DNA of 64,000 bases from Myxococcota bacterium. Lineage in GTDB: Bacteria; Myxococcota_A; UBA796; UBA9615; JAKLKC01. Each line of letters begins with the position of its first letter. Within the stretch, counting starts at the first letter, position 1. A program made the position numbers and the translations under genes. Shown here in pieces: positions 1-64,000 of the stretch. The DNA is taken from positions 1-64,000 of the forward strand of contig JAKLKC010000036.1 in NCBI GenBank assembly GCA_023150875.1, in the 5' to 3' direction. The notes beneath the pieces were generated by a model. It saw only the letters and a list, made by a program, of their open reading frames with translations, was not told the origin of the DNA and made no database searches.

Positions 1-83
1 TGGAACCGCTCCCCGAAGAGGTCGGTGGTGATCTCGTAGTCCAGGCCGCTGCTGCCGAGGGAGACGCTGACGATCTTCTTCAC
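1..83 (-). CDS. N-terminal fragment of a leftward gene; possibly quinate 5-dehydrogenase-like
   Basis: Only the first 27 codons lie in the window; the gene runs off the left edge. It starts at a GTG at 83 and reads (M)KKIVSVSLGSSGLDYEI. The opening pattern of Lys-Lys, a beta strand and Ser-Leu-Gly-Ser-Ser recalls the N-terminus of a protein family usually annotated as quinate/shikimate-type dehydrogenases, but so short a piece cannot establish the function. A good promoter (TTGCGG, 17 nt, TATCAC on the minus strand at 134-162) stands about 50 bases upstream and supports this as a real gene start. Confidence 0.45.
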   Translation of the reverse strand, partial: MKKIVSVSLGSSGLDYEITTDLFGERF

Positions 84-133
84 GGGGGGACTCCAGGGGG
101 CGCGGTGAGGCCGGGGCGCGGCTGGGCGCGCCA

Positions 134-162
134 GTGATAAGCGCCGGCGCGGGAGTCCGCAA
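134..162 (-). promoter_or_regulatory. Sigma70-like promoter for the left-edge gene
   Basis: On the minus strand: TTGCGG (162-157), a 17-nt spacer and TATCAC (139-134). The predicted transcript starts near 127, giving a leader of about 45 nt before the GTG at 83. It has the same shape as other promoters in this window. Confidence 0.5.
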
Positions 163-222
163 CCGAGCACGGGGGCGGGATCGCCTCCGTCCCGTCCTGG
201 ACGAGGCCACGCCCCCAGGGCC

Positions 223-699
223 TCAGGCCGTCGGCACCTGGCCGCCGCCGGCGAGGAACCGCTGGTAGTCCACCATCAGGCAGCGGTCCTGGACCACGCG
301 GATCCCCGCCCGGGCGAGGGCCTCGGCGGCGGGATCGTTGCGGATCCCCGACTGGAACCAGACGACCTTCGGGTGGGCGCCGAGGATGTCGGGGAGGTGG
401 GCCGGGATGTCGTCGGGCCGGCGGAAGACGTCCACCAGGTCCACGCCGCCGGGGACCTCCGACACCTTGCGGAACACCGGGCGCCCCATGATCTGATTGA
501 GATCCGGATAGTACACGGGGACGGGGACCACCTCCAGCCCGACCCCCGCGAGGTAGGCGGGGACGTAGTATGCCGGCTGGGTCGCCCGGTCCTCCGCCTT
601 CACGCCCAGCACGGCGATCCGACGGACCCCCTCCAGCAGGGCCATCACCGCCGCGTCGCCCTCCACGAGGTTCGACCGCCAGGACTCGAGTCGGCTCAT
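223..699 (-). CDS. CoA-binding (YccU-like) Rossmann protein
   Basis: A 158-residue single-domain protein of the CoA_binding family (YccU type), normally 130-150 residues. The Rossmann start RRIAVLGVKAED is near residues 26-37. A region with paired Tyr/Pro follows, then VDLVDVFRRP and WFQSGIRND, the segments that in this family line the nucleotide/CoA pocket. No catalytic function is established for the family; a role in binding CoA or its esters is inferred from the fold. ATG at 699 is preceded on the minus strand by GAGGAGAG. It lies downstream of the ABC exporter genes on the same strand but is separated from them by about 95 bases, so it may be transcribed with them. Confidence 0.85.
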   Translation of the reverse strand: MSRLESWRSNLVEGDAAVMALLEGVRRIAVLGVKAEDRATQPAYYVPAYLAGVGLEVVPVPVYYPDLNQIMGRPVFRKVSEVPGGVDLVDVFRRPDDIPAHLPDILGAHPKVVWFQSGIRNDPAAEALARAGIRVVQDRCLMVDYQRFLAGGGQVPTA

Positions 700-794
700 C
701 TCTCCTCCTCTCCCGCCCGCCCGGTCCCGTCCGCGCTCCCCGGCGCCGGCTCCGAGCCGGAGCGAATCCCGTTCCAAGGTCCACCGCCCGGGGC

Positions 795-1670
795 TCAGCT
801 CCCCGCGCTCTCGTACCGATCGATGCCCCGCCGCAGGAGGGTGGAGGCGAGCGCCATGCACGCCGCGCCCACCGCGGGGGTGAGCCAGGCGATCCGCCGG
901 AGCGAGACGTCGTCGAAGAACCACGCCGCCGGGTAGAAGCAGGCGAAGCCGAAGGGCAGGACGAAGGTCAGCAGCACCTGGACCCAGCGGGGGAAGATCC
1001 GGATGGGATAGCGGGAGTACTCGGTCAGCGTGAAGAGGGGACGGAACAGCCCGTATCGGTTCGGCCACCAGAAGCTCACGAAGGTCAGGCTGAGGGCGAT
1101 CCCCGTCAGCACCGCCGCCGCCGCCACTCCCAGCGCCAGGAAGGCCACCACCGACCCCAAGGAGAAGGGGATCCCCAGGCGCCAGGCGGCCCAGCCGGCG
1201 ATGGCGACCCCCTTGACGACGATGATCGCGTCGAAGACCGAGAGCTGGTCCAGCACCATCTGGAGGAGTGGCGGGTACGGGCGCAGCAGGACCCGGTCGA
1301 GCTGACCTTCCACCAGGTACTCCGAGCCGAACTGCCACATCAGCGAGAACGCGAAGACCGAGAAGATCCCGAAGGCGTACTGGCCGAAACCGTACAGGAA
1401 CACCACCTGCTCGAAGCTCCACCCCTTCATCGAGGGGACCTCGCCGAAGATCACCGCGAAGAACACGAGGTTCACCGCGCTCCACAGCAGGCTGCTCACC
1501 AGGGACACCGCCAGCTCGGCGCGATAGGCGAGCTTCACCTTCACGGTCTGCCCCATGTAGTGGGCGGCGATGGACAGGATGCGGGGGACGCCCCGGAGGG
1601 GGCCGCCCCCGCCCGCCCGGATCCCGGGACCGGCGGAGGCGGGCGGCGCCGGGGCAGGCAAGGGCGTCAT
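795..1670 (-). CDS. ABC-2 type exporter permease, second subunit
   Basis: A 291-residue integral membrane protein with about six hydrophobic segments. The first 30 residues are Pro/Gly/Ala-rich; the conserved body starts near ILSIAAHYMGQTVKVKLAYRA. The motif YLVEGQLDRVLLRPYPP is typical of the DUF990-like ABC-2 permeases that come in pairs with a matching ATPase. It overlaps the preceding permease by 4 bases (ATGA), so translation is probably coupled. With the next two genes it forms a complete ABC exporter of one ATPase and two different permeases. The substrate is unknown. Confidence 0.85.
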   Translation of the reverse strand: MTPLPAPAPPASAGPGIRAGGGGPLRGVPRILSIAAHYMGQTVKVKLAYRAELAVSLVSSLLWSAVNLVFFAVIFGEVPSMKGWSFEQVVFLYGFGQYAFGIFSVFAFSLMWQFGSEYLVEGQLDRVLLRPYPPLLQMVLDQLSVFDAIIVVKGVAIAGWAAWRLGIPFSLGSVVAFLALGVAAAAVLTGIALSLTFVSFWWPNRYGLFRPLFTLTEYSRYPIRIFPRWVQVLLTFVLPFGFACFYPAAWFFDDVSLRRIAWLTPAVGAACMALASTLLRRGIDRYESAGS

Positions 1671-2473
1671 CCCCCCTGCACCGACAGGTGGTGGCGCCCG
1701 CGGGCGTACATCGCCTGGACGGCCACGGCGAGGACGGCCACCCAGAGCCAGGCCTCCCCCACCGCGGGGAGGAGGCGGTCCGCGGGAAGCTTGCCGAGCC
1801 AGGCCTCCACCGGGACGAAGTAGATGGTGGCGAAGGGGAGGGCCCGGCAGAAGCGCTCGACGGCCTCGGGGAAGAACGTCAGGGGGACCGTGGCCCCCCC
1901 CAGCAGCATCGCCACCAGCTCCACCGACCAGCCGATCTCCCCCGAGAACTCCACGTAGAAGCCCAGCAGGCCGGCGAGGGTGAAGACGAGGTTGTAGACC
2001 AGGAACGCGGCGAGGGCGAGGGCCAGGAAGGCGGCGAAGTGCACGGCCGAAGCCGGGGCGGGCAGGGCCCCCAGGGCGCCGAAGGCCAGCAGCGTCGGGC
2101 CGCCGATGGTGACGAGGTTGCTCGCCCCCCGACCGGACGTGTAGGCGATGGCGAACCAGGGGAAGGAGACGGGGCGCAGCAGGAAGGTGGCGATCTGCCC
2201 GGTCCGGATCGCCTGCCCGATGAAGAAGCTGATGTTGTTGGCGTACAGGGTGCGGAGCGTCTGCACCAGGGCGACGTAGCCGGCGATCTCCGGGAGGCTG
2301 TGGTCGCCGATCCGGTCGGGGCCTGAGGCGTAGATCGCCGCGTAGACGGCGTACTGGAACGCCACCGCCATGGGCACCGTCACCAGGCGCATCCAGATCT
2401 GGGAGCCGAAGGCCAGGGCCTCCACGACGCCCAGGCGGAAGGCGTCCAGCAGGGGCAGGGCGAGGGGCGGCAT
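1667..2473 (-). CDS. ABC-2 type exporter permease, first subunit
   Basis: A 268-residue polytopic membrane protein. Its conserved patch LRTLYANNISFFIGQAIRTG followed by IATFLLRPVSFPW mirrors the GQ-D-LLRP patch of the second permease, as expected for two homologous half-channels. The stop lies inside the start of the following permease, and its own start is 3 bases after the ATPase stop, so the three genes form one tight operon. It probably forms a heterodimeric membrane channel with the second permease. Confidence 0.85.
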   Translation of the reverse strand: MPPLALPLLDAFRLGVVEALAFGSQIWMRLVTVPMAVAFQYAVYAAIYASGPDRIGDHSLPEIAGYVALVQTLRTLYANNISFFIGQAIRTGQIATFLLRPVSFPWFAIAYTSGRGASNLVTIGGPTLLAFGALGALPAPASAVHFAAFLALALAAFLVYNLVFTLAGLLGFYVEFSGEIGWSVELVAMLLGGATVPLTFFPEAVERFCRALPFATIYFVPVEAWLGKLPADRLLPAVGEAWLWVAVLAVAVQAMYARGRHHLSVQGG

Positions 2474-2476
2474 GCG

Positions 2477-3475
2477 TCAGGCGCGGCCCTGGGCGCGGTA
2501 GACGTCCCGGACCACGTCCGAGAGATCGGCCTCCTGCACTGCGAGGTCCTGGAGGGGAGGACCCTGCAGGGCCCGGGCGACCACGTCGGCGGGCCGCACC
2601 GCCTCGGGGTCGAAGCGCAGCACCAGCCTGCCCGCGGACGGGCACTCGACGGAGACGGGCAGGCCCTCCAGGCCCGCGACGGCGGCGGCCTGGTCCTCGG
2701 CCCGGGCGAGGTCCAGGACCACCCGCCGCTCCCTCGCGTAGCGGCGCCGGAAGTCCCGCAGCGGGCCGTCGAAGAGCACCTTCCCCCGGTCGATGAGCAG
2801 GACCCGGTCGCACAGCTCCTCCACGTCCCGCAGGTCGTGGGTGGTGAGCATCACCGTGGTGCCGTGCTCGCGGTTCACCCGGCGCACGAACTGTCGCACC
2901 CTCTCCTTCACGTCGACGTCGAGGCCGATGGTGGGCTCGTCCAGGAAGACGATGCGGGGGCGGTGGAGCAGCGACGCCGCGAGGTCGCAGCGCATCCTCT
3001 GGCCCAGGGAGAGCTTCCGGACCGGCGTGTGGAGGAGGGGCGCGAGGTCCAGGACCTCGTCGAACTCCTCGATCCTCCTCCGCAGTTCCGGATCCGGGAC
3101 CCCGTACATGCGCGCCAGCAGGCGGAAGGCCTCGATGACGGCGATGTCCCACCAGAGCTGGGTGCGCTGGCCGAAGACCACCCCGATCCGGTAGACGTAG
3201 CGGCTTCGGTCCCGCAGCGGGTCCAGGCCGTCGACCCGGACCGTGCCCGACGTGGCGCGCAGGATCCCCGTGAGGATCTTGATGGTGGTGGACTTCCCGG
3301 CCCCGTTGGCGCCGATGTAGCCCACGGTCTCGCCGGCGGCGATGGCGAAGTCGATGCCGTCGATGGCCCGCCTCACCCGGCGCCGGGGCGCGACGAGGTC
3401 CACCACAGCCCCCCGGAGCCCCTCCCGGCGCTCGGTGGTCCGGTACTCCTTCACGAGGTCCCGCGCCTCGATCAT
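2477..3475 (-). CDS. ABC transporter ATPase of the ABC-2 exporter
   Basis: A 332-residue nucleotide-binding subunit. Walker A GYIGANGAGKST is at about residues 52-63, the signature LSLGQR at 155-160, Walker B IVFLDEP at 175-181 with GLD following, and the switch His in TTHD near residue 213. The last 80 residues form a C-terminal extension often found in ATPases paired with two DUF990-like permeases. It is the first gene of the operon, with a promoter at 3509-3537. It powers export; the cargo cannot be told from sequence. Confidence 0.93.
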   Translation of the reverse strand: MIEARDLVKEYRTTERREGLRGAVVDLVAPRRRVRRAIDGIDFAIAAGETVGYIGANGAGKSTTIKILTGILRATSGTVRVDGLDPLRDRSRYVYRIGVVFGQRTQLWWDIAVIEAFRLLARMYGVPDPELRRRIEEFDEVLDLAPLLHTPVRKLSLGQRMRCDLAASLLHRPRIVFLDEPTIGLDVDVKERVRQFVRRVNREHGTTVMLTTHDLRDVEELCDRVLLIDRGKVLFDGPLRDFRRRYARERRVVLDLARAEDQAAAVAGLEGLPVSVECPSAGRLVLRFDPEAVRPADVVARALQGPPLQDLAVQEADLSDVVRDVYRAQGRA

Positions 3476-3508
3476 GCCGCCGGTCTTCCCTCTGGCCCGA
3501 GGCGCCCC

Positions 3509-3537
3509 ATCCTAATGATCCCTCATGCCGTTGGGAA
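3509..3537 (-). promoter_or_regulatory. Promoter of the ABC exporter operon
   Basis: On the minus strand: TTCCCA (3537-3532), a 17-nt spacer and TAGGAT (3514-3509), about 34 nt upstream of the ATPase start. It closely resembles the elements before the XamI-like gene and the CBS gene. Confidence 0.5.
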
Positions 3538-3706
3538 TGCCGCCGGGCAGGGCCGGCGCCGGGACGGGACACCGACCCGCGAATCGGCTACCGGCTGGCC
3601 CCGCGCTTGCGATACGATGACGTGGTGACTCCGAGGCCACGCGGACGGAGGCTTCGCTCCCCCCCGCAGGCCACCTCCCCCCGCGCCCCGGTGCGCGTCC
3701 CCGAGA

Positions 3707-4852
3707 ATGGACGTCCCAGAACCCCTCCGAGACCTCCTCACCGACTCCGCCCCCATCGAACGCGCCGCCGCGGCCGTGGCGCTCCACGTCGCCGGGCTGC
3801 GCGACGAGGCCCTCCTGGTGATGGAGGAGGTGCTGGGCACGCCGGTGCCGGAGCTTCCCCCGTCGGCGGACGACTTCCTCCCCCAGAGCGCCACCGCCCA
3901 CAGCGCCGTGCTGGAGTACGGCAACTCCGCGGGCCTCCTGGAGCTGGCGGCGCCGACCCGGCGGCTGTGGGAGGGGATCCGGGACGGCGATCAGGAGTGG
4001 AACTCCGCGGTCGTCGCCCGGGCGCTGGAGCTCCTGTGCCGCGCGGGGGATCCCGAGGCCCGCGAGGCGCTGTCGAGCCTCGCCCACCTGCCGGTGCGGG
4101 TGGTGGTGCCGCTGCCGGCCGCCCCGTCCCGGGGCTGGTTCTCGCGGCTGTTGCGCCCCGAGGCCCGACCGGTCGAAGACGGCCTGACCGAAGAGGACCT
4201 GACGCCCCTGCCCGCCGAGGAGGCATCCGACGCCCGGGAGCGCGCCACCGCGGCCTTCTGCGCCGCCCGCGCCCTGCGGCGCCTGGCCGATCCGGGCGAG
4301 ACCGCCGAGGAGGACCGTCTGCTGACCCGCCTCCCCCTGGACCTGCTGCCGCACCTCCGCAGCCGGGATCCCCACGGGCTGGGGGCTCTGTGGTTCATGG
4401 CGGCCTCGGCGGCCTACGAGGAGATCCGCCCCCTCGCCCCCACCTTCGCCCGGGTGGCGGCGGCCGACGGCCCGGTGCTGGCGGCGGGGGTGACGGCGGT
4501 GGCGGGGGTCCTGGGGGATGAGCGGGCCGCCGCCGCCAGCGTCGACCGGATCGCCCTGGGACCGGCCTCGGTGCGGGGCGAGGAGCCGGCGGCCCAGGTC
4601 GCGGTCGCCCAGATGCTGACTTCCTCCCGGGATCCCCGCCTCCGGCAGGCCGCCCGCGCCTTCCTGGAGCGCTGCGCCGCCCTCACCGACGGGGAGGAGG
4701 ACGGCGACATCGACAACCCCGCCTGGGTCCTGGCCGCCGACGCCCGGGACCTCCTGCGTTACCACGCGGCGCCGACGGGGGATCCGGTGGTGGAGGCGGT
4801 GCGACGGGTGCGGGAGGGGCGTCCCACGGACTTCGTGCGCTGGAGGTACTGA
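3707..4852 (+). CDS. HEAT-like helical repeat protein, unknown function
   Basis: A 381-residue soluble protein, very rich in Ala, Leu, Arg and Glu, with no signal peptide or membrane segment. Repeated pairs of amphipathic helices (for example around residues 15-50, 85-125 and 245-330) suggest a HEAT/armadillo-like scaffold that binds other proteins. I do not recognise a specific family. ATG at 3707 is the first good start; a possible -10 (TACGAT) lies at 3613-3618. It is divergent from the ABC operon and convergent with the next gene, so it is probably transcribed alone. Confidence 0.7.
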   Translation: MDVPEPLRDLLTDSAPIERAAAAVALHVAGLRDEALLVMEEVLGTPVPELPPSADDFLPQSATAHSAVLEYGNSAGLLELAAPTRRLWEGIRDGDQEWNSAVVARALELLCRAGDPEAREALSSLAHLPVRVVVPLPAAPSRGWFSRLLRPEARPVEDGLTEEDLTPLPAEEASDARERATAAFCAARALRRLADPGETAEEDRLLTRLPLDLLPHLRSRDPHGLGALWFMAASAAYEEIRPLAPTFARVAAADGPVLAAGVTAVAGVLGDERAAAASVDRIALGPASVRGEEPAAQVAVAQMLTSSRDPRLRQAARAFLERCAALTDGEEDGDIDNPAWVLAADARDLLRYHAAPTGDPVVEAVRRVREGRPTDFVRWRY

Positions 4853-4871
4853 ACCCGGCCCGGTGGGCGCG

Positions 4872-5438
4872 TCAGGTCCTGCACGCCTGGACGACGGCGC
4901 GGGCGGCCCCCCGGGCCTCGGGGGAGGCCAGGGTGAAGGCCCTCTCCCGGACCGCCGCCACCGCCGCCTCTCGCTCCGCCGGCGCGCGCTCCGGCGCCCC
5001 CGCCGCCAGGGCCGCCATCACCCGGGCGCACAGGGCCTCGTCCCGGACGTCCACCAGGTGGACCAGCACGTCCCACCCCCGGGGGAAGCCGTGGGCCGCC
5101 TCGTGGGCGAGGAGGGCCGCCTCCCTCTCGCCCCGGGTGGACGCCTGGAGCAGCCTCCTCTCCGCCGCGACGGACGCGGGCTCCGCCGGCGTGAACAGCG
5201 CGTCCAGGGACGCGGCGGCGGACTTCCGGACCGCCTCCGCCTCCCTGCGCCCCGCGGGGGACGAGCGAGCGGGCGCCTCCCGGGCCTGATCGGAGTGGGG
5301 GCTCCGGTCCCGCACCTTGTCGATCTCCCTCCAGGACGGGCGGTCGTCCCGGTCGCGGTCCCGCCCGGACGCGCGGTCCCGGGCGTCCCGGTCGAGGCTC
5401 CGCTCCTGCTCGGTCTCGCGGAAGGGGTTGCGGGGCAT
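4872..5438 (-). CDS. Hypothetical charged protein
   Basis: 188 residues. The first 65 are highly charged and probably disordered (runs of Arg/Asp such as RASGRDRDRDDRPSW). The rest is an Ala/Glu/Arg-rich helical region containing AALLAHEAAHGFPRGWDVLVHL. The HEAAH stretch looks superficially like a zinc-protease HExxH motif, but no other protease features are present. ATG at 5438 has a strong ribosome site (AGGAGGAG) just upstream. It is divergent from the methyltransferase gene. Function unknown. Confidence 0.65.
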   Translation of the reverse strand: MPRNPFRETEQERSLDRDARDRASGRDRDRDDRPSWREIDKVRDRSPHSDQAREAPARSSPAGRREAEAVRKSAAASLDALFTPAEPASVAAERRLLQASTRGEREAALLAHEAAHGFPRGWDVLVHLVDVRDEALCARVMAALAAGAPERAPAEREAAVAAVRERAFTLASPEARGAARAVVQACRT

Positions 5439-5479
5439 GGCTCCTCCTGGGTCGGGTGGGAGTGTAGCCCGGAGGCAGG

Positions 5480-5508
5480 TGACGGGGGGAGGGCGGGGGC
5501 AGTACGAT
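5480..5508 (+). promoter_or_regulatory. Possible promoter upstream of the solitary methyltransferase
   Basis: TGACGG (5480-5485), a 17-nt spacer and TACGAT (5503-5508). The -35 is weak and the leader to GTG 5628 would be over 100 nt, so this is a tentative call. Confidence 0.3.
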
Positions 5509-5627
5509 GGCCGGGTCCCCCGCCCCCGCGGAGGGCGCCGATCCCCCACCCGACGGAGCCTCCCCTGCCCACCGGCCCCCCCCAGGACCCGCGGCGAGCG
5601 GGAGACGCGCCGGATCCCGACGAGGCG

Positions 5628-7529
5628 GTGGACCGCGCTGTGGAGGCTGGGCTTCCCGCGGCGGGACGCCGCGCGCGGGGGCAGCACTTCACGGCCGCGG
5701 CGGCGGTAGACCTGGTCCTCGCGCTGGCCCGGCTCCGCCCCGGGCTCCGGGTGCTGGACCCCGCCGCGGGGGCGGGCGCCTTCCTGGCGGGGGCGGCGCG
5801 GCGGGCGGGGGCCCTCTCGGGCGCCTGTGCCAGCCTGACGGGGGTGGAGGTCGATCCCGTGCCCGCGGCGGCGGCCCGGGAGCGGCTGGCCGGCGCCGGG
5901 TGCCCGGTGGACCTCCGCCTCGGGGACCTGTTCGACCCCTCGGTCCGGCCGGGCGGCCCCTTCGACGTCGTCGCGGGCAACCCCCCCTACGTCCGCCAGG
6001 AGGCCCTCTCCCCGGGGCGCAAGGCCGATCTCCAGGCGGAGGTCGCTCGAGCCCTCGGCCCCGGCGCCCCGCGGGTCGACGGGAGGGCGGACCTGCACCT
6101 CTACTTCTGGTTCGCGTGCGCGCCCCTGCTGGCCCCCGGGGGTCGGCTGGCCCTGCTGGCCTCCAGCGCGTGGCTGGACGCCGCTTACGGCGAGTCCCTC
6201 CAGCGCCTGCTGCTGGACCGCTTCGCCGTAGAGTGGGTGGTGGAGTCCGCGGCCGAGCCGTGGTTCGACGCCGCCCGGGTGCGGACCGCCGCCGTGGTGG
6301 CCCGGCGTGAGGACGACGCCGGGGCGAGGGCCGCCGCCCGGGTCCGCTTCGTCCGCTTCGACCGCCCCCTCGCCGAGCTGCTCCCCCTCCCCTCTCCCGG
6401 GGACCCCTTCCGCCGGGTCCGGGCCGCCGACGCCCTGGTGGAGCGGCTGCAAGCCCTGAGTCCCCCCGAGGGGATCGCCGTCCGGGAGGTCCCCCAGCGG
6501 GACCTGCGCAGCGGAGAGGGGAAGCACCGGGGCGGCAAGTGGGGGGTCCCCCTGCGTGCCCCGGACCTCCACGACGAGCTGCGGCGGGCCCTGGGCCCCC
6601 GCGCCGTCCCCCTGGGCTGGATCGCCGACGTGAGTTTCGGCCTGAAGAGCGGCGCCGACGACTTCTTCTTCGTCCGGGACCTGGGCCCCGAAGACGGCGC
6701 GCCCCACCTGCGGCGGATCCGGTCCGGGGACGGCACCGAGCACCGGGTCGAGGCCCGCTTCCTCGCGCCCCTGGCGTTCAACCTGATGGAGGTGGACCGC
6801 CCCCTGATCCGGCCCGGGGCCCTCCCCCGCCGCGTGCTGGTCCTGCCGGGGACGGGGGACCTCCCCCCCCACGCCGCCGCCTACGTGGCCTGGGGCGAAC
6901 GGGAGGGGAGGGCCTTCCACCGGCGCAGCTCCGTCCGGGGACGCCCCCGCTGGTACGCCCTGGCGCCCCGTCGCGCCGGGGGGGTGCTGTGGGCCAAGAT
7001 CCAGCAGTACCGCCACCTCGCCCCCCTCAACCCCGCGGGGACCGTGGCCTCCTGCAACTTCTACGACGTCGCCCCCCGGGGGGGCCGGGACGCCCTCCTG
7101 CTGGCCGCCGTGCTCAACGCCCACCCCCAGGTCCTGTCCAAGCACGGCGCGGGGCGCACCCGCAACGAGGGGGTCCTCAAGACCGAGGTGTCCGACGCCT
7201 CGCGCATGTGGACCATCGACCCCGCCGGCTTCTCGCCGGGGACGGCGGCCCGGGTCCGAGAGTCCTTCGCGTCGGTGCTGGCCCGCCCGTCGGGCACCGT
7301 GCCGGAGGAGTGCGAGCGCGAGGACCGCCGCGCCCTGGACCTGGCGGTCCTGGAGGGGGCCGGCCTGCCCCCCGCCCGCGCCCGGGACCTGCTGGCGCGC
7401 CTCCACGAAGAGATCCGGGGGCTCTACGTCCGCGAGCGGGAGATGGAGGTCCGGTCGGTGGCCCGCCGGACCCGCGTCGGGCCGGACCGGACGGCCCCAA
7501 CCCTGGCCGCGCCTGGGACCGGCGCCTAG
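5628..7529 (+). CDS. N6-adenine DNA methyltransferase (TaqI/Eco57I-like), solitary
   Basis: About 633 residues from GTG 5628. It has the gamma-class amino-methyltransferase order: motif X-like RGQHFT near residue 18, SAM-binding motif I VLDPAAGAGAFL near 42-53, an acidic residue in GVEVDP, and catalytic NPPY at about 118-121. A long C-terminal target-recognition region follows (residues 270-610), of the TaqI_C type. It should methylate adenine N6 in a specific DNA site. No endonuclease domain or neighbouring restriction gene is visible, so it is either an orphan regulator or a relic of a restriction system. The start is uncertain: there is no in-frame ATG, and GTG 5628 or 5640 are the best candidates. 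The lipoprotein gene follows after 11 bases. Confidence 0.82.
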   Translation: MDRAVEAGLPAAGRRARGQHFTAAAAVDLVLALARLRPGLRVLDPAAGAGAFLAGAARRAGALSGACASLTGVEVDPVPAAAARERLAGAGCPVDLRLGDLFDPSVRPGGPFDVVAGNPPYVRQEALSPGRKADLQAEVARALGPGAPRVDGRADLHLYFWFACAPLLAPGGRLALLASSAWLDAAYGESLQRLLLDRFAVEWVVESAAEPWFDAARVRTAAVVARREDDAGARAAARVRFVRFDRPLAELLPLPSPGDPFRRVRAADALVERLQALSPPEGIAVREVPQRDLRSGEGKHRGGKWGVPLRAPDLHDELRRALGPRAVPLGWIADVSFGLKSGADDFFFVRDLGPEDGAPHLRRIRSGDGTEHRVEARFLAPLAFNLMEVDRPLIRPGALPRRVLVLPGTGDLPPHAAAYVAWGEREGRAFHRRSSVRGRPRWYALAPRRAGGVLWAKIQQYRHLAPLNPAGTVASCNFYDVAPRGGRDALLLAAVLNAHPQVLSKHGAGRTRNEGVLKTEVSDASRMWTIDPAGFSPGTAARVRESFASVLARPSGTVPEECEREDRRALDLAVLEGAGLPPARARDLLARLHEEIRGLYVREREMEVRSVARRTRVGPDRTAPTLAAPGTGA

Positions 7530-7540
7530 AGGAGCCCCCG

Positions 7541-8884
7541 ATGCCCCCACGGCGCCGGCCGCAGCCGCAGCCCCACGAGGTCCCCTCACCGATGGATCCC
7601 CTCGCCTCCGTCCTCCGCCCCGCCGCCGGCGGCCTCCTCCTCCTCGCCGCCCTCGGCCTCGCGGGCTGCGCCTCCGGCGCCTCCGCCCGGGAGCGCTTCG
7701 AGACCGAGAGGGCGGCGACCCTCTCCCGGTCACCGCCGAGCCCCGGCGCCGGTGCCCCCCACGCGGCGCTGATCCTCCCCGCCGACGGGCTGGGCGACGT
7801 GGTGCGGGGGCTGGTGTCTGGGGACGACGCCCCCCGCCGCTCGGCGGACCTCGCCCTGCCGGGAGGGATCAGCGCCGCCCTGGTGGGAGGGATCGACCGG
7901 GGAGCGCCCCGGGTCTCGCTCTCGGCGGCGTGCGACGGGTGCGTGCACGTGGAGCAGCCCGTCACCGGGTCCGTCGGGCTCGACCTGTCCGGCCTGGAGT
8001 CCTTCGGGATCGGCGGCGGCCGGATCGGCGTCACCGGCGCGGCGGGGGCGGACTTCGCGCTGGAGGCCGTGGTCGCGGAGGGCCGCCTGGCCCTCGTCGC
8101 GCGACCCGTGGGCGAGCCCACGGCGCGGCTCTCCCTCGACGTCGGCGGGGTGCTGGGGGCGCTGCGGCCGGTGTTGGAGGTCGCCGGCCGGGACCGCCTG
8201 GCGGAGTGGACCCGGTCCCTCCTGCCCCGGGGGCCGGTGGAGCTGGGCTCCGTGCCCCTCGCCCTGCCTGCCCTGCCGGGGATCTCACTCACGGCGGCCC
8301 GGGTGATCCGCCTCGCCCGCCCGGGCCCTGCGCTGGCCCTGCTGGTCTGGACCGACGCGGCCCCCGAGAGGCCCACCACCCTGGATCCCTCCCGGGTGAC
8401 GCCCTCGGCGGGCTCCGCGAGCCTGGCGTTGGACGAGGCGGCGGTGGAGGCGGCCATCCAGCGGATCTCCGCAACCCACCCCACCACGGCGGCGGGCGGG
8501 TCCCTGGCGTTGCTGGCCCGCTCCCTGCGCTTCGAGGAGGGGGAGGCGATCCTGGGGGGCCGCGGCTACCTCCTGCCCGGCCGCGGCGCCGTCTGGGACG
8601 CCGAGGCCCGGGTCGTCCTCACCCTGGAGCCCGAAGCGGTCCGGGCCCACGCCCGGCAGGTCCGGGTCTGGAGCGACGCCTCGGGCCCGCGGGCGTTCGT
8701 GCCCGGCGAGGACGAGGTCGACCGCTTCCGCGCCCGGATCTCCGCCACCCTTCCCCGGACCTGGAGCCTGGGCCATGGGACGGGAGCCCTGGACCTCCGC
8801 CTCGCGGGCGCCCGCATCGAGGCGGAGCGCCTGGTCCTGGACGCCTCCCTCGCCGCGCGGGGCGCCCCGGGGGGCGGCCCGTGA
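7541..8884 (+). CDS. Lipoprotein, unknown family
   Basis: 447 residues from ATG 7541, which has AGAGGAG upstream; ATG 7592 is an alternative 17 codons in. A hydrophobic stretch ends in the lipobox LAGC (Cys 43 from the first start, Cys 26 from the second), so the product should be lipid-anchored in the envelope. The mature part is rich in Ala, Gly, Leu and beta-forming stretches, with one Cys pair (CDGC near residue 130). I recognise no family. The spacing after the methyltransferase suggests cotranscription, although a functional link is not apparent. Confidence 0.75.
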   Translation: MPPRRRPQPQPHEVPSPMDPLASVLRPAAGGLLLLAALGLAGCASGASARERFETERAATLSRSPPSPGAGAPHAALILPADGLGDVVRGLVSGDDAPRRSADLALPGGISAALVGGIDRGAPRVSLSAACDGCVHVEQPVTGSVGLDLSGLESFGIGGGRIGVTGAAGADFALEAVVAEGRLALVARPVGEPTARLSLDVGGVLGALRPVLEVAGRDRLAEWTRSLLPRGPVELGSVPLALPALPGISLTAARVIRLARPGPALALLVWTDAAPERPTTLDPSRVTPSAGSASLALDEAAVEAAIQRISATHPTTAAGGSLALLARSLRFEEGEAILGGRGYLLPGRGAVWDAEARVVLTLEPEAVRAHARQVRVWSDASGPRAFVPGEDEVDRFRARISATLPRTWSLGHGTGALDLRLAGARIEAERLVLDASLAARGAPGGGP

Positions 8885-8948
8885 TGGCGTGACTCCGGGG
8901 TCGGACGAGCCGTCGGCCCGCCCCTCGCCGCCGATCCGCGCTGGCGGC

Positions 8949-8977
8949 TTCGCAGGGCCTGCGGGAGCCTGTAGGAT
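8949..8977 (+). promoter_or_regulatory. Promoter upstream of the FG-GAP lipoprotein gene
   Basis: TTCGCA (8949-8954), a 17-nt spacer and TAGGAT (8972-8977). It is the counterpart of the promoter at 13067-13095: its -10 ends 165 bases before the relic start at 9142, exactly as the -10 at 13095 is 165 bases before the TTG at 13260. Confidence 0.5.
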
Positions 8978-9205
8978 CCAATCCTCGGTCGCTGGAACGC
9001 GGGTTCCAGGAGATCCGCCCCGGGGCGTCGGGCGACCCTCCGGTGCGGTTCCCCATCTCGGCTCCGCCAACCTGTCCACGGACCGGAGCGAGCCCACCGC
9101 GGGATGTCCGGAGCGGGCCGCGGCGCCCGGCGGGGAGTCGAATGGGCAAGGACTGGCCCCAATGCCACGTGCCAACATCCTCCCACGGGGTGGACGTCCC
9201 CGAGC
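8949..9205 (+). repeat. Diverged copy A of the XamI-like gene promoter, leader and first codons
   Basis: It aligns with 13067-13323 at a constant offset of 4,118 bases at both ends, with small compensating indels between. The best block is 9094-9161 against 13212-13279, where about 53 of 68 ungapped positions agree by eye. The translated starts also align without gaps (KD.P early, VD at codons 17-18). Copy A is followed by the FG-GAP gene instead of an endonuclease. Confidence 0.65.
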
Positions 9206-9210
9206 CCGCC

Positions 9211-12200
9211 ATGTCGGGGGCCTACTTCCGTTCCGGGAACCCGGCACCCCTGGCACTCCTCCTGGTCCTCCTCGCGGGACTCGCGAACGGGTGCGGGCCA
9301 TCCACCGCTCCCACCCCACCGGAAGACGACGACACCGTCCCCACCGACGACGATTCGGCCGGACACGACGACGATTCGACGCCACCGGACGACGACTCGC
9401 ACTCCGGGGACGACGACACGACGCCGGACGACGACACGAGCCCGTCCGACGCCGACGGAGACGGTTACCCCTCGCCCGAGGACTGCGACGACTCCAACCC
9501 CGCCATCCACCCGGGCGCGCCCGACGCCTGCGACGGCATCGCGGACACCGACTGCGACGGCGAGCCCGACCCCCGGGAGCACGACGGCGACGGCGACGGG
9601 GTCAGCGAGTGCCAGGAGGACTGCGAGGACGACGATCCGGCCATCCACCCCGGAGCGGAAGAGATCTGCGACGACCGGGACAACGACTGCGACCTGACCA
9701 TCGACGAGGGCTTCGACCCCTGGCGGGACGACGATGGAGACGGCTGGGCCCCCTGCGTCGGCGACTGCGACGACGCCGATCCGGCGAGGAGTCCGGCGGC
9801 GCCGGAGGCCTGCGACGGGATCGACCAGGACTGCGACGGCCTGTTCGACGAGGACTTCGACGTCGACCGAGACGGGTTCACCACCTGCGCCGGCGACTGC
9901 GACGACACCGATCCCACCGTGCACCGGGCCATGCCCGAGGCGTGCGACGGCCGGGACCAGGACTGCGACGGAACGGCCGGGGACGAGGAGGTGGACGCCG
10001 ACCGCGACGGCGCCACCCCCTGCACCGGTGACTGCGACGACACCACGTTCCTGGTGGGTCCGGGCCTGGGGGACACCTGCAACGACGCGCGAGACTCGGA
10101 CTGCGACCCGGCGACGTGCGCCTGGCGTCTCGAGGGTCACCTGGACGAGGGCACGGAGATCCTGCTGACGACTTCCGGCGACCTGGACCGGCTGGGCACG
10201 CGGCTGGTCACCCCCGGGGACCTCACGGGGGACGGGATCCCCGACCTGCTGGTGGGGGCGGCCTCGGGGTACTACCAGGACAGCGTCCCCGGGGAGTGGG
10301 ACTGGTACGAGGGCTCCGGAGCCGCCTACCTGATCGCTGGGCCGATCGACGACTTCCAGAACGTCGCCCTGGAGGCCGTCGCCCACATCGGCGGGTCCGA
10401 CTCCGCAACCTACGGCGACGCCTCCTTCGGCAGCGTGGTGGACGGCGGCGAGGACCTGGACGGGGACGGGCAACCCGACGTGGTCCTCGGCCTGCCCTAC
10501 TACGGGGACGGGGACGCGGGAGCGGTCGCCCTCTACCGCGGACCGCTGAGCGGGCACGTGTACCTGGAGTCGTCCGCCTACGCGCGGGGAGGCGGCGAGG
10601 CCGACGGCGACCACGCCGGCACCGCGGTGGCCATGGGCGGGGACTGGAACGGCGACGGCCACCCGGACCTGGCGGTGGGAGCGCCCCAGGCGGAGTCGGT
10701 CGCCGGTACCAGCGGCGTGGTCTACGTGCTGCTGGGCCCCCTCCCCGCCGGGCCCTTCTCCCTCGCCGACGCGCCGGTGCGCCTGGTCGGGGAGGAGGGA
10801 GACTTCGGTGTGGGCTCCGACCTGGCCTTCGTCGGCGACCTCGACGGGGACGGCCGCGACGAGCTGGCCGTTGCGATGTTCCCAGGGGTGCCGAGCGATC
10901 TGTGCATCGTCGCCGGGGGTGCGACGGGGGAGATCGCCCTGTCCGACGCCCGCGCCCGCTGGGAAGAAGTGGGGTCCACCCTCGCGGTGGGCGACGTGAC
11001 CGGCGACGGCGAGGCGGACCTGGTCGTGGCGGACTGGGAGGTCTACTTGGGCATGGGCACGGTGCGGGTCCTGCCGCTGGCGGCGACCGGAGTCCACGCC
11101 GCCGGCGAGGCAGTGGCCACGATCACCGGAGCCGACGGATCCTTCGGCAGCGGGCTGTCGGCCGGCGGCGACCTGGACGGCGACGGCTGGGGCGACCTGG
11201 CGGTGGGGGCGCTGCTGGCCACCCTCGACGGGCCGGGCGGCGCGGAGTGGTATCCCCACGGTGCTGCGTGGCTCTTCACCGGCCCCCTCGCGGGACCGAT
11301 GGACGAGTCCGACGCCTTCGCATGGGTGGGGACCGAGGTCTACCAGTGGCTGGGCGCCTCGGTGCTGGTCGCCGACCTCGACGGCGACGGCCAGGACGAC
11401 TGGACGGTGGGGGCTCCTGGCTACGACGTCCAGGACCTGGAGGAGGTGAGGGACTACTCCGACGGCCGGATCTGGGTGGCGCGCGGCGGCCCGCCGGGAT
11501 GTACGCTGGAGCCGGAAGTACCCGCGACCGACGCCTGGCTCGACTCCACGCTGCCCTCGTCCTTCCACTGGCGCGGGGACTGCGACACGTACCGGCTCGC
11601 GTTCACGGCGGACCGATACGAGGGGACCACCCGGGTGTACACGGACTGGATCCCGGACCACCACATCCAGCCCGCGGCCAGCGTCTTGGAGCCCGCGTGG
11701 GAGGCGGCGTACGAGTTCTTCTCCGGGCAGTCCCCGATCTGGTGGCGGGTGGAGGGACGGAACGCGGACGGCCCCCCCTCCGCCGGGCCGTGGAGGCAGC
11801 TCCGGACCGAGCCGGGACGGGCGTTCAGCGACGGCGAGGCGGCGTTCGTCCCCGCACCGGGGGAGAGGGCGCGGGCCGCGGGCCCCGCGGGCGACCTCGA
11901 CGGGGACGGGTGGCGCGACGTGGCCGTCCGGGTGTCCTCCGAGAGTGGGGGTGCCGACGACCCGGGCGCGCTCTACGTCGTCTCCGGACCCGAGGCGGCG
12001 ACGATCTCGCTGGAGAACGCCGAGGCCCGAGTCCACGGGACCGAGACGCACTCGAATGTGGGCCAAGGGGCCGACGGCACCAGCGACCTGGACGGCGACG
12101 GGCAGGCGGACCTCGTGGTGGCGGGGGACGACGCGGCGTGGGTATTCCTCGGGCCGGTGGTGGGGGACCTGTCCGTCGACGATGCCGACTGGGCCTTCTC

Positions 12201-13005
12201 CTTCACCGGGATCGGCTACTCCCTGGCCTCCGCGGGCGACCTGGACGGCGACGGGACCGGCGACGTCGTGATCCCGGGCTACGAGGGGGGCTGGCTGGCC
12301 TTCGGCCCCTTCGGCACCGGGACCGAGGTCGTGCTCACCGTCGCCGGGAGCCCTGGCGCCCTGCTCGCCCCCGCCGGGGACGTGAACGGCGACGGGGCCG
12401 CGGACCTGTTGATGGGCGACCCGGACGCGGGGGGTGGCGACGGCGCGGTCTGCGTCTTCTACGGGCCCTTCGCCGCCGCCCCCGACCTCGCCACCGCCAT
12501 GGACTGCGCGGTCGGCTCCGGAGGGGAGGAGGCCGGCACCGAGGTCCTCGGCCCCGGCGACGTGGACGGCGACGGCTTCGACGACCTGCTGGTCCGCGCG
12601 CCGAACCGCGATGACGGCGTCTGCATCGGGGCGGTCCAGGTGGTCCACGGTCCGGTGCTCGGCGTCGTCCCCCTGTCGGCGGGAGTCCCGCTGCTCTGCG
12701 GCGGCGGCGACTGGCACTCGCCCCGCTTCGGGCCCTGGCGGATCGGCGACGTCGATGGGGACGGGCGCGCGGAGGTCCTGGCCTACATCGAGGTCGAGGA
12801 ATACGGCCAGGACTACCTGCGGAACTTCCTGTTCTTCGGTCCCGACGGGTCCCGAGTCACCGAGATGTGGGGCTCGCCTTCGGTCGCGGGCACCGGCGAC
12901 GTGGACTCGGACGGGAGGGACGACGTGCTCGCCTACGCTTGGGGCACCGTCGTCGAACCCGGCGAGGAGGGGGCCGCCTTCCTGCACACCCGGCTCGGGG
13001 AGTGA
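9211..13005 (+). CDS. Large lipoprotein with Asp-rich linker, MopE-like Cys repeats and FG-GAP propeller
   Basis: 1,264 residues from ATG 9211. The signal ends in the lipobox LANGC (Cys 28), so the protein is probably anchored to the outer membrane or cell surface. Residues 38-90 form an acidic linker with DDD/DDDS repeats. Residues 90-300 carry five or six CDG.DQDCDG / GDCDD units like those of the metal-binding MopE protein and myxobacterial surface proteins. The rest consists of FG-GAP/VCBS units such as GDLDGDGWGDLAVGA, which make an integrin-alpha-like calcium-binding beta-propeller. An adhesion or binding role is inferred. The start was chosen for its signal peptide; the frame is open upstream to 9043 and includes the relic of the XamI-like gene start. 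Confidence 0.85.
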   Translation: MSGAYFRSGNPAPLALLLVLLAGLANGCGPSTAPTPPEDDDTVPTDDDSAGHDDDSTPPDDDSHSGDDDTTPDDDTSPSDADGDGYPSPEDCDDSNPAIHPGAPDACDGIADTDCDGEPDPREHDGDGDGVSECQEDCEDDDPAIHPGAEEICDDRDNDCDLTIDEGFDPWRDDDGDGWAPCVGDCDDADPARSPAAPEACDGIDQDCDGLFDEDFDVDRDGFTTCAGDCDDTDPTVHRAMPEACDGRDQDCDGTAGDEEVDADRDGATPCTGDCDDTTFLVGPGLGDTCNDARDSDCDPATCAWRLEGHLDEGTEILLTTSGDLDRLGTRLVTPGDLTGDGIPDLLVGAASGYYQDSVPGEWDWYEGSGAAYLIAGPIDDFQNVALEAVAHIGGSDSATYGDASFGSVVDGGEDLDGDGQPDVVLGLPYYGDGDAGAVALYRGPLSGHVYLESSAYARGGGEADGDHAGTAVAMGGDWNGDGHPDLAVGAPQAESVAGTSGVVYVLLGPLPAGPFSLADAPVRLVGEEGDFGVGSDLAFVGDLDGDGRDELAVAMFPGVPSDLCIVAGGATGEIALSDARARWEEVGSTLAVGDVTGDGEADLVVADWEVYLGMGTVRVLPLAATGVHAAGEAVATITGADGSFGSGLSAGGDLDGDGWGDLAVGALLATLDGPGGAEWYPHGAAWLFTGPLAGPMDESDAFAWVGTEVYQWLGASVLVADLDGDGQDDWTVGAPGYDVQDLEEVRDYSDGRIWVARGGPPGCTLEPEVPATDAWLDSTLPSSFHWRGDCDTYRLAFTADRYEGTTRVYTDWIPDHHIQPAASVLEPAWEAAYEFFSGQSPIWWRVEGRNADGPPSAGPWRQLRTEPGRAFSDGEAAFVPAPGERARAAGPAGDLDGDGWRDVAVRVSSESGGADDPGALYVVSGPEAATISLENAEARVHGTETHSNVGQGADGTSDLDGDGQADLVVAGDDAAWVFLGPVVGDLSVDDADWAFSFTGIGYSLASAGDLDGDGTGDVVIPGYEGGWLAFGPFGTGTEVVLTVAGSPGALLAPAGDVNGDGAADLLMGDPDAGGGDGAVCVFYGPFAAAPDLATAMDCAVGSGGEEAGTEVLGPGDVDGDGFDDLLVRAPNRDDGVCIGAVQVVHGPVLGVVPLSAGVPLLCGGGDWHSPRFGPWRIGDVDGDGRAEVLAYIEVEEYGQDYLRNFLFFGPDGSRVTEMWGSPSVAGTGDVDSDGRDDVLAYAWGTVVEPGEEGAAFLHTRLGE

Positions 13006-13066
13006 CGCTGCCCAGGATAGGGACGAGGCGCTCGGCCCCATCCGGCCCGCCAACCCGCCCCACGTC

Positions 13067-13095
13067 TTCGCGGGAGTTCCGGGAGGAGGTAGAAT
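13067..13095 (+). promoter_or_regulatory. Promoter of the XamI-like restriction-modification operon
   Basis: TTCGCG (13067-13072), a 17-nt spacer and TAGAAT (13090-13095). It implies an unusually long leader of about 158 nt before TTG 13260. Copy A keeps the same distance. Confidence 0.55.
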
Positions 13096-13323
13096 CCTGC
13101 CGCCGAGGGCCGCGTGGCGCGCTTCCCGAGCGGCACGCCCTTTACTCTCGGGCCGCCCTCCGACGTGGCCCACGACCGCGGCCGCTCAGCCCCTTCCCGA
13201 CGGGGGCGCATTCACAGCGGGCTGTCTGCAATGGGCCTCGGCGCCCGGAGGGAAGTCGATTGAACAAGGACAGGCCGCACATCTGGAAGACCGACGTCGC
13301 GGCGTCCGTGGACCTGTACAACG
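13067..13323 (+). repeat. Copy B of the duplicated promoter-leader-start segment (intact gene)
   Basis: Partner of the diverged segment at 8949-9205. Here it leads into the intact endonuclease gene, so this is probably the parental arrangement. Matching blocks include the -35/-10 pair, a TCGGGC..CCCTCCG block in mid-leader, and the ribosome site with the first 18 codons. Confidence 0.65.
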
Positions 13324-14207
13324 CCTGGTTCATGAAATTCGCGCCGCTGGCCTTCCGCCTGGAACGTGTGAAGACCACCAAGTCCGTCAAGCACCTCTTC
13401 GACATCACCGACGCGCTGACGAAGCTCACCCCCGCGGTTCTGGAAGCGAATCCGGGCATCCTCCCAGCCCTGCGGATGTCGACGTGCCCGCCCATCGCGC
13501 GGGACCGGCTCATAGGCCTGGCGGGAGTGAACAAGAACCTGGTCGGCTGCATGGAGTCGGGCAGGCTCCCGAAGCAGACCCCGGCCTGGGAACTGAACGC
13601 CGACCTGCAGCGGATCTGCGAGAAGCTGGCTCAACTCCTGGACACCGAGATGTTCCCCTGGCTCGCCACGAGGACGCTCCCAGACGCCGTGGCCCTGGAT
13701 CGCACCGCCACCATCCTCGCGGACCGCCTCTGCGGGGCGCAGGCAGACCCCATCGTCCGAAATGCACAGGAGGTGAGGCAGCTCCGCAGGATCGAGGACT
13801 GGCTCGAAGTGCGCGGGTACAGAAAGACGGACCCGTATCCCGCGAGCAACCACCCGAACACCATGCCGCCAGGTACGTTCGCGTTCAGGATGAGCGTTCG
13901 CGCGAAAGCCGACCTCAGTCTCAACATCCCCATCGATGTCGTGGTACAGCCCCGGCAGCTCCGGGCCGACCGGATGCCTCTCCTCATCGAAGCGAAGAGC
14001 GCGGGCGACTTCACCAACGTCAACAAACGGCGCAAGGAGGAGTCCGACAAGATGGGGCACCTCATCGCGCGCTTCGGGAGGGACGTTCCGTTCGTGCTCT
14101 TCCTGTGCGGCTACTTCGACGCGGGCTACCTCGGCTATGAGGCTGCCGAGGGTATCGACTGGGTTTGGGAGCACCGCATCGACGACTTCGCGGAGCTGGG
14201 TCTCTAG
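13260..14207 (+). CDS. XamI-family type II restriction endonuclease
   Basis: 315 residues from a TTG at 13260 with GGAGG about eight bases upstream; the only in-frame ATG near the start lies far upstream in unrelated sequence. Conserved blocks such as WKTDVAASVDLYNAWFMKFAP, LRMSTCPPIARDRLIGLAG and RLCGAQADPIVRNAQE are characteristic of the XamI restriction endonuclease family. A PD-(D/E)XK-like centre is visible: IPIDVVV (Asp ~226) and LLIEAKSAGDF (Glu 244, Lys 246). XamI itself cuts GTCGAC; the same target here is inferred. The gene abuts the methyltransferase gene with no spacing. Base and codon use are less GC-biased than in the neighbours, consistent with transfer. Confidence 0.88.
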   Translation: MNKDRPHIWKTDVAASVDLYNAWFMKFAPLAFRLERVKTTKSVKHLFDITDALTKLTPAVLEANPGILPALRMSTCPPIARDRLIGLAGVNKNLVGCMESGRLPKQTPAWELNADLQRICEKLAQLLDTEMFPWLATRTLPDAVALDRTATILADRLCGAQADPIVRNAQEVRQLRRIEDWLEVRGYRKTDPYPASNHPNTMPPGTFAFRMSVRAKADLSLNIPIDVVVQPRQLRADRMPLLIEAKSAGDFTNVNKRRKEESDKMGHLIARFGRDVPFVLFLCGYFDAGYLGYEAAEGIDWVWEHRIDDFAELGL

Positions 14208-15845
14208 ATGCTGGGCGTCGCCAATGCGGAGTCGAGGCGCCTGGCGCTTCAGGACCGGCTGGACTCCGAGAGGTCCGCGGACGAGCGCAACCGATGGGGA
14301 CAATTCGCGACGCCTCCCGCCCTTGCGGCGGAGGTGGCGAAGGAGGCGTTGAGGCAAGTCGGCGAATCGGGCCCGCTTGACTTCCTGGAGCCGTCGATTG
14401 GCTCCGGCACTTTCTTCTCCGCGCTGCTCTCGCTCACCGGACCGGGACGAGTGCGTTCGGCGACGGGGATCGAACTCGATGAGCGTTTCGCCCAGGCATC
14501 GGGCGGTCTCTGGGAGGAGTTCGGGCTGAAGGTGGTCCAGGGAGACTTCACGCAGCTTCGCCCCGCGCCCGAGGGCGGTGGGGTCGCGAACCTCCTCATC
14601 GCGAACCCGCCCTACGTCCGGCATCACCACCTGGACCGGCTGAACAAGGTCGATCTCCAGGCACGGGCCGCGAAGATCCTTGGGAGGCCAGTGAGCGGAC
14701 TGTCGGGCCTGTACGTGTACTTCATGGTCCTGGCGGACCCCTGGCTCGCGGAGGGAGGGATCGGCGCCTGGCTGATCCCGTCGGAGTGGATGGACGTGAA
14801 CTACGGGGCGGCCCTGCGGTGGTACCTGACCACCCACGTCCAGCTCCTGCGCGTTCATCGCTTCGACGCCGCGGATGTCCAGTTCGGCGACGCGCTGGTC
14901 TCGTCCTCGGTCGTCTTCTACCGGAAGCGGCGGGTCGAACCCGGAGCCCACCTCGCGCAGCTCACGACCGGCTCCATCGAGCGGCCGTCGCGGTGTCGCC
15001 TCGTGAGCGCGCTGGAGCTGTCCGCATCGGGCAAGTGGAGCCACTTCTTCACGAAGACCGTCCGAACGGCGCCGACGCTGGACTCGCCGTCCGTGGACCT
15101 CGGCCGGGTCCTGGAGGTGAAGCGTGGGATCGCCACGGGGGGCAACCGCTTCTTCATCCGCCCGCGGACGGAGTTCACCGACCTCGGGATCCCGGATCGG
15201 TTCCTCAGGCCCATCGTCCCGTCTTCTCGCTTCCTGACTGGATCCGTTATCGGCCGGGGGCAGGACGGCTACCCGGACGTCCCGTCGCCGCTGGCCCTGC
15301 TCGACTGCGACCTTCCCGAGGAGCGGGTGCGGACCCACCACCCCGCCCTCTGGTCGTACTTCGAGTCTCCGGCCGGTCAGGAGGTCCGCCGAGGATACCT
15401 GACGAGTGGCAGGAAGCCCTGGTACTCCCAGGAGCACCGGCCCGCCGCCCCCGTGCTCGTCACGTACATGGGGAGGGGGCGCAGCGGCGGTAACCCCTTC
15501 CGCTTCTTCTGGAACAGGTCCGACGCGACCGCCACGAACGTGTACTTGATGCTGTTCCCCCGGCGTCCCCTCGCCGAGCTGTTGCAGCGCGATCCGGACG
15601 CGGGCGAGGCCATCGTCGAGTTCCTGGCGGACCGTCCGGCCGAGGAGCTGCTCGGGCACGGGCGCGAATACGGAGGCGGGCTGTTCAAGCTGGAACCCAA
15701 GGAGCTCGGCCGGCTCGACGTCCGCGAACTGCTCGAACGGTTGGGGATCGCTTCGCTCGATCCCCCGACTGTTCGCCGCAAGCGCCAGCTTTCGTTGGCT
15801 TTCGGGGCGGGGGGGCTCGCAGGCGGGCCGGAGGCGGCTCGATGA
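14208..15845 (+). CDS. XamI-type cognate N6-adenine DNA methyltransferase
   Basis: 545 residues; the ATG directly follows the endonuclease stop codon. Motif X GQFATP is at 31-36, motif I FLEPSIGSGTFF near 59-70, the acidic SAM contact in GIELDE near 87-92, and catalytic NPPY at 133-136. A C-terminal recognition domain spans roughly residues 290-500. It should methylate adenine in the site cut by its partner and so protect host DNA. The tight R-then-M order means both proteins come from one message, unlike systems that make the methylase first. It is related in architecture to the solitary methyltransferase at 5.6-7.5 kb, but the two differ in sequence. Confidence 0.9.
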   Translation: MLGVANAESRRLALQDRLDSERSADERNRWGQFATPPALAAEVAKEALRQVGESGPLDFLEPSIGSGTFFSALLSLTGPGRVRSATGIELDERFAQASGGLWEEFGLKVVQGDFTQLRPAPEGGGVANLLIANPPYVRHHHLDRLNKVDLQARAAKILGRPVSGLSGLYVYFMVLADPWLAEGGIGAWLIPSEWMDVNYGAALRWYLTTHVQLLRVHRFDAADVQFGDALVSSSVVFYRKRRVEPGAHLAQLTTGSIERPSRCRLVSALELSASGKWSHFFTKTVRTAPTLDSPSVDLGRVLEVKRGIATGGNRFFIRPRTEFTDLGIPDRFLRPIVPSSRFLTGSVIGRGQDGYPDVPSPLALLDCDLPEERVRTHHPALWSYFESPAGQEVRRGYLTSGRKPWYSQEHRPAAPVLVTYMGRGRSGGNPFRFFWNRSDATATNVYLMLFPRRPLAELLQRDPDAGEAIVEFLADRPAEELLGHGREYGGGLFKLEPKELGRLDVRELLERLGIASLDPPTVRRKRQLSLAFGAGGLAGGPEAAR

Positions 15846-15979
15846 TCGAGGCGCCGGAGACGGGCGCTTGTAATGGCGTGTAATGGTCGCCGCTGGCCGG
15901 TCCCCCGGACGCGGCGCCATCCTCCTCCCGGGTGCGGAGGCGGCCGAGACCGGCCGTCCCGCTGCCCTGGGAGAGCGCC

Positions 15980-17260
15980 ATGTTGCACCGGAATTTCGGG
16001 TTCGCGATCGCGGGACTGACGGCGGGACTGCTCTGGGCTCCGGGCCGGGCCCAGGCGGAGACGTGGGAGTCGCCCGAGGGGCTGACCTCCTCCAACGTCT
16101 TCTCGATCTACGCGTTCGGGAACGTCTTCGAGGTCATCATCCCCGTCCGGGTCACCGGAGTGTCCGTCGCCGTCCGGGACGACGAGCGCGCCTGCTCGCT
16201 GGTGGCCGGCACGCGGGCGGCGGGGAGCGATCCCGCCGCTCCCTTCACCCAGGTCTGGACGGGCTCCGCCGTTTCCACCGACGTGGGGGGGATCCCCTAC
16301 CTCTTCACCACCGACGCCGCCGTGGACCTGGAGGCGAACACCGAGGTCTTCCTCGGGGCGACCTGCCTCGTGGAGCCCCCCGAGACCCGTCTGGGCGCGG
16401 CCTCCCCGGACCCCGGGCCTTGGGCGGACATCCTGGGCCTCGCCTACAGCGTCGCGCCCCTCACCGCGGGCACCTTCTCCGTCACCGTGGGAGCGGGCCT
16501 CTTCCTCCAGACGTACGTCGAGTTCCACCTCGACGCGGACGGGGACGGCCAGCACGCCGACCAGGACTGCGACGACGGGGATCCGACGGTCCACCCCGGC
16601 GCGCCGGACGCTTGCGACGGCGAGGACGGCGACTGCGACGGGCTGGTGGACGAGGGGTACGACTCCGACGGCGACGGGTTCACGTCCTGTGGCGGCGACT
16701 GCGACGACTCCCGGGCGGACGTCTACCCCGGCGCCAGCGAGGCGTGCGACGGCCTCGATCAGGACTGCGACGGAACGCCGGGCAGCGGCGAGATCGACGG
16801 GGACGGCGACGGGCACCGGCCCTGCGACGGCGACTGCGACGACGCCCAGCCGTGGGTCTTCCCCGGCGCGCCCGAGGCGTGCGACGGCGCCGACCAGGAC
16901 TGCGACGGTGTGGTGGACGACGACCTGGACGGAGACGCCGACGGGGTCTCCGCGTGCGATGGCGACTGCGACGACACCGATCCCGATGTGGGCCCGGGGG
17001 TCCCCGAGGACTGCGCCGACGGGCGGGACGGGGACTGCGACGGGTGGCAGGATGCCGAGGACACCGACTGCGCGCCGGACGACGATGGCGATGCCGGCGA
17101 CGAGGACCACGGCGGGGACGACGACGGGAACGACGAGGACGAGGACAGCGGCGCCCACGAAGGCCGGAGCGGCTGCGACGCCGCCGGCGGCCTTCCCGGT
17201 TCCGTTCCCGCGGCCTCCTGGCTCCTGGCCCTCGTCCTCATGGGAGCGCGCCGCCGCTGA
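15980..17260 (+). CDS. Secreted Cys/Asp-repeat (MopE-like) protein with MYXO-CTERM-like tail
   Basis: 426 residues from ATG 15980; a signal peptide ends near APGRAQA/ET (residue 26). Residues 27-180 form a unique beta-rich domain. Residues 185-365 hold five MopE-like units (CDG.DQDCDG, GDCDD, YPGA.E) that probably bind calcium or other metal ions. An Asp/Glu-rich linker follows (DDDGDAGDEDHGGDDD). The last 29 residues have the tripartite layout of a sorting tag: Cys 399 in SGCDAAGG, the hydrophobic stretch SWLLALVLMG and a terminal Arg cluster. This resembles MYXO-CTERM tails that are processed for surface anchoring. It shares repeat type with the FG-GAP lipoprotein on the other side of the restriction genes. 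Confidence 0.85.
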   Translation: MLHRNFGFAIAGLTAGLLWAPGRAQAETWESPEGLTSSNVFSIYAFGNVFEVIIPVRVTGVSVAVRDDERACSLVAGTRAAGSDPAAPFTQVWTGSAVSTDVGGIPYLFTTDAAVDLEANTEVFLGATCLVEPPETRLGAASPDPGPWADILGLAYSVAPLTAGTFSVTVGAGLFLQTYVEFHLDADGDGQHADQDCDDGDPTVHPGAPDACDGEDGDCDGLVDEGYDSDGDGFTSCGGDCDDSRADVYPGASEACDGLDQDCDGTPGSGEIDGDGDGHRPCDGDCDDAQPWVFPGAPEACDGADQDCDGVVDDDLDGDADGVSACDGDCDDTDPDVGPGVPEDCADGRDGDCDGWQDAEDTDCAPDDDGDAGDEDHGGDDDGNDEDEDSGAHEGRSGCDAAGGLPGSVPAASWLLALVLMGARRR

Positions 17261-17266
17261 CGGCGA

Positions 17267-17644
17267 TCAGCGTCCGCGGACCCGGCCGACGTTCAGGAGC
17301 GCCTGGGCCACGGCGACGAAGGCCGCCGCCCCCACCAGGGGACCGATCCCCTTCACCTCGAAGCGCTCCATGAGCTTGTCGGTGATCCAGAGCAGGATCG
17401 AGTTCACCACCAGGGGCACCAGGAAGAAGAGCAGCCCGCAGGTGAGCAGGCCGGGGAGGAACAGGAGCAGCTTCGCCAGCGGCCACAGGACCCAGCCCAG
17501 GAGCCAGTTCAGCAGCGCGAACACCATCGCGATGGTCACCGCGGACCCGAAGTCCCGCACCTTCACCCCCGGCAAGAGCTGGGACGCCAGCAGCAGCGCC
17601 CCCCCGTACGCCAGGATCTCCACCAGGAACCGGATCAGCACCAT
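17267..17644 (-). CDS. Small 4-TM membrane protein (phage holin family 4 / YvlD-like)
   Basis: 125 residues with four hydrophobic segments (about 5-22, 35-55, 58-82 and 95-118), and the motifs SQLLPGVKVRDFGSAVTIAMVF and LLNWLLG typical of the YvlD / superfamily IV holin-like group. Despite the name, chromosomal members are not known to lyse cells; they are inner-membrane proteins linked in some bacteria to envelope stress. ATG 17644 is the only sensible start. The gene ends 6 bases from the convergent Cys-repeat gene. Confidence 0.8.
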   Translation of the reverse strand: MVLIRFLVEILAYGGALLLASQLLPGVKVRDFGSAVTIAMVFALLNWLLGWVLWPLAKLLLFLPGLLTCGLLFFLVPLVVNSILLWITDKLMERFEVKGIGPLVGAAAFVAVAQALLNVGRVRGR

Positions 17645-17779
17645 GGGCCCTTCCCGACCGTCCCGCCCCGGCCGCGGTCCGCCGCGGCCGCGGAGGGGAC
17701 GGCCACGGCATGATACGACCGGACGGGACCCGTATTTCACCCAGGAGCGGAGAGACGGGACCGTCCCGGTCCCGGGCGC

Positions 17780-17808
17780 TTGCCGAGGGGCCCGGGGGGC
17801 CGTACCCT
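17780..17808 (+). promoter_or_regulatory. Promoter of the 68-residue protein gene
   Basis: TTGCCG (17780-17785), a 17-nt spacer and TACCCT (17803-17808). A ribosome site GGGGAGG follows, then ATG 17830, giving a leader of about 15 nt. Confidence 0.5.
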
Positions 17809-17829
17809 CGACTGGGGAGGAGACGAGCG

Positions 17830-18036
17830 ATGACGCGGTCCGACGACGCGCTCCGGGAGACACTCCAGGCGACGAGGGAGGTGGCGGACGCCCTGGAGGA
17901 GGCGTCCCGGGGGGACGACGCCCAGCTCCGACGCGCGGTGCTGCGGGCGGTGGAGAGGCTGCGGGCCCTGCGGGCGCTGCCGCCGTCGGTGGGGGACTGG
18001 CCCCTCCCCGACCGCGGCGGGCCGCGGGTGGTCTGA
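17830..18036 (+). CDS. Small coiled-coil-like hypothetical protein
   Basis: 68 residues: MTRSDDALRETLQATREV and a following Arg/Leu/Ala-rich stretch suggest one or two amphipathic helices, ending in a Pro/Gly tail. The reading frame stays open upstream to 17710, but the start at 17830 is supported by GGGGAGG and by the promoter just before it. No family recognised. Confidence 0.6.
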   Translation: MTRSDDALRETLQATREVADALEEASRGDDAQLRRAVLRAVERLRALRALPPSVGDWPLPDRGGPRVV

Positions 18037-18056
18037 CCCGGCCTTCGCGCCCCTCG

Positions 18057-18073
18057 GGCCCCTCGCAGGGGCC
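18057..18073. terminator. Hairpin between convergent genes, possible bidirectional terminator
   Basis: A perfect 7-bp stem (GGCCCCT / AGGGGCC) with a CGC loop sits between the stops of the small protein gene and the E1-like gene. There is no T tract, so intrinsic termination is only a possibility. Confidence 0.35.
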
Positions 18074-18078
18074 GGCGC

Positions 18079-19269
18079 TCAGACTCGGGTTTCGCCGCCG
18101 CAGGCGGGGCAGCCGGGACGCCGGGACGCGGCCACGACGCGCTGGAACCGGTCCCGCCCCGAGAAGAGCCACATCGCCGAGGCCAGGGGGCGCCCCCAGC
18201 CGAGGAGGAGCTTGATCGCCTCCTGGGCCTGGGCGGCCCCGGCGACGCCCGCCACCGCCCCCAGCACGCCCTCCCGGGCGCAGACCGCCTCGATCCCTCC
18301 GCCGGGTGGGGGAGCGTGGAACACGCAGCGATAGCAGGCGCCCGCCCCCGGGACGATGGCGATCGCCTGGGCCTCGGTGCGGATCACCCCGGCGATCGCC
18401 ACCGGCACCCCGGCCCGCACGCAGGCGTCGTTGACCAGGAACTTGGTCTCCAGGGAGTCGCTGCCCTCGATCACCAGGTCGGCCCCGGCCAGCAGCTCCG
18501 CGGCGTTCCCGCGGTCCAGGCGGGCGCGGACGGGGACCACCCGGGCGCCGGCCACCCGAGAGAGGCGCTCGGCGGCACACTCCACCTTGGGCCGGCCGAC
18601 GTCCCGGGGGAGGTACAGGACCTGCCTCTGCAGGTTGGAGAGATCGACGACGTCGGAGTCGACCAGCACGATCCTCCCCACCCCCGCCAGCGCCAGGGCC
18701 AGGGCGGCGGGGCAACCGAGCCCGCCCGCCCCCAGCACCACCACCGTGGCCGCCTCGGGGGGAGGCAGCGTGGGGAGGGAGGGGAGCGGAGGCAGGCCCC
18801 AGTCCAGCGCGGGGACGAGGGTCCCGGGCTCGCCGCCCCTCCCCCAGGCGAGGCGGCACAACGCCTCGGTGGCCGCCAGGGCCCCCACCAGGGCGGCGCG
18901 GGCGGGGCGAAGGGGCGCGGGCGGCGCGGCGAAGCCGTGCTCCTCCCGGAGGTCGATCACCGGATCGGCCCCCTCCCCCACCCGATCGACCCGGGCGCCC
19001 ACGTCGGGGTTCAGCTCCGCGAGGAAGGCCGTGGAGAGGGGATGGTCGGGATCCCCGTCGAGGTCTCCGCGCTCCCGATCCAGGACCAGCCTCCCCACGC
19101 CAGCGGCGGCCAGGTAGAGGGAAGCGACGCGGGCGGCGACCCCCTCGCCCCTCACCCCGATCTGCGCGGACCCCAGGGCCGCCTGCCCCCGGGCGCCGAA
19201 GCCGGGCAGGATGATCTGGCGACTGTACCGGAGGACCTGGTCCTCGCTGAGGGAAGGCGGGCGGGACAT
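18079..19269 (-). CDS. E1-like (ThiF/MoeB) adenylyltransferase with a degenerate N-terminal lobe
   Basis: 396 residues from ATG 19269. The N-terminus has the ThiF/MoeB hallmark LRYSRQIILPGFGARGQ, followed by a Rossmann-like region whose glycine loop has decayed to RGEGVAA (39-45). A second, intact lobe starts near 174: VVVLGAGGLGCP (177-186), VLVDSDVVDLSNLQRQ (201-216), and the zinc cysteines CYRC (312-315) and CPAC (387-390). Proteins of this type adenylate the C-terminus of a ubiquitin-like sulfur carrier (ThiS/MoaD) for thiamine or molybdopterin synthesis. No carrier gene lies nearby. The layout of one inactive and one active lobe recalls eukaryotic E1 enzymes. Confidence 0.85.
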   Translation of the reverse strand: MSRPPSLSEDQVLRYSRQIILPGFGARGQAALGSAQIGVRGEGVAARVASLYLAAAGVGRLVLDRERGDLDGDPDHPLSTAFLAELNPDVGARVDRVGEGADPVIDLREEHGFAAPPAPLRPARAALVGALAATEALCRLAWGRGGEPGTLVPALDWGLPPLPSLPTLPPPEAATVVVLGAGGLGCPAALALALAGVGRIVLVDSDVVDLSNLQRQVLYLPRDVGRPKVECAAERLSRVAGARVVPVRARLDRGNAAELLAGADLVIEGSDSLETKFLVNDACVRAGVPVAIAGVIRTEAQAIAIVPGAGACYRCVFHAPPPGGGIEAVCAREGVLGAVAGVAGAAQAQEAIKLLLGWGRPLASAMWLFSGRDRFQRVVAASRRPGCPACGGETRV

Positions 19270-19298
19270 GGGCGGGAATGATGCGGCCGCCCGCGGCG

Positions 19299-19328
19299 TT
19301 GCGGAAGGGCCCACGCCGGGGTTAGCAT
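19299..19328 (+). promoter_or_regulatory. Promoter of the M1-type peptidase gene
   Basis: TTGCGG (19299-19304), an 18-nt spacer and TAGCAT (19323-19328). The leader to ATG 19391 would be about 55 nt. Confidence 0.5.
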
Positions 19329-19390
19329 CCCCCTCCCTCGGCCCGGGGCCCTCGCCGCCCGGCGGGCGCGGGGGTGGGAAGGACGAGCCG

Positions 19391-21613
19391 ATGTACCGAG
19401 CCCTCGCCGCCGGCCTCGTGGCCCTGACCCTGGCACTGCCGGGCCCCCCGGCCCGCGCCGCCACCGAGGAGGAGGAGTCGAAGCCCCTCGGCCGCGTCGA
19501 CGCCTACGGCAAGAAGTTCAAGGAATCCAAGGACCTGGACCTCGATCGCGCGGTGACGGTCCAGGGCTTCACCGCCGAGTACGACTCGATGAAGCTGGAG
19601 GTCGTGCGGGGGACCTTCGCCCCCCGGCAGGCCATCGACGGCCGCACCTTCAGCGCCGTGTTCGTGGGCGAGGGTCGGTTCACCTTCACGCCCCCCAGCA
19701 AGATCGAGGCGGACCAGCTCGAGGAGTACACGAAGGAGCGGGCCCTGGACAAGGCCGTCACCGAGGGCCTCTTCTACTTCGACGACGGGTTCTGGGAGCG
19801 GGTGACGGCCGCGGGACAGCCCGCGACGCCCGACAAGAAGACCCGTGCGGCCCTGGAGGCGGCGTACAAGTCCCGGCGCGGGGTCGTCGGCAAGCTCTAC
19901 ACCCCCGACGAGTTCACCGACTTCGGCCTGAGCCTCACCCTCGCGCTGATGCGGGGCGAGCCCGCGGGCTTCTTCGTGGCCGACGTGAAGCTCGCGGACG
20001 TCAAGAAGGGCAAGGACCACTTCACCTACATGTGGGACCCCTCCTGGCGGGAGGAGGTCGGCCTCATGCGGACCTGGCCCTACCCCCTGAACCCCGACCA
20101 GTGGGAGGGGGAGTCCCTGTGCTCGTTCAACAAGGCCGAGGACCGGGAGAGGCCGGCCCGGGAGCAGGCTTACGAGGACAAGACCCCCATCGACGTCGAG
20201 ACCTACGTCGCGGACTACTCCATCTACAAGGACGCCAACGACGACAAGATCTGGCTGAAGGCGGACGTGGAGATGAAGTTCACCTCCCGGGTGGACGGCC
20301 TGGACGTGGTCCGCCTCGGCCTCATCGAGGAGAACGACCGGGAGGACCTGATCATCCGGGGCATCACCGCCGACGGCACCAACCCCCTGCCCTACGTCCA
20401 CCAGAACGGCGAGATCGTCATCGAGCTGCCGAAGCCCCTGGCCAAGGGGGAGGCGTCCTCCATCCGCTTCCTCTATGGCGGCCCCATCATCTCGGTGATC
20501 GTCCAGCCCCGTCCCAAGGCGTCCATCCAGGCCCAGAACGCCGCCAGCGCCGACGACAAGGCGGCCCTCGCCCTCATCTCGTACGGCCTGCTCAACACCT
20601 ACCCCTGGTTCCCCCAGCAGGCCACCACCCGTGACCGCTACACCTGGGACTGGACGGTCCGCACCCAGCGTCCCCTGGAGGCGGCGGTCTCCGGCACCAC
20701 CGTGGACGAGAAGATCGAGGGGGATTTCAAGGTCATCCGTGTGAAGGAGACCGTCCCGTCGCTCCTGGCCTCGATCATCGTGGGCCGCTACTCGATCTTC
20801 GGCGACACGGTGCAGCTCCCCGACGGCAGGACCGTGACGCTGCGGATCTACTCCCATCCCGGCAAGCAGTCCGAGAACTCCAAGGACCTGCTCCAGCAGG
20901 CCAAGGAGTGCCTGCTGGTCTACTCCCAGTACTTCGGCCCCTACCCCTACCAGGAGCTGGACCTGGCCCAGATGGGCTACGACTTCGGGTTCGCCCAGGC
21001 GCCCCCGGGCCTCGTCCAGATGACCGGCGAGGTCTACCTGAGCAAGACCTTCCTGGCCACCTTCTACCAGTTCCGAGACCCCCAGCTCTCCGACTACTTC
21101 ATCCCCCACGAGGTCGCCCACCAGTGGTGGGGCCACCGCGTCGGCTGGCTGAACTACCGGGACCAGTGGATCAGCGAGACCCTCGCCGAGTTCTCGGCGG
21201 CCCTGTTCATGGAGGTCTCGGAAGGCGAGAAGGGCTACGCCGACCGGCGCCACACCTGGGAGCGGGAGGGCGGCCTCAACACCAAGAAGACCGGCCCCCT
21301 CTGGCTCGGCGGCCGGAACGCCGAGCGCTACCAGATGACCGTCTACCGCCGCGGGCCCCTGCTCATGGACAAGCTGATGAAGGACCTGGGCCGCGAGAAG
21401 CTCATGCTGGCGCTGCGGGCGATGGCCGATCTGGTGAACAACAACCAGGCGGCCACCGAGGACCTGGAGAAGGCGTTCGAGTCCGCCGTCGGCTTCGGCT
21501 TCGAGGAGTTCTTCCGGCTCTACGTCAAGGACAACGTGGACCTGAACGCCTCCCCCGAGGACATCCAGGCCATCATCGCCGGGCAGGAGCCCCCGTCTTC
21601 CAAGAAGAAGTGA
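19391..21613 (+). CDS. Secreted M1-family (gluzincin) metallopeptidase
   Basis: 740 residues with an N-terminal signal peptide (cleavage near PPARAA, residue 23). The zinc site HEVAHQWWGH starts at about residue 573, and the third ligand is the Glu in WISETLAEF 18 residues further on, both classic for M1 aminopeptidases. Residues 25-310 form an N-terminal domain with many Lys residues, unlike the Arg-rich neighbours. The exopeptidase motif GAMEN is not seen; the equivalent place reads FGFAQAPPGLVQMTG. Substrate binding may therefore differ from classical aminopeptidases. Predicted location is the periplasm or outside. It is divergent from the E1-like gene and has its own promoter. Confidence 0.85.
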   Translation: MYRALAAGLVALTLALPGPPARAATEEEESKPLGRVDAYGKKFKESKDLDLDRAVTVQGFTAEYDSMKLEVVRGTFAPRQAIDGRTFSAVFVGEGRFTFTPPSKIEADQLEEYTKERALDKAVTEGLFYFDDGFWERVTAAGQPATPDKKTRAALEAAYKSRRGVVGKLYTPDEFTDFGLSLTLALMRGEPAGFFVADVKLADVKKGKDHFTYMWDPSWREEVGLMRTWPYPLNPDQWEGESLCSFNKAEDRERPAREQAYEDKTPIDVETYVADYSIYKDANDDKIWLKADVEMKFTSRVDGLDVVRLGLIEENDREDLIIRGITADGTNPLPYVHQNGEIVIELPKPLAKGEASSIRFLYGGPIISVIVQPRPKASIQAQNAASADDKAALALISYGLLNTYPWFPQQATTRDRYTWDWTVRTQRPLEAAVSGTTVDEKIEGDFKVIRVKETVPSLLASIIVGRYSIFGDTVQLPDGRTVTLRIYSHPGKQSENSKDLLQQAKECLLVYSQYFGPYPYQELDLAQMGYDFGFAQAPPGLVQMTGEVYLSKTFLATFYQFRDPQLSDYFIPHEVAHQWWGHRVGWLNYRDQWISETLAEFSAALFMEVSEGEKGYADRRHTWEREGGLNTKKTGPLWLGGRNAERYQMTVYRRGPLLMDKLMKDLGREKLMLALRAMADLVNNNQAATEDLEKAFESAVGFGFEEFFRLYVKDNVDLNASPEDIQAIIAGQEPPSSKKK

Positions 21614-21644
21614 GCGATCCCGGGCTCGGACGCCGCGGCCCGCC

Positions 21645-22463
21645 TCAGCCCTCTTCCGCCGGGCTCCCCTCCACCACCACCCGCGCTCCGACGCCCACCC
21701 CCAGCTCCGCGGCGGCCGACCCTCCGTTCAGGGCGATCTCCACGTGCCCGGTGCTGCCGACCAGGGCCAGCAGGTCCCCGTCGGCGACCTCGGCGTAGGA
21801 CGCTACCAGCCCCCGGACCTGGCGCGGGCCGCACCTGACCCGCACCGCGCGCCGGTCCGCCCCCAGCCCCCGCACGTGCTCCTCGGCGATGTCGGTGATC
21901 AGGTTGCCGAAGACGTCGACGAGCACCACCCGCCCGTGCAGGGCGTCCCCCTCCCGCCGGACGTCCGCCACCGTCAACACCGTGGGCTCCAGCACCTCCG
22001 GTCCGAACCGCTCCGGCGCCACGCCCCGGGCCAGCCAGGCGGCCGCGGGGGCGAAGATGTCGCGGCCATGGAAGGTGCGGCTGACCCGCGGCAGGCGGAA
22101 GGCGGGATCGGCGAGCAGCCACGCCCGGGCGCCCGGCTCCTGGAGGAAGGGGGTGAACAGGCCGTTGTCGGGTCCCACGAAGAGCTGGCCCCCGGAGGCC
22201 ACGACGATGGGTCGGCGCGTCGAGCCGACGCCGGGGTCCACCACGGCGAGGTGGACCGTCCCCGGCGGGAAGTAGGGCGCCGCCGCCGCCAGGCGCACCA
22301 TCGCCGCCCTCACGTCCTGGGGAGGGATCCGGTGGGTCAGGTCGACGAGGGGGACGAAGGGCCCGGCGATCCCCAGGATCACCGCCTTCATGACCCCGAC
22401 GTACACGTCGTCGAGGCCGAAGTCGGTCAGCAGGCAGATGGGGGGGAGCGAGGGAGCGGTCAC
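21645..22463 (-). CDS. SAM hydroxide adenosyltransferase (SAM hydrolase, DUF62)
   Basis: 272 residues. The family landmarks are present: LLTDFGLDDVYVGVMK near the start (Asp and Phe of the SAM pocket), AVVDPGVGS near residue 75, GPDNGLFTPF, FHGRDIFAPAAAWLA and VDVFGNLITD. These define the SAM-dependent chlorinase/fluorinase superfamily, whose common bacterial members hydrolyse SAM to adenosine and methionine. The halogenase-specific insertion was not recognised. It overlaps the preceding HD-GYP gene by 4 bases and is the last gene of a three-gene leftward operon. Confidence 0.9.
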   Translation of the reverse strand: MTAPSLPPICLLTDFGLDDVYVGVMKAVILGIAGPFVPLVDLTHRIPPQDVRAAMVRLAAAAPYFPPGTVHLAVVDPGVGSTRRPIVVASGGQLFVGPDNGLFTPFLQEPGARAWLLADPAFRLPRVSRTFHGRDIFAPAAAWLARGVAPERFGPEVLEPTVLTVADVRREGDALHGRVVLVDVFGNLITDIAEEHVRGLGADRRAVRVRCGPRQVRGLVASYAEVADGDLLALVGSTGHVEIALNGGSAAAELGVGVGARVVVEGSPAEEG

Positions 22464-24019
22464 GTCTCCTCCGGAGCGGTGGACTGGGCCGTTTGGGACG
22501 CCCGAGCGGGATCGTCATCGAGGGCGGCGCCGCCCAGCAACACGCGCCAGGGCTCGATCCCGTAGAGGGTCGCCCGCACCGGAGCCCGCACCGCGACGCC
22601 GGCCCGGGCGGGGGAGGACAGGTCCAGGGGGCGCCACTCGGCGGGGCGACCGCCCGCGAGGGCCGCCCGGAGCAGGCGGGGCCGCAGCGGGTCGCGCCCC
22701 GCGGCGGGGGAGGCCCGGACCACGCCGATGGATCCGTCCGAGAGCAGGAGGCACGTCCCCACGGGGTAGGGCCCGAGCCGGTCCAGGAACGCCTGGAGGA
22801 CCACGGGATCGAACCGCTCCCGGCGCGCGGCGAGGCGCGCGACCGCCTCGGGGGGAGTGAGGGAGGTCCCGCCCCCGGGTCGATCCGACGTGAAGGCGTC
22901 GTGGGCGTCGGCGACGGCGAGGATCCGTGAGAAGATGTGGAGGGGGCGCGGCTCCAACCGCTCGGGGTAGCCCTGGCCCACCACGGGGACGTGGTGCTCG
23001 AAGGCGGCGACGAGCCGATCCCTCCCCGTCCCCGCCAGCGGGAAGTGGCGGAGGATCTCGCGCACCGACTCCCGGGGATGGGTGCGGAGCAGGGCCATGT
23101 CCTCTTCGTCCAGCCCCTCCTCCGGCACCACCAGCCCGGGGGGCAGCCTCTTCATGCCGCAGTCGGCATACAGGGCCGCGCCCGCGAGGTCCAGGAGGCT
23201 CCGCCGGGGCATGTCCAGGGCGACCCCCACCAGCAGGGACAGGACCGCCATGTGCACGGAGTGGAGGTGGACGTAGTCGGGAGGACTCCGGTAGCTCGCC
23301 ATGGCGAGCACGAGGTCGGGTTGCTCGGCGACGTCATCCACCAGCCGTCGGAGGTGCGCCTGGGTCCGCTCCAGCACCAGGTCGGGGACCCTCCCGGGGT
23401 ACTGGTGGAAGGCCCGGATGTGCACCAGCAGGGAGGAGTAGGTCTCCCGGACCGACGCGACCCGATCCCCCTCCAGAGACGACGCGCCCTCCTCCTCGCT
23501 CACCAGGGTCATGTGGGGAAGGACCTCCACCCCCTCGATCCCGGCACCCCTCAGATCGGCGTTGATCCGCGCGGCTCCCTCGCCGATCCCCAAGGAGGAG
23601 TGCCTCAGGATCGCCTGGAGGAGCAGCCGCGCGTCGGCGTGCTGGATCGGCCGCCGCACCACCAGGCCCCCCAGGCCCCGCCGGTGGAGCTCCCCCAGCA
23701 TCCGCTTGACGTTATCGAACATCAGGGGCTCGGGGCGGACCCTCTGGTGGCCGACGAAGACCGCGTCCACGTCCCCCTGGATGGAGACCTCGCCCAGGGA
23801 CACCTGCAACTCGTTGCACAGCTCGGCGAACGCCCGGAAGGAGTGGCGGAGGGCGTCGTTGCCGACCCGGTGGACGTGGGCCGTCTTGAACAGCATGGCC
23901 AGCCGGTAGGCGAGCAGGCGGGACACCTCGGCGAGCCGGCCGTGGAGGAGACGGACCGAGGCCGGAGCCTTGCGGGCCCGCGGGGGACGAAGGGGGCGGG
24001 TCTCGCGGTGCGGGGCCAC
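22460..24019 (-). CDS. Degenerate HD-GYP-like protein
   Basis: 519 residues from GTG 24019, one base after the HEAT-protein stop. The central region (about 240-400) follows the HD-GYP fold: VHLHSVHMAVLSLLVG, LYADCGMKRLP where active enzymes have HDIGK, THPRESVREI, and FEHHVPVVGQGYPERL in place of HHE..DG.GYP. The HD pair is missing, so cyclic-di-GMP phosphodiesterase activity is doubtful; it may act as a binding or signalling scaffold. The first 230 residues are helical and resemble similar N-terminal regions in myxobacterial HD-GYP proteins. Neighbouring genes point to a signalling module with the HEAT protein. Confidence 0.75.
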   Translation of the reverse strand: MAPHRETRPLRPPRARKAPASVRLLHGRLAEVSRLLAYRLAMLFKTAHVHRVGNDALRHSFRAFAELCNELQVSLGEVSIQGDVDAVFVGHQRVRPEPLMFDNVKRMLGELHRRGLGGLVVRRPIQHADARLLLQAILRHSSLGIGEGAARINADLRGAGIEGVEVLPHMTLVSEEEGASSLEGDRVASVRETYSSLLVHIRAFHQYPGRVPDLVLERTQAHLRRLVDDVAEQPDLVLAMASYRSPPDYVHLHSVHMAVLSLLVGVALDMPRRSLLDLAGAALYADCGMKRLPPGLVVPEEGLDEEDMALLRTHPRESVREILRHFPLAGTGRDRLVAAFEHHVPVVGQGYPERLEPRPLHIFSRILAVADAHDAFTSDRPGGGTSLTPPEAVARLAARRERFDPVVLQAFLDRLGPYPVGTCLLLSDGSIGVVRASPAAGRDPLRPRLLRAALAGGRPAEWRPLDLSSPARAGVAVRAPVRATLYGIEPWRVLLGGAALDDDPARASQTAQSTAPEET

Positions 24020-24020
24020 G

Positions 24021-25949
24021 TCAGGCCCTCTTGAGGGCGTCGCGGCACGCCGCCCGCGCCTCGCCCTGGAGCCGAGGCAGGGCCGCCTTCAGGGCCGCGT
24101 CCGACTCGGGACCGGGGGCGGCGCCCAGCCCCGCGATGTAGGGGAGGGCCGGGTCGTCGCCCCCCTCGCCGTCATCCCCGGCGTCCTGGACATGGCGGGA
24201 GAGGGCGGAGGCGAGCCAGGGGAGAGCCGCCGACCGGGCCACGTGGACCCAGGCGATGCAGAACGCGCGCTTCTCGGCCAGGGACCGGTCGGAGAAGCCC
24301 CGGGCCAGCACCCGCTCCTGGATGTCCGCCGCGGCGTCCCGGACCCGGTGGAAGGCCAGGTAGCGGAGGGCGGAGATCCGCACCTTCTCCGAGGGATCCC
24401 CGAGGGCCCGCCGGGTCAGCTCGTCGATGCGGGGGCTCCGGAACGCCCTCAGGGCCTCCAGGACCTCGGAGCGCACGGTGGAATCGTCCCGCTGGAGTGC
24501 GGCGAGCATGTACTGGACGGCCTCGGCGGAGCCGATCCGTCCGAGGCAGTACACCATGTCGCTGACCAGCCGCCAGGAGTCGTCCAGCACGCGGTGCTTG
24601 AAGGGCTCGGGGTCGAAGTCCGCTCGCACCACCAGGGCGTCGCAGATGACCCGCCGCGCCTCGAACGACGCCGCCTGGGACAAGAGCCAGAACACCGAGG
24701 AGTCGCACTCCCGGGGCAGCAGGGTCACGAAGGCGAAGAGATCCCCCCGCTCCTCCTCGGCAAGGGTGGCCAGATGGGGGACCGTCAGGGAGAGCACCCG
24801 CGGCGCCGAGAGGGAAGCGAGCAGGCCGCGCACCAGGCGCGCGGGCCTCTCCTCGGGATCGGGGGTCGTCTCGATCCACAACGAGAAACGCTTCAGGACC
24901 GCCACGATCTCGCGGAAGGCGCCCGCGGCGAACAGGGGCAGGACGGTGGCCCTCAGGTCCTCGAGGCAGGCCTTGAGTTCCGAGGCGTTGGACTCCTCCC
25001 GGGCCACCTGGTAGAGCACGGCCCCCACCGCGTCGAAGCTCGCCCCTCCCGTGGCGACCTCCTCGATCTGCTGCCTGAGTCGGACCAGCTCGTGTCGGGT
25101 CAGGGGCGGTCCCGCCGGGACGTCCCGCCACGCCAGCTCGTCGCCCTCGCCTTCGTCGTCCGGCGTCCCCTCCAGCCCACCCCACGGCCCCACACCCGGG
25201 CCGGTGGCGAGGGCCAGCCCCCCGCCGCCGCCCGGATCCGGCCCGTCGTCCTCCGCCGTGGACCGGTCCGGCTCCGGCTCCGCCGCGTCCTGGTGGGAGT
25301 CGTCCCCCTGGATCGCCGCCACGAACGCGGCGACCTCGTCCTCCAGCTCGTGGACGGCGCGGCGTTCCCGCTCGCCGACACTGACGAACACCGACGCGAC
25401 GCTGGCCTCGAAGTGGGGGAGATGGGCTTCCCAGATCTGGGCCGACACGTCGGCCTCCGTGCGGCCGGATCCGTCGAGGTGCTGGGCGAAGATCGCCACC
25501 AGCTCCCTGACCTCCCCGGCGTCGATGCCCCGCAGGAACCGAACCAGCCGGACCCCATCGCGGTGGAGGAGGAAGGGGAGCCCGTGGGGGTCGTCGGCCT
25601 CGTCGTGGACCACCTCCCCCTCCCACAGGAGCCTCTCGGGGGTCACCTCGAGGAGGAGGTGATGCTCCTCGTCGAGGTAGGCGGCTAGCTGGGCATGCAG
25701 GTCCGAGACGAAGCGCTGCCGGAGCTCGTGGCGCTCCGTGTACAGCCGCCACCCCCGGCACGCGCGGACGAACGCCTGGGCGAGCTTCCCCACCTGCCGC
25801 CGGCGCCGCACCCGTTCGGCGTCGGCGTAGGCCGTACCCCCCGGGACGGCGTCCGGCTCGGGCGGGCCGAGGGCGGGATCGGGGCTCCCACCGATCCCCG
25901 GGGGCGAGGCGGTGGGTCCGCTTCCAGGGTCGTGTTCGGGGGTCGACAC
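24021..25949 (-). CDS. HEAT-repeat protein partnered with the HD-GYP-like gene
   Basis: 642 residues from GTG 25949. Residues 1-45 are Pro/Gly-rich and probably disordered. A helical N-terminal domain (50-200) contains LYTERHELRQRFVSDLHAQL. An acidic Gly/Asp-rich linker spans about 210-275. The C-terminal half holds HEAT repeats such as DDSTVRSEVLEALRAF and DPSEKVRISALRYLAF. No enzyme motif is visible; it is probably a protein-binding scaffold. It is the first gene of the operon and is divergent from the queuosine-salvage gene. Confidence 0.75.
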   Translation of the reverse strand: MSTPEHDPGSGPTASPPGIGGSPDPALGPPEPDAVPGGTAYADAERVRRRRQVGKLAQAFVRACRGWRLYTERHELRQRFVSDLHAQLAAYLDEEHHLLLEVTPERLLWEGEVVHDEADDPHGLPFLLHRDGVRLVRFLRGIDAGEVRELVAIFAQHLDGSGRTEADVSAQIWEAHLPHFEASVASVFVSVGERERRAVHELEDEVAAFVAAIQGDDSHQDAAEPEPDRSTAEDDGPDPGGGGGLALATGPGVGPWGGLEGTPDDEGEGDELAWRDVPAGPPLTRHELVRLRQQIEEVATGGASFDAVGAVLYQVAREESNASELKACLEDLRATVLPLFAAGAFREIVAVLKRFSLWIETTPDPEERPARLVRGLLASLSAPRVLSLTVPHLATLAEEERGDLFAFVTLLPRECDSSVFWLLSQAASFEARRVICDALVVRADFDPEPFKHRVLDDSWRLVSDMVYCLGRIGSAEAVQYMLAALQRDDSTVRSEVLEALRAFRSPRIDELTRRALGDPSEKVRISALRYLAFHRVRDAAADIQERVLARGFSDRSLAEKRAFCIAWVHVARSAALPWLASALSRHVQDAGDDGEGGDDPALPYIAGLGAAPGPESDAALKAALPRLQGEARAACRDALKRA

Positions 25950-26055
25950 CCCGCCATTCTACCCGGGACCGGAGCCGGGCGCCGCCCCGTACCGACGGCG
26001 GCCCGCTTGCCCCGTGGCGCTCGGTGCGCGCCGAGTCCTCGCGACGGCACTGGAC

Positions 26056-26061
26056 TAGAAT
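26056..26061 (+). promoter_or_regulatory. Likely -10 element before the queuosine-salvage gene
   Basis: TAGAAT, identical to the -10 before the XamI-like and CBS genes. I found no matching -35 at 17 nt, so the full promoter is not defined. Confidence 0.3.
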
Positions 26062-26122
26062 CCCCTCCCCACCGCCCGGTCCCGCGCCGGCGGGGCCGCC
26101 CCGCCGCCTCCGGAGTCCCACC

Positions 26123-27100
26123 ATGCCCGGCGTCATCCCCGACTCCCAGCTCCGCGAAGACCTGCTCCAGGCGGTCCAGGTCGTGCCCGCGCGGATCGAG
26201 GAGTACCTGGAGTCCCTGAGGGACGAGCCGCTGCCCCTGCCCCGCTGGGACGACGAGACGGTCCTCCCCGGCCTCGGGACCGAGGTCGCCGAGTACATGC
26301 TGCTGATCAACGCCATCAACTTCTCGTACTGGGAGGACCCGGGGCGGCGCCCGTGGGGGGCCCTGCTGCGGGGGCGGTGGTGGCCTGACGCCCTGGGCCT
26401 CTACGGCTGCTTCAGCCGCGCGGTGGGGCAGGACCCCCGCTGGCTCCGGGGGGACTTCCTCGCGGGGCTGACCCGGGAGTGCTTCGACGAGGCCTTCCAA
26501 GGGACGGCGCCCCTCCCCATGGCCGCGGAGCGCCACCGGATCCTCGTGGAGGTGGGGGAGGGGCTGCACCAGACCTGGGGCGACCGGTTCGTCCACCTGC
26601 TGGAGGAGGCCCGCGGGGACGCCGTGCGCGCCGTGGAGCTGCTGGTGACGACCTTGCCCCCGTTCTCCGACGTCCGGGACCTCCGGGGCCACCCCCTGGC
26701 GTTCCACAAGAGGGCCCAGCTCGCCGTCGCCATGATCGCCGGCCGCTTCCAACGCCGGGGGTGGGGGGCCCTGGCGCGCCTCGAGGAGCTCACCGTCTTC
26801 GCCGACTACATGCTCCCCCGGGTGCTGCGGGGCGTCGGCGTCCTGCGCTACCGCGAGGACCTCGCCCGTGCCGTCGACACCGAGACCCGGATCCCCGAGG
26901 GGGATCCGGAGGAGGTGGAGATCCGCCTGGCGACGCTCATCGCCACCGAGCGGATCGTCGCCGGGATCCGGGCCGGCCACCCGGGCCTGCCCCCACGACC
27001 GGACGTCGACGCCGTCCGTCTGGACCACCACCTTTGGCGCCAGGGCTTCACCGCGCCGGGCCTCGCCCCCTTCCATCGCACCCGGACCACCTCATACTGA
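26123..27100 (+). CDS. Queuosine salvage protein (queuosine 5'-phosphate N-glycosylase, DUF2419)
   Basis: 325 residues from ATG 26123. Family landmarks: INAINFSYW near residue 66 followed by WG, DEAFQG, FHKRAQLAVAMI near 195, LTVFADYMLPRVLRGVGVL near 220, an EVEIR..T..A.E helix, and LDHHLWRQG near the end. Members release the queuine base from queuosine 5'-phosphate so it can be reused for tRNA modification. The family is best known from eukaryotes, and bacterial copies are patchy. No queuosine transport or Tgt gene lies in the window, so the salvage source is unknown. Confidence 0.85.
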   Translation: MPGVIPDSQLREDLLQAVQVVPARIEEYLESLRDEPLPLPRWDDETVLPGLGTEVAEYMLLINAINFSYWEDPGRRPWGALLRGRWWPDALGLYGCFSRAVGQDPRWLRGDFLAGLTRECFDEAFQGTAPLPMAAERHRILVEVGEGLHQTWGDRFVHLLEEARGDAVRAVELLVTTLPPFSDVRDLRGHPLAFHKRAQLAVAMIAGRFQRRGWGALARLEELTVFADYMLPRVLRGVGVLRYREDLARAVDTETRIPEGDPEEVEIRLATLIATERIVAGIRAGHPGLPPRPDVDAVRLDHHLWRQGFTAPGLAPFHRTRTTSY

Positions 27101-27214
27101 GGGTGGACGGGACATGCCTCCTCCTTACCATCGGGCGCACGGGGTGGCATGATGCACGAGAGATCGCGGGCTCCGCGCGGGCCGCCCGCGGGGGGGCCTC
27201 GGCCCGCGCGAGAC

Positions 27215-27694
27215 ATGGGCATGGACGGCGAACGGAAGGGACTCTTGACCAGCGGCGACCTCGCTCGCCTGACGCGGAACACCGTACGGACCGTCCGGTT
27301 CTACGAGGAGAGGGGCCTCCTCGTGCCCAGCGCCCGGAGCAGCGGGGGGCACCGCCTGTACACCGAGGACCAGGTCAAGCTGCTGGAGTGGATCTCGGCC
27401 CTGCGGGACGCGGGGATCCCCCTCGGGACCATGAGCCGCATCATCGAGCTTCGGCGCTCCGACGAGGACCGGCACCGGGTCGCCCGGGAGATCCGCGAGC
27501 TCCTGGGTCGGGAGCTCGCCGAGCTCCAGCGGCGTGTCGAGGTCATCCAGACGGTCCAGGACGAGCTGACCGCCAGCGCCCGCCTCTTCGCCGTGTGCGC
27601 CGCCTGCAAGAGCGACGGCTACGACGACGAGTGCGAGTCCTGCGAGGCGCGGGCGAAGGTCCTTCCGAAGAGCGGCCTGGGCGTCCTCTGGTAG
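27215..27694 (+). CDS. MerR-family regulator with Cys-rich C-terminus
   Basis: 159 residues from ATG 27215 (ATG 27221 or 27149 also possible). I prefer 27215 because the extra upstream residues are low-complexity Arg/Pro/Gly. The winged helix covers residues 10-75 (GDLARLTRNTVRTVRFYEERGLL, SGGHRLYTEDQV). A long coiled-coil dimerisation helix follows, then the tail CAACKSDGYDDECESCE with two CxxC pairs. Tails like this in MerR proteins can bind metal ions or sense redox; which applies here is unknown. A weak promoter-like pair (TTACCA at 27125, CATGAT at 27148) lies just upstream. Confidence 0.8.
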   Translation: MGMDGERKGLLTSGDLARLTRNTVRTVRFYEERGLLVPSARSSGGHRLYTEDQVKLLEWISALRDAGIPLGTMSRIIELRRSDEDRHRVAREIRELLGRELAELQRRVEVIQTVQDELTASARLFAVCAACKSDGYDDECESCEARAKVLPKSGLGVLW

Positions 27695-27763
27695 CGGGGG
27701 GGCCTCACCGGGGCCGTGGCGCGACCCGTGGGCGGCAATCCGCGGGGCCGCGCACGACCGCAC

Positions 27764-27792
27764 TTGGCGGCGCGGCCTCGTCCCGATAGGTT
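27764..27792 (+). promoter_or_regulatory. Promoter of the lytic transglycosylase gene
   Basis: TTGGCG (27764-27769), a 17-nt spacer and TAGGTT (27787-27792); leader about 20 nt to ATG 27820. Confidence 0.5.
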
Positions 27793-27819
27793 GTCGTTCC
27801 GGCCGCCGCGAGGGCGGCG

Positions 27820-30726
27820 ATGAACATGCCTCCACCCCATCCCGCCCCCGGCCCCCTCGGGCGAGCCCGCGCCGCCCTGTTCCTGCTGGCCCTCGCGCTG
27901 GTGGGGTCTTCCCGCGCCGTGCCCCCGGCGACGGCGGGGGACGCCGAGGAGAGCGGGGAGGGACGCGACCCCGCGGAGGGCGGCGACGGGATCGACGGCG
28001 GCACCGATCCCGGTGACGTCGCCTCCCCCGAGACCCACCCCCCCGAGGAGCCCCCGACCCCGATCCGGCGCGCGGGCGACCTCGTGGCCCGGGGGGACCT
28101 CGCCGGAGCCCTGGCGGAGGCCCTCGCCGCGCTGGAGACCGGCGCTGCGGCCGATCCCGAGGACGGGCTCCGGGCCCGGTTCGTGGTGGGATACGCCCGG
28201 GCCCGGATGGGGGAGCCGGAGGCCGCCGCCCCGTTCCTGGAGGAGGTGGCGGCGAGCCGGTCCCCCCTCGCGGCCCACGCGAGCTGGCTCCTGGCCCAGG
28301 AGGACTTCCGGACGGGGCGCCACGGGGAGGCGATCCGCCGCTGCGGGGCGTACCGGAAGGAGTGGCGCTCGGCTCCGTTCACCCTCCAGTGCGAACTGCT
28401 CATCGCCGAGTCCCTGGCTGAGTCGGGCAAGGCGGACGAGGCCGTGGCCGCCTACCGCGCGTTCCAGACCGCCCACCCCGACGTGGACGAAGAGGAGCGG
28501 ATCGCCTACGGGATGGGCCGGGCGTGGGAGGTGGCGGGCCAGCACGACCGGGCGGTCCGCGCGTACGCCGCCCTGGTGGACCGCCACCTCTACCACACGA
28601 CCCGCATCGCCGCCGAGGAGGGGCTGGAACGGCTCCGGGCCAAGGGGATCCCCATGCCGGAGGGGACGGACGCCGACCTCTTCGCCCGGGCCCGCACCGC
28701 CCGGACCTGCTGCGGCGCCGACGAGAGCCAGGAGCTGTACGAGGACCTGCTCGCGCGGTACGAGGGGCGCCCCGACGACGCCTTCGGCAACGAGGTGCGG
28801 GACGCCCGCAGGGGGTTCCTGTGGCGCAACCGGCGCTACGTCCAGCTCGCCGAGGACGCCATCGCGCGCTTCGAGGCCGCGAAGGCCCGGGACCGCAAGG
28901 AGGCCGCGACCGAGCTGCGCTGGGCGATCCGCGCCTTCACCAAGGAGGGCGCGTGGGGCGACGCCGTGAAGTGGGCGGAGCGCGCCCGGACCGAGTACGG
29001 GGACCAGCCGATCTTCGAGGAGATCGACGAGCTCCTGGCGCTGCTGTACATGTCCGCGGGGCGGTACACCGACGCCCGCCGGAGCTGGCAGGCGTGGGGC
29101 GACGGCAAGGCGTCCCGGAAGGAGGACGCCCGGTGGTTCACCGCCTGGTGCACCTACCGCGCCGGCGAGCTGGAGGCGGCCCGGGACGCCTTCACCGCCC
29201 TCGTGGACGAAGGCCACCCCACGGCCACCGCCGCCCTGTACTTCCGCGCCCGGGTCCATGACCGCCTGGGGGCCCCCGCCCTGGCCACCGCCGACCGCGA
29301 CGAGGTCCTGGCCCGGAGCCCCGACGGGTACTACGGGGTCCTGGTCCGCGGCGCCGCGCGCCTCGCCCAGGGGGACCTGGACCCCCGCCTCGCCCGGATG
29401 GGCCGGTGGCCCGGCGCCGGGGAGGAGGCGCCCACCGCCGAGGCGGCCGCCGATCCCCCGCCTTCCCAGGCGGGGATCGCGAGCGACACCGCGGGCTGCT
29501 CCCGGGGGATCCGGGAGCACCGCGGGCCGCCGTCCGATCCTCCGGGGGCGGACCGGGATGCCCCGGGCCGATCCGCGCTCACCTCGCCCCCGGGGGGACG
29601 GGAACGTCCCGCCCTGGCCTCCCTGCTCCCCCTCGCGGAGGCCGCCGACGGCGGCGGCTCCACGCCCACTTCCCCGGGGCTCGTCCCGGATCCGGCTCGG
29701 GGGGCGAAGGCGGCCCGCCCGCCCGCGGCCTACCACGTCCCCGTCCTGCCCCCCACGTCCGCCTGGCACGACGCCGCCGCGGGGAGGGCGATGCTGGACG
29801 ACCTGGCGGCGCGCTGGTGGGACGTCTGGCCCGCCATGCCCCTGGCCCGGGAGCTGGCGGCGGTGGGGCTTCGGAGCGAGGCCGCCGCCATCGTGCGGCA
29901 GGCCCGGGAAGACGTCCGCGCCGCGGCGAAGGGCCGGAGCCGGAAGTCCGCGCGACGGGCGACCGCGGGGCCCGCTTCCCCGTGGAAGCCGCCGGCGCAG
30001 GGGTTCCGGGACCCCCCTCCCCTCCCCGACGCGGCCCGGCGGGCCCGCCTGCTGGGCATGGAGGCGAAGACCGCCGACTGGCGGAACCTCGCGGTCTACC
30101 TCGGGGACGCCCGGGGAATGGTGGACACCATGGTGAGCCCGTCCCGCCTCGCGGGGATCGCCCGGGCCGACGAGGTGGAGGGCGCGCCCTGGCGGATCGC
30201 CTACCCCCCGGCCTTCGCGGCCGACGTGTGGCCCCGGGCCCACGAGGCGGGGGTCGACCCCCTCCTGGTCCTGGGGCTGATGCGCCAGGAGAGTACCTAC
30301 AACCCCCGGGCGAAGTCCCGGGCCGGCGCGATGGGCCTGATGCAGATCATGCCCGTCACCGGGGGCCGGATCGCCGCCCTCACCCGCTTCACCCCCTACG
30401 ACGTGGACCGGCTGTGGGAGCCCGCGGTGAACGTCCGTTTCGGGGTGTGGTACCTGGGCCAGCTCCTGCGGCGCTTCGACGGCAACTTCCCCCTCGCGGT
30501 GGCCTCGTACAACGGCGGCCCCCACAACGTCGGCCGCTGGCTGGCGGGGCGCGCGGGGATGCCCGTGGACGAGTTCGTCGAGGAGATCGCCTTCCCCGAG
30601 ACCCGGAACTACGTCAAGCGGGTCGTCGGCCACTACCAGATGTACGTCTCGATCTACGCCCCCGGCGAGTACGTGCAGGTCCCGGCGTCCACCGAGCCCG
30701 ACCACCCCGAGGTCATCGACTTCTGA
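27820..30726 (+). CDS. Slt70-like soluble lytic murein transglycosylase
   Basis: 968 residues with an N-terminal signal region (to about residue 40) and an acidic segment. Residues 60-520 are TPR-like helical repeats that make the ring of Slt-type enzymes. A Pro/Gly/Ala-rich insert (about 525-650) looks disordered. The catalytic domain covers 800-960: LMRQESTYNP with catalytic Glu 824, AGAMGLMQIMP, SYNGGPHNVGRW and ETRNYVKRV. It cleaves the MurNAc-GlcNAc bond of peptidoglycan in the periplasm, forming 1,6-anhydro ends. Its 3' end overlaps the convergent OmpA gene by 14 bases. Confidence 0.92.
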   Translation: MNMPPPHPAPGPLGRARAALFLLALALVGSSRAVPPATAGDAEESGEGRDPAEGGDGIDGGTDPGDVASPETHPPEEPPTPIRRAGDLVARGDLAGALAEALAALETGAAADPEDGLRARFVVGYARARMGEPEAAAPFLEEVAASRSPLAAHASWLLAQEDFRTGRHGEAIRRCGAYRKEWRSAPFTLQCELLIAESLAESGKADEAVAAYRAFQTAHPDVDEEERIAYGMGRAWEVAGQHDRAVRAYAALVDRHLYHTTRIAAEEGLERLRAKGIPMPEGTDADLFARARTARTCCGADESQELYEDLLARYEGRPDDAFGNEVRDARRGFLWRNRRYVQLAEDAIARFEAAKARDRKEAATELRWAIRAFTKEGAWGDAVKWAERARTEYGDQPIFEEIDELLALLYMSAGRYTDARRSWQAWGDGKASRKEDARWFTAWCTYRAGELEAARDAFTALVDEGHPTATAALYFRARVHDRLGAPALATADRDEVLARSPDGYYGVLVRGAARLAQGDLDPRLARMGRWPGAGEEAPTAEAAADPPPSQAGIASDTAGCSRGIREHRGPPSDPPGADRDAPGRSALTSPPGGRERPALASLLPLAEAADGGGSTPTSPGLVPDPARGAKAARPPAAYHVPVLPPTSAWHDAAAGRAMLDDLAARWWDVWPAMPLARELAAVGLRSEAAAIVRQAREDVRAAAKGRSRKSARRATAGPASPWKPPAQGFRDPPPLPDAARRARLLGMEAKTADWRNLAVYLGDARGMVDTMVSPSRLAGIARADEVEGAPWRIAYPPAFAADVWPRAHEAGVDPLLVLGLMRQESTYNPRAKSRAGAMGLMQIMPVTGGRIAALTRFTPYDVDRLWEPAVNVRFGVWYLGQLLRRFDGNFPLAVASYNGGPHNVGRWLAGRAGMPVDEFVEEIAFPETRNYVKRVVGHYQMYVSIYAPGEYVQVPASTEPDHPEVIDF

Positions 30727-32389
30727 CTCCGCCGGCCCCCCCGTCCCCTGGCGGCGGCGACGGAGGGACGATGTGGAATTCCACGCGCCGGTTCAGCACC
30801 CGGCCGTCGGCGCTGTCGTCGGCGATGGGGCGGGTCTCTCCGTATCCCACGGCCAGCAGCCGGTCCAGCTCGACCCCGCGGCCCGCCAGGTAGCGCATCA
30901 CCGACTCGGCGCGGCGCTGGGACAGGTCGAGGTTGTGCTCGTCGTCGCCGTCGGCGCTGGCGTGGCCCTGGACCTCCACGCGGATGGCGGGGTAGCGCAG
31001 CAGCACGTCGGCGGCCTCGTTCAGGATGGGGAACGACGTCGCCAGGATCTCGTCGCTGTCGAGCTTGAAGTGGATCCCCCGGATCACCCCGATGAACCGG
31101 GTGAGGTCCTGGGGGACCTCGTCGGGGCAGCCGTCCAGGTCCTGGTAGCCGTTGGGCACCTCGGGGTCGTTGGGGCAGGTGTCCCGGGGGTCCACCACCC
31201 CGTCCCCGTCGTTGTCGGCCTCCGGGCAGCCGTCCACGTCCTCGAAGCCGTCGTCGTCCTCGGGCCGCTCCGGGCAGTCGTCGTCCTTGTCGAGGATCCC
31301 GTCCCCGTCCCGGTCCCCCTCGTCGGGACATCCGTCTATATCTTCGTAATCATTGAAGTTTTCCGGAAGGGTCGGGCAGCGGTCGTCGTGGTCGGCGATG
31401 CCGTCGCCGTCGTTGTCCAGCTCGGGGCACCCGTCCTCGTCCTCCCACCCGTCCTCGTCCTCGGGCTGGGCCGGGCAGCGGTCGTCGCCGTCGAGCACCC
31501 CGTCCAGGTCGTTGTCGTCGTCCGGGCAGCCGTCGGCGTCCTCGAATCCGTCCGGGTCTTCCGGCACGTCCCGGCAGCCATCCTCGACGTCGGCGATCCC
31601 GTCGCCGTCGTTGTCCCACTCGGGGCACCCGTCCTCGTCTTCCCAGCCGTCCCGGTCCTCGGGGTCCTCCCGGCACTGGTCGAGACGATCGATGATCCCG
31701 TCCCCGTCCCGGTCGTCCGGGGGGCCGCCGATCACGCCGAAGATCCCCGCGGTGAACTCCAGGTTGTCGAACCGGTCCTGGTAGGCGACGGAGCCGTCGT
31801 CCCGGGTGAACACCTCGCCCGGCCCCACGCTCATCAGGTAGCGCGCGTTCAGGTCCAGGCCCAGCCGGCTGGTGGCGAGCAGGCGCACCCCGAACGAGAC
31901 GTCCACCTCGAAGTCGGTGTCGGGGTTCTTGGGCTGGGGCAACACGTCCCCCAGGTCGTCGACCTTCACCGCCTCCTCGCTCCGCCGCTCGGTGATGAGG
32001 AAGTGCTTCAGTCCCGCACCGAACTGGAAGTACGGCACCGCCGGCCACCGCGCCAGGTGGAAGGTCATGTCGATACGCGGGTTCAGGACGTGGGTGAGCT
32101 TGCCCTCCTTGTCGTCGTCGAGCTGGTAGTGCGTGGGGGTCTGCATGTATCCCACCCCCAGCTCGAAGCCGAAGACGTCCGTGACGTTCACCCCGATCCG
32201 CCCGCCGACGACGCCGTTGTTCTGGAAGTTCTCCTCGACCTGGAGGAACAGGTGGTACCCCCCATAGGCCTCCACCAGCACGCTCCGGGGCTTGATCCCG
32301 GGGATCGCCCACGGCGCGGCGGCGACCGGCGGAGCGACGAGGGCGGCAGCGAGGAGGCACGAAGAGGCGGCGAGGGCTTGGGCGCGCAC
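30713..32389 (-). CDS. OmpA-family outer-membrane protein with thrombospondin type 3 repeats
   Basis: 558 residues from GTG 32389; the signal peptide ends near PPVAA/APWAI. Residues 30-205 form an OmpA-like beta-barrel with aromatic-girdle strands. About seven TSP3 calcium-binding units follow (DGDGI.D..D.C..PED.DG), residues 215-430. The C-terminal OmpA domain contains VQGHASADG and LSQRRAESVMRYLAGRGV, and binds peptidoglycan. It links outer membrane and cell wall. A short AT-rich patch with rare codons sits inside one TSP3 unit at 31331-31370. The start was chosen for the signal peptide; the frame is open further upstream but without one. Confidence 0.88.
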   Translation of the reverse strand: MRAQALAASSCLLAAALVAPPVAAAPWAIPGIKPRSVLVEAYGGYHLFLQVEENFQNNGVVGGRIGVNVTDVFGFELGVGYMQTPTHYQLDDDKEGKLTHVLNPRIDMTFHLARWPAVPYFQFGAGLKHFLITERRSEEAVKVDDLGDVLPQPKNPDTDFEVDVSFGVRLLATSRLGLDLNARYLMSVGPGEVFTRDDGSVAYQDRFDNLEFTAGIFGVIGGPPDDRDGDGIIDRLDQCREDPEDRDGWEDEDGCPEWDNDGDGIADVEDGCRDVPEDPDGFEDADGCPDDDNDLDGVLDGDDRCPAQPEDEDGWEDEDGCPELDNDGDGIADHDDRCPTLPENFNDYEDIDGCPDEGDRDGDGILDKDDDCPERPEDDDGFEDVDGCPEADNDGDGVVDPRDTCPNDPEVPNGYQDLDGCPDEVPQDLTRFIGVIRGIHFKLDSDEILATSFPILNEAADVLLRYPAIRVEVQGHASADGDDEHNLDLSQRRAESVMRYLAGRGVELDRLLAVGYGETRPIADDSADGRVLNRRVEFHIVPPSPPPGDGGAGGVRSR

Positions 32390-32533
32390 GACAGGTCCCC
32401 CCGGGGGGATCGCACTCGGGCGAGGGCGCCCGTCGGCGATCCCCGCGCCCGCGGCGGTCCCGGACGGGAGGTTAGGCCAGGCGCCCCCCCGCCGCAATCG
32501 CCTCCCCGTCCGGGAGCGATCCGCCGGAGCCGG

Positions 32534-32562
32534 TTGCGGCGTTCCCCCGCGGGGGATAAACC
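32534..32562 (+). promoter_or_regulatory. Promoter of the deacetylase-like lipoprotein gene
   Basis: TTGCGG (32534-32539), a 17-nt spacer and TAAACC (32557-32562). The gene's GTG is at 32569, just 6 bases after the -10, so the message is probably leaderless. Confidence 0.5.
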
Positions 32563-32568
32563 GGATCC

Positions 32569-34101
32569 GTGCCCGACGCCCTCCCGAACCAGCCCCCGAA
32601 CGCCCCCGCACGCGCGGCGACGATCCTCATGCTCGCGGCGGGGGCGGCGGCCGGATCGGGATGTCGCTCCGACGTCGCGTACGAGGGCTTCGAGCAGGTG
32701 ATCGCCGGGGACTTCGACCTGTGGCCCGGAGACCTGCCCGAGGGCGCGGGGGGGGAGGTCTGGACCCCGTGGAACGGCGGCGCCCTCTCCCGCATCGGCG
32801 GCTCCGCCAACCCCTACCTCCGGGTGGACGCCGCGGGGGAGTCGGAGGGAGGCGCCTCCTGCCGCATCCCCACGGGGCCCGGCCTGACCTACCACTTCGA
32901 CCTCCTGCACCGCGGCGGCCCCGGCGAGGTCCGGCTGGTCCCCGCGGGCGGCGCCCCGGCCGTCACCGTGCCCCTCCCCGCCGCCCGGGGCTGGACGGCG
33001 GCGAGGGCGACCTTCGACGCCCCCTCCGACGGAGTGTCGCTCGTCCTGGTGGACGCCCCCGGGGACGACGCCCTGGACGTGGACGACGTGAGCCTCCGCC
33101 TCCCCCCCTCGGGGGACGGGGCAGCCGCCGAACCCCCGATCCTCCTGGTCCTGGTGGTGCATATCGAGCCGGAGCTGGACTCGGAGGAGGAGTACGGGGC
33201 CTGGCTGGAGGACCTGCGCTGGCTCCGGGACGCCGCCGAGGCGAGGGGCATGAAGCTGACCGTGCTCTCCAGCGGCTCCTTCATGGAGTGGGCGCTGGAG
33301 AGGGGCGACGCCCCGGAGATCGCCGCGCTCGTCGACCGGGGGCACGAGGTGGGGACCCACGCCCACGGGGTGGCCAGGAGCGCCGAGGGACGGTGGCACC
33401 CCGTGAACATCCAGGACCCCGAGAACGCCCGCGCCCAGTGGGGGGACGCCCGGGCGGCGGTGGACGCGGTGGTCGGGCCCGAGCGCAACCGCTCCATGTG
33501 CGCATACGCCGACCAGGCCCTCATGCCGGGACTGATGGAGGAGTTCGGCTTCACCCTGGACGTCAGCTCGGTGGTCACTCCGTGGGAGGAAGGGCCCTCC
33601 CGGGAGGCGACGGGGTGGCACTGGCTCGGCCACCACCCCCACCACCCCTTCCGCCCCGTCCATGACGGGGTCGAGGGCCACCTGCTCCGCGCCGACCCCG
33701 GAGGTCCCTACGTCTCGTTCCAGCACCTCGCCCAGATCGGCCAGCCCGAGAGTCACGGCACGCCCACCGACCTGGACGACTATCGCCGCCAGCTCGGCTA
33801 CCTCGCCGAGCGCCGCGACTCGAAGGTGGCGATGGGGGGAGCCGGGGGGATCGAACTCCCCTGGGTGTTCGGCGTGCTCACCCACCTGGGCGTGCTCGAC
33901 GGCGACATCGAGTCCGACCTGGTGGCCTTCCTCGACGACCTGGAGAGGGACTGGCTGCTCGCCGAGGACGAAGGCGGCGGAGCGAGGATGCGGTCGGCGA
34001 CGGCCCAGGAGGTCCTGTCCGCCTTCTTGTCGTGGGAGGCGGCCCATCCCGACACCAACGCCTTCAGCTTCGCGCTTCCCGACGACGGGACCTCCCCCTA
34101 G
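32569..34101 (+). CDS. Lipoprotein with polysaccharide-deacetylase-like domain
   Basis: 510 residues from GTG 32569. A signal peptide ends in GSGC (Cys 32). Residues 40-185 form a beta-rich, carbohydrate-binding-like domain (GNxL..V....G type). Residues 190-400 follow a NodB-like layout: LVLVVHIEPELDSEEEYGAW, then GHEVGTHAHG where the two His residues match the metal-binding motif of polysaccharide deacetylases. The catalytic Asp pair is not clear, as the first motif reads HIEPE. It may deacetylate or simply bind an envelope polysaccharide. It is divergent from the OmpA gene, and the promoter suggests a leaderless message. Confidence 0.7.
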   Translation: MPDALPNQPPNAPARAATILMLAAGAAAGSGCRSDVAYEGFEQVIAGDFDLWPGDLPEGAGGEVWTPWNGGALSRIGGSANPYLRVDAAGESEGGASCRIPTGPGLTYHFDLLHRGGPGEVRLVPAGGAPAVTVPLPAARGWTAARATFDAPSDGVSLVLVDAPGDDALDVDDVSLRLPPSGDGAAAEPPILLVLVVHIEPELDSEEEYGAWLEDLRWLRDAAEARGMKLTVLSSGSFMEWALERGDAPEIAALVDRGHEVGTHAHGVARSAEGRWHPVNIQDPENARAQWGDARAAVDAVVGPERNRSMCAYADQALMPGLMEEFGFTLDVSSVVTPWEEGPSREATGWHWLGHHPHHPFRPVHDGVEGHLLRADPGGPYVSFQHLAQIGQPESHGTPTDLDDYRRQLGYLAERRDSKVAMGGAGGIELPWVFGVLTHLGVLDGDIESDLVAFLDDLERDWLLAEDEGGGARMRSATAQEVLSAFLSWEAAHPDTNAFSFALPDDGTSP

Positions 34102-34104
34102 AAT
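34076..34104 (+). promoter_or_regulatory. Promoter of the CBS - sigma-54 activator - folK operon
   Basis: TTCCCG (34076-34081), a 17-nt spacer and TAGAAT (34099-34104), overlapping the end of the upstream gene. The CBS gene GTG is at 34169. Confidence 0.5.
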
Positions 34105-34168
34105 CCCCCCTCGCCGCCGGCGGGGACCTCCCCCGCGCCGGCCCCACCCACCCCCGACCGGAGCCCCC

Positions 34169-34713
34169 GTGAAGACCCTGCGCGTGCGCGACCTGATGAG
34201 CACCGACCTCGTCACCCTGTCGGCAAGCGAGACCCTGGACCTCGCCGAGGAGGTCATGAAGCTCGCCCGGATCCGCCACCTCCCCGTCACGTCCGGCGGT
34301 CGGCTGGTGGGCCTGGTGACCCACCGGGACCTCCTGAGGGCCAGCGTGTCGGTCCTCGCCGGCATCGACGACCGGACCCGGGAGGAGATGATGCGGGAGA
34401 TCCCGGTCGCCGACATCATGAACCGGGAGGTGGAGACGATCTCGCCCGACGCCCAGCTCTCCGAGGCCGCCATCACGCTGCTGGAGCACAAGTGGGGCTG
34501 CCTGCCGGTGGTGGACGGGGACCAGGAGCTCGTGGGCATCCTGACCGAGGCCGACTTCCTCAAGCTGATCGCCCGGATCCTGGTGGAGACCGAGGCCGAG
34601 AACGCGGACGACGACGAGGACGACGACTGGGAGAGCGGCCTCTTCGACGACGAGGGCGATGACGACGACGACGAAGATGACGAGGACGACGAGGACGACG
34701 AGGACGACGAGGA

Positions 34714-34717
<4 letters not shown>
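34169..34717 (+). CDS. Paired CBS-domain protein with acidic tail
   Basis: 182 residues from GTG 34169. Two CBS units (residues 5-55 and 75-132) contain VRDLMSTDLVTLSASETLDLA, HLPVTSGGRLVGLVTHRDLL, VADIMNREVETISPDAQL and CLPVVDGDQELVGILTEADFL. CBS pairs bind adenine nucleotides or SAM and sense cell energy state. The last 40 residues are almost all Asp and Glu, encoded by a GAC/GAG repeat at about 34659-34714. The stop overlaps the next gene's start (GTGA), so the sensor and the regulator are translationally coupled. Confidence 0.87.
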
Positions 34718-36170
<1,453 letters not shown>

Positions 36171-36174
<4 letters not shown>

Positions 36175-36689
36175 CCCGCGCCTGGCTGGGGATCGGCAGC
36201 AACCTGGGGGACCGGCGGGCGCACCTCGCGGCGGTCCTCCGCGAGCTGGAGGCCCGAGGGATCCCGGTGGTGGGCCGCTCCTCCCTCTACGAGACCGAGC
36301 CCCTCCACTACCTGGACCAGGGCTGGTTCCTGAACGCGGTGGTGGAGGTCCGGGCGGAGGACGGTCCCGAGGCCCTGCTGCGGGCCGCCCAGGAGGTCGA
36401 GGCGGCCCGGGGGCGCCAGCGCGAGGTACACATGGGCCCCCGCACCGCCGACGTGGACATCCTCATCTTCGGCGACCGGGTGCTGGAGACCCCGTCCCTG
36501 ACCCTCCCCCACCCCCGCCTCGCCGAGCGCCTCTTCGCCCTGGTCCCCCTGCTGGAGATCGCCCCCTACGCCACCGATCCCCGCACCGGCCTCCCCTGGT
36601 CCCTCGCCCGAGACGGGCTCGCGGGCCAACCCGGCCAGGGCCTGCGGGTGGTGGCGGGACCGGAGGAGTGGGGGGAGGGCGGGGCCTGA
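36171..36689 (+). CDS. folK: 6-hydroxymethyl-7,8-dihydropterin pyrophosphokinase
   Basis: 172 residues from GTG 36171, overlapping the activator's stop by 4 bases. It carries the HPPK pattern: LGIGSNLGDRRAHL at the start, SSLYETEPL, GWFLNAVVEV, and the ATP/metal-binding RTADVDILIFGD followed by LPHPRLAERLFALVPL. It transfers pyrophosphate from ATP to the pterin alcohol in folate synthesis. Being the third gene of a regulatory operon is unusual; no other folate gene is nearby. Length is typical. Confidence 0.92.
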
Positions 36690-36722
36690 CGGGCGCGCCC
36701 CCCAGGAGGGGAGCCCGCGACG

Positions 36723-37145
36723 CTAGCGCTCCAGCGTCAGGTCACAGCCGGAGATCTCGCCGACGATCTCGTCCTTGCCGTCCCACTCGACGTCGTCGGG
36801 CTCGTCGCAGTCCATGTCGAAGCTCTCGCCGCCCACCACGATGACGCAGTCGTCCAGCTCGACGTCGAGGTCCTGCGCGCCCATGGACTTCTCCGCCTCG
36901 ACGGTCACCGAGAACTCGATGGTGCACTCGAAGTTGTTCACGCCATCGGTGCAGATCGAGTCGTACTCGCCGTCCCCGACGAACGTGTTCTTCTCGTCGT
37001 GCTCGAGGTCGACCGAGATGTCGTAGGTGCCGTTGGCACCGCAGTCGATCTCGCCGTCCCAGTTGTCGTCCAGCTTGGCGTGGCACCCCGCACCCAGCGC
37101 CGCCATCGCGAGCACCACGACCGCCTGCATCGCCCCACGCTTCAT
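36723..37145 (-). CDS. Small Asp/Glu-rich lipoprotein
   Basis: 140 residues from ATG 37145, with an excellent AGGAGG ribosome site. The signal peptide ends in the lipobox GAGC (Cys 21). The mature part is acidic with six further Cys residues in positions suggesting disulphides (IDCGANG, SICTDG, FECTIEF, DDCVIVV, MDCDEP, SGCDLT). No family recognised. It is probably an envelope lipoprotein, cotranscribed with nothing obvious. Confidence 0.75.
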   Translation of the reverse strand: MKRGAMQAVVVLAMAALGAGCHAKLDDNWDGEIDCGANGTYDISVDLEHDEKNTFVGDGEYDSICTDGVNNFECTIEFSVTVEAEKSMGAQDLDVELDDCVIVVGGESFDMDCDEPDDVEWDGKDEIVGEISGCDLTLER

Positions 37146-37231
37146 CGCCACCGCCTCCTGCCCGCGGGCCCGCCGCGGGTGCTCGCCGGGGAGCAGTGGG
37201 CTCACCCCACGTCGTCCCCGGCGCGGCCCGA

Positions 37232-37261
37232 AGGCTACGGCGGGTGGGCACCCCGGCGCAA
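37232..37261 (-). promoter_or_regulatory. Promoter of the small lipoprotein gene
   Basis: On the minus strand: TTGCGC (37261-37256), an 18-nt spacer and TAGCCT (37237-37232). Confidence 0.4.
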
Positions 37262-37356
37262 GGTCGATGACCCTCGGAGGCGAGGGTTGCCGTCCCCCGG
37301 ATGGCGAACCGTCGGGTTCACACCCCGCGTGGCGTCCGGACGCCGAAGGCCCGCTC

Positions 37357-38619
37357 CTACTCCGACGGGAGGAGGTACAAGCCGGTGGAGTCCGCGAAGT
37401 GCCCCTCGAACTCGACACCGGTCTCGTCGTTGCAGACGTTCTCGCCAGCGAAGATCTCGAGGGCCAACGTGATCGTGGGCGCACCGGTCGGGACGAACAT
37501 CGAGGTGGCGGCGGTGACCCAGGTCATGGGCGTCTCCGCGTAGACGCCCTCCTGGGTACAGGGTGCGCCCGGGGTCTCGCAGTCCCCCGCGATACCGCCG
37601 GACCACGCTTCCGGAAAGAGTTCCGGCTCGAGACCGAACATCATCATCGCCCTCGAGGCGAACAGCGTGTCCGTGCAGGTGTCGCCCGCCACACGCAGGA
37701 AGCGGGCGACGAAGCAGACCGATTCACCCGCCAGGGCGGTGGCATCGTAGAGCTGGAACAGCTCGCTCTGGGCCGCTCCACCTGCCTCCATCGTCGTGTT
37801 GGTGGTCACGAAGCGCAGCATGGCGGCACCGTCGTGGGGGTCGACCCCCCACGCATTCTTGTAGGGCACCACTTCGACCTGGTCACCTCCCCACGTGCCC
37901 GCCGCGTCCGGGAACCAGGCCGGCACCGGGGGATGCTCGGGATCGTCGAAGCCGGGATTGCCGGCCGCCAAGAGGTTCGGGAAGTCATCCGACGCCAACC
38001 AGGCGTCCACGCAGGCCCCCGTACACACACATTCGAGGTCGGCGCAGTCGACGGCGCCGTCTCCGTCGTCGTCGACCTCGTTTGAGCAGTCCTCGGAGCT
38101 GGCCACGGTGTCGTCATCGGAGACGTCGTCGTCGGACACGTCGTCATCGGAGACGTCGTCGTCGGACACGTCGTCGTCGGACACGTCGTCGTCCGACGTG
38201 TCGTCATCGCCCGTACTCGGCTGCGTGTGGACCGAAAGGGGGACCTCGACCTCGCCCTTCCCCGCGGTACCCGCCGAGCCGGCCCGTACCCACAGGGTTG
38301 CCGCGAAGCTGCCCTCGACCGGTACCCAGACGACCAGAGTCAGAGCCTCGCACTGATTCGTTCCGAGGACGAACTCGGGCCGATCCCCGGCGTCCGCGAA
38401 CTGGATCGAGGGCAGGTCCTCCCCGGGGGTCCCCTCATCCGCGTACTCGATCGAGGCCTCGGTGTTCGTGCTGGACCCCTTGTTGCACACCTCGACCACG
38501 GCCGACGCCAGCCCGTCGACCTCCACCTCGCCGAAGTCGACCTCGGTCGGGTCGACCCACAGCTCGGGGCCGGCGCAGGCCGACGCCAGGGCCACGGTGG
38601 CAAGAATCCACGTCCTCAT
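37357..38619 (-). CDS. Lipoprotein with SDDDV tandem linker
   Basis: 420 residues from ATG 38619, placed 8 bases after GGAGG; ATG 38625 is too close to it. Lipobox LASAC (Cys 15). Residues 17-125 are an immunoglobulin-like beta domain starting with a WVDPTEVDFGEV pattern, as in ASPM/SPD-2/Hydin-type domains. Residues 133-170 are tandem SDDDV units. The Cys/Asp signature EDCSNEVDDDGDGAVDCADLECVC follows as two short pieces, characteristic of myxobacterial surface proteins. The C-terminal 230 residues are a beta-rich domain of unknown function. Probably displayed on the cell surface. Confidence 0.8.
   Translation of the reverse strand: MRTWILATVALASACAGPELWVDPTEVDFGEVEVDGLASAVVEVCNKGSSTNTEASIEYADEGTPGEDLPSIQFADAGDRPEFVLGTNQCEALTLVVWVPVEGSFAATLWVRAGSAGTAGKGEVEVPLSVHTQPSTGDDDTSDDDVSDDDVSDDDVSDDDVSDDDVSDDDTVASSEDCSNEVDDDGDGAVDCADLECVCTGACVDAWLASDDFPNLLAAGNPGFDDPEHPPVPAWFPDAAGTWGGDQVEVVPYKNAWGVDPHDGAAMLRFVTTNTTMEAGGAAQSELFQLYDATALAGESVCFVARFLRVAGDTCTDTLFASRAMMMFGLEPELFPEAWSGGIAGDCETPGAPCTQEGVYAETPMTWVTAATSMFVPTGAPTITLALEIFAGENVCNDETGVEFEGHFADSTGLYLLPSE
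38108..38208 (-). repeat. 15/30-bp tandem repeat coding for SDDDV units
   Basis: About seven imperfect 15-base units alternate between two variants (containing TCATCGGAG or TCGTCGGAC on the plus strand). The array is in frame, so copy-number change would only alter linker length. Confidence 0.75.
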
Positions 38620-38649
38620 TCCCATTTCCTCCAGCCATCTCGCCCGAAA

Positions 38650-38678
38650 AACCTACCACCTCGATCGAGCGATCCGAA
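38650..38678 (-). promoter_or_regulatory. Promoter of the SDDDV lipoprotein gene
   Basis: On the minus strand: TTCGGA (38678-38673), a 17-nt spacer and TAGGTT (38655-38650). Confidence 0.5.
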
Positions 38679-38716
38679 GGAGAAAGCGTGCCAGGAGGGA
38701 TAGGGCCTCGCCACCA

Positions 38717-40330
38717 TCACGGCGACTCGAGCCTCTCCGCCCTCCAGAGCTGGCGGTACAGGTCCTGGTGCAGCAACGTCAGCCGGGCGCCCTCGCGCTC
38801 CTCGATGCGGGCGAGGAGGGAGGGGAGCGGGCCGTACAGGTAGACGTCCCGGAACCCCGGCGGCAGGACGTACTCGGCCTCCATCTCGTAGCGGAGGAAC
38901 TGCATGCTCGCGCCGGGCACCAGCAGGTTGCTCAGGGCCAGCAGATCGCCGGGATGGTGGACCTCCATGTTGCCCACCACCAGCGGGGATGGGGAGAGGT
39001 TGATCAGCGCCGCCACCTGGGGGAGGTGGACGCTGGTCCCCTTGGTCCAAGGGGCCTCCCGCCCGGCGTTGGACACGCCGCTGGCGATCCCGAGGCCCAG
39101 GACCGCGACGAGGAGCGCCGGGGCGCGGGCACCGCCCCCGGCGGGCGGGGAGCCCAGGAGGAAGGCCAGCGCCGCGAGCACCCCGATCCACGAGGGGGTC
39201 ATGTACCGCCCCGAGAGAGACCGGATCCCTCCGAACAGCAGGTCCGGCACCAGCAGCAGGGCGATGGGGACGGCCACCAGGGGCAGGATCAGCGCCCCGG
39301 CCCGGGGCGGCGCGCGACGGACCACCGCCACCAGGGCGCCCATCGCCAGGGCCACGGCGAGCCCGTCCACCCCCCAGGCCAGGGGGTGGTCCAGCTCCGG
39401 CCACAGGTCCACCACCGCCCGGCTGGCGTTCAGCACCAGGATCCTCAGCAGGGAGAGCCGGGGCACGACGATCTCCCGGGACCAGCGCATCGACGCCTCG
39501 AACGCCTCGTAGTGGCGCGCCAGGTTCAGTGCCCACGGCAGGAAGCCCAGCACCGCGAGGGCGGCGGCCACCGTGAAGGCCCGGACCGCCCGGGTGGGCC
39601 GGAACCCCTCCCGCAGGAGCACGAACAGCCCCTGGGACGCCAGCACCGCCGCGGTGGAGAACGAGGTGTAGAGGGACACGAGGGCGATCAGGGACCACGC
39701 GGCCCAGGCCCCCATCCGGCGCCGGCGAGGCTCCCCCTCCCGCCCCGCGAGGCGCATCGCCCGCAGCAGGGACGCGCAGGAGGCCGTGACCAGCACCCCC
39801 CACAGGGCGTACTCCCGGGCCTCCCTCCCATAGAGTACGAAGAACGGCGACACCGCGAACAGCGCCACCCCCGTCCACGCCACCCGGGTCGAACCGTACA
39901 GCTCACGGCACAGCCAGAACATCGCGGGCAGCCCCAGCAGTCCGGCGAGGGCCGAGAGGGCCCGCAGCGCCCCGATCCCGTCCCCGACGATGCCCGCCCA
40001 GATCCGGGCCAGCACGTAGTACAGGGGCGGGTGCTGGGGATCGGTCCTGGCCAGCCCCAGCACGGTCTCCGCCACCCCGTGGCCGCCGCCTCCCCGCTGG
40101 AAGCGCCGCACCTCCCGGACGCCGAAGACCTCCCCGGTGTAGAGCGCCTCCCTCCACTCCTCGGGGGTGTGGCCGGCGACGAAGACCCGGGTGGCGACCT
40201 CGTCGTGCCACACCAGGTCCTCCCCGAGTCCCTGGAAGCGGAAGAAGACGCCCAGCGCGACGACCGCGGCGACCGGTACGAGGCGGAGCAGGGCCGGGCG
40301 CCCCGCCGCCCCCCCTGCGAAGAGCTTCAT
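38717..40330 (-). CDS. GT39/ArnT-like membrane glycosyltransferase
   Basis: 537 residues, about ten hydrophobic segments, from ATG 40330. The N-terminal loop after the first helix reads GLGEDLVWHDEVATRVFVAG; the Asp-Glu pair is where GT-C enzymes of the PMT/ArnT group keep their catalytic acid. A later patch TDPQHPPLYYVLARIW is also typical of this group. It probably transfers a sugar from a lipid-phosphate carrier to an envelope acceptor on the outer face of the inner membrane. It is divergent from the heptose operon, fitting a role in LPS or surface glycan assembly. Donor and acceptor are unknown. Confidence 0.8.
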   Translation of the reverse strand: MKLFAGGAAGRPALLRLVPVAAVVALGVFFRFQGLGEDLVWHDEVATRVFVAGHTPEEWREALYTGEVFGVREVRRFQRGGGGHGVAETVLGLARTDPQHPPLYYVLARIWAGIVGDGIGALRALSALAGLLGLPAMFWLCRELYGSTRVAWTGVALFAVSPFFVLYGREAREYALWGVLVTASCASLLRAMRLAGREGEPRRRRMGAWAAWSLIALVSLYTSFSTAAVLASQGLFVLLREGFRPTRAVRAFTVAAALAVLGFLPWALNLARHYEAFEASMRWSREIVVPRLSLLRILVLNASRAVVDLWPELDHPLAWGVDGLAVALAMGALVAVVRRAPPRAGALILPLVAVPIALLLVPDLLFGGIRSLSGRYMTPSWIGVLAALAFLLGSPPAGGGARAPALLVAVLGLGIASGVSNAGREAPWTKGTSVHLPQVAALINLSPSPLVVGNMEVHHPGDLLALSNLLVPGASMQFLRYEMEAEYVLPPGFRDVYLYGPLPSLLARIEEREGARLTLLHQDLYRQLWRAERLESP

Positions 40331-40336
40331 CCCCGG

Positions 40337-40366
40337 AGTGTCCCCACCGAGGGGCGGCCCTGTCAA
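40337..40366 (-). promoter_or_regulatory. Promoter of the membrane glycosyltransferase gene
   Basis: On the minus strand: consensus TTGACA (40366-40361), an 18-nt spacer and GACACT (40342-40337). It lies so close to ATG 40330 that the message may be leaderless. Confidence 0.4.
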
Positions 40367-40406
40367 CGACGCGCCCCGGCGCCCGCACCCCCGCCCGGGG
40401 CTCGGC

Positions 40407-40435
40407 TTGACGCCACCCCGGCCGCCCCATAGCAT
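40407..40435 (+). promoter_or_regulatory. Promoter of the ADP-heptose operon
   Basis: TTGACG (40407-40412), a 17-nt spacer and TAGCAT (40430-40435), about 14 nt of leader before TTG 40456. It is the best promoter match in the window. Confidence 0.65.
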
Positions 40436-40455
40436 CGCGTCCCCGAGGGCGCGCG

Positions 40456-41715
40456 TTGAACAAGGAAACCATCCGGCGGCTCGACCGGCTCCTGGGCAAC
40501 GTCGTCTGCCTCCTGCTGACGGCGCACCGGCGCGTCGCCGACGCGCTCCTGCGGCGCACGCCCCCCCCCCCGGGATCGGTCCGGCGGATCCTCTTCCTCA
40601 AGCTCGTCGAGCAGGGGGCGACGGTCCTGGCCGCCCCCGCCATCGACCGGGCCATCGCCCGGGTCGGCCGCGAGAACGTCTACTTCTGCGTGTTCCGCGA
40701 GAACCGCCCCATCGTCGACCTGCTGGGGCAGGTGCCCGCGGGGAACGTCATCGAGGTCCGCCACGATGGCCTCGCGGTCTTCCTCATGGACGTGGCCCGG
40801 GCGCTGCTCCGGGTCCGGCACGAGGGGATCGACGCCGTCGTCGACATGGAGTTCATGGCTCGGGCCCCGGCGATCCTCGCCTACCTGACCGGCGCGCCCA
40901 CCCGGATCGGCCTGCACCGCTTCGCCGACGAGGGGCCCTACCGGGGGGACCTGCTGACCCACCGGGTGCAGCACAACCCCTACCTGCACGTGTCCCGGGC
41001 CTACAGCCTGCTGGTGGAGGCCCTGGACGCCGATCCCCGCGACCTGCCCCTCCTGAAGGTCCCCGTCCCGGACGCCCCGGACGAGGCGCCCCGACTCGCC
41101 CCCACCGCCGAGGACGTGGCCCGGGTGCGGGGGCTGCTGGACGGGGCCGGGGGAGACCGGCCCGGCCCCCTGGTGCTCCTGAACCCCAACACCGGCGACC
41201 TCCTGCCCCTGCGTCGCTGGCCCGACGAGCGGTTCGTCGAGCTGGGCCGCCGGGTCCTGGCGGGGCACCCGGACGCCACCGTGGTGGTCACCGGCGCCCC
41301 GTCGGAGCGGGAGGGCGCCGAGGAGGTGTGCCGCCGGATCGGATCCCCCCGGGCGGTGTCCCTGGCGGGGCGGACGACGCTCCGGGACGCCGTGGTCCTG
41401 TACTCCCTCGCCGACGTGCTGGTGACCAACGACAGCGGCCCCGGGCACTTCGCGTCCCTCACGGGCGTCGACAACATCGTCCTGTTCGGCCCTGAGACCC
41501 CCGCCCGCTTCGGTCCCCTGGGGGAGGGGGGGCGTCCCCTGTGGGCGAGGCTGGCGTGCAGCCCCTGCGTCAACGCCTACAACCACCGCTTCTCCCCCTG
41601 CGTCGACAACCGCTGCATGGCGGCGATCACGGTGGACGAGGTGTACCGCGAGGTCGCCTCGTGCCTCCGCGCCCGCCGGGAGCGGCTCGGGGCGGCGCGC
41701 CGGAGCGCCGGGTGA
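40456..41715 (+). CDS. Heptosyltransferase (GT9 family)
   Basis: 419 residues from TTG 40456. Two Rossmann lobes of the ADP-heptose:LPS heptosyltransferase type: RILFLKLVEQGATVLAAPAI at the start, VVLLNPNTGD-like PLVLLNPNTGDLLPLRRWP near 235, VVVTGAPSE and SLAGRTTLRDAVVLYSLAD, then the donor motif VTNDSGPGHFASLTGV. A Cys cluster near the C-terminus (CSPCVNAYNHRFSPC and CMAAI) is found in a subset of GT9 proteins. It adds heptose to the LPS core in the cytoplasm. It is the first gene of the operon making its own donor, ADP-heptose. Confidence 0.87.
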   Translation: MNKETIRRLDRLLGNVVCLLLTAHRRVADALLRRTPPPPGSVRRILFLKLVEQGATVLAAPAIDRAIARVGRENVYFCVFRENRPIVDLLGQVPAGNVIEVRHDGLAVFLMDVARALLRVRHEGIDAVVDMEFMARAPAILAYLTGAPTRIGLHRFADEGPYRGDLLTHRVQHNPYLHVSRAYSLLVEALDADPRDLPLLKVPVPDAPDEAPRLAPTAEDVARVRGLLDGAGGDRPGPLVLLNPNTGDLLPLRRWPDERFVELGRRVLAGHPDATVVVTGAPSEREGAEEVCRRIGSPRAVSLAGRTTLRDAVVLYSLADVLVTNDSGPGHFASLTGVDNIVLFGPETPARFGPLGEGGRPLWARLACSPCVNAYNHRFSPCVDNRCMAAITVDEVYREVASCLRARRERLGAARRSAG

Positions 41716-42668
41716 TCCTCGTCACCGGCGGCGCCGGCTTCGTGGGGAGCAACCTGGTGCGGAGCCTCAACGCCCGGGGCCTCACCGACCTGCTGGTGGT
41801 GGACGACCTCGGGACCGACGAACGCTTCCGGAACCTCGTGGACGTCCGGATCGTCGACTACGTCGACAAGGACGACTTCGCCGCGCTCCTGGCCCGCCGC
41901 GACGGGATGCTGGACCGGGTGGAGGCGGTGCTGCACCAGGGGGCCCGCACCGACACCACCGAGAAGGACGCGCGCCGGGTCATGCGGGACAACCACGGGG
42001 CCTCCCGGGACCTGCTGGAGCTGGCCCTGCGGCGCCGGGTGCCGATGGTCTACGCCTCGTCGGCGGCGGTCTACGGGGCCGGTCGCGCCTTCGCCGAGGA
42101 GCCCTCCAACGAGGCACCCCTGAACGTCTACGCATACTCCAAGCTGCTCTTCGACCAGCAGGTCCGCCGGATCCTCCCGGGCGCGACCAGCCCCGTGGTG
42201 GGGCTGCGGTACTTCAACGTCTACGGCCCCGGGGAGGCCCACAAGGGCCCCATGGCCAGCGTGGCGTACCAGCTCCACCTCCAGGTCCTGGCCAACGGCC
42301 GCATGCGCCTGTTCGGGGGGGCCGACGGCGACGGGGACGGCGAGCAGCGGCGGGACTTCGTCCACGTCCAGGACGTCGTGGACGTCAACCTGTGGTTCCT
42401 GGACCACCCGGAGTGCTCGGGGATCTTCAACGTGGGCACCGGGGAGGCGCGGACGTTCAACGAGGTCGCCCGGGCCGTCGCCCGCTTCCACGGCCGGGGC
42501 GAGGTCGACTACGTGCCCTTCCCCGGCGCCTTGCGGGGCGTCTACCAGCGGTTCACCCGGGCCGACCTGACGCGGCTCCGGGCCACCGGCTGCGACGTCC
42601 GCTTCCGCACCGTGGACGAGGGGGTGGCGAGCTACCTGGGCGGCCTCGCCGGTCCCGGAGCCTCGTGA
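41712..42668 (+). CDS. hldD: ADP-L-glycero-D-manno-heptose 6-epimerase
   Basis: 318 residues from GTG 41712, which overlaps the previous stop. NADP-binding VTGGAGFVGSNLVR at the N-terminus; LVVDDL; the catalytic Ser/Tyr/Lys set in YASSAAVYGAG and YAYSKLLFD; and FNVYGPGEAHKGPMASVAYQL, which is distinctive for HldD. It converts ADP-D-glycero-D-manno-heptose to the L-glycero form, the last step of the pathway whose other enzymes follow directly. Confidence 0.95.
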   Translation: MILVTGGAGFVGSNLVRSLNARGLTDLLVVDDLGTDERFRNLVDVRIVDYVDKDDFAALLARRDGMLDRVEAVLHQGARTDTTEKDARRVMRDNHGASRDLLELALRRRVPMVYASSAAVYGAGRAFAEEPSNEAPLNVYAYSKLLFDQQVRRILPGATSPVVGLRYFNVYGPGEAHKGPMASVAYQLHLQVLANGRMRLFGGADGDGDGEQRRDFVHVQDVVDVNLWFLDHPECSGIFNVGTGEARTFNEVARAVARFHGRGEVDYVPFPGALRGVYQRFTRADLTRLRATGCDVRFRTVDEGVASYLGGLAGPGAS

Positions 42669-42675
42669 GGAGCCC

Positions 42676-43263
42676 TTGGACTTCCTCCACGTAATCCTGG
42701 ACCGGGACGGCGTGCTCAACGCCGAGGCCCCCTCGGGCTGGGTGACCCGCCCCGAGGACTGGGCCTGGGAGCGGGGCGCCCTGGAGGGGCTGGCGCGGAT
42801 CGGCTCCCGAGGCCGCCGGGTGTCGGTGGCGACCAACCAGTCCTGCGTCGGCCGCGGCCTCGTCGAGATCGCCGCCCTGGACGCCGTCCACGCCCGGATG
42901 GGGGCCGAGGCGCGGGCGGCGGGGGGCCGCATCGACGCGGTGCTGGTGTGCCCCCACGCCCCGGACGCCGGATGCGAGTGCCGCAAGCCCGCACCAGGAC
43001 TGGTGATCCGCGCGATCCGCCTGGCGGGGATCCCGGCGGCGAGGACCCTCTTCGTGGGGGACTCGGAGCGGGACGTGGAGGCGGGGCGGCGCGCGGGGGT
43101 GGCGACGGCCCTGGTGCGGACCGGCAAGGGCGCCGCGAGCGCCGCGCTGCCGTCCCTGGCCGGAGTGCCGCGCTTCGACGACCTGGTCCATCTCGCGGCG
43201 TTCCTCGAAGGAGGTGCCGCCCCCGCCGCCGGCGCCGAACTCCTCGCCCCGGGGGTGTCCTGA
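42676..43263 (+). CDS. gmhB: D-glycero-D-manno-heptose-1,7-bisphosphate 7-phosphatase
   Basis: 195 residues from TTG 42676 with AGGAG just upstream. HAD-family motifs: nucleophile in VILDRDGVLN, TNQS, a Cys/His zinc site (CPHAPDAGCECRKP) and the terminal acid pair VGDSERDVEAG. It removes the 7-phosphate of heptose bisphosphate. Its stop shares a base with the gmhA start. Confidence 0.93.
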   Translation: MDFLHVILDRDGVLNAEAPSGWVTRPEDWAWERGALEGLARIGSRGRRVSVATNQSCVGRGLVEIAALDAVHARMGAEARAAGGRIDAVLVCPHAPDAGCECRKPAPGLVIRAIRLAGIPAARTLFVGDSERDVEAGRRAGVATALVRTGKGAASAALPSLAGVPRFDDLVHLAAFLEGGAAPAAGAELLAPGVS

Positions 43264-43847
43264 TGGACGCCGCCCGGATCTTCGCCGAGCACCGGCGCGT
43301 GGTGGACGAGAGCGCGGCCCTGCTGCCCCCGCTGCTGGAGGAGGCGGGCCGCCTCCTGGTGGCGGCGGCGCGGAGGGGCGGGAAGGTGCTGGTGTGCGGC
43401 AACGGAGGCAGCGCCGCCGACGCCCAGCACTTCGCCGCCGAGCTGGTGGGCCGCCTCGCCGCCGATCGGCCGCCCCTCCCGGCGGTGGCGCTGACCACCG
43501 ACACCTCGGCGCTGACGGCCATCGCCAACGACCACGGCTTCCCCCGGGTGTTCGCCCGCCAGGTGGAGGCCCTGGCCCGTCCAGGGGACGTGCTGGTGGC
43601 CATCAGCACCAGCGGCGTCTCGCCCAACGTCGTCGCCGCGGCGAGGGCGGCCCGGGCCCGGGGGTGCGGGGTGATCGGCCTGACGGGGCGCGGGGGCGGC
43701 GCCCTGGCCGGGGAGTGCGACCTGCTGGTGCCCGTGCCCTCCGGGGACGTGGCGCGGGTCCAGGAGGTCCACGGGATCTGCCTGCACGCCCTGGCCCAGG
43801 CGGTCGAGGAGGCCGCCTCCGCCTCCGACTGGCCGGAGGCCCCGTGA
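43263..43847 (+). CDS. gmhA: Sedoheptulose-7-phosphate isomerase
   Basis: 194 residues from ATG 43263. SIS-domain protein with CGNGGSAADAQHFAAELVGR near residue 45, LTTDTSALTAIANDHGF and STSGVSPNVVAAARAARARG. It converts sedoheptulose 7-phosphate to D-glycero-D-manno-heptose 7-phosphate, the first committed step of heptose synthesis. It overlaps both neighbours by one to four bases. Confidence 0.95.
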   Translation: MDAARIFAEHRRVVDESAALLPPLLEEAGRLLVAAARRGGKVLVCGNGGSAADAQHFAAELVGRLAADRPPLPAVALTTDTSALTAIANDHGFPRVFARQVEALARPGDVLVAISTSGVSPNVVAAARAARARGCGVIGLTGRGGGALAGECDLLVPVPSGDVARVQEVHGICLHALAQAVEEAASASDWPEAP

Positions 43848-45310
43848 GCCCGCGGATCCACCCCGGCGACGTCCCCCGGATCCTGGACGGCTTCCGGCGC
43901 GCCCGGATCTGGGTCGCCGGGGACGTGATGCTGGATCAGTACGTGGGCGGCGACGTTCGCCGCGTCTCCCCCGAGGCGCCGGTGCCGGTGGTGGAGGTGG
44001 GGGAGACCTACGACCGCCTCGGCGGGGCGGCCAACGTGGCCCACGGCCTGGCGGCCCTGGGGGCCGAGGTCGGGCTGTGCGGCGTGGTGGGCGCCGATCC
44101 CGCCGGGGACGCGCTCATCGCCGCCTGCGGGGAGGCGGGGATCGACGTGCGGGGCCTCGGGCGGTCCCCGGAGTGGTCCACGACCCGGAAGGTGCGGGTG
44201 GTGTCCCAGCGCCAGCAGCTCCTCCGCATGGACTGGGAGGGCCGCGGGGCGGTGGACGGCGCGGCGGCCCAGGCCCTCGTCGGCCGCCTGCGGGAGGGGG
44301 GGCGCCCCGACGCCATCGTCCTCAGCGACTACGCCAAGGGATTCCTCCAGCCGCCGGCGGCGCGGGCCCTCATCGACGAGGGGCTCGCCCTCGGGGTGCC
44401 GGTGCTGGTGGACCCCAAGCTCCGGGACCTGGGCGCCTACCGCGGCGCGACGGTGGTCACCCCCAACCGGCGGGAGCTGGAGGCGGCGGCGGGGGGGACG
44501 ATGCCGCCCCTGGGGAGCCCGGCCTTCGCCGAGGCGGCCCGGGCGGTGATCGCGGCCGCGGGGATCCCCTCCTTGGTGGTCACCCTGGGGGAGCGGGGCC
44601 TGCTGGTGGTGGAGGGGGCCGAGGCCCAGGCGATCGGCGCGGTGAGCCGCGAGGTCTACGACGTCACCGGCGCCGGCGACACCCTGATCGGGGTGCTGGC
44701 CCTGGGCCTCGCGGCGGGGGCGGACCTGTTCGCGGCCGCCGGGATCGCCAACGCGGCGGCGGGGGTGGTGGTGGGCAAGTTCGGCACCGCGGTGGTCCAC
44801 CCGGAGGAGCTGGCCCGGGCCCTGGCCCGGAGCACCGCCGAGAAGGTCTACTCCGGAGCCGAATTCGACCGGCTCCTGGCGTCGTGGCGGGCCCGGGGGA
44901 CGCGGATCGCCTTCACCAACGGCTGTTTCGACGTGCTGCACGCCGGCCACCTCTCCCTCCTGCGGGACGCCGCCTCGGCGGGGGACGTGCTGGTGGTCGG
45001 GATCAACGACGACGCCTCGGTGGCGAGGCTCAAGGGGGAGGGCCGCCCCCTGGTGCCCGCCCCGGAGCGTGCCGCCCTGGTGGCCGCCCTGGACTGCGTC
45101 GACGCCGTGGTGGTCTTCGGCGAGGACACCCCCCTCCGCCTGGTGGAGCGGATCCGCCCCGACGTGCTGGTCAAGGGGGCGGACTACGCCCTGGGCGAGG
45201 TCGTGGGACGGGAGGTGGTGGAGGCTGGGGGGGGCCAAGTGCTCCTCTCCCCCCTCGTCCCCGGTCGCTCGTCCTCCCGGATCTTCGAGGAGATCCGCCG
45301 CCGGCGGTGA
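43844..45310 (+). CDS. hldE: Bifunctional heptose-7-phosphate kinase / heptose-1-phosphate adenylyltransferase
   Basis: 488 residues from GTG 43844. The ribokinase-like kinase domain (1-320) has RLGGAANVAHGLAALG and the anion-hole/catalytic DVTGAGDT (273-280). The nucleotidyltransferase domain (350-488) has FTNGCFDVLHAGHL with HAGH at 366-369 and VLVKGADYALGEVVG. It makes heptose bisphosphate and later ADP-heptose, completing the five-step pathway in this operon. The last 88 codons (45046 on) are repeated at 53521-53785. This copy ends GRSSSRIFEEIRRRR, the orphan copy GRSTTRMVEEIRRRG; the orphan ending looks closer to the usual HldE C-terminus. Confidence 0.95.
   Translation: MSPRIHPGDVPRILDGFRRARIWVAGDVMLDQYVGGDVRRVSPEAPVPVVEVGETYDRLGGAANVAHGLAALGAEVGLCGVVGADPAGDALIAACGEAGIDVRGLGRSPEWSTTRKVRVVSQRQQLLRMDWEGRGAVDGAAAQALVGRLREGGRPDAIVLSDYAKGFLQPPAARALIDEGLALGVPVLVDPKLRDLGAYRGATVVTPNRRELEAAAGGTMPPLGSPAFAEAARAVIAAAGIPSLVVTLGERGLLVVEGAEAQAIGAVSREVYDVTGAGDTLIGVLALGLAAGADLFAAAGIANAAAGVVVGKFGTAVVHPEELARALARSTAEKVYSGAEFDRLLASWRARGTRIAFTNGCFDVLHAGHLSLLRDAASAGDVLVVGINDDASVARLKGEGRPLVPAPERAALVAALDCVDAVVVFGEDTPLRLVERIRPDVLVKGADYALGEVVGREVVEAGGGQVLLSPLVPGRSSSRIFEEIRRRR
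45046..45310 (+). repeat. Left 265-bp direct repeat: 3' end of hldE bounding the island
   Basis: Same length as 53521-53785 with no gaps and about 20 mismatches by eye. The similarity ends with the stop codon (TGAC shared) on the right and just before 45046 on the left. Confidence 0.88.
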
Positions 45311-45548
45311 CTCCTCGGTCGCGTCCTGCCTCCCCCCCTGCCCCTGCCCCCGGCGAGCTTCGCTCAAGCCCCAGGGACGGGTTCCCCGGGGCCTGTGTCG
45401 GAATCCCCCCTCGGAGAGGCCCCGACGGACCCAGCAACGGCGCGGGTCGGGGACCCCGCCGGGCAACGTGCCGAAATCGGGCGGAATCGCCACGGCCGTC
45501 TCGTGCCCGGCAATCACCGGAGGTACCGCGCAGGGCGTCGATGATACG

Positions 45549-45580
45549 GTTGCTATGTTTAGAGCCTTGACCTGAGTAAC
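45549..45580 (+). promoter_or_regulatory. Possible operator over the chr promoter
   Basis: Inverted repeat GTTGCT (45549-45554) and AGTAAC (45575-45580) with one mismatch in the arms, overlapping the -35. It is a candidate site for ChrB, which represses chr genes in other bacteria. The match is short. Confidence 0.25.
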
Positions 45581-45595
45581 ATCTGCGTATAGTTT
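45567..45595 (+). promoter_or_regulatory. Promoter of the chrB-chrA operon
   Basis: TTGACC (45567-45572), a 17-nt spacer and TAGTTT (45590-45595), about 30 bases before ATG 45626. Confidence 0.6.
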
Positions 45596-45625
45596 CGGGC
45601 TCGACTCTGCGTGTCGAGGCCGCCG

Positions 45626-46603
45626 ATGGACGAGTCCGTGGGGAGCCACTGGCTCCTCCTCATCCACCAGATCCCGCCGAAGCCGCCCTACCTGCGCGTG
45701 AAGGTGTGGCGTCGCCTTCAGCGGCTGGGGGCGGTGGCGGTGAAGAACTCGGTCTATGTCCTGCCCGCCTCGGAGCAGGCCCGCGAGGACTTCACCTGGG
45801 TGCTTCGGGAGGTCGAGGAGGGGGGCGGCGACGCCTCGCTGGTGGAGGCCCGGTTCGTCGGAGGACTCTCCGACGCGCAGGTCGAGGACCTGTTCCGCGC
45901 GGCCCGCGACGCCGACTACGGCCAGATCGCCGAGGAGGCGAAGCGGATCGAAGGGGACTTCGCCGCGGCGACCGCGGTGGATGCGGAGCGGCAGGGGCCT
46001 CTTGGGGCCGACGTCCGGCGTCTGAGGAGGCGCCTGGCCGAAGTCGCGGCGCTCGATTTCTTCGGCGCCGCGGGACGGGACGCGGTCGAGGGACTCCTCC
46101 AGTCCCTGGAGCGGCGCCTGAGGCCGCCGCCGAGCGTGGTCGAGGGCGCCAGCCCCGAGGAGGTACGGGTGGACCTACGAAGACGCACCTGGGTGACGCG
46201 GCGGGGGATCAAGGTCGACCGGATGGCGAGCGCCTGGCTGATCCGGCGGTTCATCGACCCCGAGGCGCGGTTCCGCTTCGTCGACGCCCAGGGGTTCCAT
46301 CCCGAGGCCGGGGAGCTGCGCTTCGACATGTTCGAGGCGGAGTTCACCCACGAAGGGGATCGCTGCACCTTCGAGGTCCTGCTGGCCCGGGCCGGGATCG
46401 AAGACCCCGCGCTCGTGGCGCTCGCCGAGGTGGTCCACGACATCGACCTCAAGGACGGGAAGTTCGGGCGGCCGGAGACCGCGGGGGTGAACGCCCTGGT
46501 CGCCGGGATCGCCGCCGCCCACGCCGACGACGAGGCCCGCCTTGCCCGCGCCTCGGCCCTCTTCGATGACCTGTACGAAGCGTTTAGGAAGAGATCGGCA
46601 TGA
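45626..46603 (+). CDS. chrB: Chromate resistance regulator/protein ChrB
   Basis: 325 residues from ATG 45626 (GTG 45611 also possible). The N-terminal domain has the ChrB hallmark WLLLIHQIPPKPPYLRVKVW followed by RRLQRLGAVAVKNSVYVLP. The C-terminal chromate-resistance domain reads RRGIKVDRMASAWLIRRFID near residue 195, then FTHEGDRCTFEVLL and HDIDLKDGKFGRPE. ChrB-type proteins act as chromate-responsive repressors, and the C-terminal domain may also help chromate reduction. It overlaps chrA by 4 bases (ATGA). Codon use is close to that of the host. Confidence 0.92.
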   Translation: MDESVGSHWLLLIHQIPPKPPYLRVKVWRRLQRLGAVAVKNSVYVLPASEQAREDFTWVLREVEEGGGDASLVEARFVGGLSDAQVEDLFRAARDADYGQIAEEAKRIEGDFAAATAVDAERQGPLGADVRRLRRRLAEVAALDFFGAAGRDAVEGLLQSLERRLRPPPSVVEGASPEEVRVDLRRRTWVTRRGIKVDRMASAWLIRRFIDPEARFRFVDAQGFHPEAGELRFDMFEAEFTHEGDRCTFEVLLARAGIEDPALVALAEVVHDIDLKDGKFGRPETAGVNALVAGIAAAHADDEARLARASALFDDLYEAFRKRSA

Positions 46604-47793
46604 TCGAGGCGTCCCATCCCATGCCTCGGGAGTCCGAGGTCTTTAGGTCGTCCCTGGGCCGGCTCCTCGGATACTTCCTGTGGCTTGGGACCTTCGGGTT
46701 CGGCGGCCCCATCGCCCTCGCCGGCTACATGCAGCGGGACCTGGTAGAGCGGCGCCGCTGGTTCACCGAGACCGATTACAAGGAGGGCCTGGCGCTGGCC
46801 CAGCTCGCCCCAGGGCCACTGGCCGCCCAGCTCGCGATGTACCTGGGCTGGGTACGGGCGGGTCTCCTCGGAGCGACGCTGGTGAGCGCGGCGTTCATCG
46901 GACCGTCGCTCGTCATGGTCCTCGCCTTGTCGTGGCTCTACCTGCGCTACGGCGGCCTGCCCTGGATGCAGGGGGCGTTCTACGGCATCGGAGCGGCGGT
47001 GATCGCGATCATCGCCCGCAGCGCCTGGAAGCTGGTGAAGATGAGCGGCGGCAAGGACCGCCTGCTCCTCGGGATCCTGATCGCCAGCGCCCTCGTCACC
47101 GCCTGGACCGAGTCGGAGATCGTCTGGCTCTTCGTCGGGTCGGGCGTCCTTGCGCTGCTGGTGAGGGCGCCTCCTCGCCTCCGTCGGGCTCCTCCGGCGC
47201 TCGCCTTCGTGCCGTGGTCGGACTGGGCAATGACCGGGCTGCACGGGGCGGCGTCGAGCGAGACCCTGTGGACGATCACCTGGTACTTCGCCGAGGCGGG
47301 GGCCTTCGTCTTCGGAAGCGGGCTCGCCATCGTTCCCTTCCTCCACGGGGGGGTGGTGAACGAGTTCCACTGGCTCACCGAGCAGCAGTTCCTGGACGCG
47401 GTGGCGGTGGCGATGATCACTCCCGGCCCGGTGGTCATCACGGTGGCCTTCATCGGCTACCTCGCGGGCGGGCCCGCCGGGGCCCTGCTGGCGGCCCTGG
47501 GGGTGTTCCTGCCCTGCTTCCTGCTGACGGTGCTCCCCGCGCCCCACTTCCGCAGGTTCGCCCGGAACCCCCAGGTGAAAGCGTTCGTCGACGGCGTGAC
47601 GGCGGCGGCGGCGGGAGCCATCGCCGGGGCGGCCTTCGTCCTCGGGCGGCGCGCGGTGTTCGACGTCGCGACGGTGATGCTGTTCGCAGCCACCCTCCTC
47701 GTCCTGACGAGGGTAAAGAAGGCTCCCGAACCGCTGATCATCGTGGCCGCGGGGGTGGTGGGGATGGTGCTCACGACCGCCCGGGCCGGATGA
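46600..47793 (+). CDS. chrA: Chromate efflux transporter ChrA
   Basis: 397 residues with about ten to twelve membrane segments. It is a long-chain, two-domain CHR protein: the N-terminal half has FGFGGPIALAGYMQRDLVERR and LAQLAPGPLAAQLAMYLGW, and the C-terminal half repeats the pattern with SGLAIVPFLHGGVVNEF and MITPGPVVITVAFIGYLAGG. It exports chromate from the cytoplasm, driven by the proton gradient. It is translationally coupled to chrB. Confidence 0.94.
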   Translation: MIEASHPMPRESEVFRSSLGRLLGYFLWLGTFGFGGPIALAGYMQRDLVERRRWFTETDYKEGLALAQLAPGPLAAQLAMYLGWVRAGLLGATLVSAAFIGPSLVMVLALSWLYLRYGGLPWMQGAFYGIGAAVIAIIARSAWKLVKMSGGKDRLLLGILIASALVTAWTESEIVWLFVGSGVLALLVRAPPRLRRAPPALAFVPWSDWAMTGLHGAASSETLWTITWYFAEAGAFVFGSGLAIVPFLHGGVVNEFHWLTEQQFLDAVAVAMITPGPVVITVAFIGYLAGGPAGALLAALGVFLPCFLLTVLPAPHFRRFARNPQVKAFVDGVTAAAAGAIAGAAFVLGRRAVFDVATVMLFAATLLVLTRVKKAPEPLIIVAAGVVGMVLTTARAG

Positions 47794-47972
47794 GCCGGGG
47801 AGGAGGTGGACGATGCCGATCACGGGTCTCGCCGAGTGTGAAGTCCAAGTCCTACGCCCGCTCGATGAAGCGGATGCTCAAGTCCAGCGACCGCAAGCTC
47901 AGACCTCGTTGGGCTACGGCATGGCCGGTACGAGATGCAGTTGCGAGGCGGCGCAAGGCCGAGCCCCAAGTC

Positions 47973-48012
47973 CCGTGCTGGCTGCTGCTCATCCACCAGA
48001 TCCCTCCAGGGA
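47973..48012 (+). pseudogene. Relic of a second chrB N-terminus
   Basis: The plus strand reads CWLLLIHQIPPGRR, matching residues 8-18 of the intact ChrB (HWLLLIHQIPPKPP). At the DNA level about 29 of 34 bases agree by eye. The match stops abruptly at the ribosome site of the next gene, so the fragment marks a junction or deletion. The 47813-48022 open frame over it is in a different phase and is not believed to be a gene. Confidence 0.65.
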
Positions 48013-48018
48013 GACGAA

Positions 48019-48801
48019 ATGAAGACGATCACGTTCATCGCACTGGCATGTGCCTCGCTTTCCCTGGGGGCCTGCCGCGAAACCCGGCAGCCGCAACCTC
48101 CTCCGGATCCCGAGCAGGTGCCGGCGGCGATGCCGAACCCGCCCGGTGGGGAAAGGTCGGAGGCGCCCCTCGCGCCTGCCACTCCACCCCCCGCGGACTC
48201 CGCTGCGGACGCCGGCGCGAGTCGGACCTTCGACTTCGACTCCGATCCCGCGGACGCGGCGCCCACGGGCTTCTCCTTCGGCCGCACCGGCAGCGGCAGC
48301 ACCGGCCGCTGGACGGTGCTCGCCGTGGCCGACGCGCCGTCACGCCCGAAAGTCCTCGCTCAGCTCGACGCGGACGATACGGACGTCCGCTTCCCGGTCG
48401 CGGTGGCGGACGCTCCGTCGCCGCGCGACCTGCGGCTCTCGGTCCGCTGCAAGCCGGTGTCCGGGCTCGTCGACCAGGCGTGCGGCCTCGTCTTCCGCTA
48501 CCGCGACGAGGACAACTACTACGTCACGCGTGCCAACCCGCTCGAGAACAACATCCGCCTCTACACCGTGAAGGGCGGGAAGCGGCGGCAGCTCGCGAGC
48601 TGGAGCGGGATCGTCACCACCGGCGCGTGGCACGAGTACGTCGTCGAGGTGCGCGGAGACCACATCCGAGTCTCGTGGGACGGCACGAACGTCCTCGACC
48701 GTCACGACTCGACCTTCGGGGACGCGGGCCGCGTCGGTCTGTGGACCAAGGCCGACTCGGTCACCTGGTTCGACGACCTCCGCGTGGAGCCCCTGCAGTG
48801 A
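48019..48801 (+). CDS. Lipoprotein with concanavalin-like (DUF1080/LamG-type) domain
   Basis: 260 residues from ATG 48019, with GGGAGA upstream. Signal peptide with lipobox SLGAC (Cys 17), then a Pro/Ala/Glu-rich linker to about residue 75. The rest is a beta-sandwich domain: FSFGRTGSGSTGRW, LRLSVRCKPVSG, CGLVFRYRDEDNYYVTRANP and HEYVVEVRGDHIRVSWDG, as in DUF1080 / laminin-G-like sugar-binding domains. It probably binds a glycan or a substrate at the envelope. Leu codons are mostly CTC, unlike the flanking host genes. It starts the foreign-looking part of the island. Confidence 0.78.
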   Translation: MKTITFIALACASLSLGACRETRQPQPPPDPEQVPAAMPNPPGGERSEAPLAPATPPPADSAADAGASRTFDFDSDPADAAPTGFSFGRTGSGSTGRWTVLAVADAPSRPKVLAQLDADDTDVRFPVAVADAPSPRDLRLSVRCKPVSGLVDQACGLVFRYRDEDNYYVTRANPLENNIRLYTVKGGKRRQLASWSGIVTTGAWHEYVVEVRGDHIRVSWDGTNVLDRHDSTFGDAGRVGLWTKADSVTWFDDLRVEPLQ

Positions 48802-48944
48802 CCGCCGAACGCGATCCGGCGCCCACACGGCGCGAAGCGGTGACGGCGCTCCCCGTGGGCGGCGCCGCGCTCCCGACGTTCCTGCCCTGCGACCCGTTCA
48901 CCGTGATCCCAGCGCCGCGCCACCGCCGATTCTCGAAGAAATGA
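48798..48944 (+). pseudogene. Truncated start of a Tat-exported protein
   Basis: A 48-codon frame from GTG 48798 overlaps the lipoprotein stop (GTGA). It reads PTRREAVTALPVGGAAL, which looks like a twin-arginine signal (R-R followed by a hydrophobic stretch), and then stops. No mature protein follows. I read it as the remains of a gene deleted between the lipoprotein and the beta-propeller gene. Confidence 0.4.
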
Positions 48945-48963
48945 AGGGAAAGGACCGAACCCG

Positions 48964-50028
48964 ATGAGCACCACGCAATACGCGATCTCGTGCTGCCTCG
49001 TAGTAGCGGCGGGCATGATCGTCGCGGCCTGCGCTGCATCCCCGGATCCGCGGCCATCGCCCGGCAACGCTCCCGCCACCTCGGCGCCACCGTTCGAGGC
49101 AGCTTGCGCCTACGTCACGAGCTGGGGCGGCGAGGACGTGTGTGGCGTGCATGTACCCGACGGACGTGCCCTCGGGTGCGTGCGCACGGGGAGCAAGCCG
49201 CATGGCGTGGCGGTCTCCCCGGACGGCTCGCGCGTCTACGTCTCGAACGAGGGCTCGGACACGCTGACGGTGGTGGATGCCTCGAGCTTCCGGGTGATCG
49301 CAGAGATCCCCGTGGGCCACATGCCCAATCAGGTCGCGCTCTCACCCGCTGGCGATCGGTTGTGGGTCACGAACAATGCGGACTCGACGGTGACCATCAT
49401 CGACACCGCGACCCACGCTGTCGTCCAGACCCTGGCGGTCGGGCGGGCGCCACACATCATCGTCACGAACGCCGCACGCAACGTCGCGGTCATCACGTCC
49501 GAGGGCGACGGTGCGCTCGATCTCTTCGACCTCTCCACGTTCGAGCGCGTGTCGCGCGTCCCGGTCTACGGCTTCCCCCGCGTCCTCGCGACGACGAGGT
49601 CGGGAGACGCCGCCTTCTTGACCATTCGCTGGCTCAACGGCGCCCTCCTGGTCGATCTTCAGTCGGGCGGCCCCCAGGACCGAGTCGCCCTCGGCGAGCC
49701 GCGCTTCGCGCCCGAGGGCAAGGATGCGCACGGCATCGCGCTAACGCCGGATGATCGCGTCGTCCTGCTCACGACGCAGATGACCGACCAGCTCACGTTC
49801 GTCGATGCGGAAACCCTCGCGGTCATCGACCAGATCGGCGTCGGCCGGAACCCGAACTGGGTCGAAGTGACACCCGACGGGCGCTTCGCGGTGGTGAGCA
49901 CGACCGACGACGACTCCGTCTCGATCGTGGACATCCCGAGCCGGCGGGTTCTCTCGACGGTACAGGTCGGGCGGCAACCGAAGCGGCTGGTCGTAGGGCG
50001 CTGCGCCGCGCGTAAGGTCGGAGGCTGA
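48964..50028 (+). CDS. YVTN-type beta-propeller lipoprotein
   Basis: 354 residues from ATG 48964. The signal peptide ends in the lipobox VAAC (Cys 23). About seven YVTN/PQQ-like blades follow: KPHGVAVSPDGSRVYVSNEG, MPNQVALSPAGDRLWVTNNA, NPNWVEVTPDGRFAVVSTTD, with DTATHAVV-type hairpins between. Such propellers bind partners or small molecules in the periplasm. It lies just upstream of the ferric-type ABC importer with the same codon bias, so it may help metal uptake or sensing; that link is inference. Confidence 0.8.
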   Translation: MSTTQYAISCCLVVAAGMIVAACAASPDPRPSPGNAPATSAPPFEAACAYVTSWGGEDVCGVHVPDGRALGCVRTGSKPHGVAVSPDGSRVYVSNEGSDTLTVVDASSFRVIAEIPVGHMPNQVALSPAGDRLWVTNNADSTVTIIDTATHAVVQTLAVGRAPHIIVTNAARNVAVITSEGDGALDLFDLSTFERVSRVPVYGFPRVLATTRSGDAAFLTIRWLNGALLVDLQSGGPQDRVALGEPRFAPEGKDAHGIALTPDDRVVLLTTQMTDQLTFVDAETLAVIDQIGVGRNPNWVEVTPDGRFAVVSTTDDDSVSIVDIPSRRVLSTVQVGRQPKRLVVGRCAARKVGG

Positions 50029-50030
50029 CC

Positions 50031-50165
50031 ATGCGATGGGCCGGTCCGCCGGCCCTCAGGGCGTCGGGCGCGACGTACCTCGCGCTCGGTTCGCTCTCGC
50101 TCCTTCCGGCTCCTCGTCGTGCCCCTCGCGCCGCTGATGTCCCGATGAAACGGAAGGAGACCTGA
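50031..50165 (+). CDS. Possible small ORF of 44 residues
   Basis: Opens 3 bases after the propeller stop and ends just before the binding-protein gene. It reads MRWAGPPALRASGATYLAL then a short hydrophobic run and a basic tail ending in PMKRKET. It could be a signal-like leader peptide, a truncated gene or chance. No clear ribosome site. Confidence 0.25.
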   Translation: MRWAGPPALRASGATYLALGSLSLLPAPRRAPRAADVPMKRKET

Positions 50166-50167
50166 CG

Positions 50168-51196
50168 ATGCCTGGCCCTGTACGCCCCTACTTGACCCAC
50201 TGGATCGGCCTCGCGCTCGCCCTCCTCTTCGTGAGCATGTTGTCCTGCACGAAGCGCAAGAACGAGGTCGTGGTCTACACCTCCGTCGACCAGGTGTTCT
50301 CGGAGCCTGTCTTCCGCGCGTTCGAGCGCGAGGCGGGCATCGAGGTCCGCGCCGTCTTCGACACCGAAGAGACGAAGAGCACCGGCGTCCTGAACCGTCT
50401 CATCGCCGAGTCGGACCACCCACAAGCCGACGTCTTCTGGTCGGGTGATCCGGTGCGGCCGTTCCTGCTCATCAAGCGCGGCCTCGTCGAGCCGTACCTG
50501 TCGCCGGCGGTGTCGGGGCTGCCGGCGGGCATGCGCGCCGCGGACGGCACATGGACGGGCTTCGCCGCGCGGGCGCGCGTGCTCCTGGTCAACCGCGGCA
50601 AGGTCCCCTCGGGCGAGACGCCGCGGTCCATCCGCGATCTGGCGGATCCGCGATGGCGCGGTCAGACGAGCATCGCGAACCCGCTCTTCGGTACGACCAC
50701 GATGCACGTGGCGGCGCTGTTCGCGGCGTGGGGGGAGGAGCGGGCTCGCGCGTTCATGAACGACATCAAGGCCAACGACGTGCGCGTCGCCAGCTCGAAC
50801 GGGGAGGTCAAGCGGCTCGTCGCCGCCGGAGAGGTCGCCTTCGGGCTCACGGACACGGACGATGCCCACGAGGCGCTCGGGGAGGGGGCTCCGGTGGAGG
50901 TCATCTATCCCGACCAGGACGGCATGGGCGCGCTCGTGATGCCGACGACCGCCGTCCTCTTGCGCCGCGGTCCGCACGGAGAGGCCGGAAAGAAGCTCGT
51001 TGACTACCTCGTGGGTCCCGAGGCGGAGCGGATGATGGCCGAGTCGGCGGCGCACATGCCGCTGCGCGCCGGCGTGCCCACCCCGGCGAACGTCCGGAGC
51101 GTAAGCGACATCCGGACGATGGAGGTCGACTACGCGCGCGTCGCGTCGGAGATGGAGAGGATCCAGCCGTGGCTCAGGCAGTGGAGCGGACTTTGA
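50168..51196 (+). CDS. Ferric-iron-type ABC substrate-binding lipoprotein
   Basis: 342 residues from ATG 50168, with AAGGAGA upstream. Signal/lipobox SMLSC (Cys 27). The mature protein follows the FbpA/FutA/AfuA pattern: EVVVYTSVDQVFSEPVFRAF, TEETKSTGVLNRLIAE, ADVFWSGDP and a C-terminal helix with MPLRAGV. The classical paired Tyr ligands of FbpA are not evident near the end, so the bound ion or complex may differ (iron, phosphonate or another oxyanion are possible). It feeds the fused permease next to it. Confidence 0.82.
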   Translation: MPGPVRPYLTHWIGLALALLFVSMLSCTKRKNEVVVYTSVDQVFSEPVFRAFEREAGIEVRAVFDTEETKSTGVLNRLIAESDHPQADVFWSGDPVRPFLLIKRGLVEPYLSPAVSGLPAGMRAADGTWTGFAARARVLLVNRGKVPSGETPRSIRDLADPRWRGQTSIANPLFGTTTMHVAALFAAWGEERARAFMNDIKANDVRVASSNGEVKRLVAAGEVAFGLTDTDDAHEALGEGAPVEVIYPDQDGMGALVMPTTAVLLRRGPHGEAGKKLVDYLVGPEAERMMAESAAHMPLRAGVPTPANVRSVSDIRTMEVDYARVASEMERIQPWLRQWSGL

Positions 51197-52761
51197 ACCA
51201 GAGGCTCCACCGGCACGAGCAGACCCTCTTCCTCGCCGGGGCAGCCGCGATACTGGTCCTTTTCTCGATCGCGCCGTGGCTCCAGCCCCTCGGCGAGATC
51301 GCGGCGGCTCGCGAGAACAGCCTCGCGCTCCTCGCGTCATCTCGCGTTTGGATGCTGCTCCTTCGGTCCCTCCTGTTGTCGAGCGCGGTCACGGCGCTCG
51401 CGCTCCTCATCGGGCTGCCACTCGGTGTCCTCTTCGGAAGGATGGACGTGCCGCTTCGGCGCGCACTTTGGGTGGCTCACGCCTTCCCCATGTTCCTGCC
51501 GCCCTTCCTCCTGGCGCTGGGATGGTTCCACCTGCTCGGACGGCAGGGCCTGCTCGGCGGCGAGAGCACTGCGGCGCTCCTCTTCAGCGAGGTCGGGCTC
51601 GTGTTCGTCCTCGGCGTCACGCTCGCCCCCATCGTCACCTCCCTCGTCGCCGTGGGCGTGATGGGCGTCGACGCCTCCCTCGAGGAGGCCGCTCGGCTCG
51701 TCGCGCGTCCGTGGCGCGTCGCGACCCACATCCTCTTGCCGGCGGCGAGCCCGGCCATCGCGCTCGCGGCGATCGTCGTCTTCGCGCTCGCCTTGTCCGA
51801 GCTCGGCGTGCCCATGTTCCTGCGTGTCGACGTGTTCCCGGCCGCCGTGTTCGCGCGCCTGGGCGGCGTCGACTATGCCCCGGGGGAGGCGTTCGCGCTC
51901 GCGCTGCCACTCGTCCCGGTCGCCGCCTGCCTCCTCATCCTCGAACGCAGGTTCGTCGGCCGCCACTCCTATGCCGTGCTCGGCCTGCGGAGCGGGGCCC
52001 GTGCGCCGCTTCCGCTCCGGCGGCTCCGCGCCCCGCTCACGGCCGCTGCGACCATCGCCAGCATCGTCTCCGTGGCGCCCATCGCTGCGCTCGCCATCCG
52101 CGCCAGCCGCGGCTCGGGCGGCGTGGCGACGATCCTCGACTGGTCCCGTCGGGCGCCGTTGAACGGTGTCCTGGCGGCGGCCGCCGCGGCAAGCGGGATC
52201 TCCGCCATCGGCCTCATCGTGGGTCACGCTGCGGCTCGACGCGAGCGTGGCGCGTCCGTGCTCGACGCGCTCTCGGTCCTCGCGTTCGTGACGCCGGCCT
52301 CGGTGCTCGGGGTGGGGCTCATCGCCGTGTGGAACCGTGCCGCGACGCAGATGATCTACGGGACGCTGGCCATCCTCGTGGTCGGCTACATGGCCCGCTA
52401 CGTCGCGGTCGGCGTCCGCGTCGTCGCCAGCAGCGTGAGCCAAAGCCCCGTGCACCTCGAGGAGGCCGCCGCCGCGCACGGCGCCCACTTCGCGCGGCGC
52501 CTCTTCCGGATCGTGCTGCCGCTCCACGCCCGGGGCGTCATGTTCGCGTGGCTGCTCGCGGCCGTCTTCTGCATGCGAGACCTCGAGACCGCCGTGCTCT
52601 TCTACCCGCCCGGGGGCGAGCCGCTCACGGTTCGCATCTTTACTCTCGAGGCGAACGGCCCGGAGTCGGTTGTAGCGGGCCTCGCGCTCCTCCAGGTCGG
52701 GATGACCCTCGCCGTGCTCGGGCTCGGCGCGTTCGCTTTCCTCTGGAGGCGAGCCCCATGA
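51169..52761 (+). CDS. Fused two-domain ABC permease (FbpB-like)
   Basis: 530 residues from GTG 51169, overlapping the binding-protein gene by 28 bases; GTG 51181 is an alternative. About twelve membrane segments in two homologous halves. Each half has an EAA-like loop for ATPase contact: SLEEAARLVARPWRVATHILLP and HLEEAAAAHGAHFARRLFRIVLP. A single fused permease is typical of FbpB-type iron importers. Translation is coupled to the genes on both sides. Confidence 0.85.
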   Translation: MAQAVERTLNQRLHRHEQTLFLAGAAAILVLFSIAPWLQPLGEIAAARENSLALLASSRVWMLLLRSLLLSSAVTALALLIGLPLGVLFGRMDVPLRRALWVAHAFPMFLPPFLLALGWFHLLGRQGLLGGESTAALLFSEVGLVFVLGVTLAPIVTSLVAVGVMGVDASLEEAARLVARPWRVATHILLPAASPAIALAAIVVFALALSELGVPMFLRVDVFPAAVFARLGGVDYAPGEAFALALPLVPVAACLLILERRFVGRHSYAVLGLRSGARAPLPLRRLRAPLTAAATIASIVSVAPIAALAIRASRGSGGVATILDWSRRAPLNGVLAAAAAASGISAIGLIVGHAAARRERGASVLDALSVLAFVTPASVLGVGLIAVWNRAATQMIYGTLAILVVGYMARYVAVGVRVVASSVSQSPVHLEEAAAAHGAHFARRLFRIVLPLHARGVMFAWLLAAVFCMRDLETAVLFYPPGGEPLTVRIFTLEANGPESVVAGLALLQVGMTLAVLGLGAFAFLWRRAP

Positions 52762-53510
52762 CGGCCGCGATCGCCCTCGCCGAAGTGAGCTTCCGTTACG
52801 GCGCGCGAGACATCCTCTCGGGCTTCGCGCTCTCCGTCGCGCCCGGCGAGGTGGTGGCGCTCCTCGGTCCCTCCGGCTCCGGCAAGTCGACCGTACTTCG
52901 GCTCGTCCTCGGCTTCGCGGTGCCGGCCAGAGGCTCGGTCCATCTCGGCGACGAGATCGTGAGCAAGGATGGGAAGACTCTCGTTCCGCCCGAGGATCGG
53001 CACCTCGCGGTCGTCTTTCAGGACCTCGCACTCTGGCCGCACCTGACGGTCCACGCGAACCTCGCGTTCGGGCTCGGCCCCGGGAAGCGGCGAGGCGAGC
53101 ACGAAGCCCGGATCCGGGAGCTTCTGGCGCGGGTCGGGCTCGCCGGGAAGGAGAAGCACTACCCCGGTGAGCTCTCGGGCGGCGAGCGACAGCGCGTGGC
53201 CATCGCGCGGGCGCTCGTCATGGAGCCACGGGCGATCCTCCTCGACGAGCCCCTCTCGAACCTCGACGTCTCGCTCAAGCGAGATCTCCTTGGTACGTTC
53301 CGCGAGCTGTTCAAGGAGCGCAAGAGCACGGTCGTCTACGTCACCCACGACTTGCGCGAGGCGGCCTCACTCGGCGATCGCATCGCGGTCATCGAGCACG
53401 GTGAGGTCGTGCAACAGGGGACCCTCGACCTCCTGCGCGCTCAGCCTGCCTCCGGCTTCATCCGAGGGCTCGTGCAGGACCTCTCGTGGACGGGGCGGCC
53501 GGGTACGTAA
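52758..53510 (+). CDS. ABC importer ATPase (FbpC-like)
   Basis: 250 residues from ATG 52758, overlapping the permease by 4 bases. Walker A LLGPSGSGKST near 35-45, Q-loop VVFQDLALWPHLTV, signature ELSGGERQRVAIARAL near 137-152, Walker B ILLDEPLSNLD and the switch VTHD. It lacks the C-terminal regulatory domain of longer FbpC/PotA proteins. Its stop is 10 bases before the right-hand hldE repeat, so it is the last island gene. Confidence 0.9.
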   Translation: MTAAIALAEVSFRYGARDILSGFALSVAPGEVVALLGPSGSGKSTVLRLVLGFAVPARGSVHLGDEIVSKDGKTLVPPEDRHLAVVFQDLALWPHLTVHANLAFGLGPGKRRGEHEARIRELLARVGLAGKEKHYPGELSGGERQRVAIARALVMEPRAILLDEPLSNLDVSLKRDLLGTFRELFKERKSTVVYVTHDLREAASLGDRIAVIEHGEVVQQGTLDLLRAQPASGFIRGLVQDLSWTGRPGT

Positions 53511-53520
53511 CCGGCGGGTG

Positions 53521-53785
53521 CCCCCTGGTGCCCGCCCCGGAGCGCGCCGCCCGGGTGGCCGCCCTGGACTGCGTCGACGCCGTGGTGCTCTTCGGCGAGG
53601 ACACGCCCCTCCGGCTGGTGGAGCGGATCCGCCCCGACGTGCTGGTCAAGGGGGCGGACTACGCCCTGGACGAGGTGGTGGGACGGGACGTGGTGGAGGC
53701 CGCGGGGGGCCGGGTGCTCCTCTCCCCCCTCCTCCCCGGCCGCTCCACCACCCGGATGGTCGAGGAGATCCGCCGCCGGGGGTGA
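53521..53785 (+). pseudogene. Orphan 3' end of hldE (right-hand repeat of the island)
   Basis: It encodes the last 88 codons of HldE in frame to the stop: PLVPAPERAARVAALDCVD, VLVKGADYALDEVVG, GRSTTRMVEEIRRRG. The kinase domain and the HxGH nucleotide site are missing, so it cannot work alone, although ATG 53486 would allow a 99-residue peptide. Differences from the intact copy include both silent and amino-acid changes. It is probably the displaced original end of hldE. Confidence 0.85.
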
Positions 53786-53800
53786 CGCGCCGCCGGGGCG

Positions 53801-56260
53801 TCAAGGCTGCATCCACCGAGCCTCGGCGCGCCAGTCCCCCTTCCCCCCGCCCTTGAGGATCCCCCGGAGCCGGGCGAGGGGCGGCGGGTTCCAGCGGGAG
53901 ATCGTGACGCTCCGGACCTCCGCGCCCATGGGCCCGCCGGTGGGCACGAAGGGGCCCGCCAGCTCCTCGCTGCAACAGGGCCAGGCGTTGACGTGGAAGC
54001 GCATGGGCAGGTGGGGGATCGGGGTGGGCCGCCCCGCGTGTCGAGCGTGGATCAGCCGGTCGTCCACGAACCAGCGGACCTCGTCGGCCTCCCACTCGAT
54101 GGCGTAGCGGTGGAAGTCCAGGGAGGCGTCGAAGCCCAGGTCCACCAGCACCGGCGTCCCCCGGTACCCGTAGTTGTACAGGTCCCCCTCCTCGCCGGGG
54201 TTGTAGTACACGTTCAGCAGGATCCGGGTGGTGTCCTTCCCCAGGAACTCCATGTCGATCTCCTGCCAGGGGTCGAACCGGTAGAGGAACATCGCGGAGA
54301 CCACCCCGGAGGCCTTGGGGGGCTTCATCACGGTCTCGAACCGCCCGTAGGTGTAGCGGGCGTCCGGGGCGGCCTTGGTGGCGATGGAGCCCGCGGTGAA
54401 CGCCTTGGCGCCCCCCTCGCTCCGTTCGAGCTTCAACCGGATCCCGCCGCCGTCCAGGGGCGCGACGTTCTCGGGGGCGAACACCGCCTCGTTGCAGAAG
54501 AACGTGGTGTCCAGCCGGTCCCAGAACTCCGGGTCCACCGTCTCCAGGGGGTCGTGGCGCACGGTGTGGAAGGAGCCGGTACGGATCCCCCGCTCCCGGG
54601 GCCCCTCGGGATCGGCGGCACCGCAGTACCCCTTCAGCCTCTTGGCGGGCACGATCCACGGATCGCCGTCGTGCTCCATGACCTCGCAGGCGAGGTCCGC
54701 GACGTCGATCCGGGTGGTGGGGAAGTACAGGACCCCGGCGCCGAACACGGACAACAGGAGGCCGGCGAGGGCCCAGCGTCGGTCGATCTTCACGGCGGCC
54801 ACGCTCCGGGGGACGGCGGCGGTGGCCGGCCCCTCCCGGGAGATCGGGCGCCACCTCGCCCCCCCCGACGCCCGGTCGGCCATGCCGAGCAGGACGCCGT
54901 AGATGTCCAGGTAGAAGGCGGCGGGCCAGGTCGCCACCACCGCCAGCAGCGTCCCGGCCCCGAGGCGCCGGAACCGGGCGAGACCCACCAACAGCACCAC
55001 CAGGGGCGCCAGCAGCCCCACCAGCCCCGCGACCTGGAGGGCCCCCGGGATGGGCAGGGCCGCCCGGGGGAAGTCGGTCATCAGCACCGCCTGGAGCAGG
55101 TTCATGGCGATGACCACCGCCGGGAACATCCAGCCGAACGCCACCGCGACCTCCACCACCCTCGCCCGCCGGCCCACGGTGCGCTGGCTCCCCGCGATCC
55201 AGGCCGCGAGGACCAGGCTGGCCCCGGCGGCGGCCCCCACCGAGGCCGGGGCGAGGCCCGGGGCGAAGATCAGCCCGATGAGGAGGTGGAGGGCGAACAC
55301 CAGCACCGAGACCAGGTAGTGGGTGCCGTGCAGCAGGAACTGGATCCTCTCCACGAGCGTGAGGGGGGAGCCGCGGAGGGCGGGGAGGTGGCGGAAGAAC
55401 GCCTCGGTGTGCCCGCTGGCCCAGCGCCTCCGCCGAGCGAGGAAGCTGTACAGGTCGGGGGAGGCCTCCTCCCGGGAGCCGCTCCGGGGATCGCTGGCGA
55501 ACCGCACCCCGCCCATCAGGAGGCCGTAGCTGAAGTCGATGTCCTCGGTGATGCACGGCCCGAGGGGGCGCTCCCGCAGCAGCTCCGTCTCCAGGACGGC
55601 GGTGGTGCCGGTGAAGAAGACCGTCAGGCCCATCCGGGTGAAGGCGGCGTTGAACAGCTCGCAGCCCACGTGCTGGTGCAGGGAGTCCCAGAGCCGGAAG
55701 AAACCCCGGTCCGACAGGGGTGCCCTCCGGCCCTGCACCGCGCGGGCGCCCCGGGCGTGGAGGACTCCCAGGGCGGACCGGAGCCAGTCGGGATCCGCCT
55801 CGTGGTCGCAGTCCAGGAGGGCGACGTAGGACGTCTCGATCCGCCCCACCGCCGCGTTCACCTTCTCGCTCTTGGCGTCGGCCCCCGTGAACTCCACCGA
55901 GACCCTCCGGTGTCCCGACCGGGAGATCTCGACGGACGCCTCGCCGCCTTCCCCGAGGGGGACTCCCGGGAACGCCACCTCCAGGTGGGGGACCGAGGAG
56001 TCGGAGCGGTCCTTCAGGAGGAGACGCACGTCCACGGGACCGAGGTGGTCCTGGGCGAGGAGGGACCGGATCGCCCGGACGGCCCTCTCCCCCTCGTGAC
56101 GGGCGGGGACCAGGACCGTCACCCCGTCCCGGCGCCCCTCGCCCCCACCCTCGGGGCGGGGCCGCGCCCCCAGGAACACCAGCGCGCACAGGTAGTGGCC
56201 CAGGGAGTACGCCGCCAGGCAGGCGGTCAGCGCCGCGGCCAGGACGAGGGCGGTGCTCAT
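53801..56260 (-). CDS. GT2 glycan synthase fused to a GH16 glucanase domain
   Basis: 819 residues. An N-terminal helix is followed by a processive GT2 domain: Asp in LLDCDHEAD (150-152), TED near 238-240 and RRRRW (276-280), as in cellulose/beta-glucan synthases. Five or six membrane helices span 300-460. After another helix (about 496-513) comes a GH16 domain with EIDMEF, where Glu 667, Asp 669 and Glu 671 match the catalytic ExDxE. This would place polymerisation in the cytoplasm and a hydrolase or transglycosylase on the periplasmic side of one chain. The polymer is probably a beta-1,3/1,4-glucan, by inference from GH16. It lies just outside the island. Confidence 0.85.
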   Translation of the reverse strand: MSTALVLAAALTACLAAYSLGHYLCALVFLGARPRPEGGGEGRRDGVTVLVPARHEGERAVRAIRSLLAQDHLGPVDVRLLLKDRSDSSVPHLEVAFPGVPLGEGGEASVEISRSGHRRVSVEFTGADAKSEKVNAAVGRIETSYVALLDCDHEADPDWLRSALGVLHARGARAVQGRRAPLSDRGFFRLWDSLHQHVGCELFNAAFTRMGLTVFFTGTTAVLETELLRERPLGPCITEDIDFSYGLLMGGVRFASDPRSGSREEASPDLYSFLARRRRWASGHTEAFFRHLPALRGSPLTLVERIQFLLHGTHYLVSVLVFALHLLIGLIFAPGLAPASVGAAAGASLVLAAWIAGSQRTVGRRARVVEVAVAFGWMFPAVVIAMNLLQAVLMTDFPRAALPIPGALQVAGLVGLLAPLVVLLVGLARFRRLGAGTLLAVVATWPAAFYLDIYGVLLGMADRASGGARWRPISREGPATAAVPRSVAAVKIDRRWALAGLLLSVFGAGVLYFPTTRIDVADLACEVMEHDGDPWIVPAKRLKGYCGAADPEGPRERGIRTGSFHTVRHDPLETVDPEFWDRLDTTFFCNEAVFAPENVAPLDGGGIRLKLERSEGGAKAFTAGSIATKAAPDARYTYGRFETVMKPPKASGVVSAMFLYRFDPWQEIDMEFLGKDTTRILLNVYYNPGEEGDLYNYGYRGTPVLVDLGFDASLDFHRYAIEWEADEVRWFVDDRLIHARHAGRPTPIPHLPMRFHVNAWPCCSEELAGPFVPTGGPMGAEVRSVTISRWNPPPLARLRGILKGGGKGDWRAEARWMQP

Positions 56261-56414
56261 CGGCCGTCCCCCCGGCGCGGGGACGCGGCGACGCGGGACC
56301 GCCGGGATGGGGTGGCGCGGGTGACCTGCAAGCGGGGCGTTCCAGCACTTCGAGCGGCGGCGAGGCCGGGGGACTATACCCGACCGGCGGCGGCCCGTCC
56401 CCTGGGGCGCGCCC

Positions 56415-58415
56415 CTACTCCCCCCGGAACCTCAGGAGCTGGTACCTCCGGTTGGACCAGACCCGCACCGCCACGTCCTCGGGCAGGGCGGGGCCCGGCC
56501 CCCACCACTCCATCACCACCCAGGGGGCTCCATGGCGCAGGCCGATCCCCCGCCGCTCCCCGGGCGTCAGGCCGGACCAGCCGGCCTCGGCCCTGGCCTT
56601 CAGCGCCAGGATGACCTCCCGCCTCCCCCGCCCCTCCAGGGGCACGCCCGCGAAGGGATCCACCCCTCCCGCGACCTCCGACAGGCGGTCCCGGAACGAG
56701 AGGGCCAGGTCCCGGCCGTACAGGGCCTCGCCCCCGTCCTTGAAGCCCACCACCGGGCTCCGCCGCGCGAAGATCCGGAAGTCGTCGAGGCGATACGGGG
56801 GAAGGAGCACCCGGTCCCCCCGCGGCACGCGACGGCGGACCTCCTCCTCCAGCTCCCGCTCCGGGCCCCGGGGACCGGCGGGGAGCCACCGGGCGCGGTC
56901 TCGGCCCGCGACGTGCTGGGCATCACCCAGGGTCGTGCCCAGGAGCAACCCGATCCCGGCGAGGACCACCAGTCCCGCGGCCAGCGCCCCGGGCCCCCAC
57001 CCCAGCGCCTCCGGCTCCGCCCTCCCCGGGACGGCCTGGGCCTCCCCCACCTGCCGCCACCGCGCGGCGAGGGCCAGCGCCACCCCCACCAGAACCCCGC
57101 CGAAGAGGCCGGGATCGAAGGCGGGGGCCAGGGAGAGGAGCCAGGGAGGGGCGCCACCCCCCTTGCCTCCAAGGCGCGCCACCGCCATCGCCCCGCCGGC
57201 CACCCCGAGCCAGGCGGCTCCCAGGATCGCGCCGCGCCTGCCGAGCCGCGCCTCCCCCGCCCTCTCGCCCAGGGCGAGGATCCCCGCCGCCGCCCCGGCG
57301 AGGGGGAGGACCCCGAAGGCCAGCGAGAGGACCAGGGCCCCGAGGGCGGCCGCCGCCGGGACGTCCCGGGGACGGATCCTCGCCGCCCACACCGCCACGC
57401 GCAGCACCGCCAGGAGGGTCACGAGGCGGAACGCCTGCCACGGGTGGAGCTGGAGCAAGCCGATGGTGGGGCGCGCCTCGCTGCCCAGGGTCCCCGCGAC
57501 GGCTCCGAGCAGCACCAGCCCGGCGACGACCGCGTCCAGCCGCGGCCCGTACCGCGCCCGGGCCGTCGCCAGCGGAGCCCGCCGCCCCACCCGGTACATG
57601 AGCAACGTCAGGCCCGCCAGGATCCAGTGGGCGGAGGGCCAGGTGGAGGGGAAGAGGTGGTGACCGAGGCGGGCCCGCAGGACCTCTCCCCACGCGGGGT
57701 CCACCTCGGCCCAGGGCGGCCAGGTCGCCGCGTCCCCGCCGGGGCCGAGGCGCGCCAGCAGCGGCGAGGCGGCCAGCAGGAAGGCCAGGGGCGCCAACAG
57801 GGTGCGCGCGCCGTCCACCCTCGCCCTCGCCACCGTCGCCACGAGCAGGGCGAACGCCAGTTGCGCGGCGCTGGTGGCGTGCAGGTCGAAGGCCAGGCCC
57901 AGGAGGGCGAAGGCCGGAAGCCGCCTGCCCGACAGGAAGAGCCAGAGGGCCCCCAGCTCCGCCGGCAGCACGAAGGTGCGGGGGAGCATCAACGGGTCCC
58001 ACGTCGGTGCTCCCCCGAGGGCGAGCCACCCGTGGGTCGCCGCGACCGCCGCCAGGGCCCGGGCGCGGACTGAGCCAGACATCGCCCCCGCCAGGCCCTG
58101 GGCCACCCACGCGAGGGCGAAGAGGGAGACCAGGTGGAGGGCCCCGTAAAGCACGGGCAGGGGGAGGGCGCGGGCCAGGGGCGCCTGGAACTCCCAGAAG
58201 ACGGAGGCGTGCCGGAGCGCCGCGTCCACCATGGGGTCCCCGGGGAAGAGCCCCGGATCGAGGCGCCTCAGCAGGAACGGGACGTGGATGGCGTGGTCGC
58301 CGACGCCGAAGGCGTACCCGTCCACCAGCACCCCGAACAGGGTCGCGAAGGCGGCGACGGAGAGGGGGGAGACCGGCCGCTCCGCCCGCCCCCGGGTCTC
58401 CGGCGACGGGCTCAG
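56415..58415 (-). CDS. Large polytopic membrane protein, unknown function
   Basis: About 666 residues. Many hydrophobic segments cover residues 15-480; then a soluble C-terminal region contains RVLLPPYRLDDFRIFARRSPVVGFKDGG and ends YQLLRFRGE. The early motif GYAFGVGDHAIHVPFLLRRLDPGLFPGDP suggests a lumenal loop with conserved acidic/His residues, as in GT-C-like membrane proteins, but I cannot assign a family. There is no ATG or well-placed GTG; CTG 58415, overlapping the fbp stop as CTGA, is the likeliest start. It is probably cotranscribed with fbp. Confidence 0.75.
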   Translation of the reverse strand: MSPSPETRGRAERPVSPLSVAAFATLFGVLVDGYAFGVGDHAIHVPFLLRRLDPGLFPGDPMVDAALRHASVFWEFQAPLARALPLPVLYGALHLVSLFALAWVAQGLAGAMSGSVRARALAAVAATHGWLALGGAPTWDPLMLPRTFVLPAELGALWLFLSGRRLPAFALLGLAFDLHATSAAQLAFALLVATVARARVDGARTLLAPLAFLLAASPLLARLGPGGDAATWPPWAEVDPAWGEVLRARLGHHLFPSTWPSAHWILAGLTLLMYRVGRRAPLATARARYGPRLDAVVAGLVLLGAVAGTLGSEARPTIGLLQLHPWQAFRLVTLLAVLRVAVWAARIRPRDVPAAAALGALVLSLAFGVLPLAGAAAGILALGERAGEARLGRRGAILGAAWLGVAGGAMAVARLGGKGGGAPPWLLSLAPAFDPGLFGGVLVGVALALAARWRQVGEAQAVPGRAEPEALGWGPGALAAGLVVLAGIGLLLGTTLGDAQHVAGRDRARWLPAGPRGPERELEEEVRRRVPRGDRVLLPPYRLDDFRIFARRSPVVGFKDGGEALYGRDLALSFRDRLSEVAGGVDPFAGVPLEGRGRREVILALKARAEAGWSGLTPGERRGIGLRHGAPWVVMEWWGPGPALPEDVAVRVWSNRRYQLLRFRGE

Positions 58416-59455
58416 GCGCTCCCGCGCTCCACCGCGGTGGTGGCGGACACCATCCCGTCCTCGCCCCGGCCCCGGGCGAACTCCTCGGCGAGGCGGACCT
58501 CGGCGGCGTTGCCGATCACCAGGGGGGTGCGCTGGTGCAGCTCGTCGGGGACGATGTCGAGGATGTCCTGGGCGCCATCCGACGCCGCGCCCCCCGCCTG
58601 GGCGGCGATGAAGGCCAGGGGCGCCGCCTCGTAGATGAGCCTCAGCTTGCCGCGCGGGGAACGGCGGTCGCCGGGGTACAGGAAGACCCCGCCGTACATG
58701 AGGTTCCGGTGGAAGTCGGCGACGAGGGACCCGACGTGCCGCGACGAGACGCGGCGCTTGTCCTCGTCGTTGCGGGCCTTCATCTCGCCCACGAAGCGCC
58801 CCACCCACGGCTCCCAGTAGGGGGAGTTGCTCTCGTTGAGGGACAGGCAGCTCGCCTGGTTCGGGATCTTGATGTCCGCGTGGGACAGGAAGAACTCCCC
58901 GGCGGAGGGATCGAGGGTGAAGCCGTGCACCCCGTGGCCGGTGGAGTACACGAACATCGTGGAGCTGCCGTAGATCACGTAGCCCGCGGCGCACGCCTCC
59001 CTGCCCGGGCGCAGGAAGTCGCGGCGGGTGACCTCCCCCCCGGACGCCTGCCGGTAGACCGCGAAGATCGTCCCGATGGAGATGTTCACGTCGATGTTCG
59101 ACGAGCCGTCCAGGGGATCGAACACGACGATGTAGGCGCCGCGGCGCGCCTCGGGCACCTCGACGTACTCGTCCTCCTCCTCGCTCGCCATCGCCGCGAC
59201 GTGGCCCGATCGGATGAGGCACTCGATCACGGTGCGGTTGGCGACCTCGTCCAGCTTCTGGACGACCTCGCCGTGGGTGTTGACCGTGCCGCTCGCCCCG
59301 AGGATGGGCAGGAGTCCCGCCCGCCGGACCTGGGACGAGATGATCTTGGCGGCGACCCCGATCTGGGTCAGCAGGCCCGAGAACTCCCCCCGAGCCTGGG
59401 GGTGGAGTCGCTGCTGGGACAGTACGTGCTGGGTGAGGGTGGCGCCGAGCTCCAT
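58412..59455 (-). CDS. fbp: Fructose-1,6-bisphosphatase, class I
   Basis: 347 residues from ATG 59455 with GGGAGG upstream. Class I signature: the metal site FDPLDGSSNIDVNISIGTIF, SEEEDE in the dynamic loop region, STMFVYSTG, the substrate site around NLMYGGVFLYPGD and RLIYEAAPLAFIAAQAGG. It converts fructose 1,6-bisphosphate to fructose 6-phosphate in gluconeogenesis. It has its own promoter at 59482-59510 and leads into the membrane protein gene by a 4-base overlap. Confidence 0.96.
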   Translation of the reverse strand: MELGATLTQHVLSQQRLHPQARGEFSGLLTQIGVAAKIISSQVRRAGLLPILGASGTVNTHGEVVQKLDEVANRTVIECLIRSGHVAAMASEEEDEYVEVPEARRGAYIVVFDPLDGSSNIDVNISIGTIFAVYRQASGGEVTRRDFLRPGREACAAGYVIYGSSTMFVYSTGHGVHGFTLDPSAGEFFLSHADIKIPNQASCLSLNESNSPYWEPWVGRFVGEMKARNDEDKRRVSSRHVGSLVADFHRNLMYGGVFLYPGDRRSPRGKLRLIYEAAPLAFIAAQAGGAASDGAQDILDIVPDELHQRTPLVIGNAAEVRLAEEFARGRGEDGMVSATTAVERGSA

Positions 59456-59481
59456 GGGACCTCCCGGGCGGCGGGGGCTCA

Positions 59482-59510
59482 ACCTTAGCGGCGACTCGCG
59501 CCGAGCTCAA
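59482..59510 (-). promoter_or_regulatory. Promoter of fbp
   Basis: On the minus strand: TTGAGC (59510-59505), a 17-nt spacer and TAAGGT (59487-59482), about 20 nt of leader before the ATG. Confidence 0.55.
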
Positions 59511-59555
59511 GCGCGGGCGGCGGGTTCGGCGGGATCCTCCGGCCGATCTCCGCCC

Positions 59556-62135
59556 TCACCTCTTCCCGTCGGAGAAGCGGCCGAAGGCGGCGGCGGCGAG
59601 CCCCGCGAACCACAGGAACCACGCCGTGCACCCGATCCAGAGCAGGGCGAGGAAGGTCCCGATCTCGTAGCGGATCTCCACCCGGTGGGTGCCGGGCGGG
59701 ACCTCGATCCCCCTGAAGACCCCGTCCACGACGTACATCTCCACCGGCCGCCCGTCGAGGGTCGCGGTCCAGCCCGGGTAGACGATGTCGGTCACGACGA
59801 GGAGGGCCGGGCGATCCGCGTCCACCCGGACCGAGGCGGACTGGGGATCGTACGCCTCGAAGACCGCGCCGCCGGCCACCGGCCCACCCGACAGCGGCGT
59901 GGCGAGGGGCCGTTCGACCACCGCGGTCCTACCCGGGTCGAAGGAGGGATCGGCGATCCGCGCCACCCATCCGCCGGGGCCGTCGTCGGGCGTGGCCAGC
60001 ACCGCGTCCCCCACCAGGAAGGCCCGCGGCAGGGCGCTGGGGTTGCCATACACCTTCACCGGCCCGTCCCGGACGAGATCGAACCCCTCGGGGGGGCGCT
60101 CGGTGGACAGCAGCCAGCGGATCCCGAGCAGGTCCACCAGCCGGCGGTGGCGGTCCGCCAGCTCCCGGAGCTGGTCCGTGGGGTAGACCGTGATGGCCTG
60201 CCCCGCGAGGGTGGTCAAGGTGTCGAAGCGCACGGTCCGCAGGGGCGAAGGGAAGACCACGTCGGGCCATCCCCACACCATGTTCAGGGACGCGCTCATC
60301 GCCTCCGCCTGCAAGGCGATGGGGACGTGCCGCTCGAACCCCGAGATCCGGGGGGGCGCCAGGGCCGGGGGATCCCCGAGGGCCTCCAGCGCCGCCGGCC
60401 TCGCCAGCACCTGCTCGGCCGGAGTGGTGGGGTTGAAGCCCCACCCGAAGGCCAGGAGGTCGGCGAGCTGGAGGCCCACGACGCCGGCCACGGCGTGGCG
60501 CCGTGGGAGCAGCAGCAGGAAGATCGCGCCCAGGGCCATCCCCACGGGCAGGAGGACCCTGGGTCCGAAGGGGGCGGTGCTGGCCTGGACGTCGGCGACG
60601 ATGCGCTCCGCCTTCCAGCCGTAGTAGTCGCCGCCCGCGTAGTCCGTGGCCACCCAGGCGGGGGGGCCCGTGGCGGGGGCCGGGCGGGGCGCCGGGGGCA
60701 TCCACGGGGGCACCTCGCCGGCGACGGCGGCGAGCATCTGGGCCTCCCGGGCCGCCTTGCCGACGAAGTACTCGCGGCCGGCGGCGACGAGGCGGTCCCG
60801 CTGGACGGAGATCGCGGCGTGGGCGAGACCCGCGCCCGCCCACGCCACCAGGACCGCGATCGCCGCCCCCCGGGCCAGGCGCCGCGCCCGGGCGTGGTCC
60901 GGATCCGCAGTCGAGGACAGGGCCGCCCTCGCCCCCTCCAGGCCCGCCCCCGCGAGGAACGCGGCACAGAACGTGAGCAGGTAGGCGAAGCGAACGGGGA
61001 AACGGAAGAAGCCCATCCCCGGGATGAGGCGGAAGATCGGCCACACCGGCGTGAGGGAGCCCAGCATGAGCAGGGCGGCCAGCGCCGCCCACGCGGTGAA
61101 GAACCCGAACCCCGTCCGGCGCCGGGTGGCCCCGTACAGGGCGAGCAGGAAGCCCGGCACCCCCAGGAAGAAGGTGTCCTCCCAGTAGTTCTCTCCGTTG
61201 CCCCAATACCCGTCCCCCTTGTGGTGGTACACCCGCCCGACGTCCGCGGGCCTCTCGTAGCCGAAGGCCCGGGGGAGGACGGCGTTCACCAGCTCCTGGG
61301 GCGGAAGGCGCCCTTGGGAGGCGAACTGGATGTCCACTCCGCCGGCCCGCGCCGAGTGGGCGGTGAGCTCGGCGGTGGCGTAGAGCTGGGGCCCGGCGAG
61401 GACCAGCCCCAGCCCGACCCCCGCCGCGAGCCAGGGCGCCCGGCGGAGGCGCAGGCGGCGGCGCTCCGGGCTCTCCACGAGGCCCGCCGAAGGGTAGCCG
61501 CGCCAGATCCGCCACGCCGACCAGGTCGCCAGGAAGAACAGGGCGTAGGTGGCGAGCTGGGGGTGGAAGCTCAGCAGCACCAGCGCCACGCAGAGGGCCA
61601 GCAGGAGCGCGAAGAGGCGGCGGCCGTCCCGGACGACGGAGTCGGCGCACAGCAGCATCGCCGGCAGCCAGGGGTAGGCGCAGTACATCGGCAGGTAGAG
61701 CAGGTGGCTGACGAAGTAGCCCGAGAAGCCGAACGTGACGGCGCTCATCGCCGCGCCCGACCGGCCCAGCCCCGCCTGCCGGCTGAACAGGTACATGAGG
61801 AAGCCGGCGAGCCAGGTGTGCAGGAGCACCAGCAGCGAGAGCGCCTGGGGCCCCGGCAGCAGCAGGAAGAGGACGTTCAGGGGGTAGAGGACCCCCGTCT
61901 GTCCGTCCGCGAGCACCGGGAAGCCGCAGGAGGCGAGGTCGGTCCACACCGGGATCCGCCCCGCGGCCCACTCCCTCGCCGCCCACACCCGCCAGGGATA
62001 GTGGTGGTGGGCGATGTCGTGGAAGAAGAAGGTCTCCCCGAGGGAGGCCGCGCCGGGGTAGAGCACGATCGCCGCGGCGATGAGCGCCGACGCGGCGACC
62101 AGGGCCTCTCGGCCGGTGACGGGGGGGTGGGACAT
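59556..62135 (-). CDS. YfhO-like polytopic membrane protein
   Basis: 859 residues from ATG 62135. About a dozen membrane helices with large external loops and a C-terminal beta-rich segment (PALLVVTDIVYPGWTATLDG, GTHRVEIRYE) before a final helix pair. The loop after the first helix reads FFHDIAHHHYPWRVWAAREW, and GQTGVLYPLNVLF follows; both are typical of the bacterial YfhO / GT-C membrane family implicated in lipid-linked sugar transfer. Catalytic role and substrate are inferred only from the family. The start lies 7 bases after a consensus TATACT, suggesting a leaderless message. Confidence 0.8.
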   Translation of the reverse strand: MSHPPVTGREALVAASALIAAAIVLYPGAASLGETFFFHDIAHHHYPWRVWAAREWAAGRIPVWTDLASCGFPVLADGQTGVLYPLNVLFLLLPGPQALSLLVLLHTWLAGFLMYLFSRQAGLGRSGAAMSAVTFGFSGYFVSHLLYLPMYCAYPWLPAMLLCADSVVRDGRRLFALLLALCVALVLLSFHPQLATYALFFLATWSAWRIWRGYPSAGLVESPERRRLRLRRAPWLAAGVGLGLVLAGPQLYATAELTAHSARAGGVDIQFASQGRLPPQELVNAVLPRAFGYERPADVGRVYHHKGDGYWGNGENYWEDTFFLGVPGFLLALYGATRRRTGFGFFTAWAALAALLMLGSLTPVWPIFRLIPGMGFFRFPVRFAYLLTFCAAFLAGAGLEGARAALSSTADPDHARARRLARGAAIAVLVAWAGAGLAHAAISVQRDRLVAAGREYFVGKAAREAQMLAAVAGEVPPWMPPAPRPAPATGPPAWVATDYAGGDYYGWKAERIVADVQASTAPFGPRVLLPVGMALGAIFLLLLPRRHAVAGVVGLQLADLLAFGWGFNPTTPAEQVLARPAALEALGDPPALAPPRISGFERHVPIALQAEAMSASLNMVWGWPDVVFPSPLRTVRFDTLTTLAGQAITVYPTDQLRELADRHRRLVDLLGIRWLLSTERPPEGFDLVRDGPVKVYGNPSALPRAFLVGDAVLATPDDGPGGWVARIADPSFDPGRTAVVERPLATPLSGGPVAGGAVFEAYDPQSASVRVDADRPALLVVTDIVYPGWTATLDGRPVEMYVVDGVFRGIEVPPGTHRVEIRYEIGTFLALLWIGCTAWFLWFAGLAAAAFGRFSDGKR

Positions 62136-62142
62136 CGCCGGG

Positions 62143-62148
62143 AGTATA
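62143..62148 (-). promoter_or_regulatory. Consensus -10 element for a leaderless gene
   Basis: TATACT on the minus strand, 7 bases before ATG 62135. The -35 (GCTGCG at 17 nt) is weak. Confidence 0.4.
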
Positions 62149-62218
62149 CGGGAAGGCGACGAGGACGCAGCCGAGTCGGCGGCCGCGGCGGTGGGGCCGC
62201 CCGGGACGCCCCCGGTGC

Positions 62219-63424
62219 TCACGGCGGGGACCCCGCCGCGCCCTCGGGCGCGAGGCAGGCGCAGTAGCCCTCCAGGGCGACGCGGAACGCGAGCTGAGCC
62301 GACTGCCCCGCGGGCCCGGCGAACCAGGCGACGACCTCCTGTCCCCCCTCCCCGCTCCGGAGCTGTGAGGACAGGTCCTTCCCCGTCGCCGCTCCGTACC
62401 GCCGCCGGAAGGCGTCCTGGGCGATCAGCTCCTCGGGGCCGAGGGACTCCACCTCGCTCCCGCACACCTCGGGGCCCAGGCGCCCCGCCCAGGCCACCCG
62501 GTCGGGGACGGTCCAGGGGCGGACCCGCCGCACGCAGGCGTCCCTCGCCCGGACGGCCTCGGGCTCGATGAGATCCTCGGTCCGGAGGACCTCCCGATGG
62601 AGGGCCGCCCGGGCCGCCTCCGCCTCGGCGTCCCGCGAGGGTTCCAGCAGGCGGCGCCGGCAACGCTCCAGGAGGGCCCCTGCCCGCTCGGTCTCCCCGG
62701 CGGCCACCGCGATCCGGGCCTCCAGGCACAGGCTCCCGGGGCTGCGCGCCCGCTCGCAGTCCCCGTCGTCGCAGCGCCCGAGCACCCGCGCCGCCCCCTG
62801 GGCCAGCCCGACGTCCTCCAGCAGCCGGGCGTGGACCTCCATCGCCTCCACCCGGCAGGCCCCGAGGCGCTCCACGTCCTTCCCCCGGGCCACCGCCAGG
62901 TCCCGCTCGCAGGACAGCTCCGCCGAGTCCAGGGCTCCCCGGGCGACCGCCAGGGCCGCCTCGGCGATGGACGCCGCGTCCGCCGCCGCCTGGCCCGCGG
63001 CGTCCGCGGCGACCTCGGCGAGGAGACGGGCGGCGGCGGCGGGGGGCGCGTCGGGATCGCCCGCCGCGGCTCCCTTCCCCGCCGCGGGCGCCCCGGCCGG
63101 TGGGACCTCGCCGGCCGCCTCGGCGGCGATCCGCTCCAGGACCCGGGCCTCGTCCCAGGCGGCCCGGGCATCGGCGGCCCGCAGGCCCGCGAGCAGCGCC
63201 CGGCAGGGCCCGTGGAGTCCCGGCGCGGCGAGGCAGGCGGTCATGTCCTCCTCCAACCTCCGCCGCTGCCCGGGGTCATCCGGCAACCGTGACGCCGACC
63301 ACGCCTCCAGGTGCTCCAGCCACGGCGGAGGGGGGGGCGGAGGAGGGGCCACGGCGTCCTCCCGCGGGCAGCCCGGGACCAGCGCCAGCGCCAGCAAGGG
63401 CAGGAGGAGGGCCGCCCCCCTCAC
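62219..63424 (-). CDS. Lipoprotein, unknown family
   Basis: 401 residues from GTG 63424, overlapping the upstream stop (GTGA). A signal peptide ends in VPGC (Cys 19), followed by a Pro-rich stretch. The rest is Ala/Arg/Glu-rich helices with scattered Cys residues (SCERDLA, ACRVEAM, RCDDGDCERA). Repeated helical pairs hint at a TPR-like structure. Coupling to the dehydrogenase gene suggests one operon; the function is unknown. Confidence 0.7.
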   Translation of the reverse strand: MRGAALLLPLLALALVPGCPREDAVAPPPPPPPPWLEHLEAWSASRLPDDPGQRRRLEEDMTACLAAPGLHGPCRALLAGLRAADARAAWDEARVLERIAAEAAGEVPPAGAPAAGKGAAAGDPDAPPAAAARLLAEVAADAAGQAAADAASIAEAALAVARGALDSAELSCERDLAVARGKDVERLGACRVEAMEVHARLLEDVGLAQGAARVLGRCDDGDCERARSPGSLCLEARIAVAAGETERAGALLERCRRRLLEPSRDAEAEAARAALHREVLRTEDLIEPEAVRARDACVRRVRPWTVPDRVAWAGRLGPEVCGSEVESLGPEELIAQDAFRRRYGAATGKDLSSQLRSGEGGQEVVAWFAGPAGQSAQLAFRVALEGYCACLAPEGAAGSPP

Positions 63425-64000
63425 GGGTCCCCCCCGGCCGGTGCCATCCCCTGCAGCGCGCGCGCCGCGGCGATGGCCTCCGCGGCAGACACGCCGTCCA
63501 CGGCGGCCGAGACGATCCCCCCGGCGTACCCCGCGCCCTCGCCGACGGGGTAGAGACCCTCGAAGCCGGGGCACTGGAGATCCGCCCCGCGGACGATCCT
63601 CACCGGGGAGCTGGTGCGGCTCTCGACGCCGACGAGCAACGCCTCCCGACCCGCGAAGCCCGGCATCCGCGCGTCGAAGACCCGCAGCGCCCCCTTCAGC
63701 GACTCCAGGACCGGCGCCGGCAGGCAAGAAGACAGGTCCGTCCCCCGCATCCCGGGAAGGTAGCTCCCCAGGATCTCCTCGTCCTCGGTCGGGCGGCCGG
63801 CCAGGAGGTCGGCGGCGCGCTGCACGGGCGCCACGAAGCCGCCGCCGGCCGCCTCCCACGCCCTGCGCTCCCACACCTCCTGGAAGCGGAGCCCCCGCAG
63901 CGGATCGTCGGGCGCGCCGTGGGGGTCGTAGTCCTCCACCGGGACCTGGGCGATCAGCCCCGCGTTGCCGAACCCTGCGGCCCTCTTGGAGTAGCTCATC
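63421..64000 (-). CDS. FAD-dependent dehydrogenase, C-terminal part (cut by the window edge)
   Basis: The last 193 residues of a gene continuing beyond 64000. MSYSKRAAGFGNAGLI looks internal, since related proteins have a Ser-Lys-Arg segment well into the chain. Other landmarks: YLPGMRGTDLSSCLP, GVESRTSSPVRI, and the FAD-binding end FEGLYPVGEGAGYAGGIVSAAVDG. This matches the uncharacterised FAD-dependent oxidoreductase group near COG2509. The physiological substrate is unknown. Confidence 0.82.
   Translation of the reverse strand, partial: MSYSKRAAGFGNAGLIAQVPVEDYDPHGAPDDPLRGLRFQEVWERRAWEAAGGGFVAPVQRAADLLAGRPTEDEEILGSYLPGMRGTDLSSCLPAPVLESLKGALRVFDARMPGFAGREALLVGVESRTSSPVRIVRGADLQCPGFEGLYPVGEGAGYAGGIVSAAVDGVSAAEAIAAARALQGMAPAGGDP

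What the first reader, a model, noticed from the sequence alone, without database searches (positions are those of the whole stretch)
8949..13323. The 5' region of a XamI-like restriction gene is copied upstream of an FG-GAP protein gene
The promoter, a leader of about 158 nt and the first 18 or so codons of the endonuclease gene (13067-13323) have a diverged copy at 8949-9205. Distances match exactly: -35 to start codon is 193 bases in both, and codon 1 to the VD pair is the same. In copy A the frame runs on into a large surface lipoprotein gene. Either an old second endonuclease gene was replaced by the FG-GAP gene, or the restriction promoter was captured to drive it. The long leader with conserved length may itself be regulatory.
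Basis: seen in the sequence. Interest (0 to 1): 0.72.

Follow-up and report, generated by a model that had tools for sequence, protein, structure and literature searches.

The report
Duplicated start of a restriction gene
The control region and first few codons of a bacterial DNA-cutting defence gene exist in a second, diverged copy 4.1 kb upstream, where they now sit in front of an unrelated surface-protein gene; it is a real but modest example of a gene lying between two copies of a duplicated gene start.

Summary
The duplication is real. Window 8896-9161 and 13013-13279 are homologous at a constant offset of 4118 (148/262 identical without gaps over 8900-9161, about 67% with gaps; none of 61,878 other offsets comes close). 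The promoter-like block and the last 81 nt (75%) are best conserved; the middle is diverged but alignable through a compensating 2-nt indel. Homology enters the XamI-type endonuclease gene but can be shown only to codon 7, not 18. The pair is unique in the 6.9 Mb genome and absent from the other XamI loci and same-class genomes searched. I found no RNA structure, Rfam match or sigma-70 match, so the regulatory leader is unproven. The shared coding bases encode residues kept across the XamI family (D and P of N-x-D-[KR]-P), so copy A most likely derives from an endonuclease start. Best reading: the FG-GAP lipoprotein ORF entered the endonuclease 5' end and the target was duplicated, leaving a truncated start upstream and an intact gene downstream. 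The same architecture, with the R-M unit as the insert, occurs in other XamI loci (199/199-nt duplication in L103, about 327 nt in L058). Duplication followed by replacement remains a rival.

The parts
8896..9161 (+). Copy A: promoter-like block, leader and first 7 codons of a lost or truncated XamI-type endonuclease gene
   Evidence: homology to 13013-13279 at offset 4118; stops at 9161
8949..8984 (+). Promoter-like block of copy A (TTCGCA-N17-TAGGAT)
   Evidence: 23/36 identical; the shared pattern occurs only twice in the genome, even with 3 mismatches. Not a sigma-70 consensus match
9081..9161 (+). Best conserved block of copy A, with SD-like GGGGAG and ATG 9142
   Evidence: 61/81 identical; only two hits above 13 bits in the genome
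9162..9210 (+). Non-homologous spacer, in frame between the truncated endonuclease start and the lipoprotein start
   Evidence: 17/54 identical over 9162-9215; open frame
9211..13005 (+). FG-GAP/MopE lipoprotein gene, lying between the two copies; likely start ATG 9211 (MSGAYFRSGNPAPLALLLVLLAGLANGC)
   Evidence: PF01839 1e-53, PF11617 8e-35; lipoprotein-type N-termini in paralogues L126, L129, L131
13013..13279 (+). Copy B: promoter-like block, leader and first codons of the intact endonuclease gene
13067..13102 (+). Promoter-like block of copy B (TTCGCG-N17-TAGAAT)
13260..14207 (+). XamI-type restriction endonuclease gene (TTG start, SD-like GGAGGGAAG)
   Evidence: PF09572 6.9e-92; N-terminus agrees with other XamI loci
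14208..15845 (+). Cognate N6-adenine methyltransferase gene, starting directly after the endonuclease stop
   Evidence: Eco57I methylase domain; same gene order in L022 and L103

Best explanation
The 5' end of a XamI-type endonuclease gene (promoter-like block, about 158-nt leader, first 7 or more codons) was duplicated, and the FG-GAP lipoprotein ORF lies between the two copies. The most economical route is one insertion with a long (about 265 bp) target duplication: the FG-GAP ORF, with 49 nt of upstream sequence, entered the endonuclease gene near codon 7. That left a truncated endonuclease start upstream (copy A) and regenerated an intact promoter and gene downstream (copy B). Copy A then became the likely promoter, and possibly an in-frame alternative translation start, of the FG-GAP gene, while copy B drives the R-M operon. 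Shown: homology, its extent, its uniqueness, the gene order. Inferred from family conservation: the endonuclease origin of the shared codons. Inferred only: insertion as the route, and promoter activity of either copy.
For: Homology at constant offset, z 8.8. It runs through the start codon into the endonuclease gene (anchored extension score 15, shuffled maximum 8). These bases encode residues conserved in the XamI loci inspected (INADKPHLWK; B LNKDRPHIWK; A MGKDWPQ), so A descends from an endonuclease gene. Only two copies in the genome. The FG-GAP ORF fills almost exactly the space between them. The same architecture (truncated gene start, insert, intact gene) occurs with a 199/199-nt duplication at XamI locus L103, and an R-M unit lies between repeats of about 327 nt at L058. 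R-M insertion with long and variable target duplications is described in the literature (PMC3031569). The 3' block is better conserved than the middle (61/81 against 49/96, Fisher p 0.001), consistent with both translation-initiation regions staying in use.
Against: In the published cases the R-M unit is the insert, not the target. The copies are only about 67% identical, so the event is old and its exact ends are blurred. No empty-site relative was found: the genome is alone in its family among those held, and the one same-class XamI contig (G019) starts about 120 nt upstream of the gene. No insertion machinery was found, and promoter activity is untested.
Confidence: 0.45

Rival explanations
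1. The whole endonuclease gene or R-M unit was tandemly duplicated; the upstream copy then decayed, and all but its promoter and start was replaced by the FG-GAP gene.
For: Copy A has endonuclease codons. A 6-base run at the conserved VD codons, at the same offset, hints at homology past codon 7 (2.3% by chance).
Against: Needs at least two events; the FG-GAP frame 9211-13005 is intact and takes up the whole space, so no further endonuclease or methyltransferase remnant is left there.
Confidence: 0.25
2. Two related R-M units arrived independently at this site; copy A is a remnant of the older one.
For: Copy A (75.6% GC) is as GC-rich as the host window (73.6%), while the endonuclease gene is 64.9%; identity between the copies is low.
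Against: Copy B is itself 72.3% GC. No other XamI locus searched carries this leader, so two independent arrivals with the same leader are unlikely.
Confidence: 0.12
3. The leader is a shared regulatory RNA or operator that couples expression of both genes, and selection maintains it.
For: Equal promoter-to-start length (193) despite about 33% divergence; promoter and 3' blocks better conserved than the middle, though for the promoter block alone the difference from the middle is not significant (p 0.24).
Against: Folding z-scores between about -0.3 and +1, no Rfam match, no further copies in the genome. Conservation just upstream of a start codon is expected from translation initiation alone.
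Confidence: 0.1
4. The similarity is chance in GC-rich sequence.
For: GC-rich DNA gives frequent short matches.
Against: Far outside shuffled and offset controls.
Confidence: 0.01

Closest known systems
Insertion with long target duplication of R-M systems (Nobusato et al. 2000 and Furuta et al. 2010, as cited in PMC3031569)
   Same: Insert flanked by long direct repeats; one flank holds a truncated gene end, the other the intact gene, as seen in XamI locus L103
   Different: Here the R-M gene is the target and an FG-GAP lipoprotein gene is the insert; repeats are about 67% identical; no empty-site relative
Promoter capture by segmental duplication
   Same: A resident promoter and gene start copied in front of another gene
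   Different: Expression of the FG-GAP gene from copy A is untested
XamI-type Type II R-M systems (PF09572 endonuclease plus Eco57I-like N6 methyltransferase)
   Same: Endonuclease followed by methyltransferase, and the N-terminal motif
   Different: None of the other XamI loci searched has this leader or a copy of it

Membership tests
Insertion with long target duplication | Insert bounded by long direct repeats | tested here: met
   about 265-bp repeats bound the FG-GAP ORF
Insertion with long target duplication | Repeats are copies of one target; one side truncated, the other intact | tested here: met
   Copy A can be followed only to endonuclease codon 7, copy B continues into the intact gene
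Insertion with long target duplication | Empty site with a single target copy in a close relative | not testable with these tools
   The genome is alone in its family among those held; the nearest XamI contig (G019) ends about 120 nt upstream of the gene
Insertion with long target duplication | The inserted unit is an R-M system (published cases) | tested here: not met
   No copy of the endonuclease 5' region lies downstream of the window's R-M unit (downstream score 28, null level); the unit between the repeats is the FG-GAP gene
XamI restriction endonuclease (PF09572) | Profile match over the domain | tested here: met
   E 6.9e-92, profile 3-256 of 256
XamI restriction endonuclease (PF09572) | Cleavage activity and recognition site | not testable with these tools
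   Needs a biochemical assay
Known structured leader RNA | Rfam match or unusually stable fold | tested here: not met

The most novel reading that the evidence does not exclude
The conserved-length leader of an R-M endonuclease gene is a functional regulatory module that was copied, putting a large surface lipoprotein under the same control as a defence system.
Probability: 0.1. Interest if true: 0.65.

Novelty: new member of a known kind. Interest (0 to 1): 0.36.

Why it matters
It is a concrete case in which a restriction gene's 5' end was duplicated around another gene, so that one promoter type may drive both a defence operon and a surface lipoprotein. The comparison also shows that several XamI R-M units sit between long direct repeats, which makes the insertion-with-long-target-duplication route testable in this family.

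Tried and rejected
Third copy in the genome: BLAST, profile and promoter pattern found none. The weak C163 hit beside the closest FG-GAP paralogue lies inside another coding frame on the opposite strand and is taken as chance. Weak class-level hits (at most 21 bits); the five inspected lie in long open frames. Plasmids, phages and viral contigs: nothing. Conserved small ORF in the leader: the ATG 13231 frame of copy B is not conserved in A; by hand count, mismatches in the 3' block are not clearly concentrated at third codon positions (8 of 20). Synteny: the upstream 446-aa protein has no clear orthologue in 24 relatives. R-M unit as the insert: no copy follows the methyltransferase gene.

Full report
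OBSERVATION. A local alignment of 8890-9260 with 13008-13380 scores 67 (match 2, mismatch -3); the best of 500 dinucleotide-shuffled pairs scores 33 and the best of about 1000 random window pairs 48. Without gaps at offset 4118, 148 of 262 positions of 8900-9161 agree, and none of 61,878 other offsets reaches this (maximum 113). By part: promoter-like block 8949-8984 23/36, middle 39/96 (49/96 when shifted by 2, that is, a compensating 2-nt indel pair), 3' block 61/81, and after 9161 only 17/54, which is background. With gaps the whole stretch is 67% identical over 263 aligned columns. Upstream, homology reaches about 8903 by anchored extension and about 8896 in the gapped alignment, close to the stop codons of the preceding genes (8884 and 13005). 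The distance from the -35-like motif to the start codon is 193 in both. The claim of 18 shared codons is not supported: homology is shown to codon 7, and the shared VD codons are a 6-base run seen at 2.3% of other offsets.

WHAT THE PARTS ARE. 13260-14207 is a XamI endonuclease gene (PF09572, E 6.9e-92) followed directly by an Eco57I-type methyltransferase gene; 9211-13005 is a MopE/FG-GAP protein gene whose N-terminus from ATG 9211 looks like a lipoprotein signal, as in paralogues L126, L129 and L131. ATG 9142, aligned with the endonuclease TTG start, is in the same frame, so a 23-residue extension with endonuclease-derived codons is possible; ATG 9142 has an SD-like GGGGAG, while ATG 9211 has no obvious SD (read from the sequence).

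DIRECTION. In the N-termini of the 44 XamI loci printed the prevailing sequence around the start is INADKPHLWK. Copy B reads LNKDRPHIWK and copy A MGKDWPQCH. Because the shared bases encode D and P, conserved across the family, copy A most likely comes from an endonuclease gene, rather than the endonuclease having borrowed the FG-GAP leader (inference).

HOW COMMON. A sequence model of the 3' block finds only these two copies in the genome (91 and 86 bits; next 12.8), and the promoter pattern occurs only twice even with 3 mismatches. Among 81 other XamI loci (835 kb) the best hit is 18 bits, among 70 other same-class genomes 21 bits, and the five class-level hits I inspected lie in long open frames. 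Plasmids, phages and viral contigs gave nothing.

MECHANISM. The order is copy A, FG-GAP ORF, copy B, R-M operon. One insertion of the FG-GAP ORF into the endonuclease 5' end with a duplicated target explains it in a single step. The same architecture exists with the R-M unit as the insert: at L103 a perfect 199-nt duplication leaves a truncated copy of the next gene's start (MSHAPPDPPGIYIIAEAG) upstream and the intact gene downstream, and at L058 about 327 nt is duplicated; shorter, less perfect repeats flank L095 (59 bp) and L105 (55 bp). Of 52 XamI loci compared, five show such repeats next to the R-M unit, and one of these (L047) looks like a MITE pair rather than a target duplication. Insertion with long, variable target duplication is a described behaviour of R-M systems (PMC3031569). 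The difference, that the R-M gene is the target here, lowers the membership claim. Duplication followed by replacement cannot be excluded.

REGULATION. Both promoter-like blocks are conserved, but a sigma-70 scan finds no consensus match, leader folds are no more stable than shuffles, and no Rfam family matches. The better conservation of the 3' block (p 0.001 against the middle) fits selection on translation initiation at both starts. A shared regulatory leader is possible but unproven.

VERDICT. A real, unique, old duplication of a restriction gene's 5' end around an unrelated gene; interesting as a possible case of promoter reuse, ordinary in kind.

Noticed in passing
L103 5479-5677 and 8673-8871: A XamI R-M unit lies between perfect 199-nt direct repeats that duplicate the start of the following gene (NeuB-like by eye): it fits insertion with long target duplication.
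   Followed up: partly
L058 5548-5874 and 8672-8994: A XamI R-M unit is flanked by direct repeats of about 327 nt, lying within a threonine-synthase-like gene (identified by eye).
   Followed up: partly
L047 5723-5874 and 8545-8686: A XamI R-M unit is flanked by two MITE-like elements of about 150 nt with inverted ends (CAGCAATTCTCATTTTG).
   Followed up: no
window 5502-7529: A second Eco57I-type adenine methyltransferase gene lies 1.4 kb upstream of copy A, 33% identical over 189 aa to the XamI-linked one.
   Followed up: partly
G000 whole genome: 169 matches to the FG-GAP/MopE protein at E up to 1e-20: a very large family of related surface proteins in this genome.
   Followed up: no
window 13231-13263: A 10-codon ORF (MGLGARREVD) ends in a TGA that overlaps the endonuclease TTG start; it is not conserved in copy A.
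   Followed up: partly
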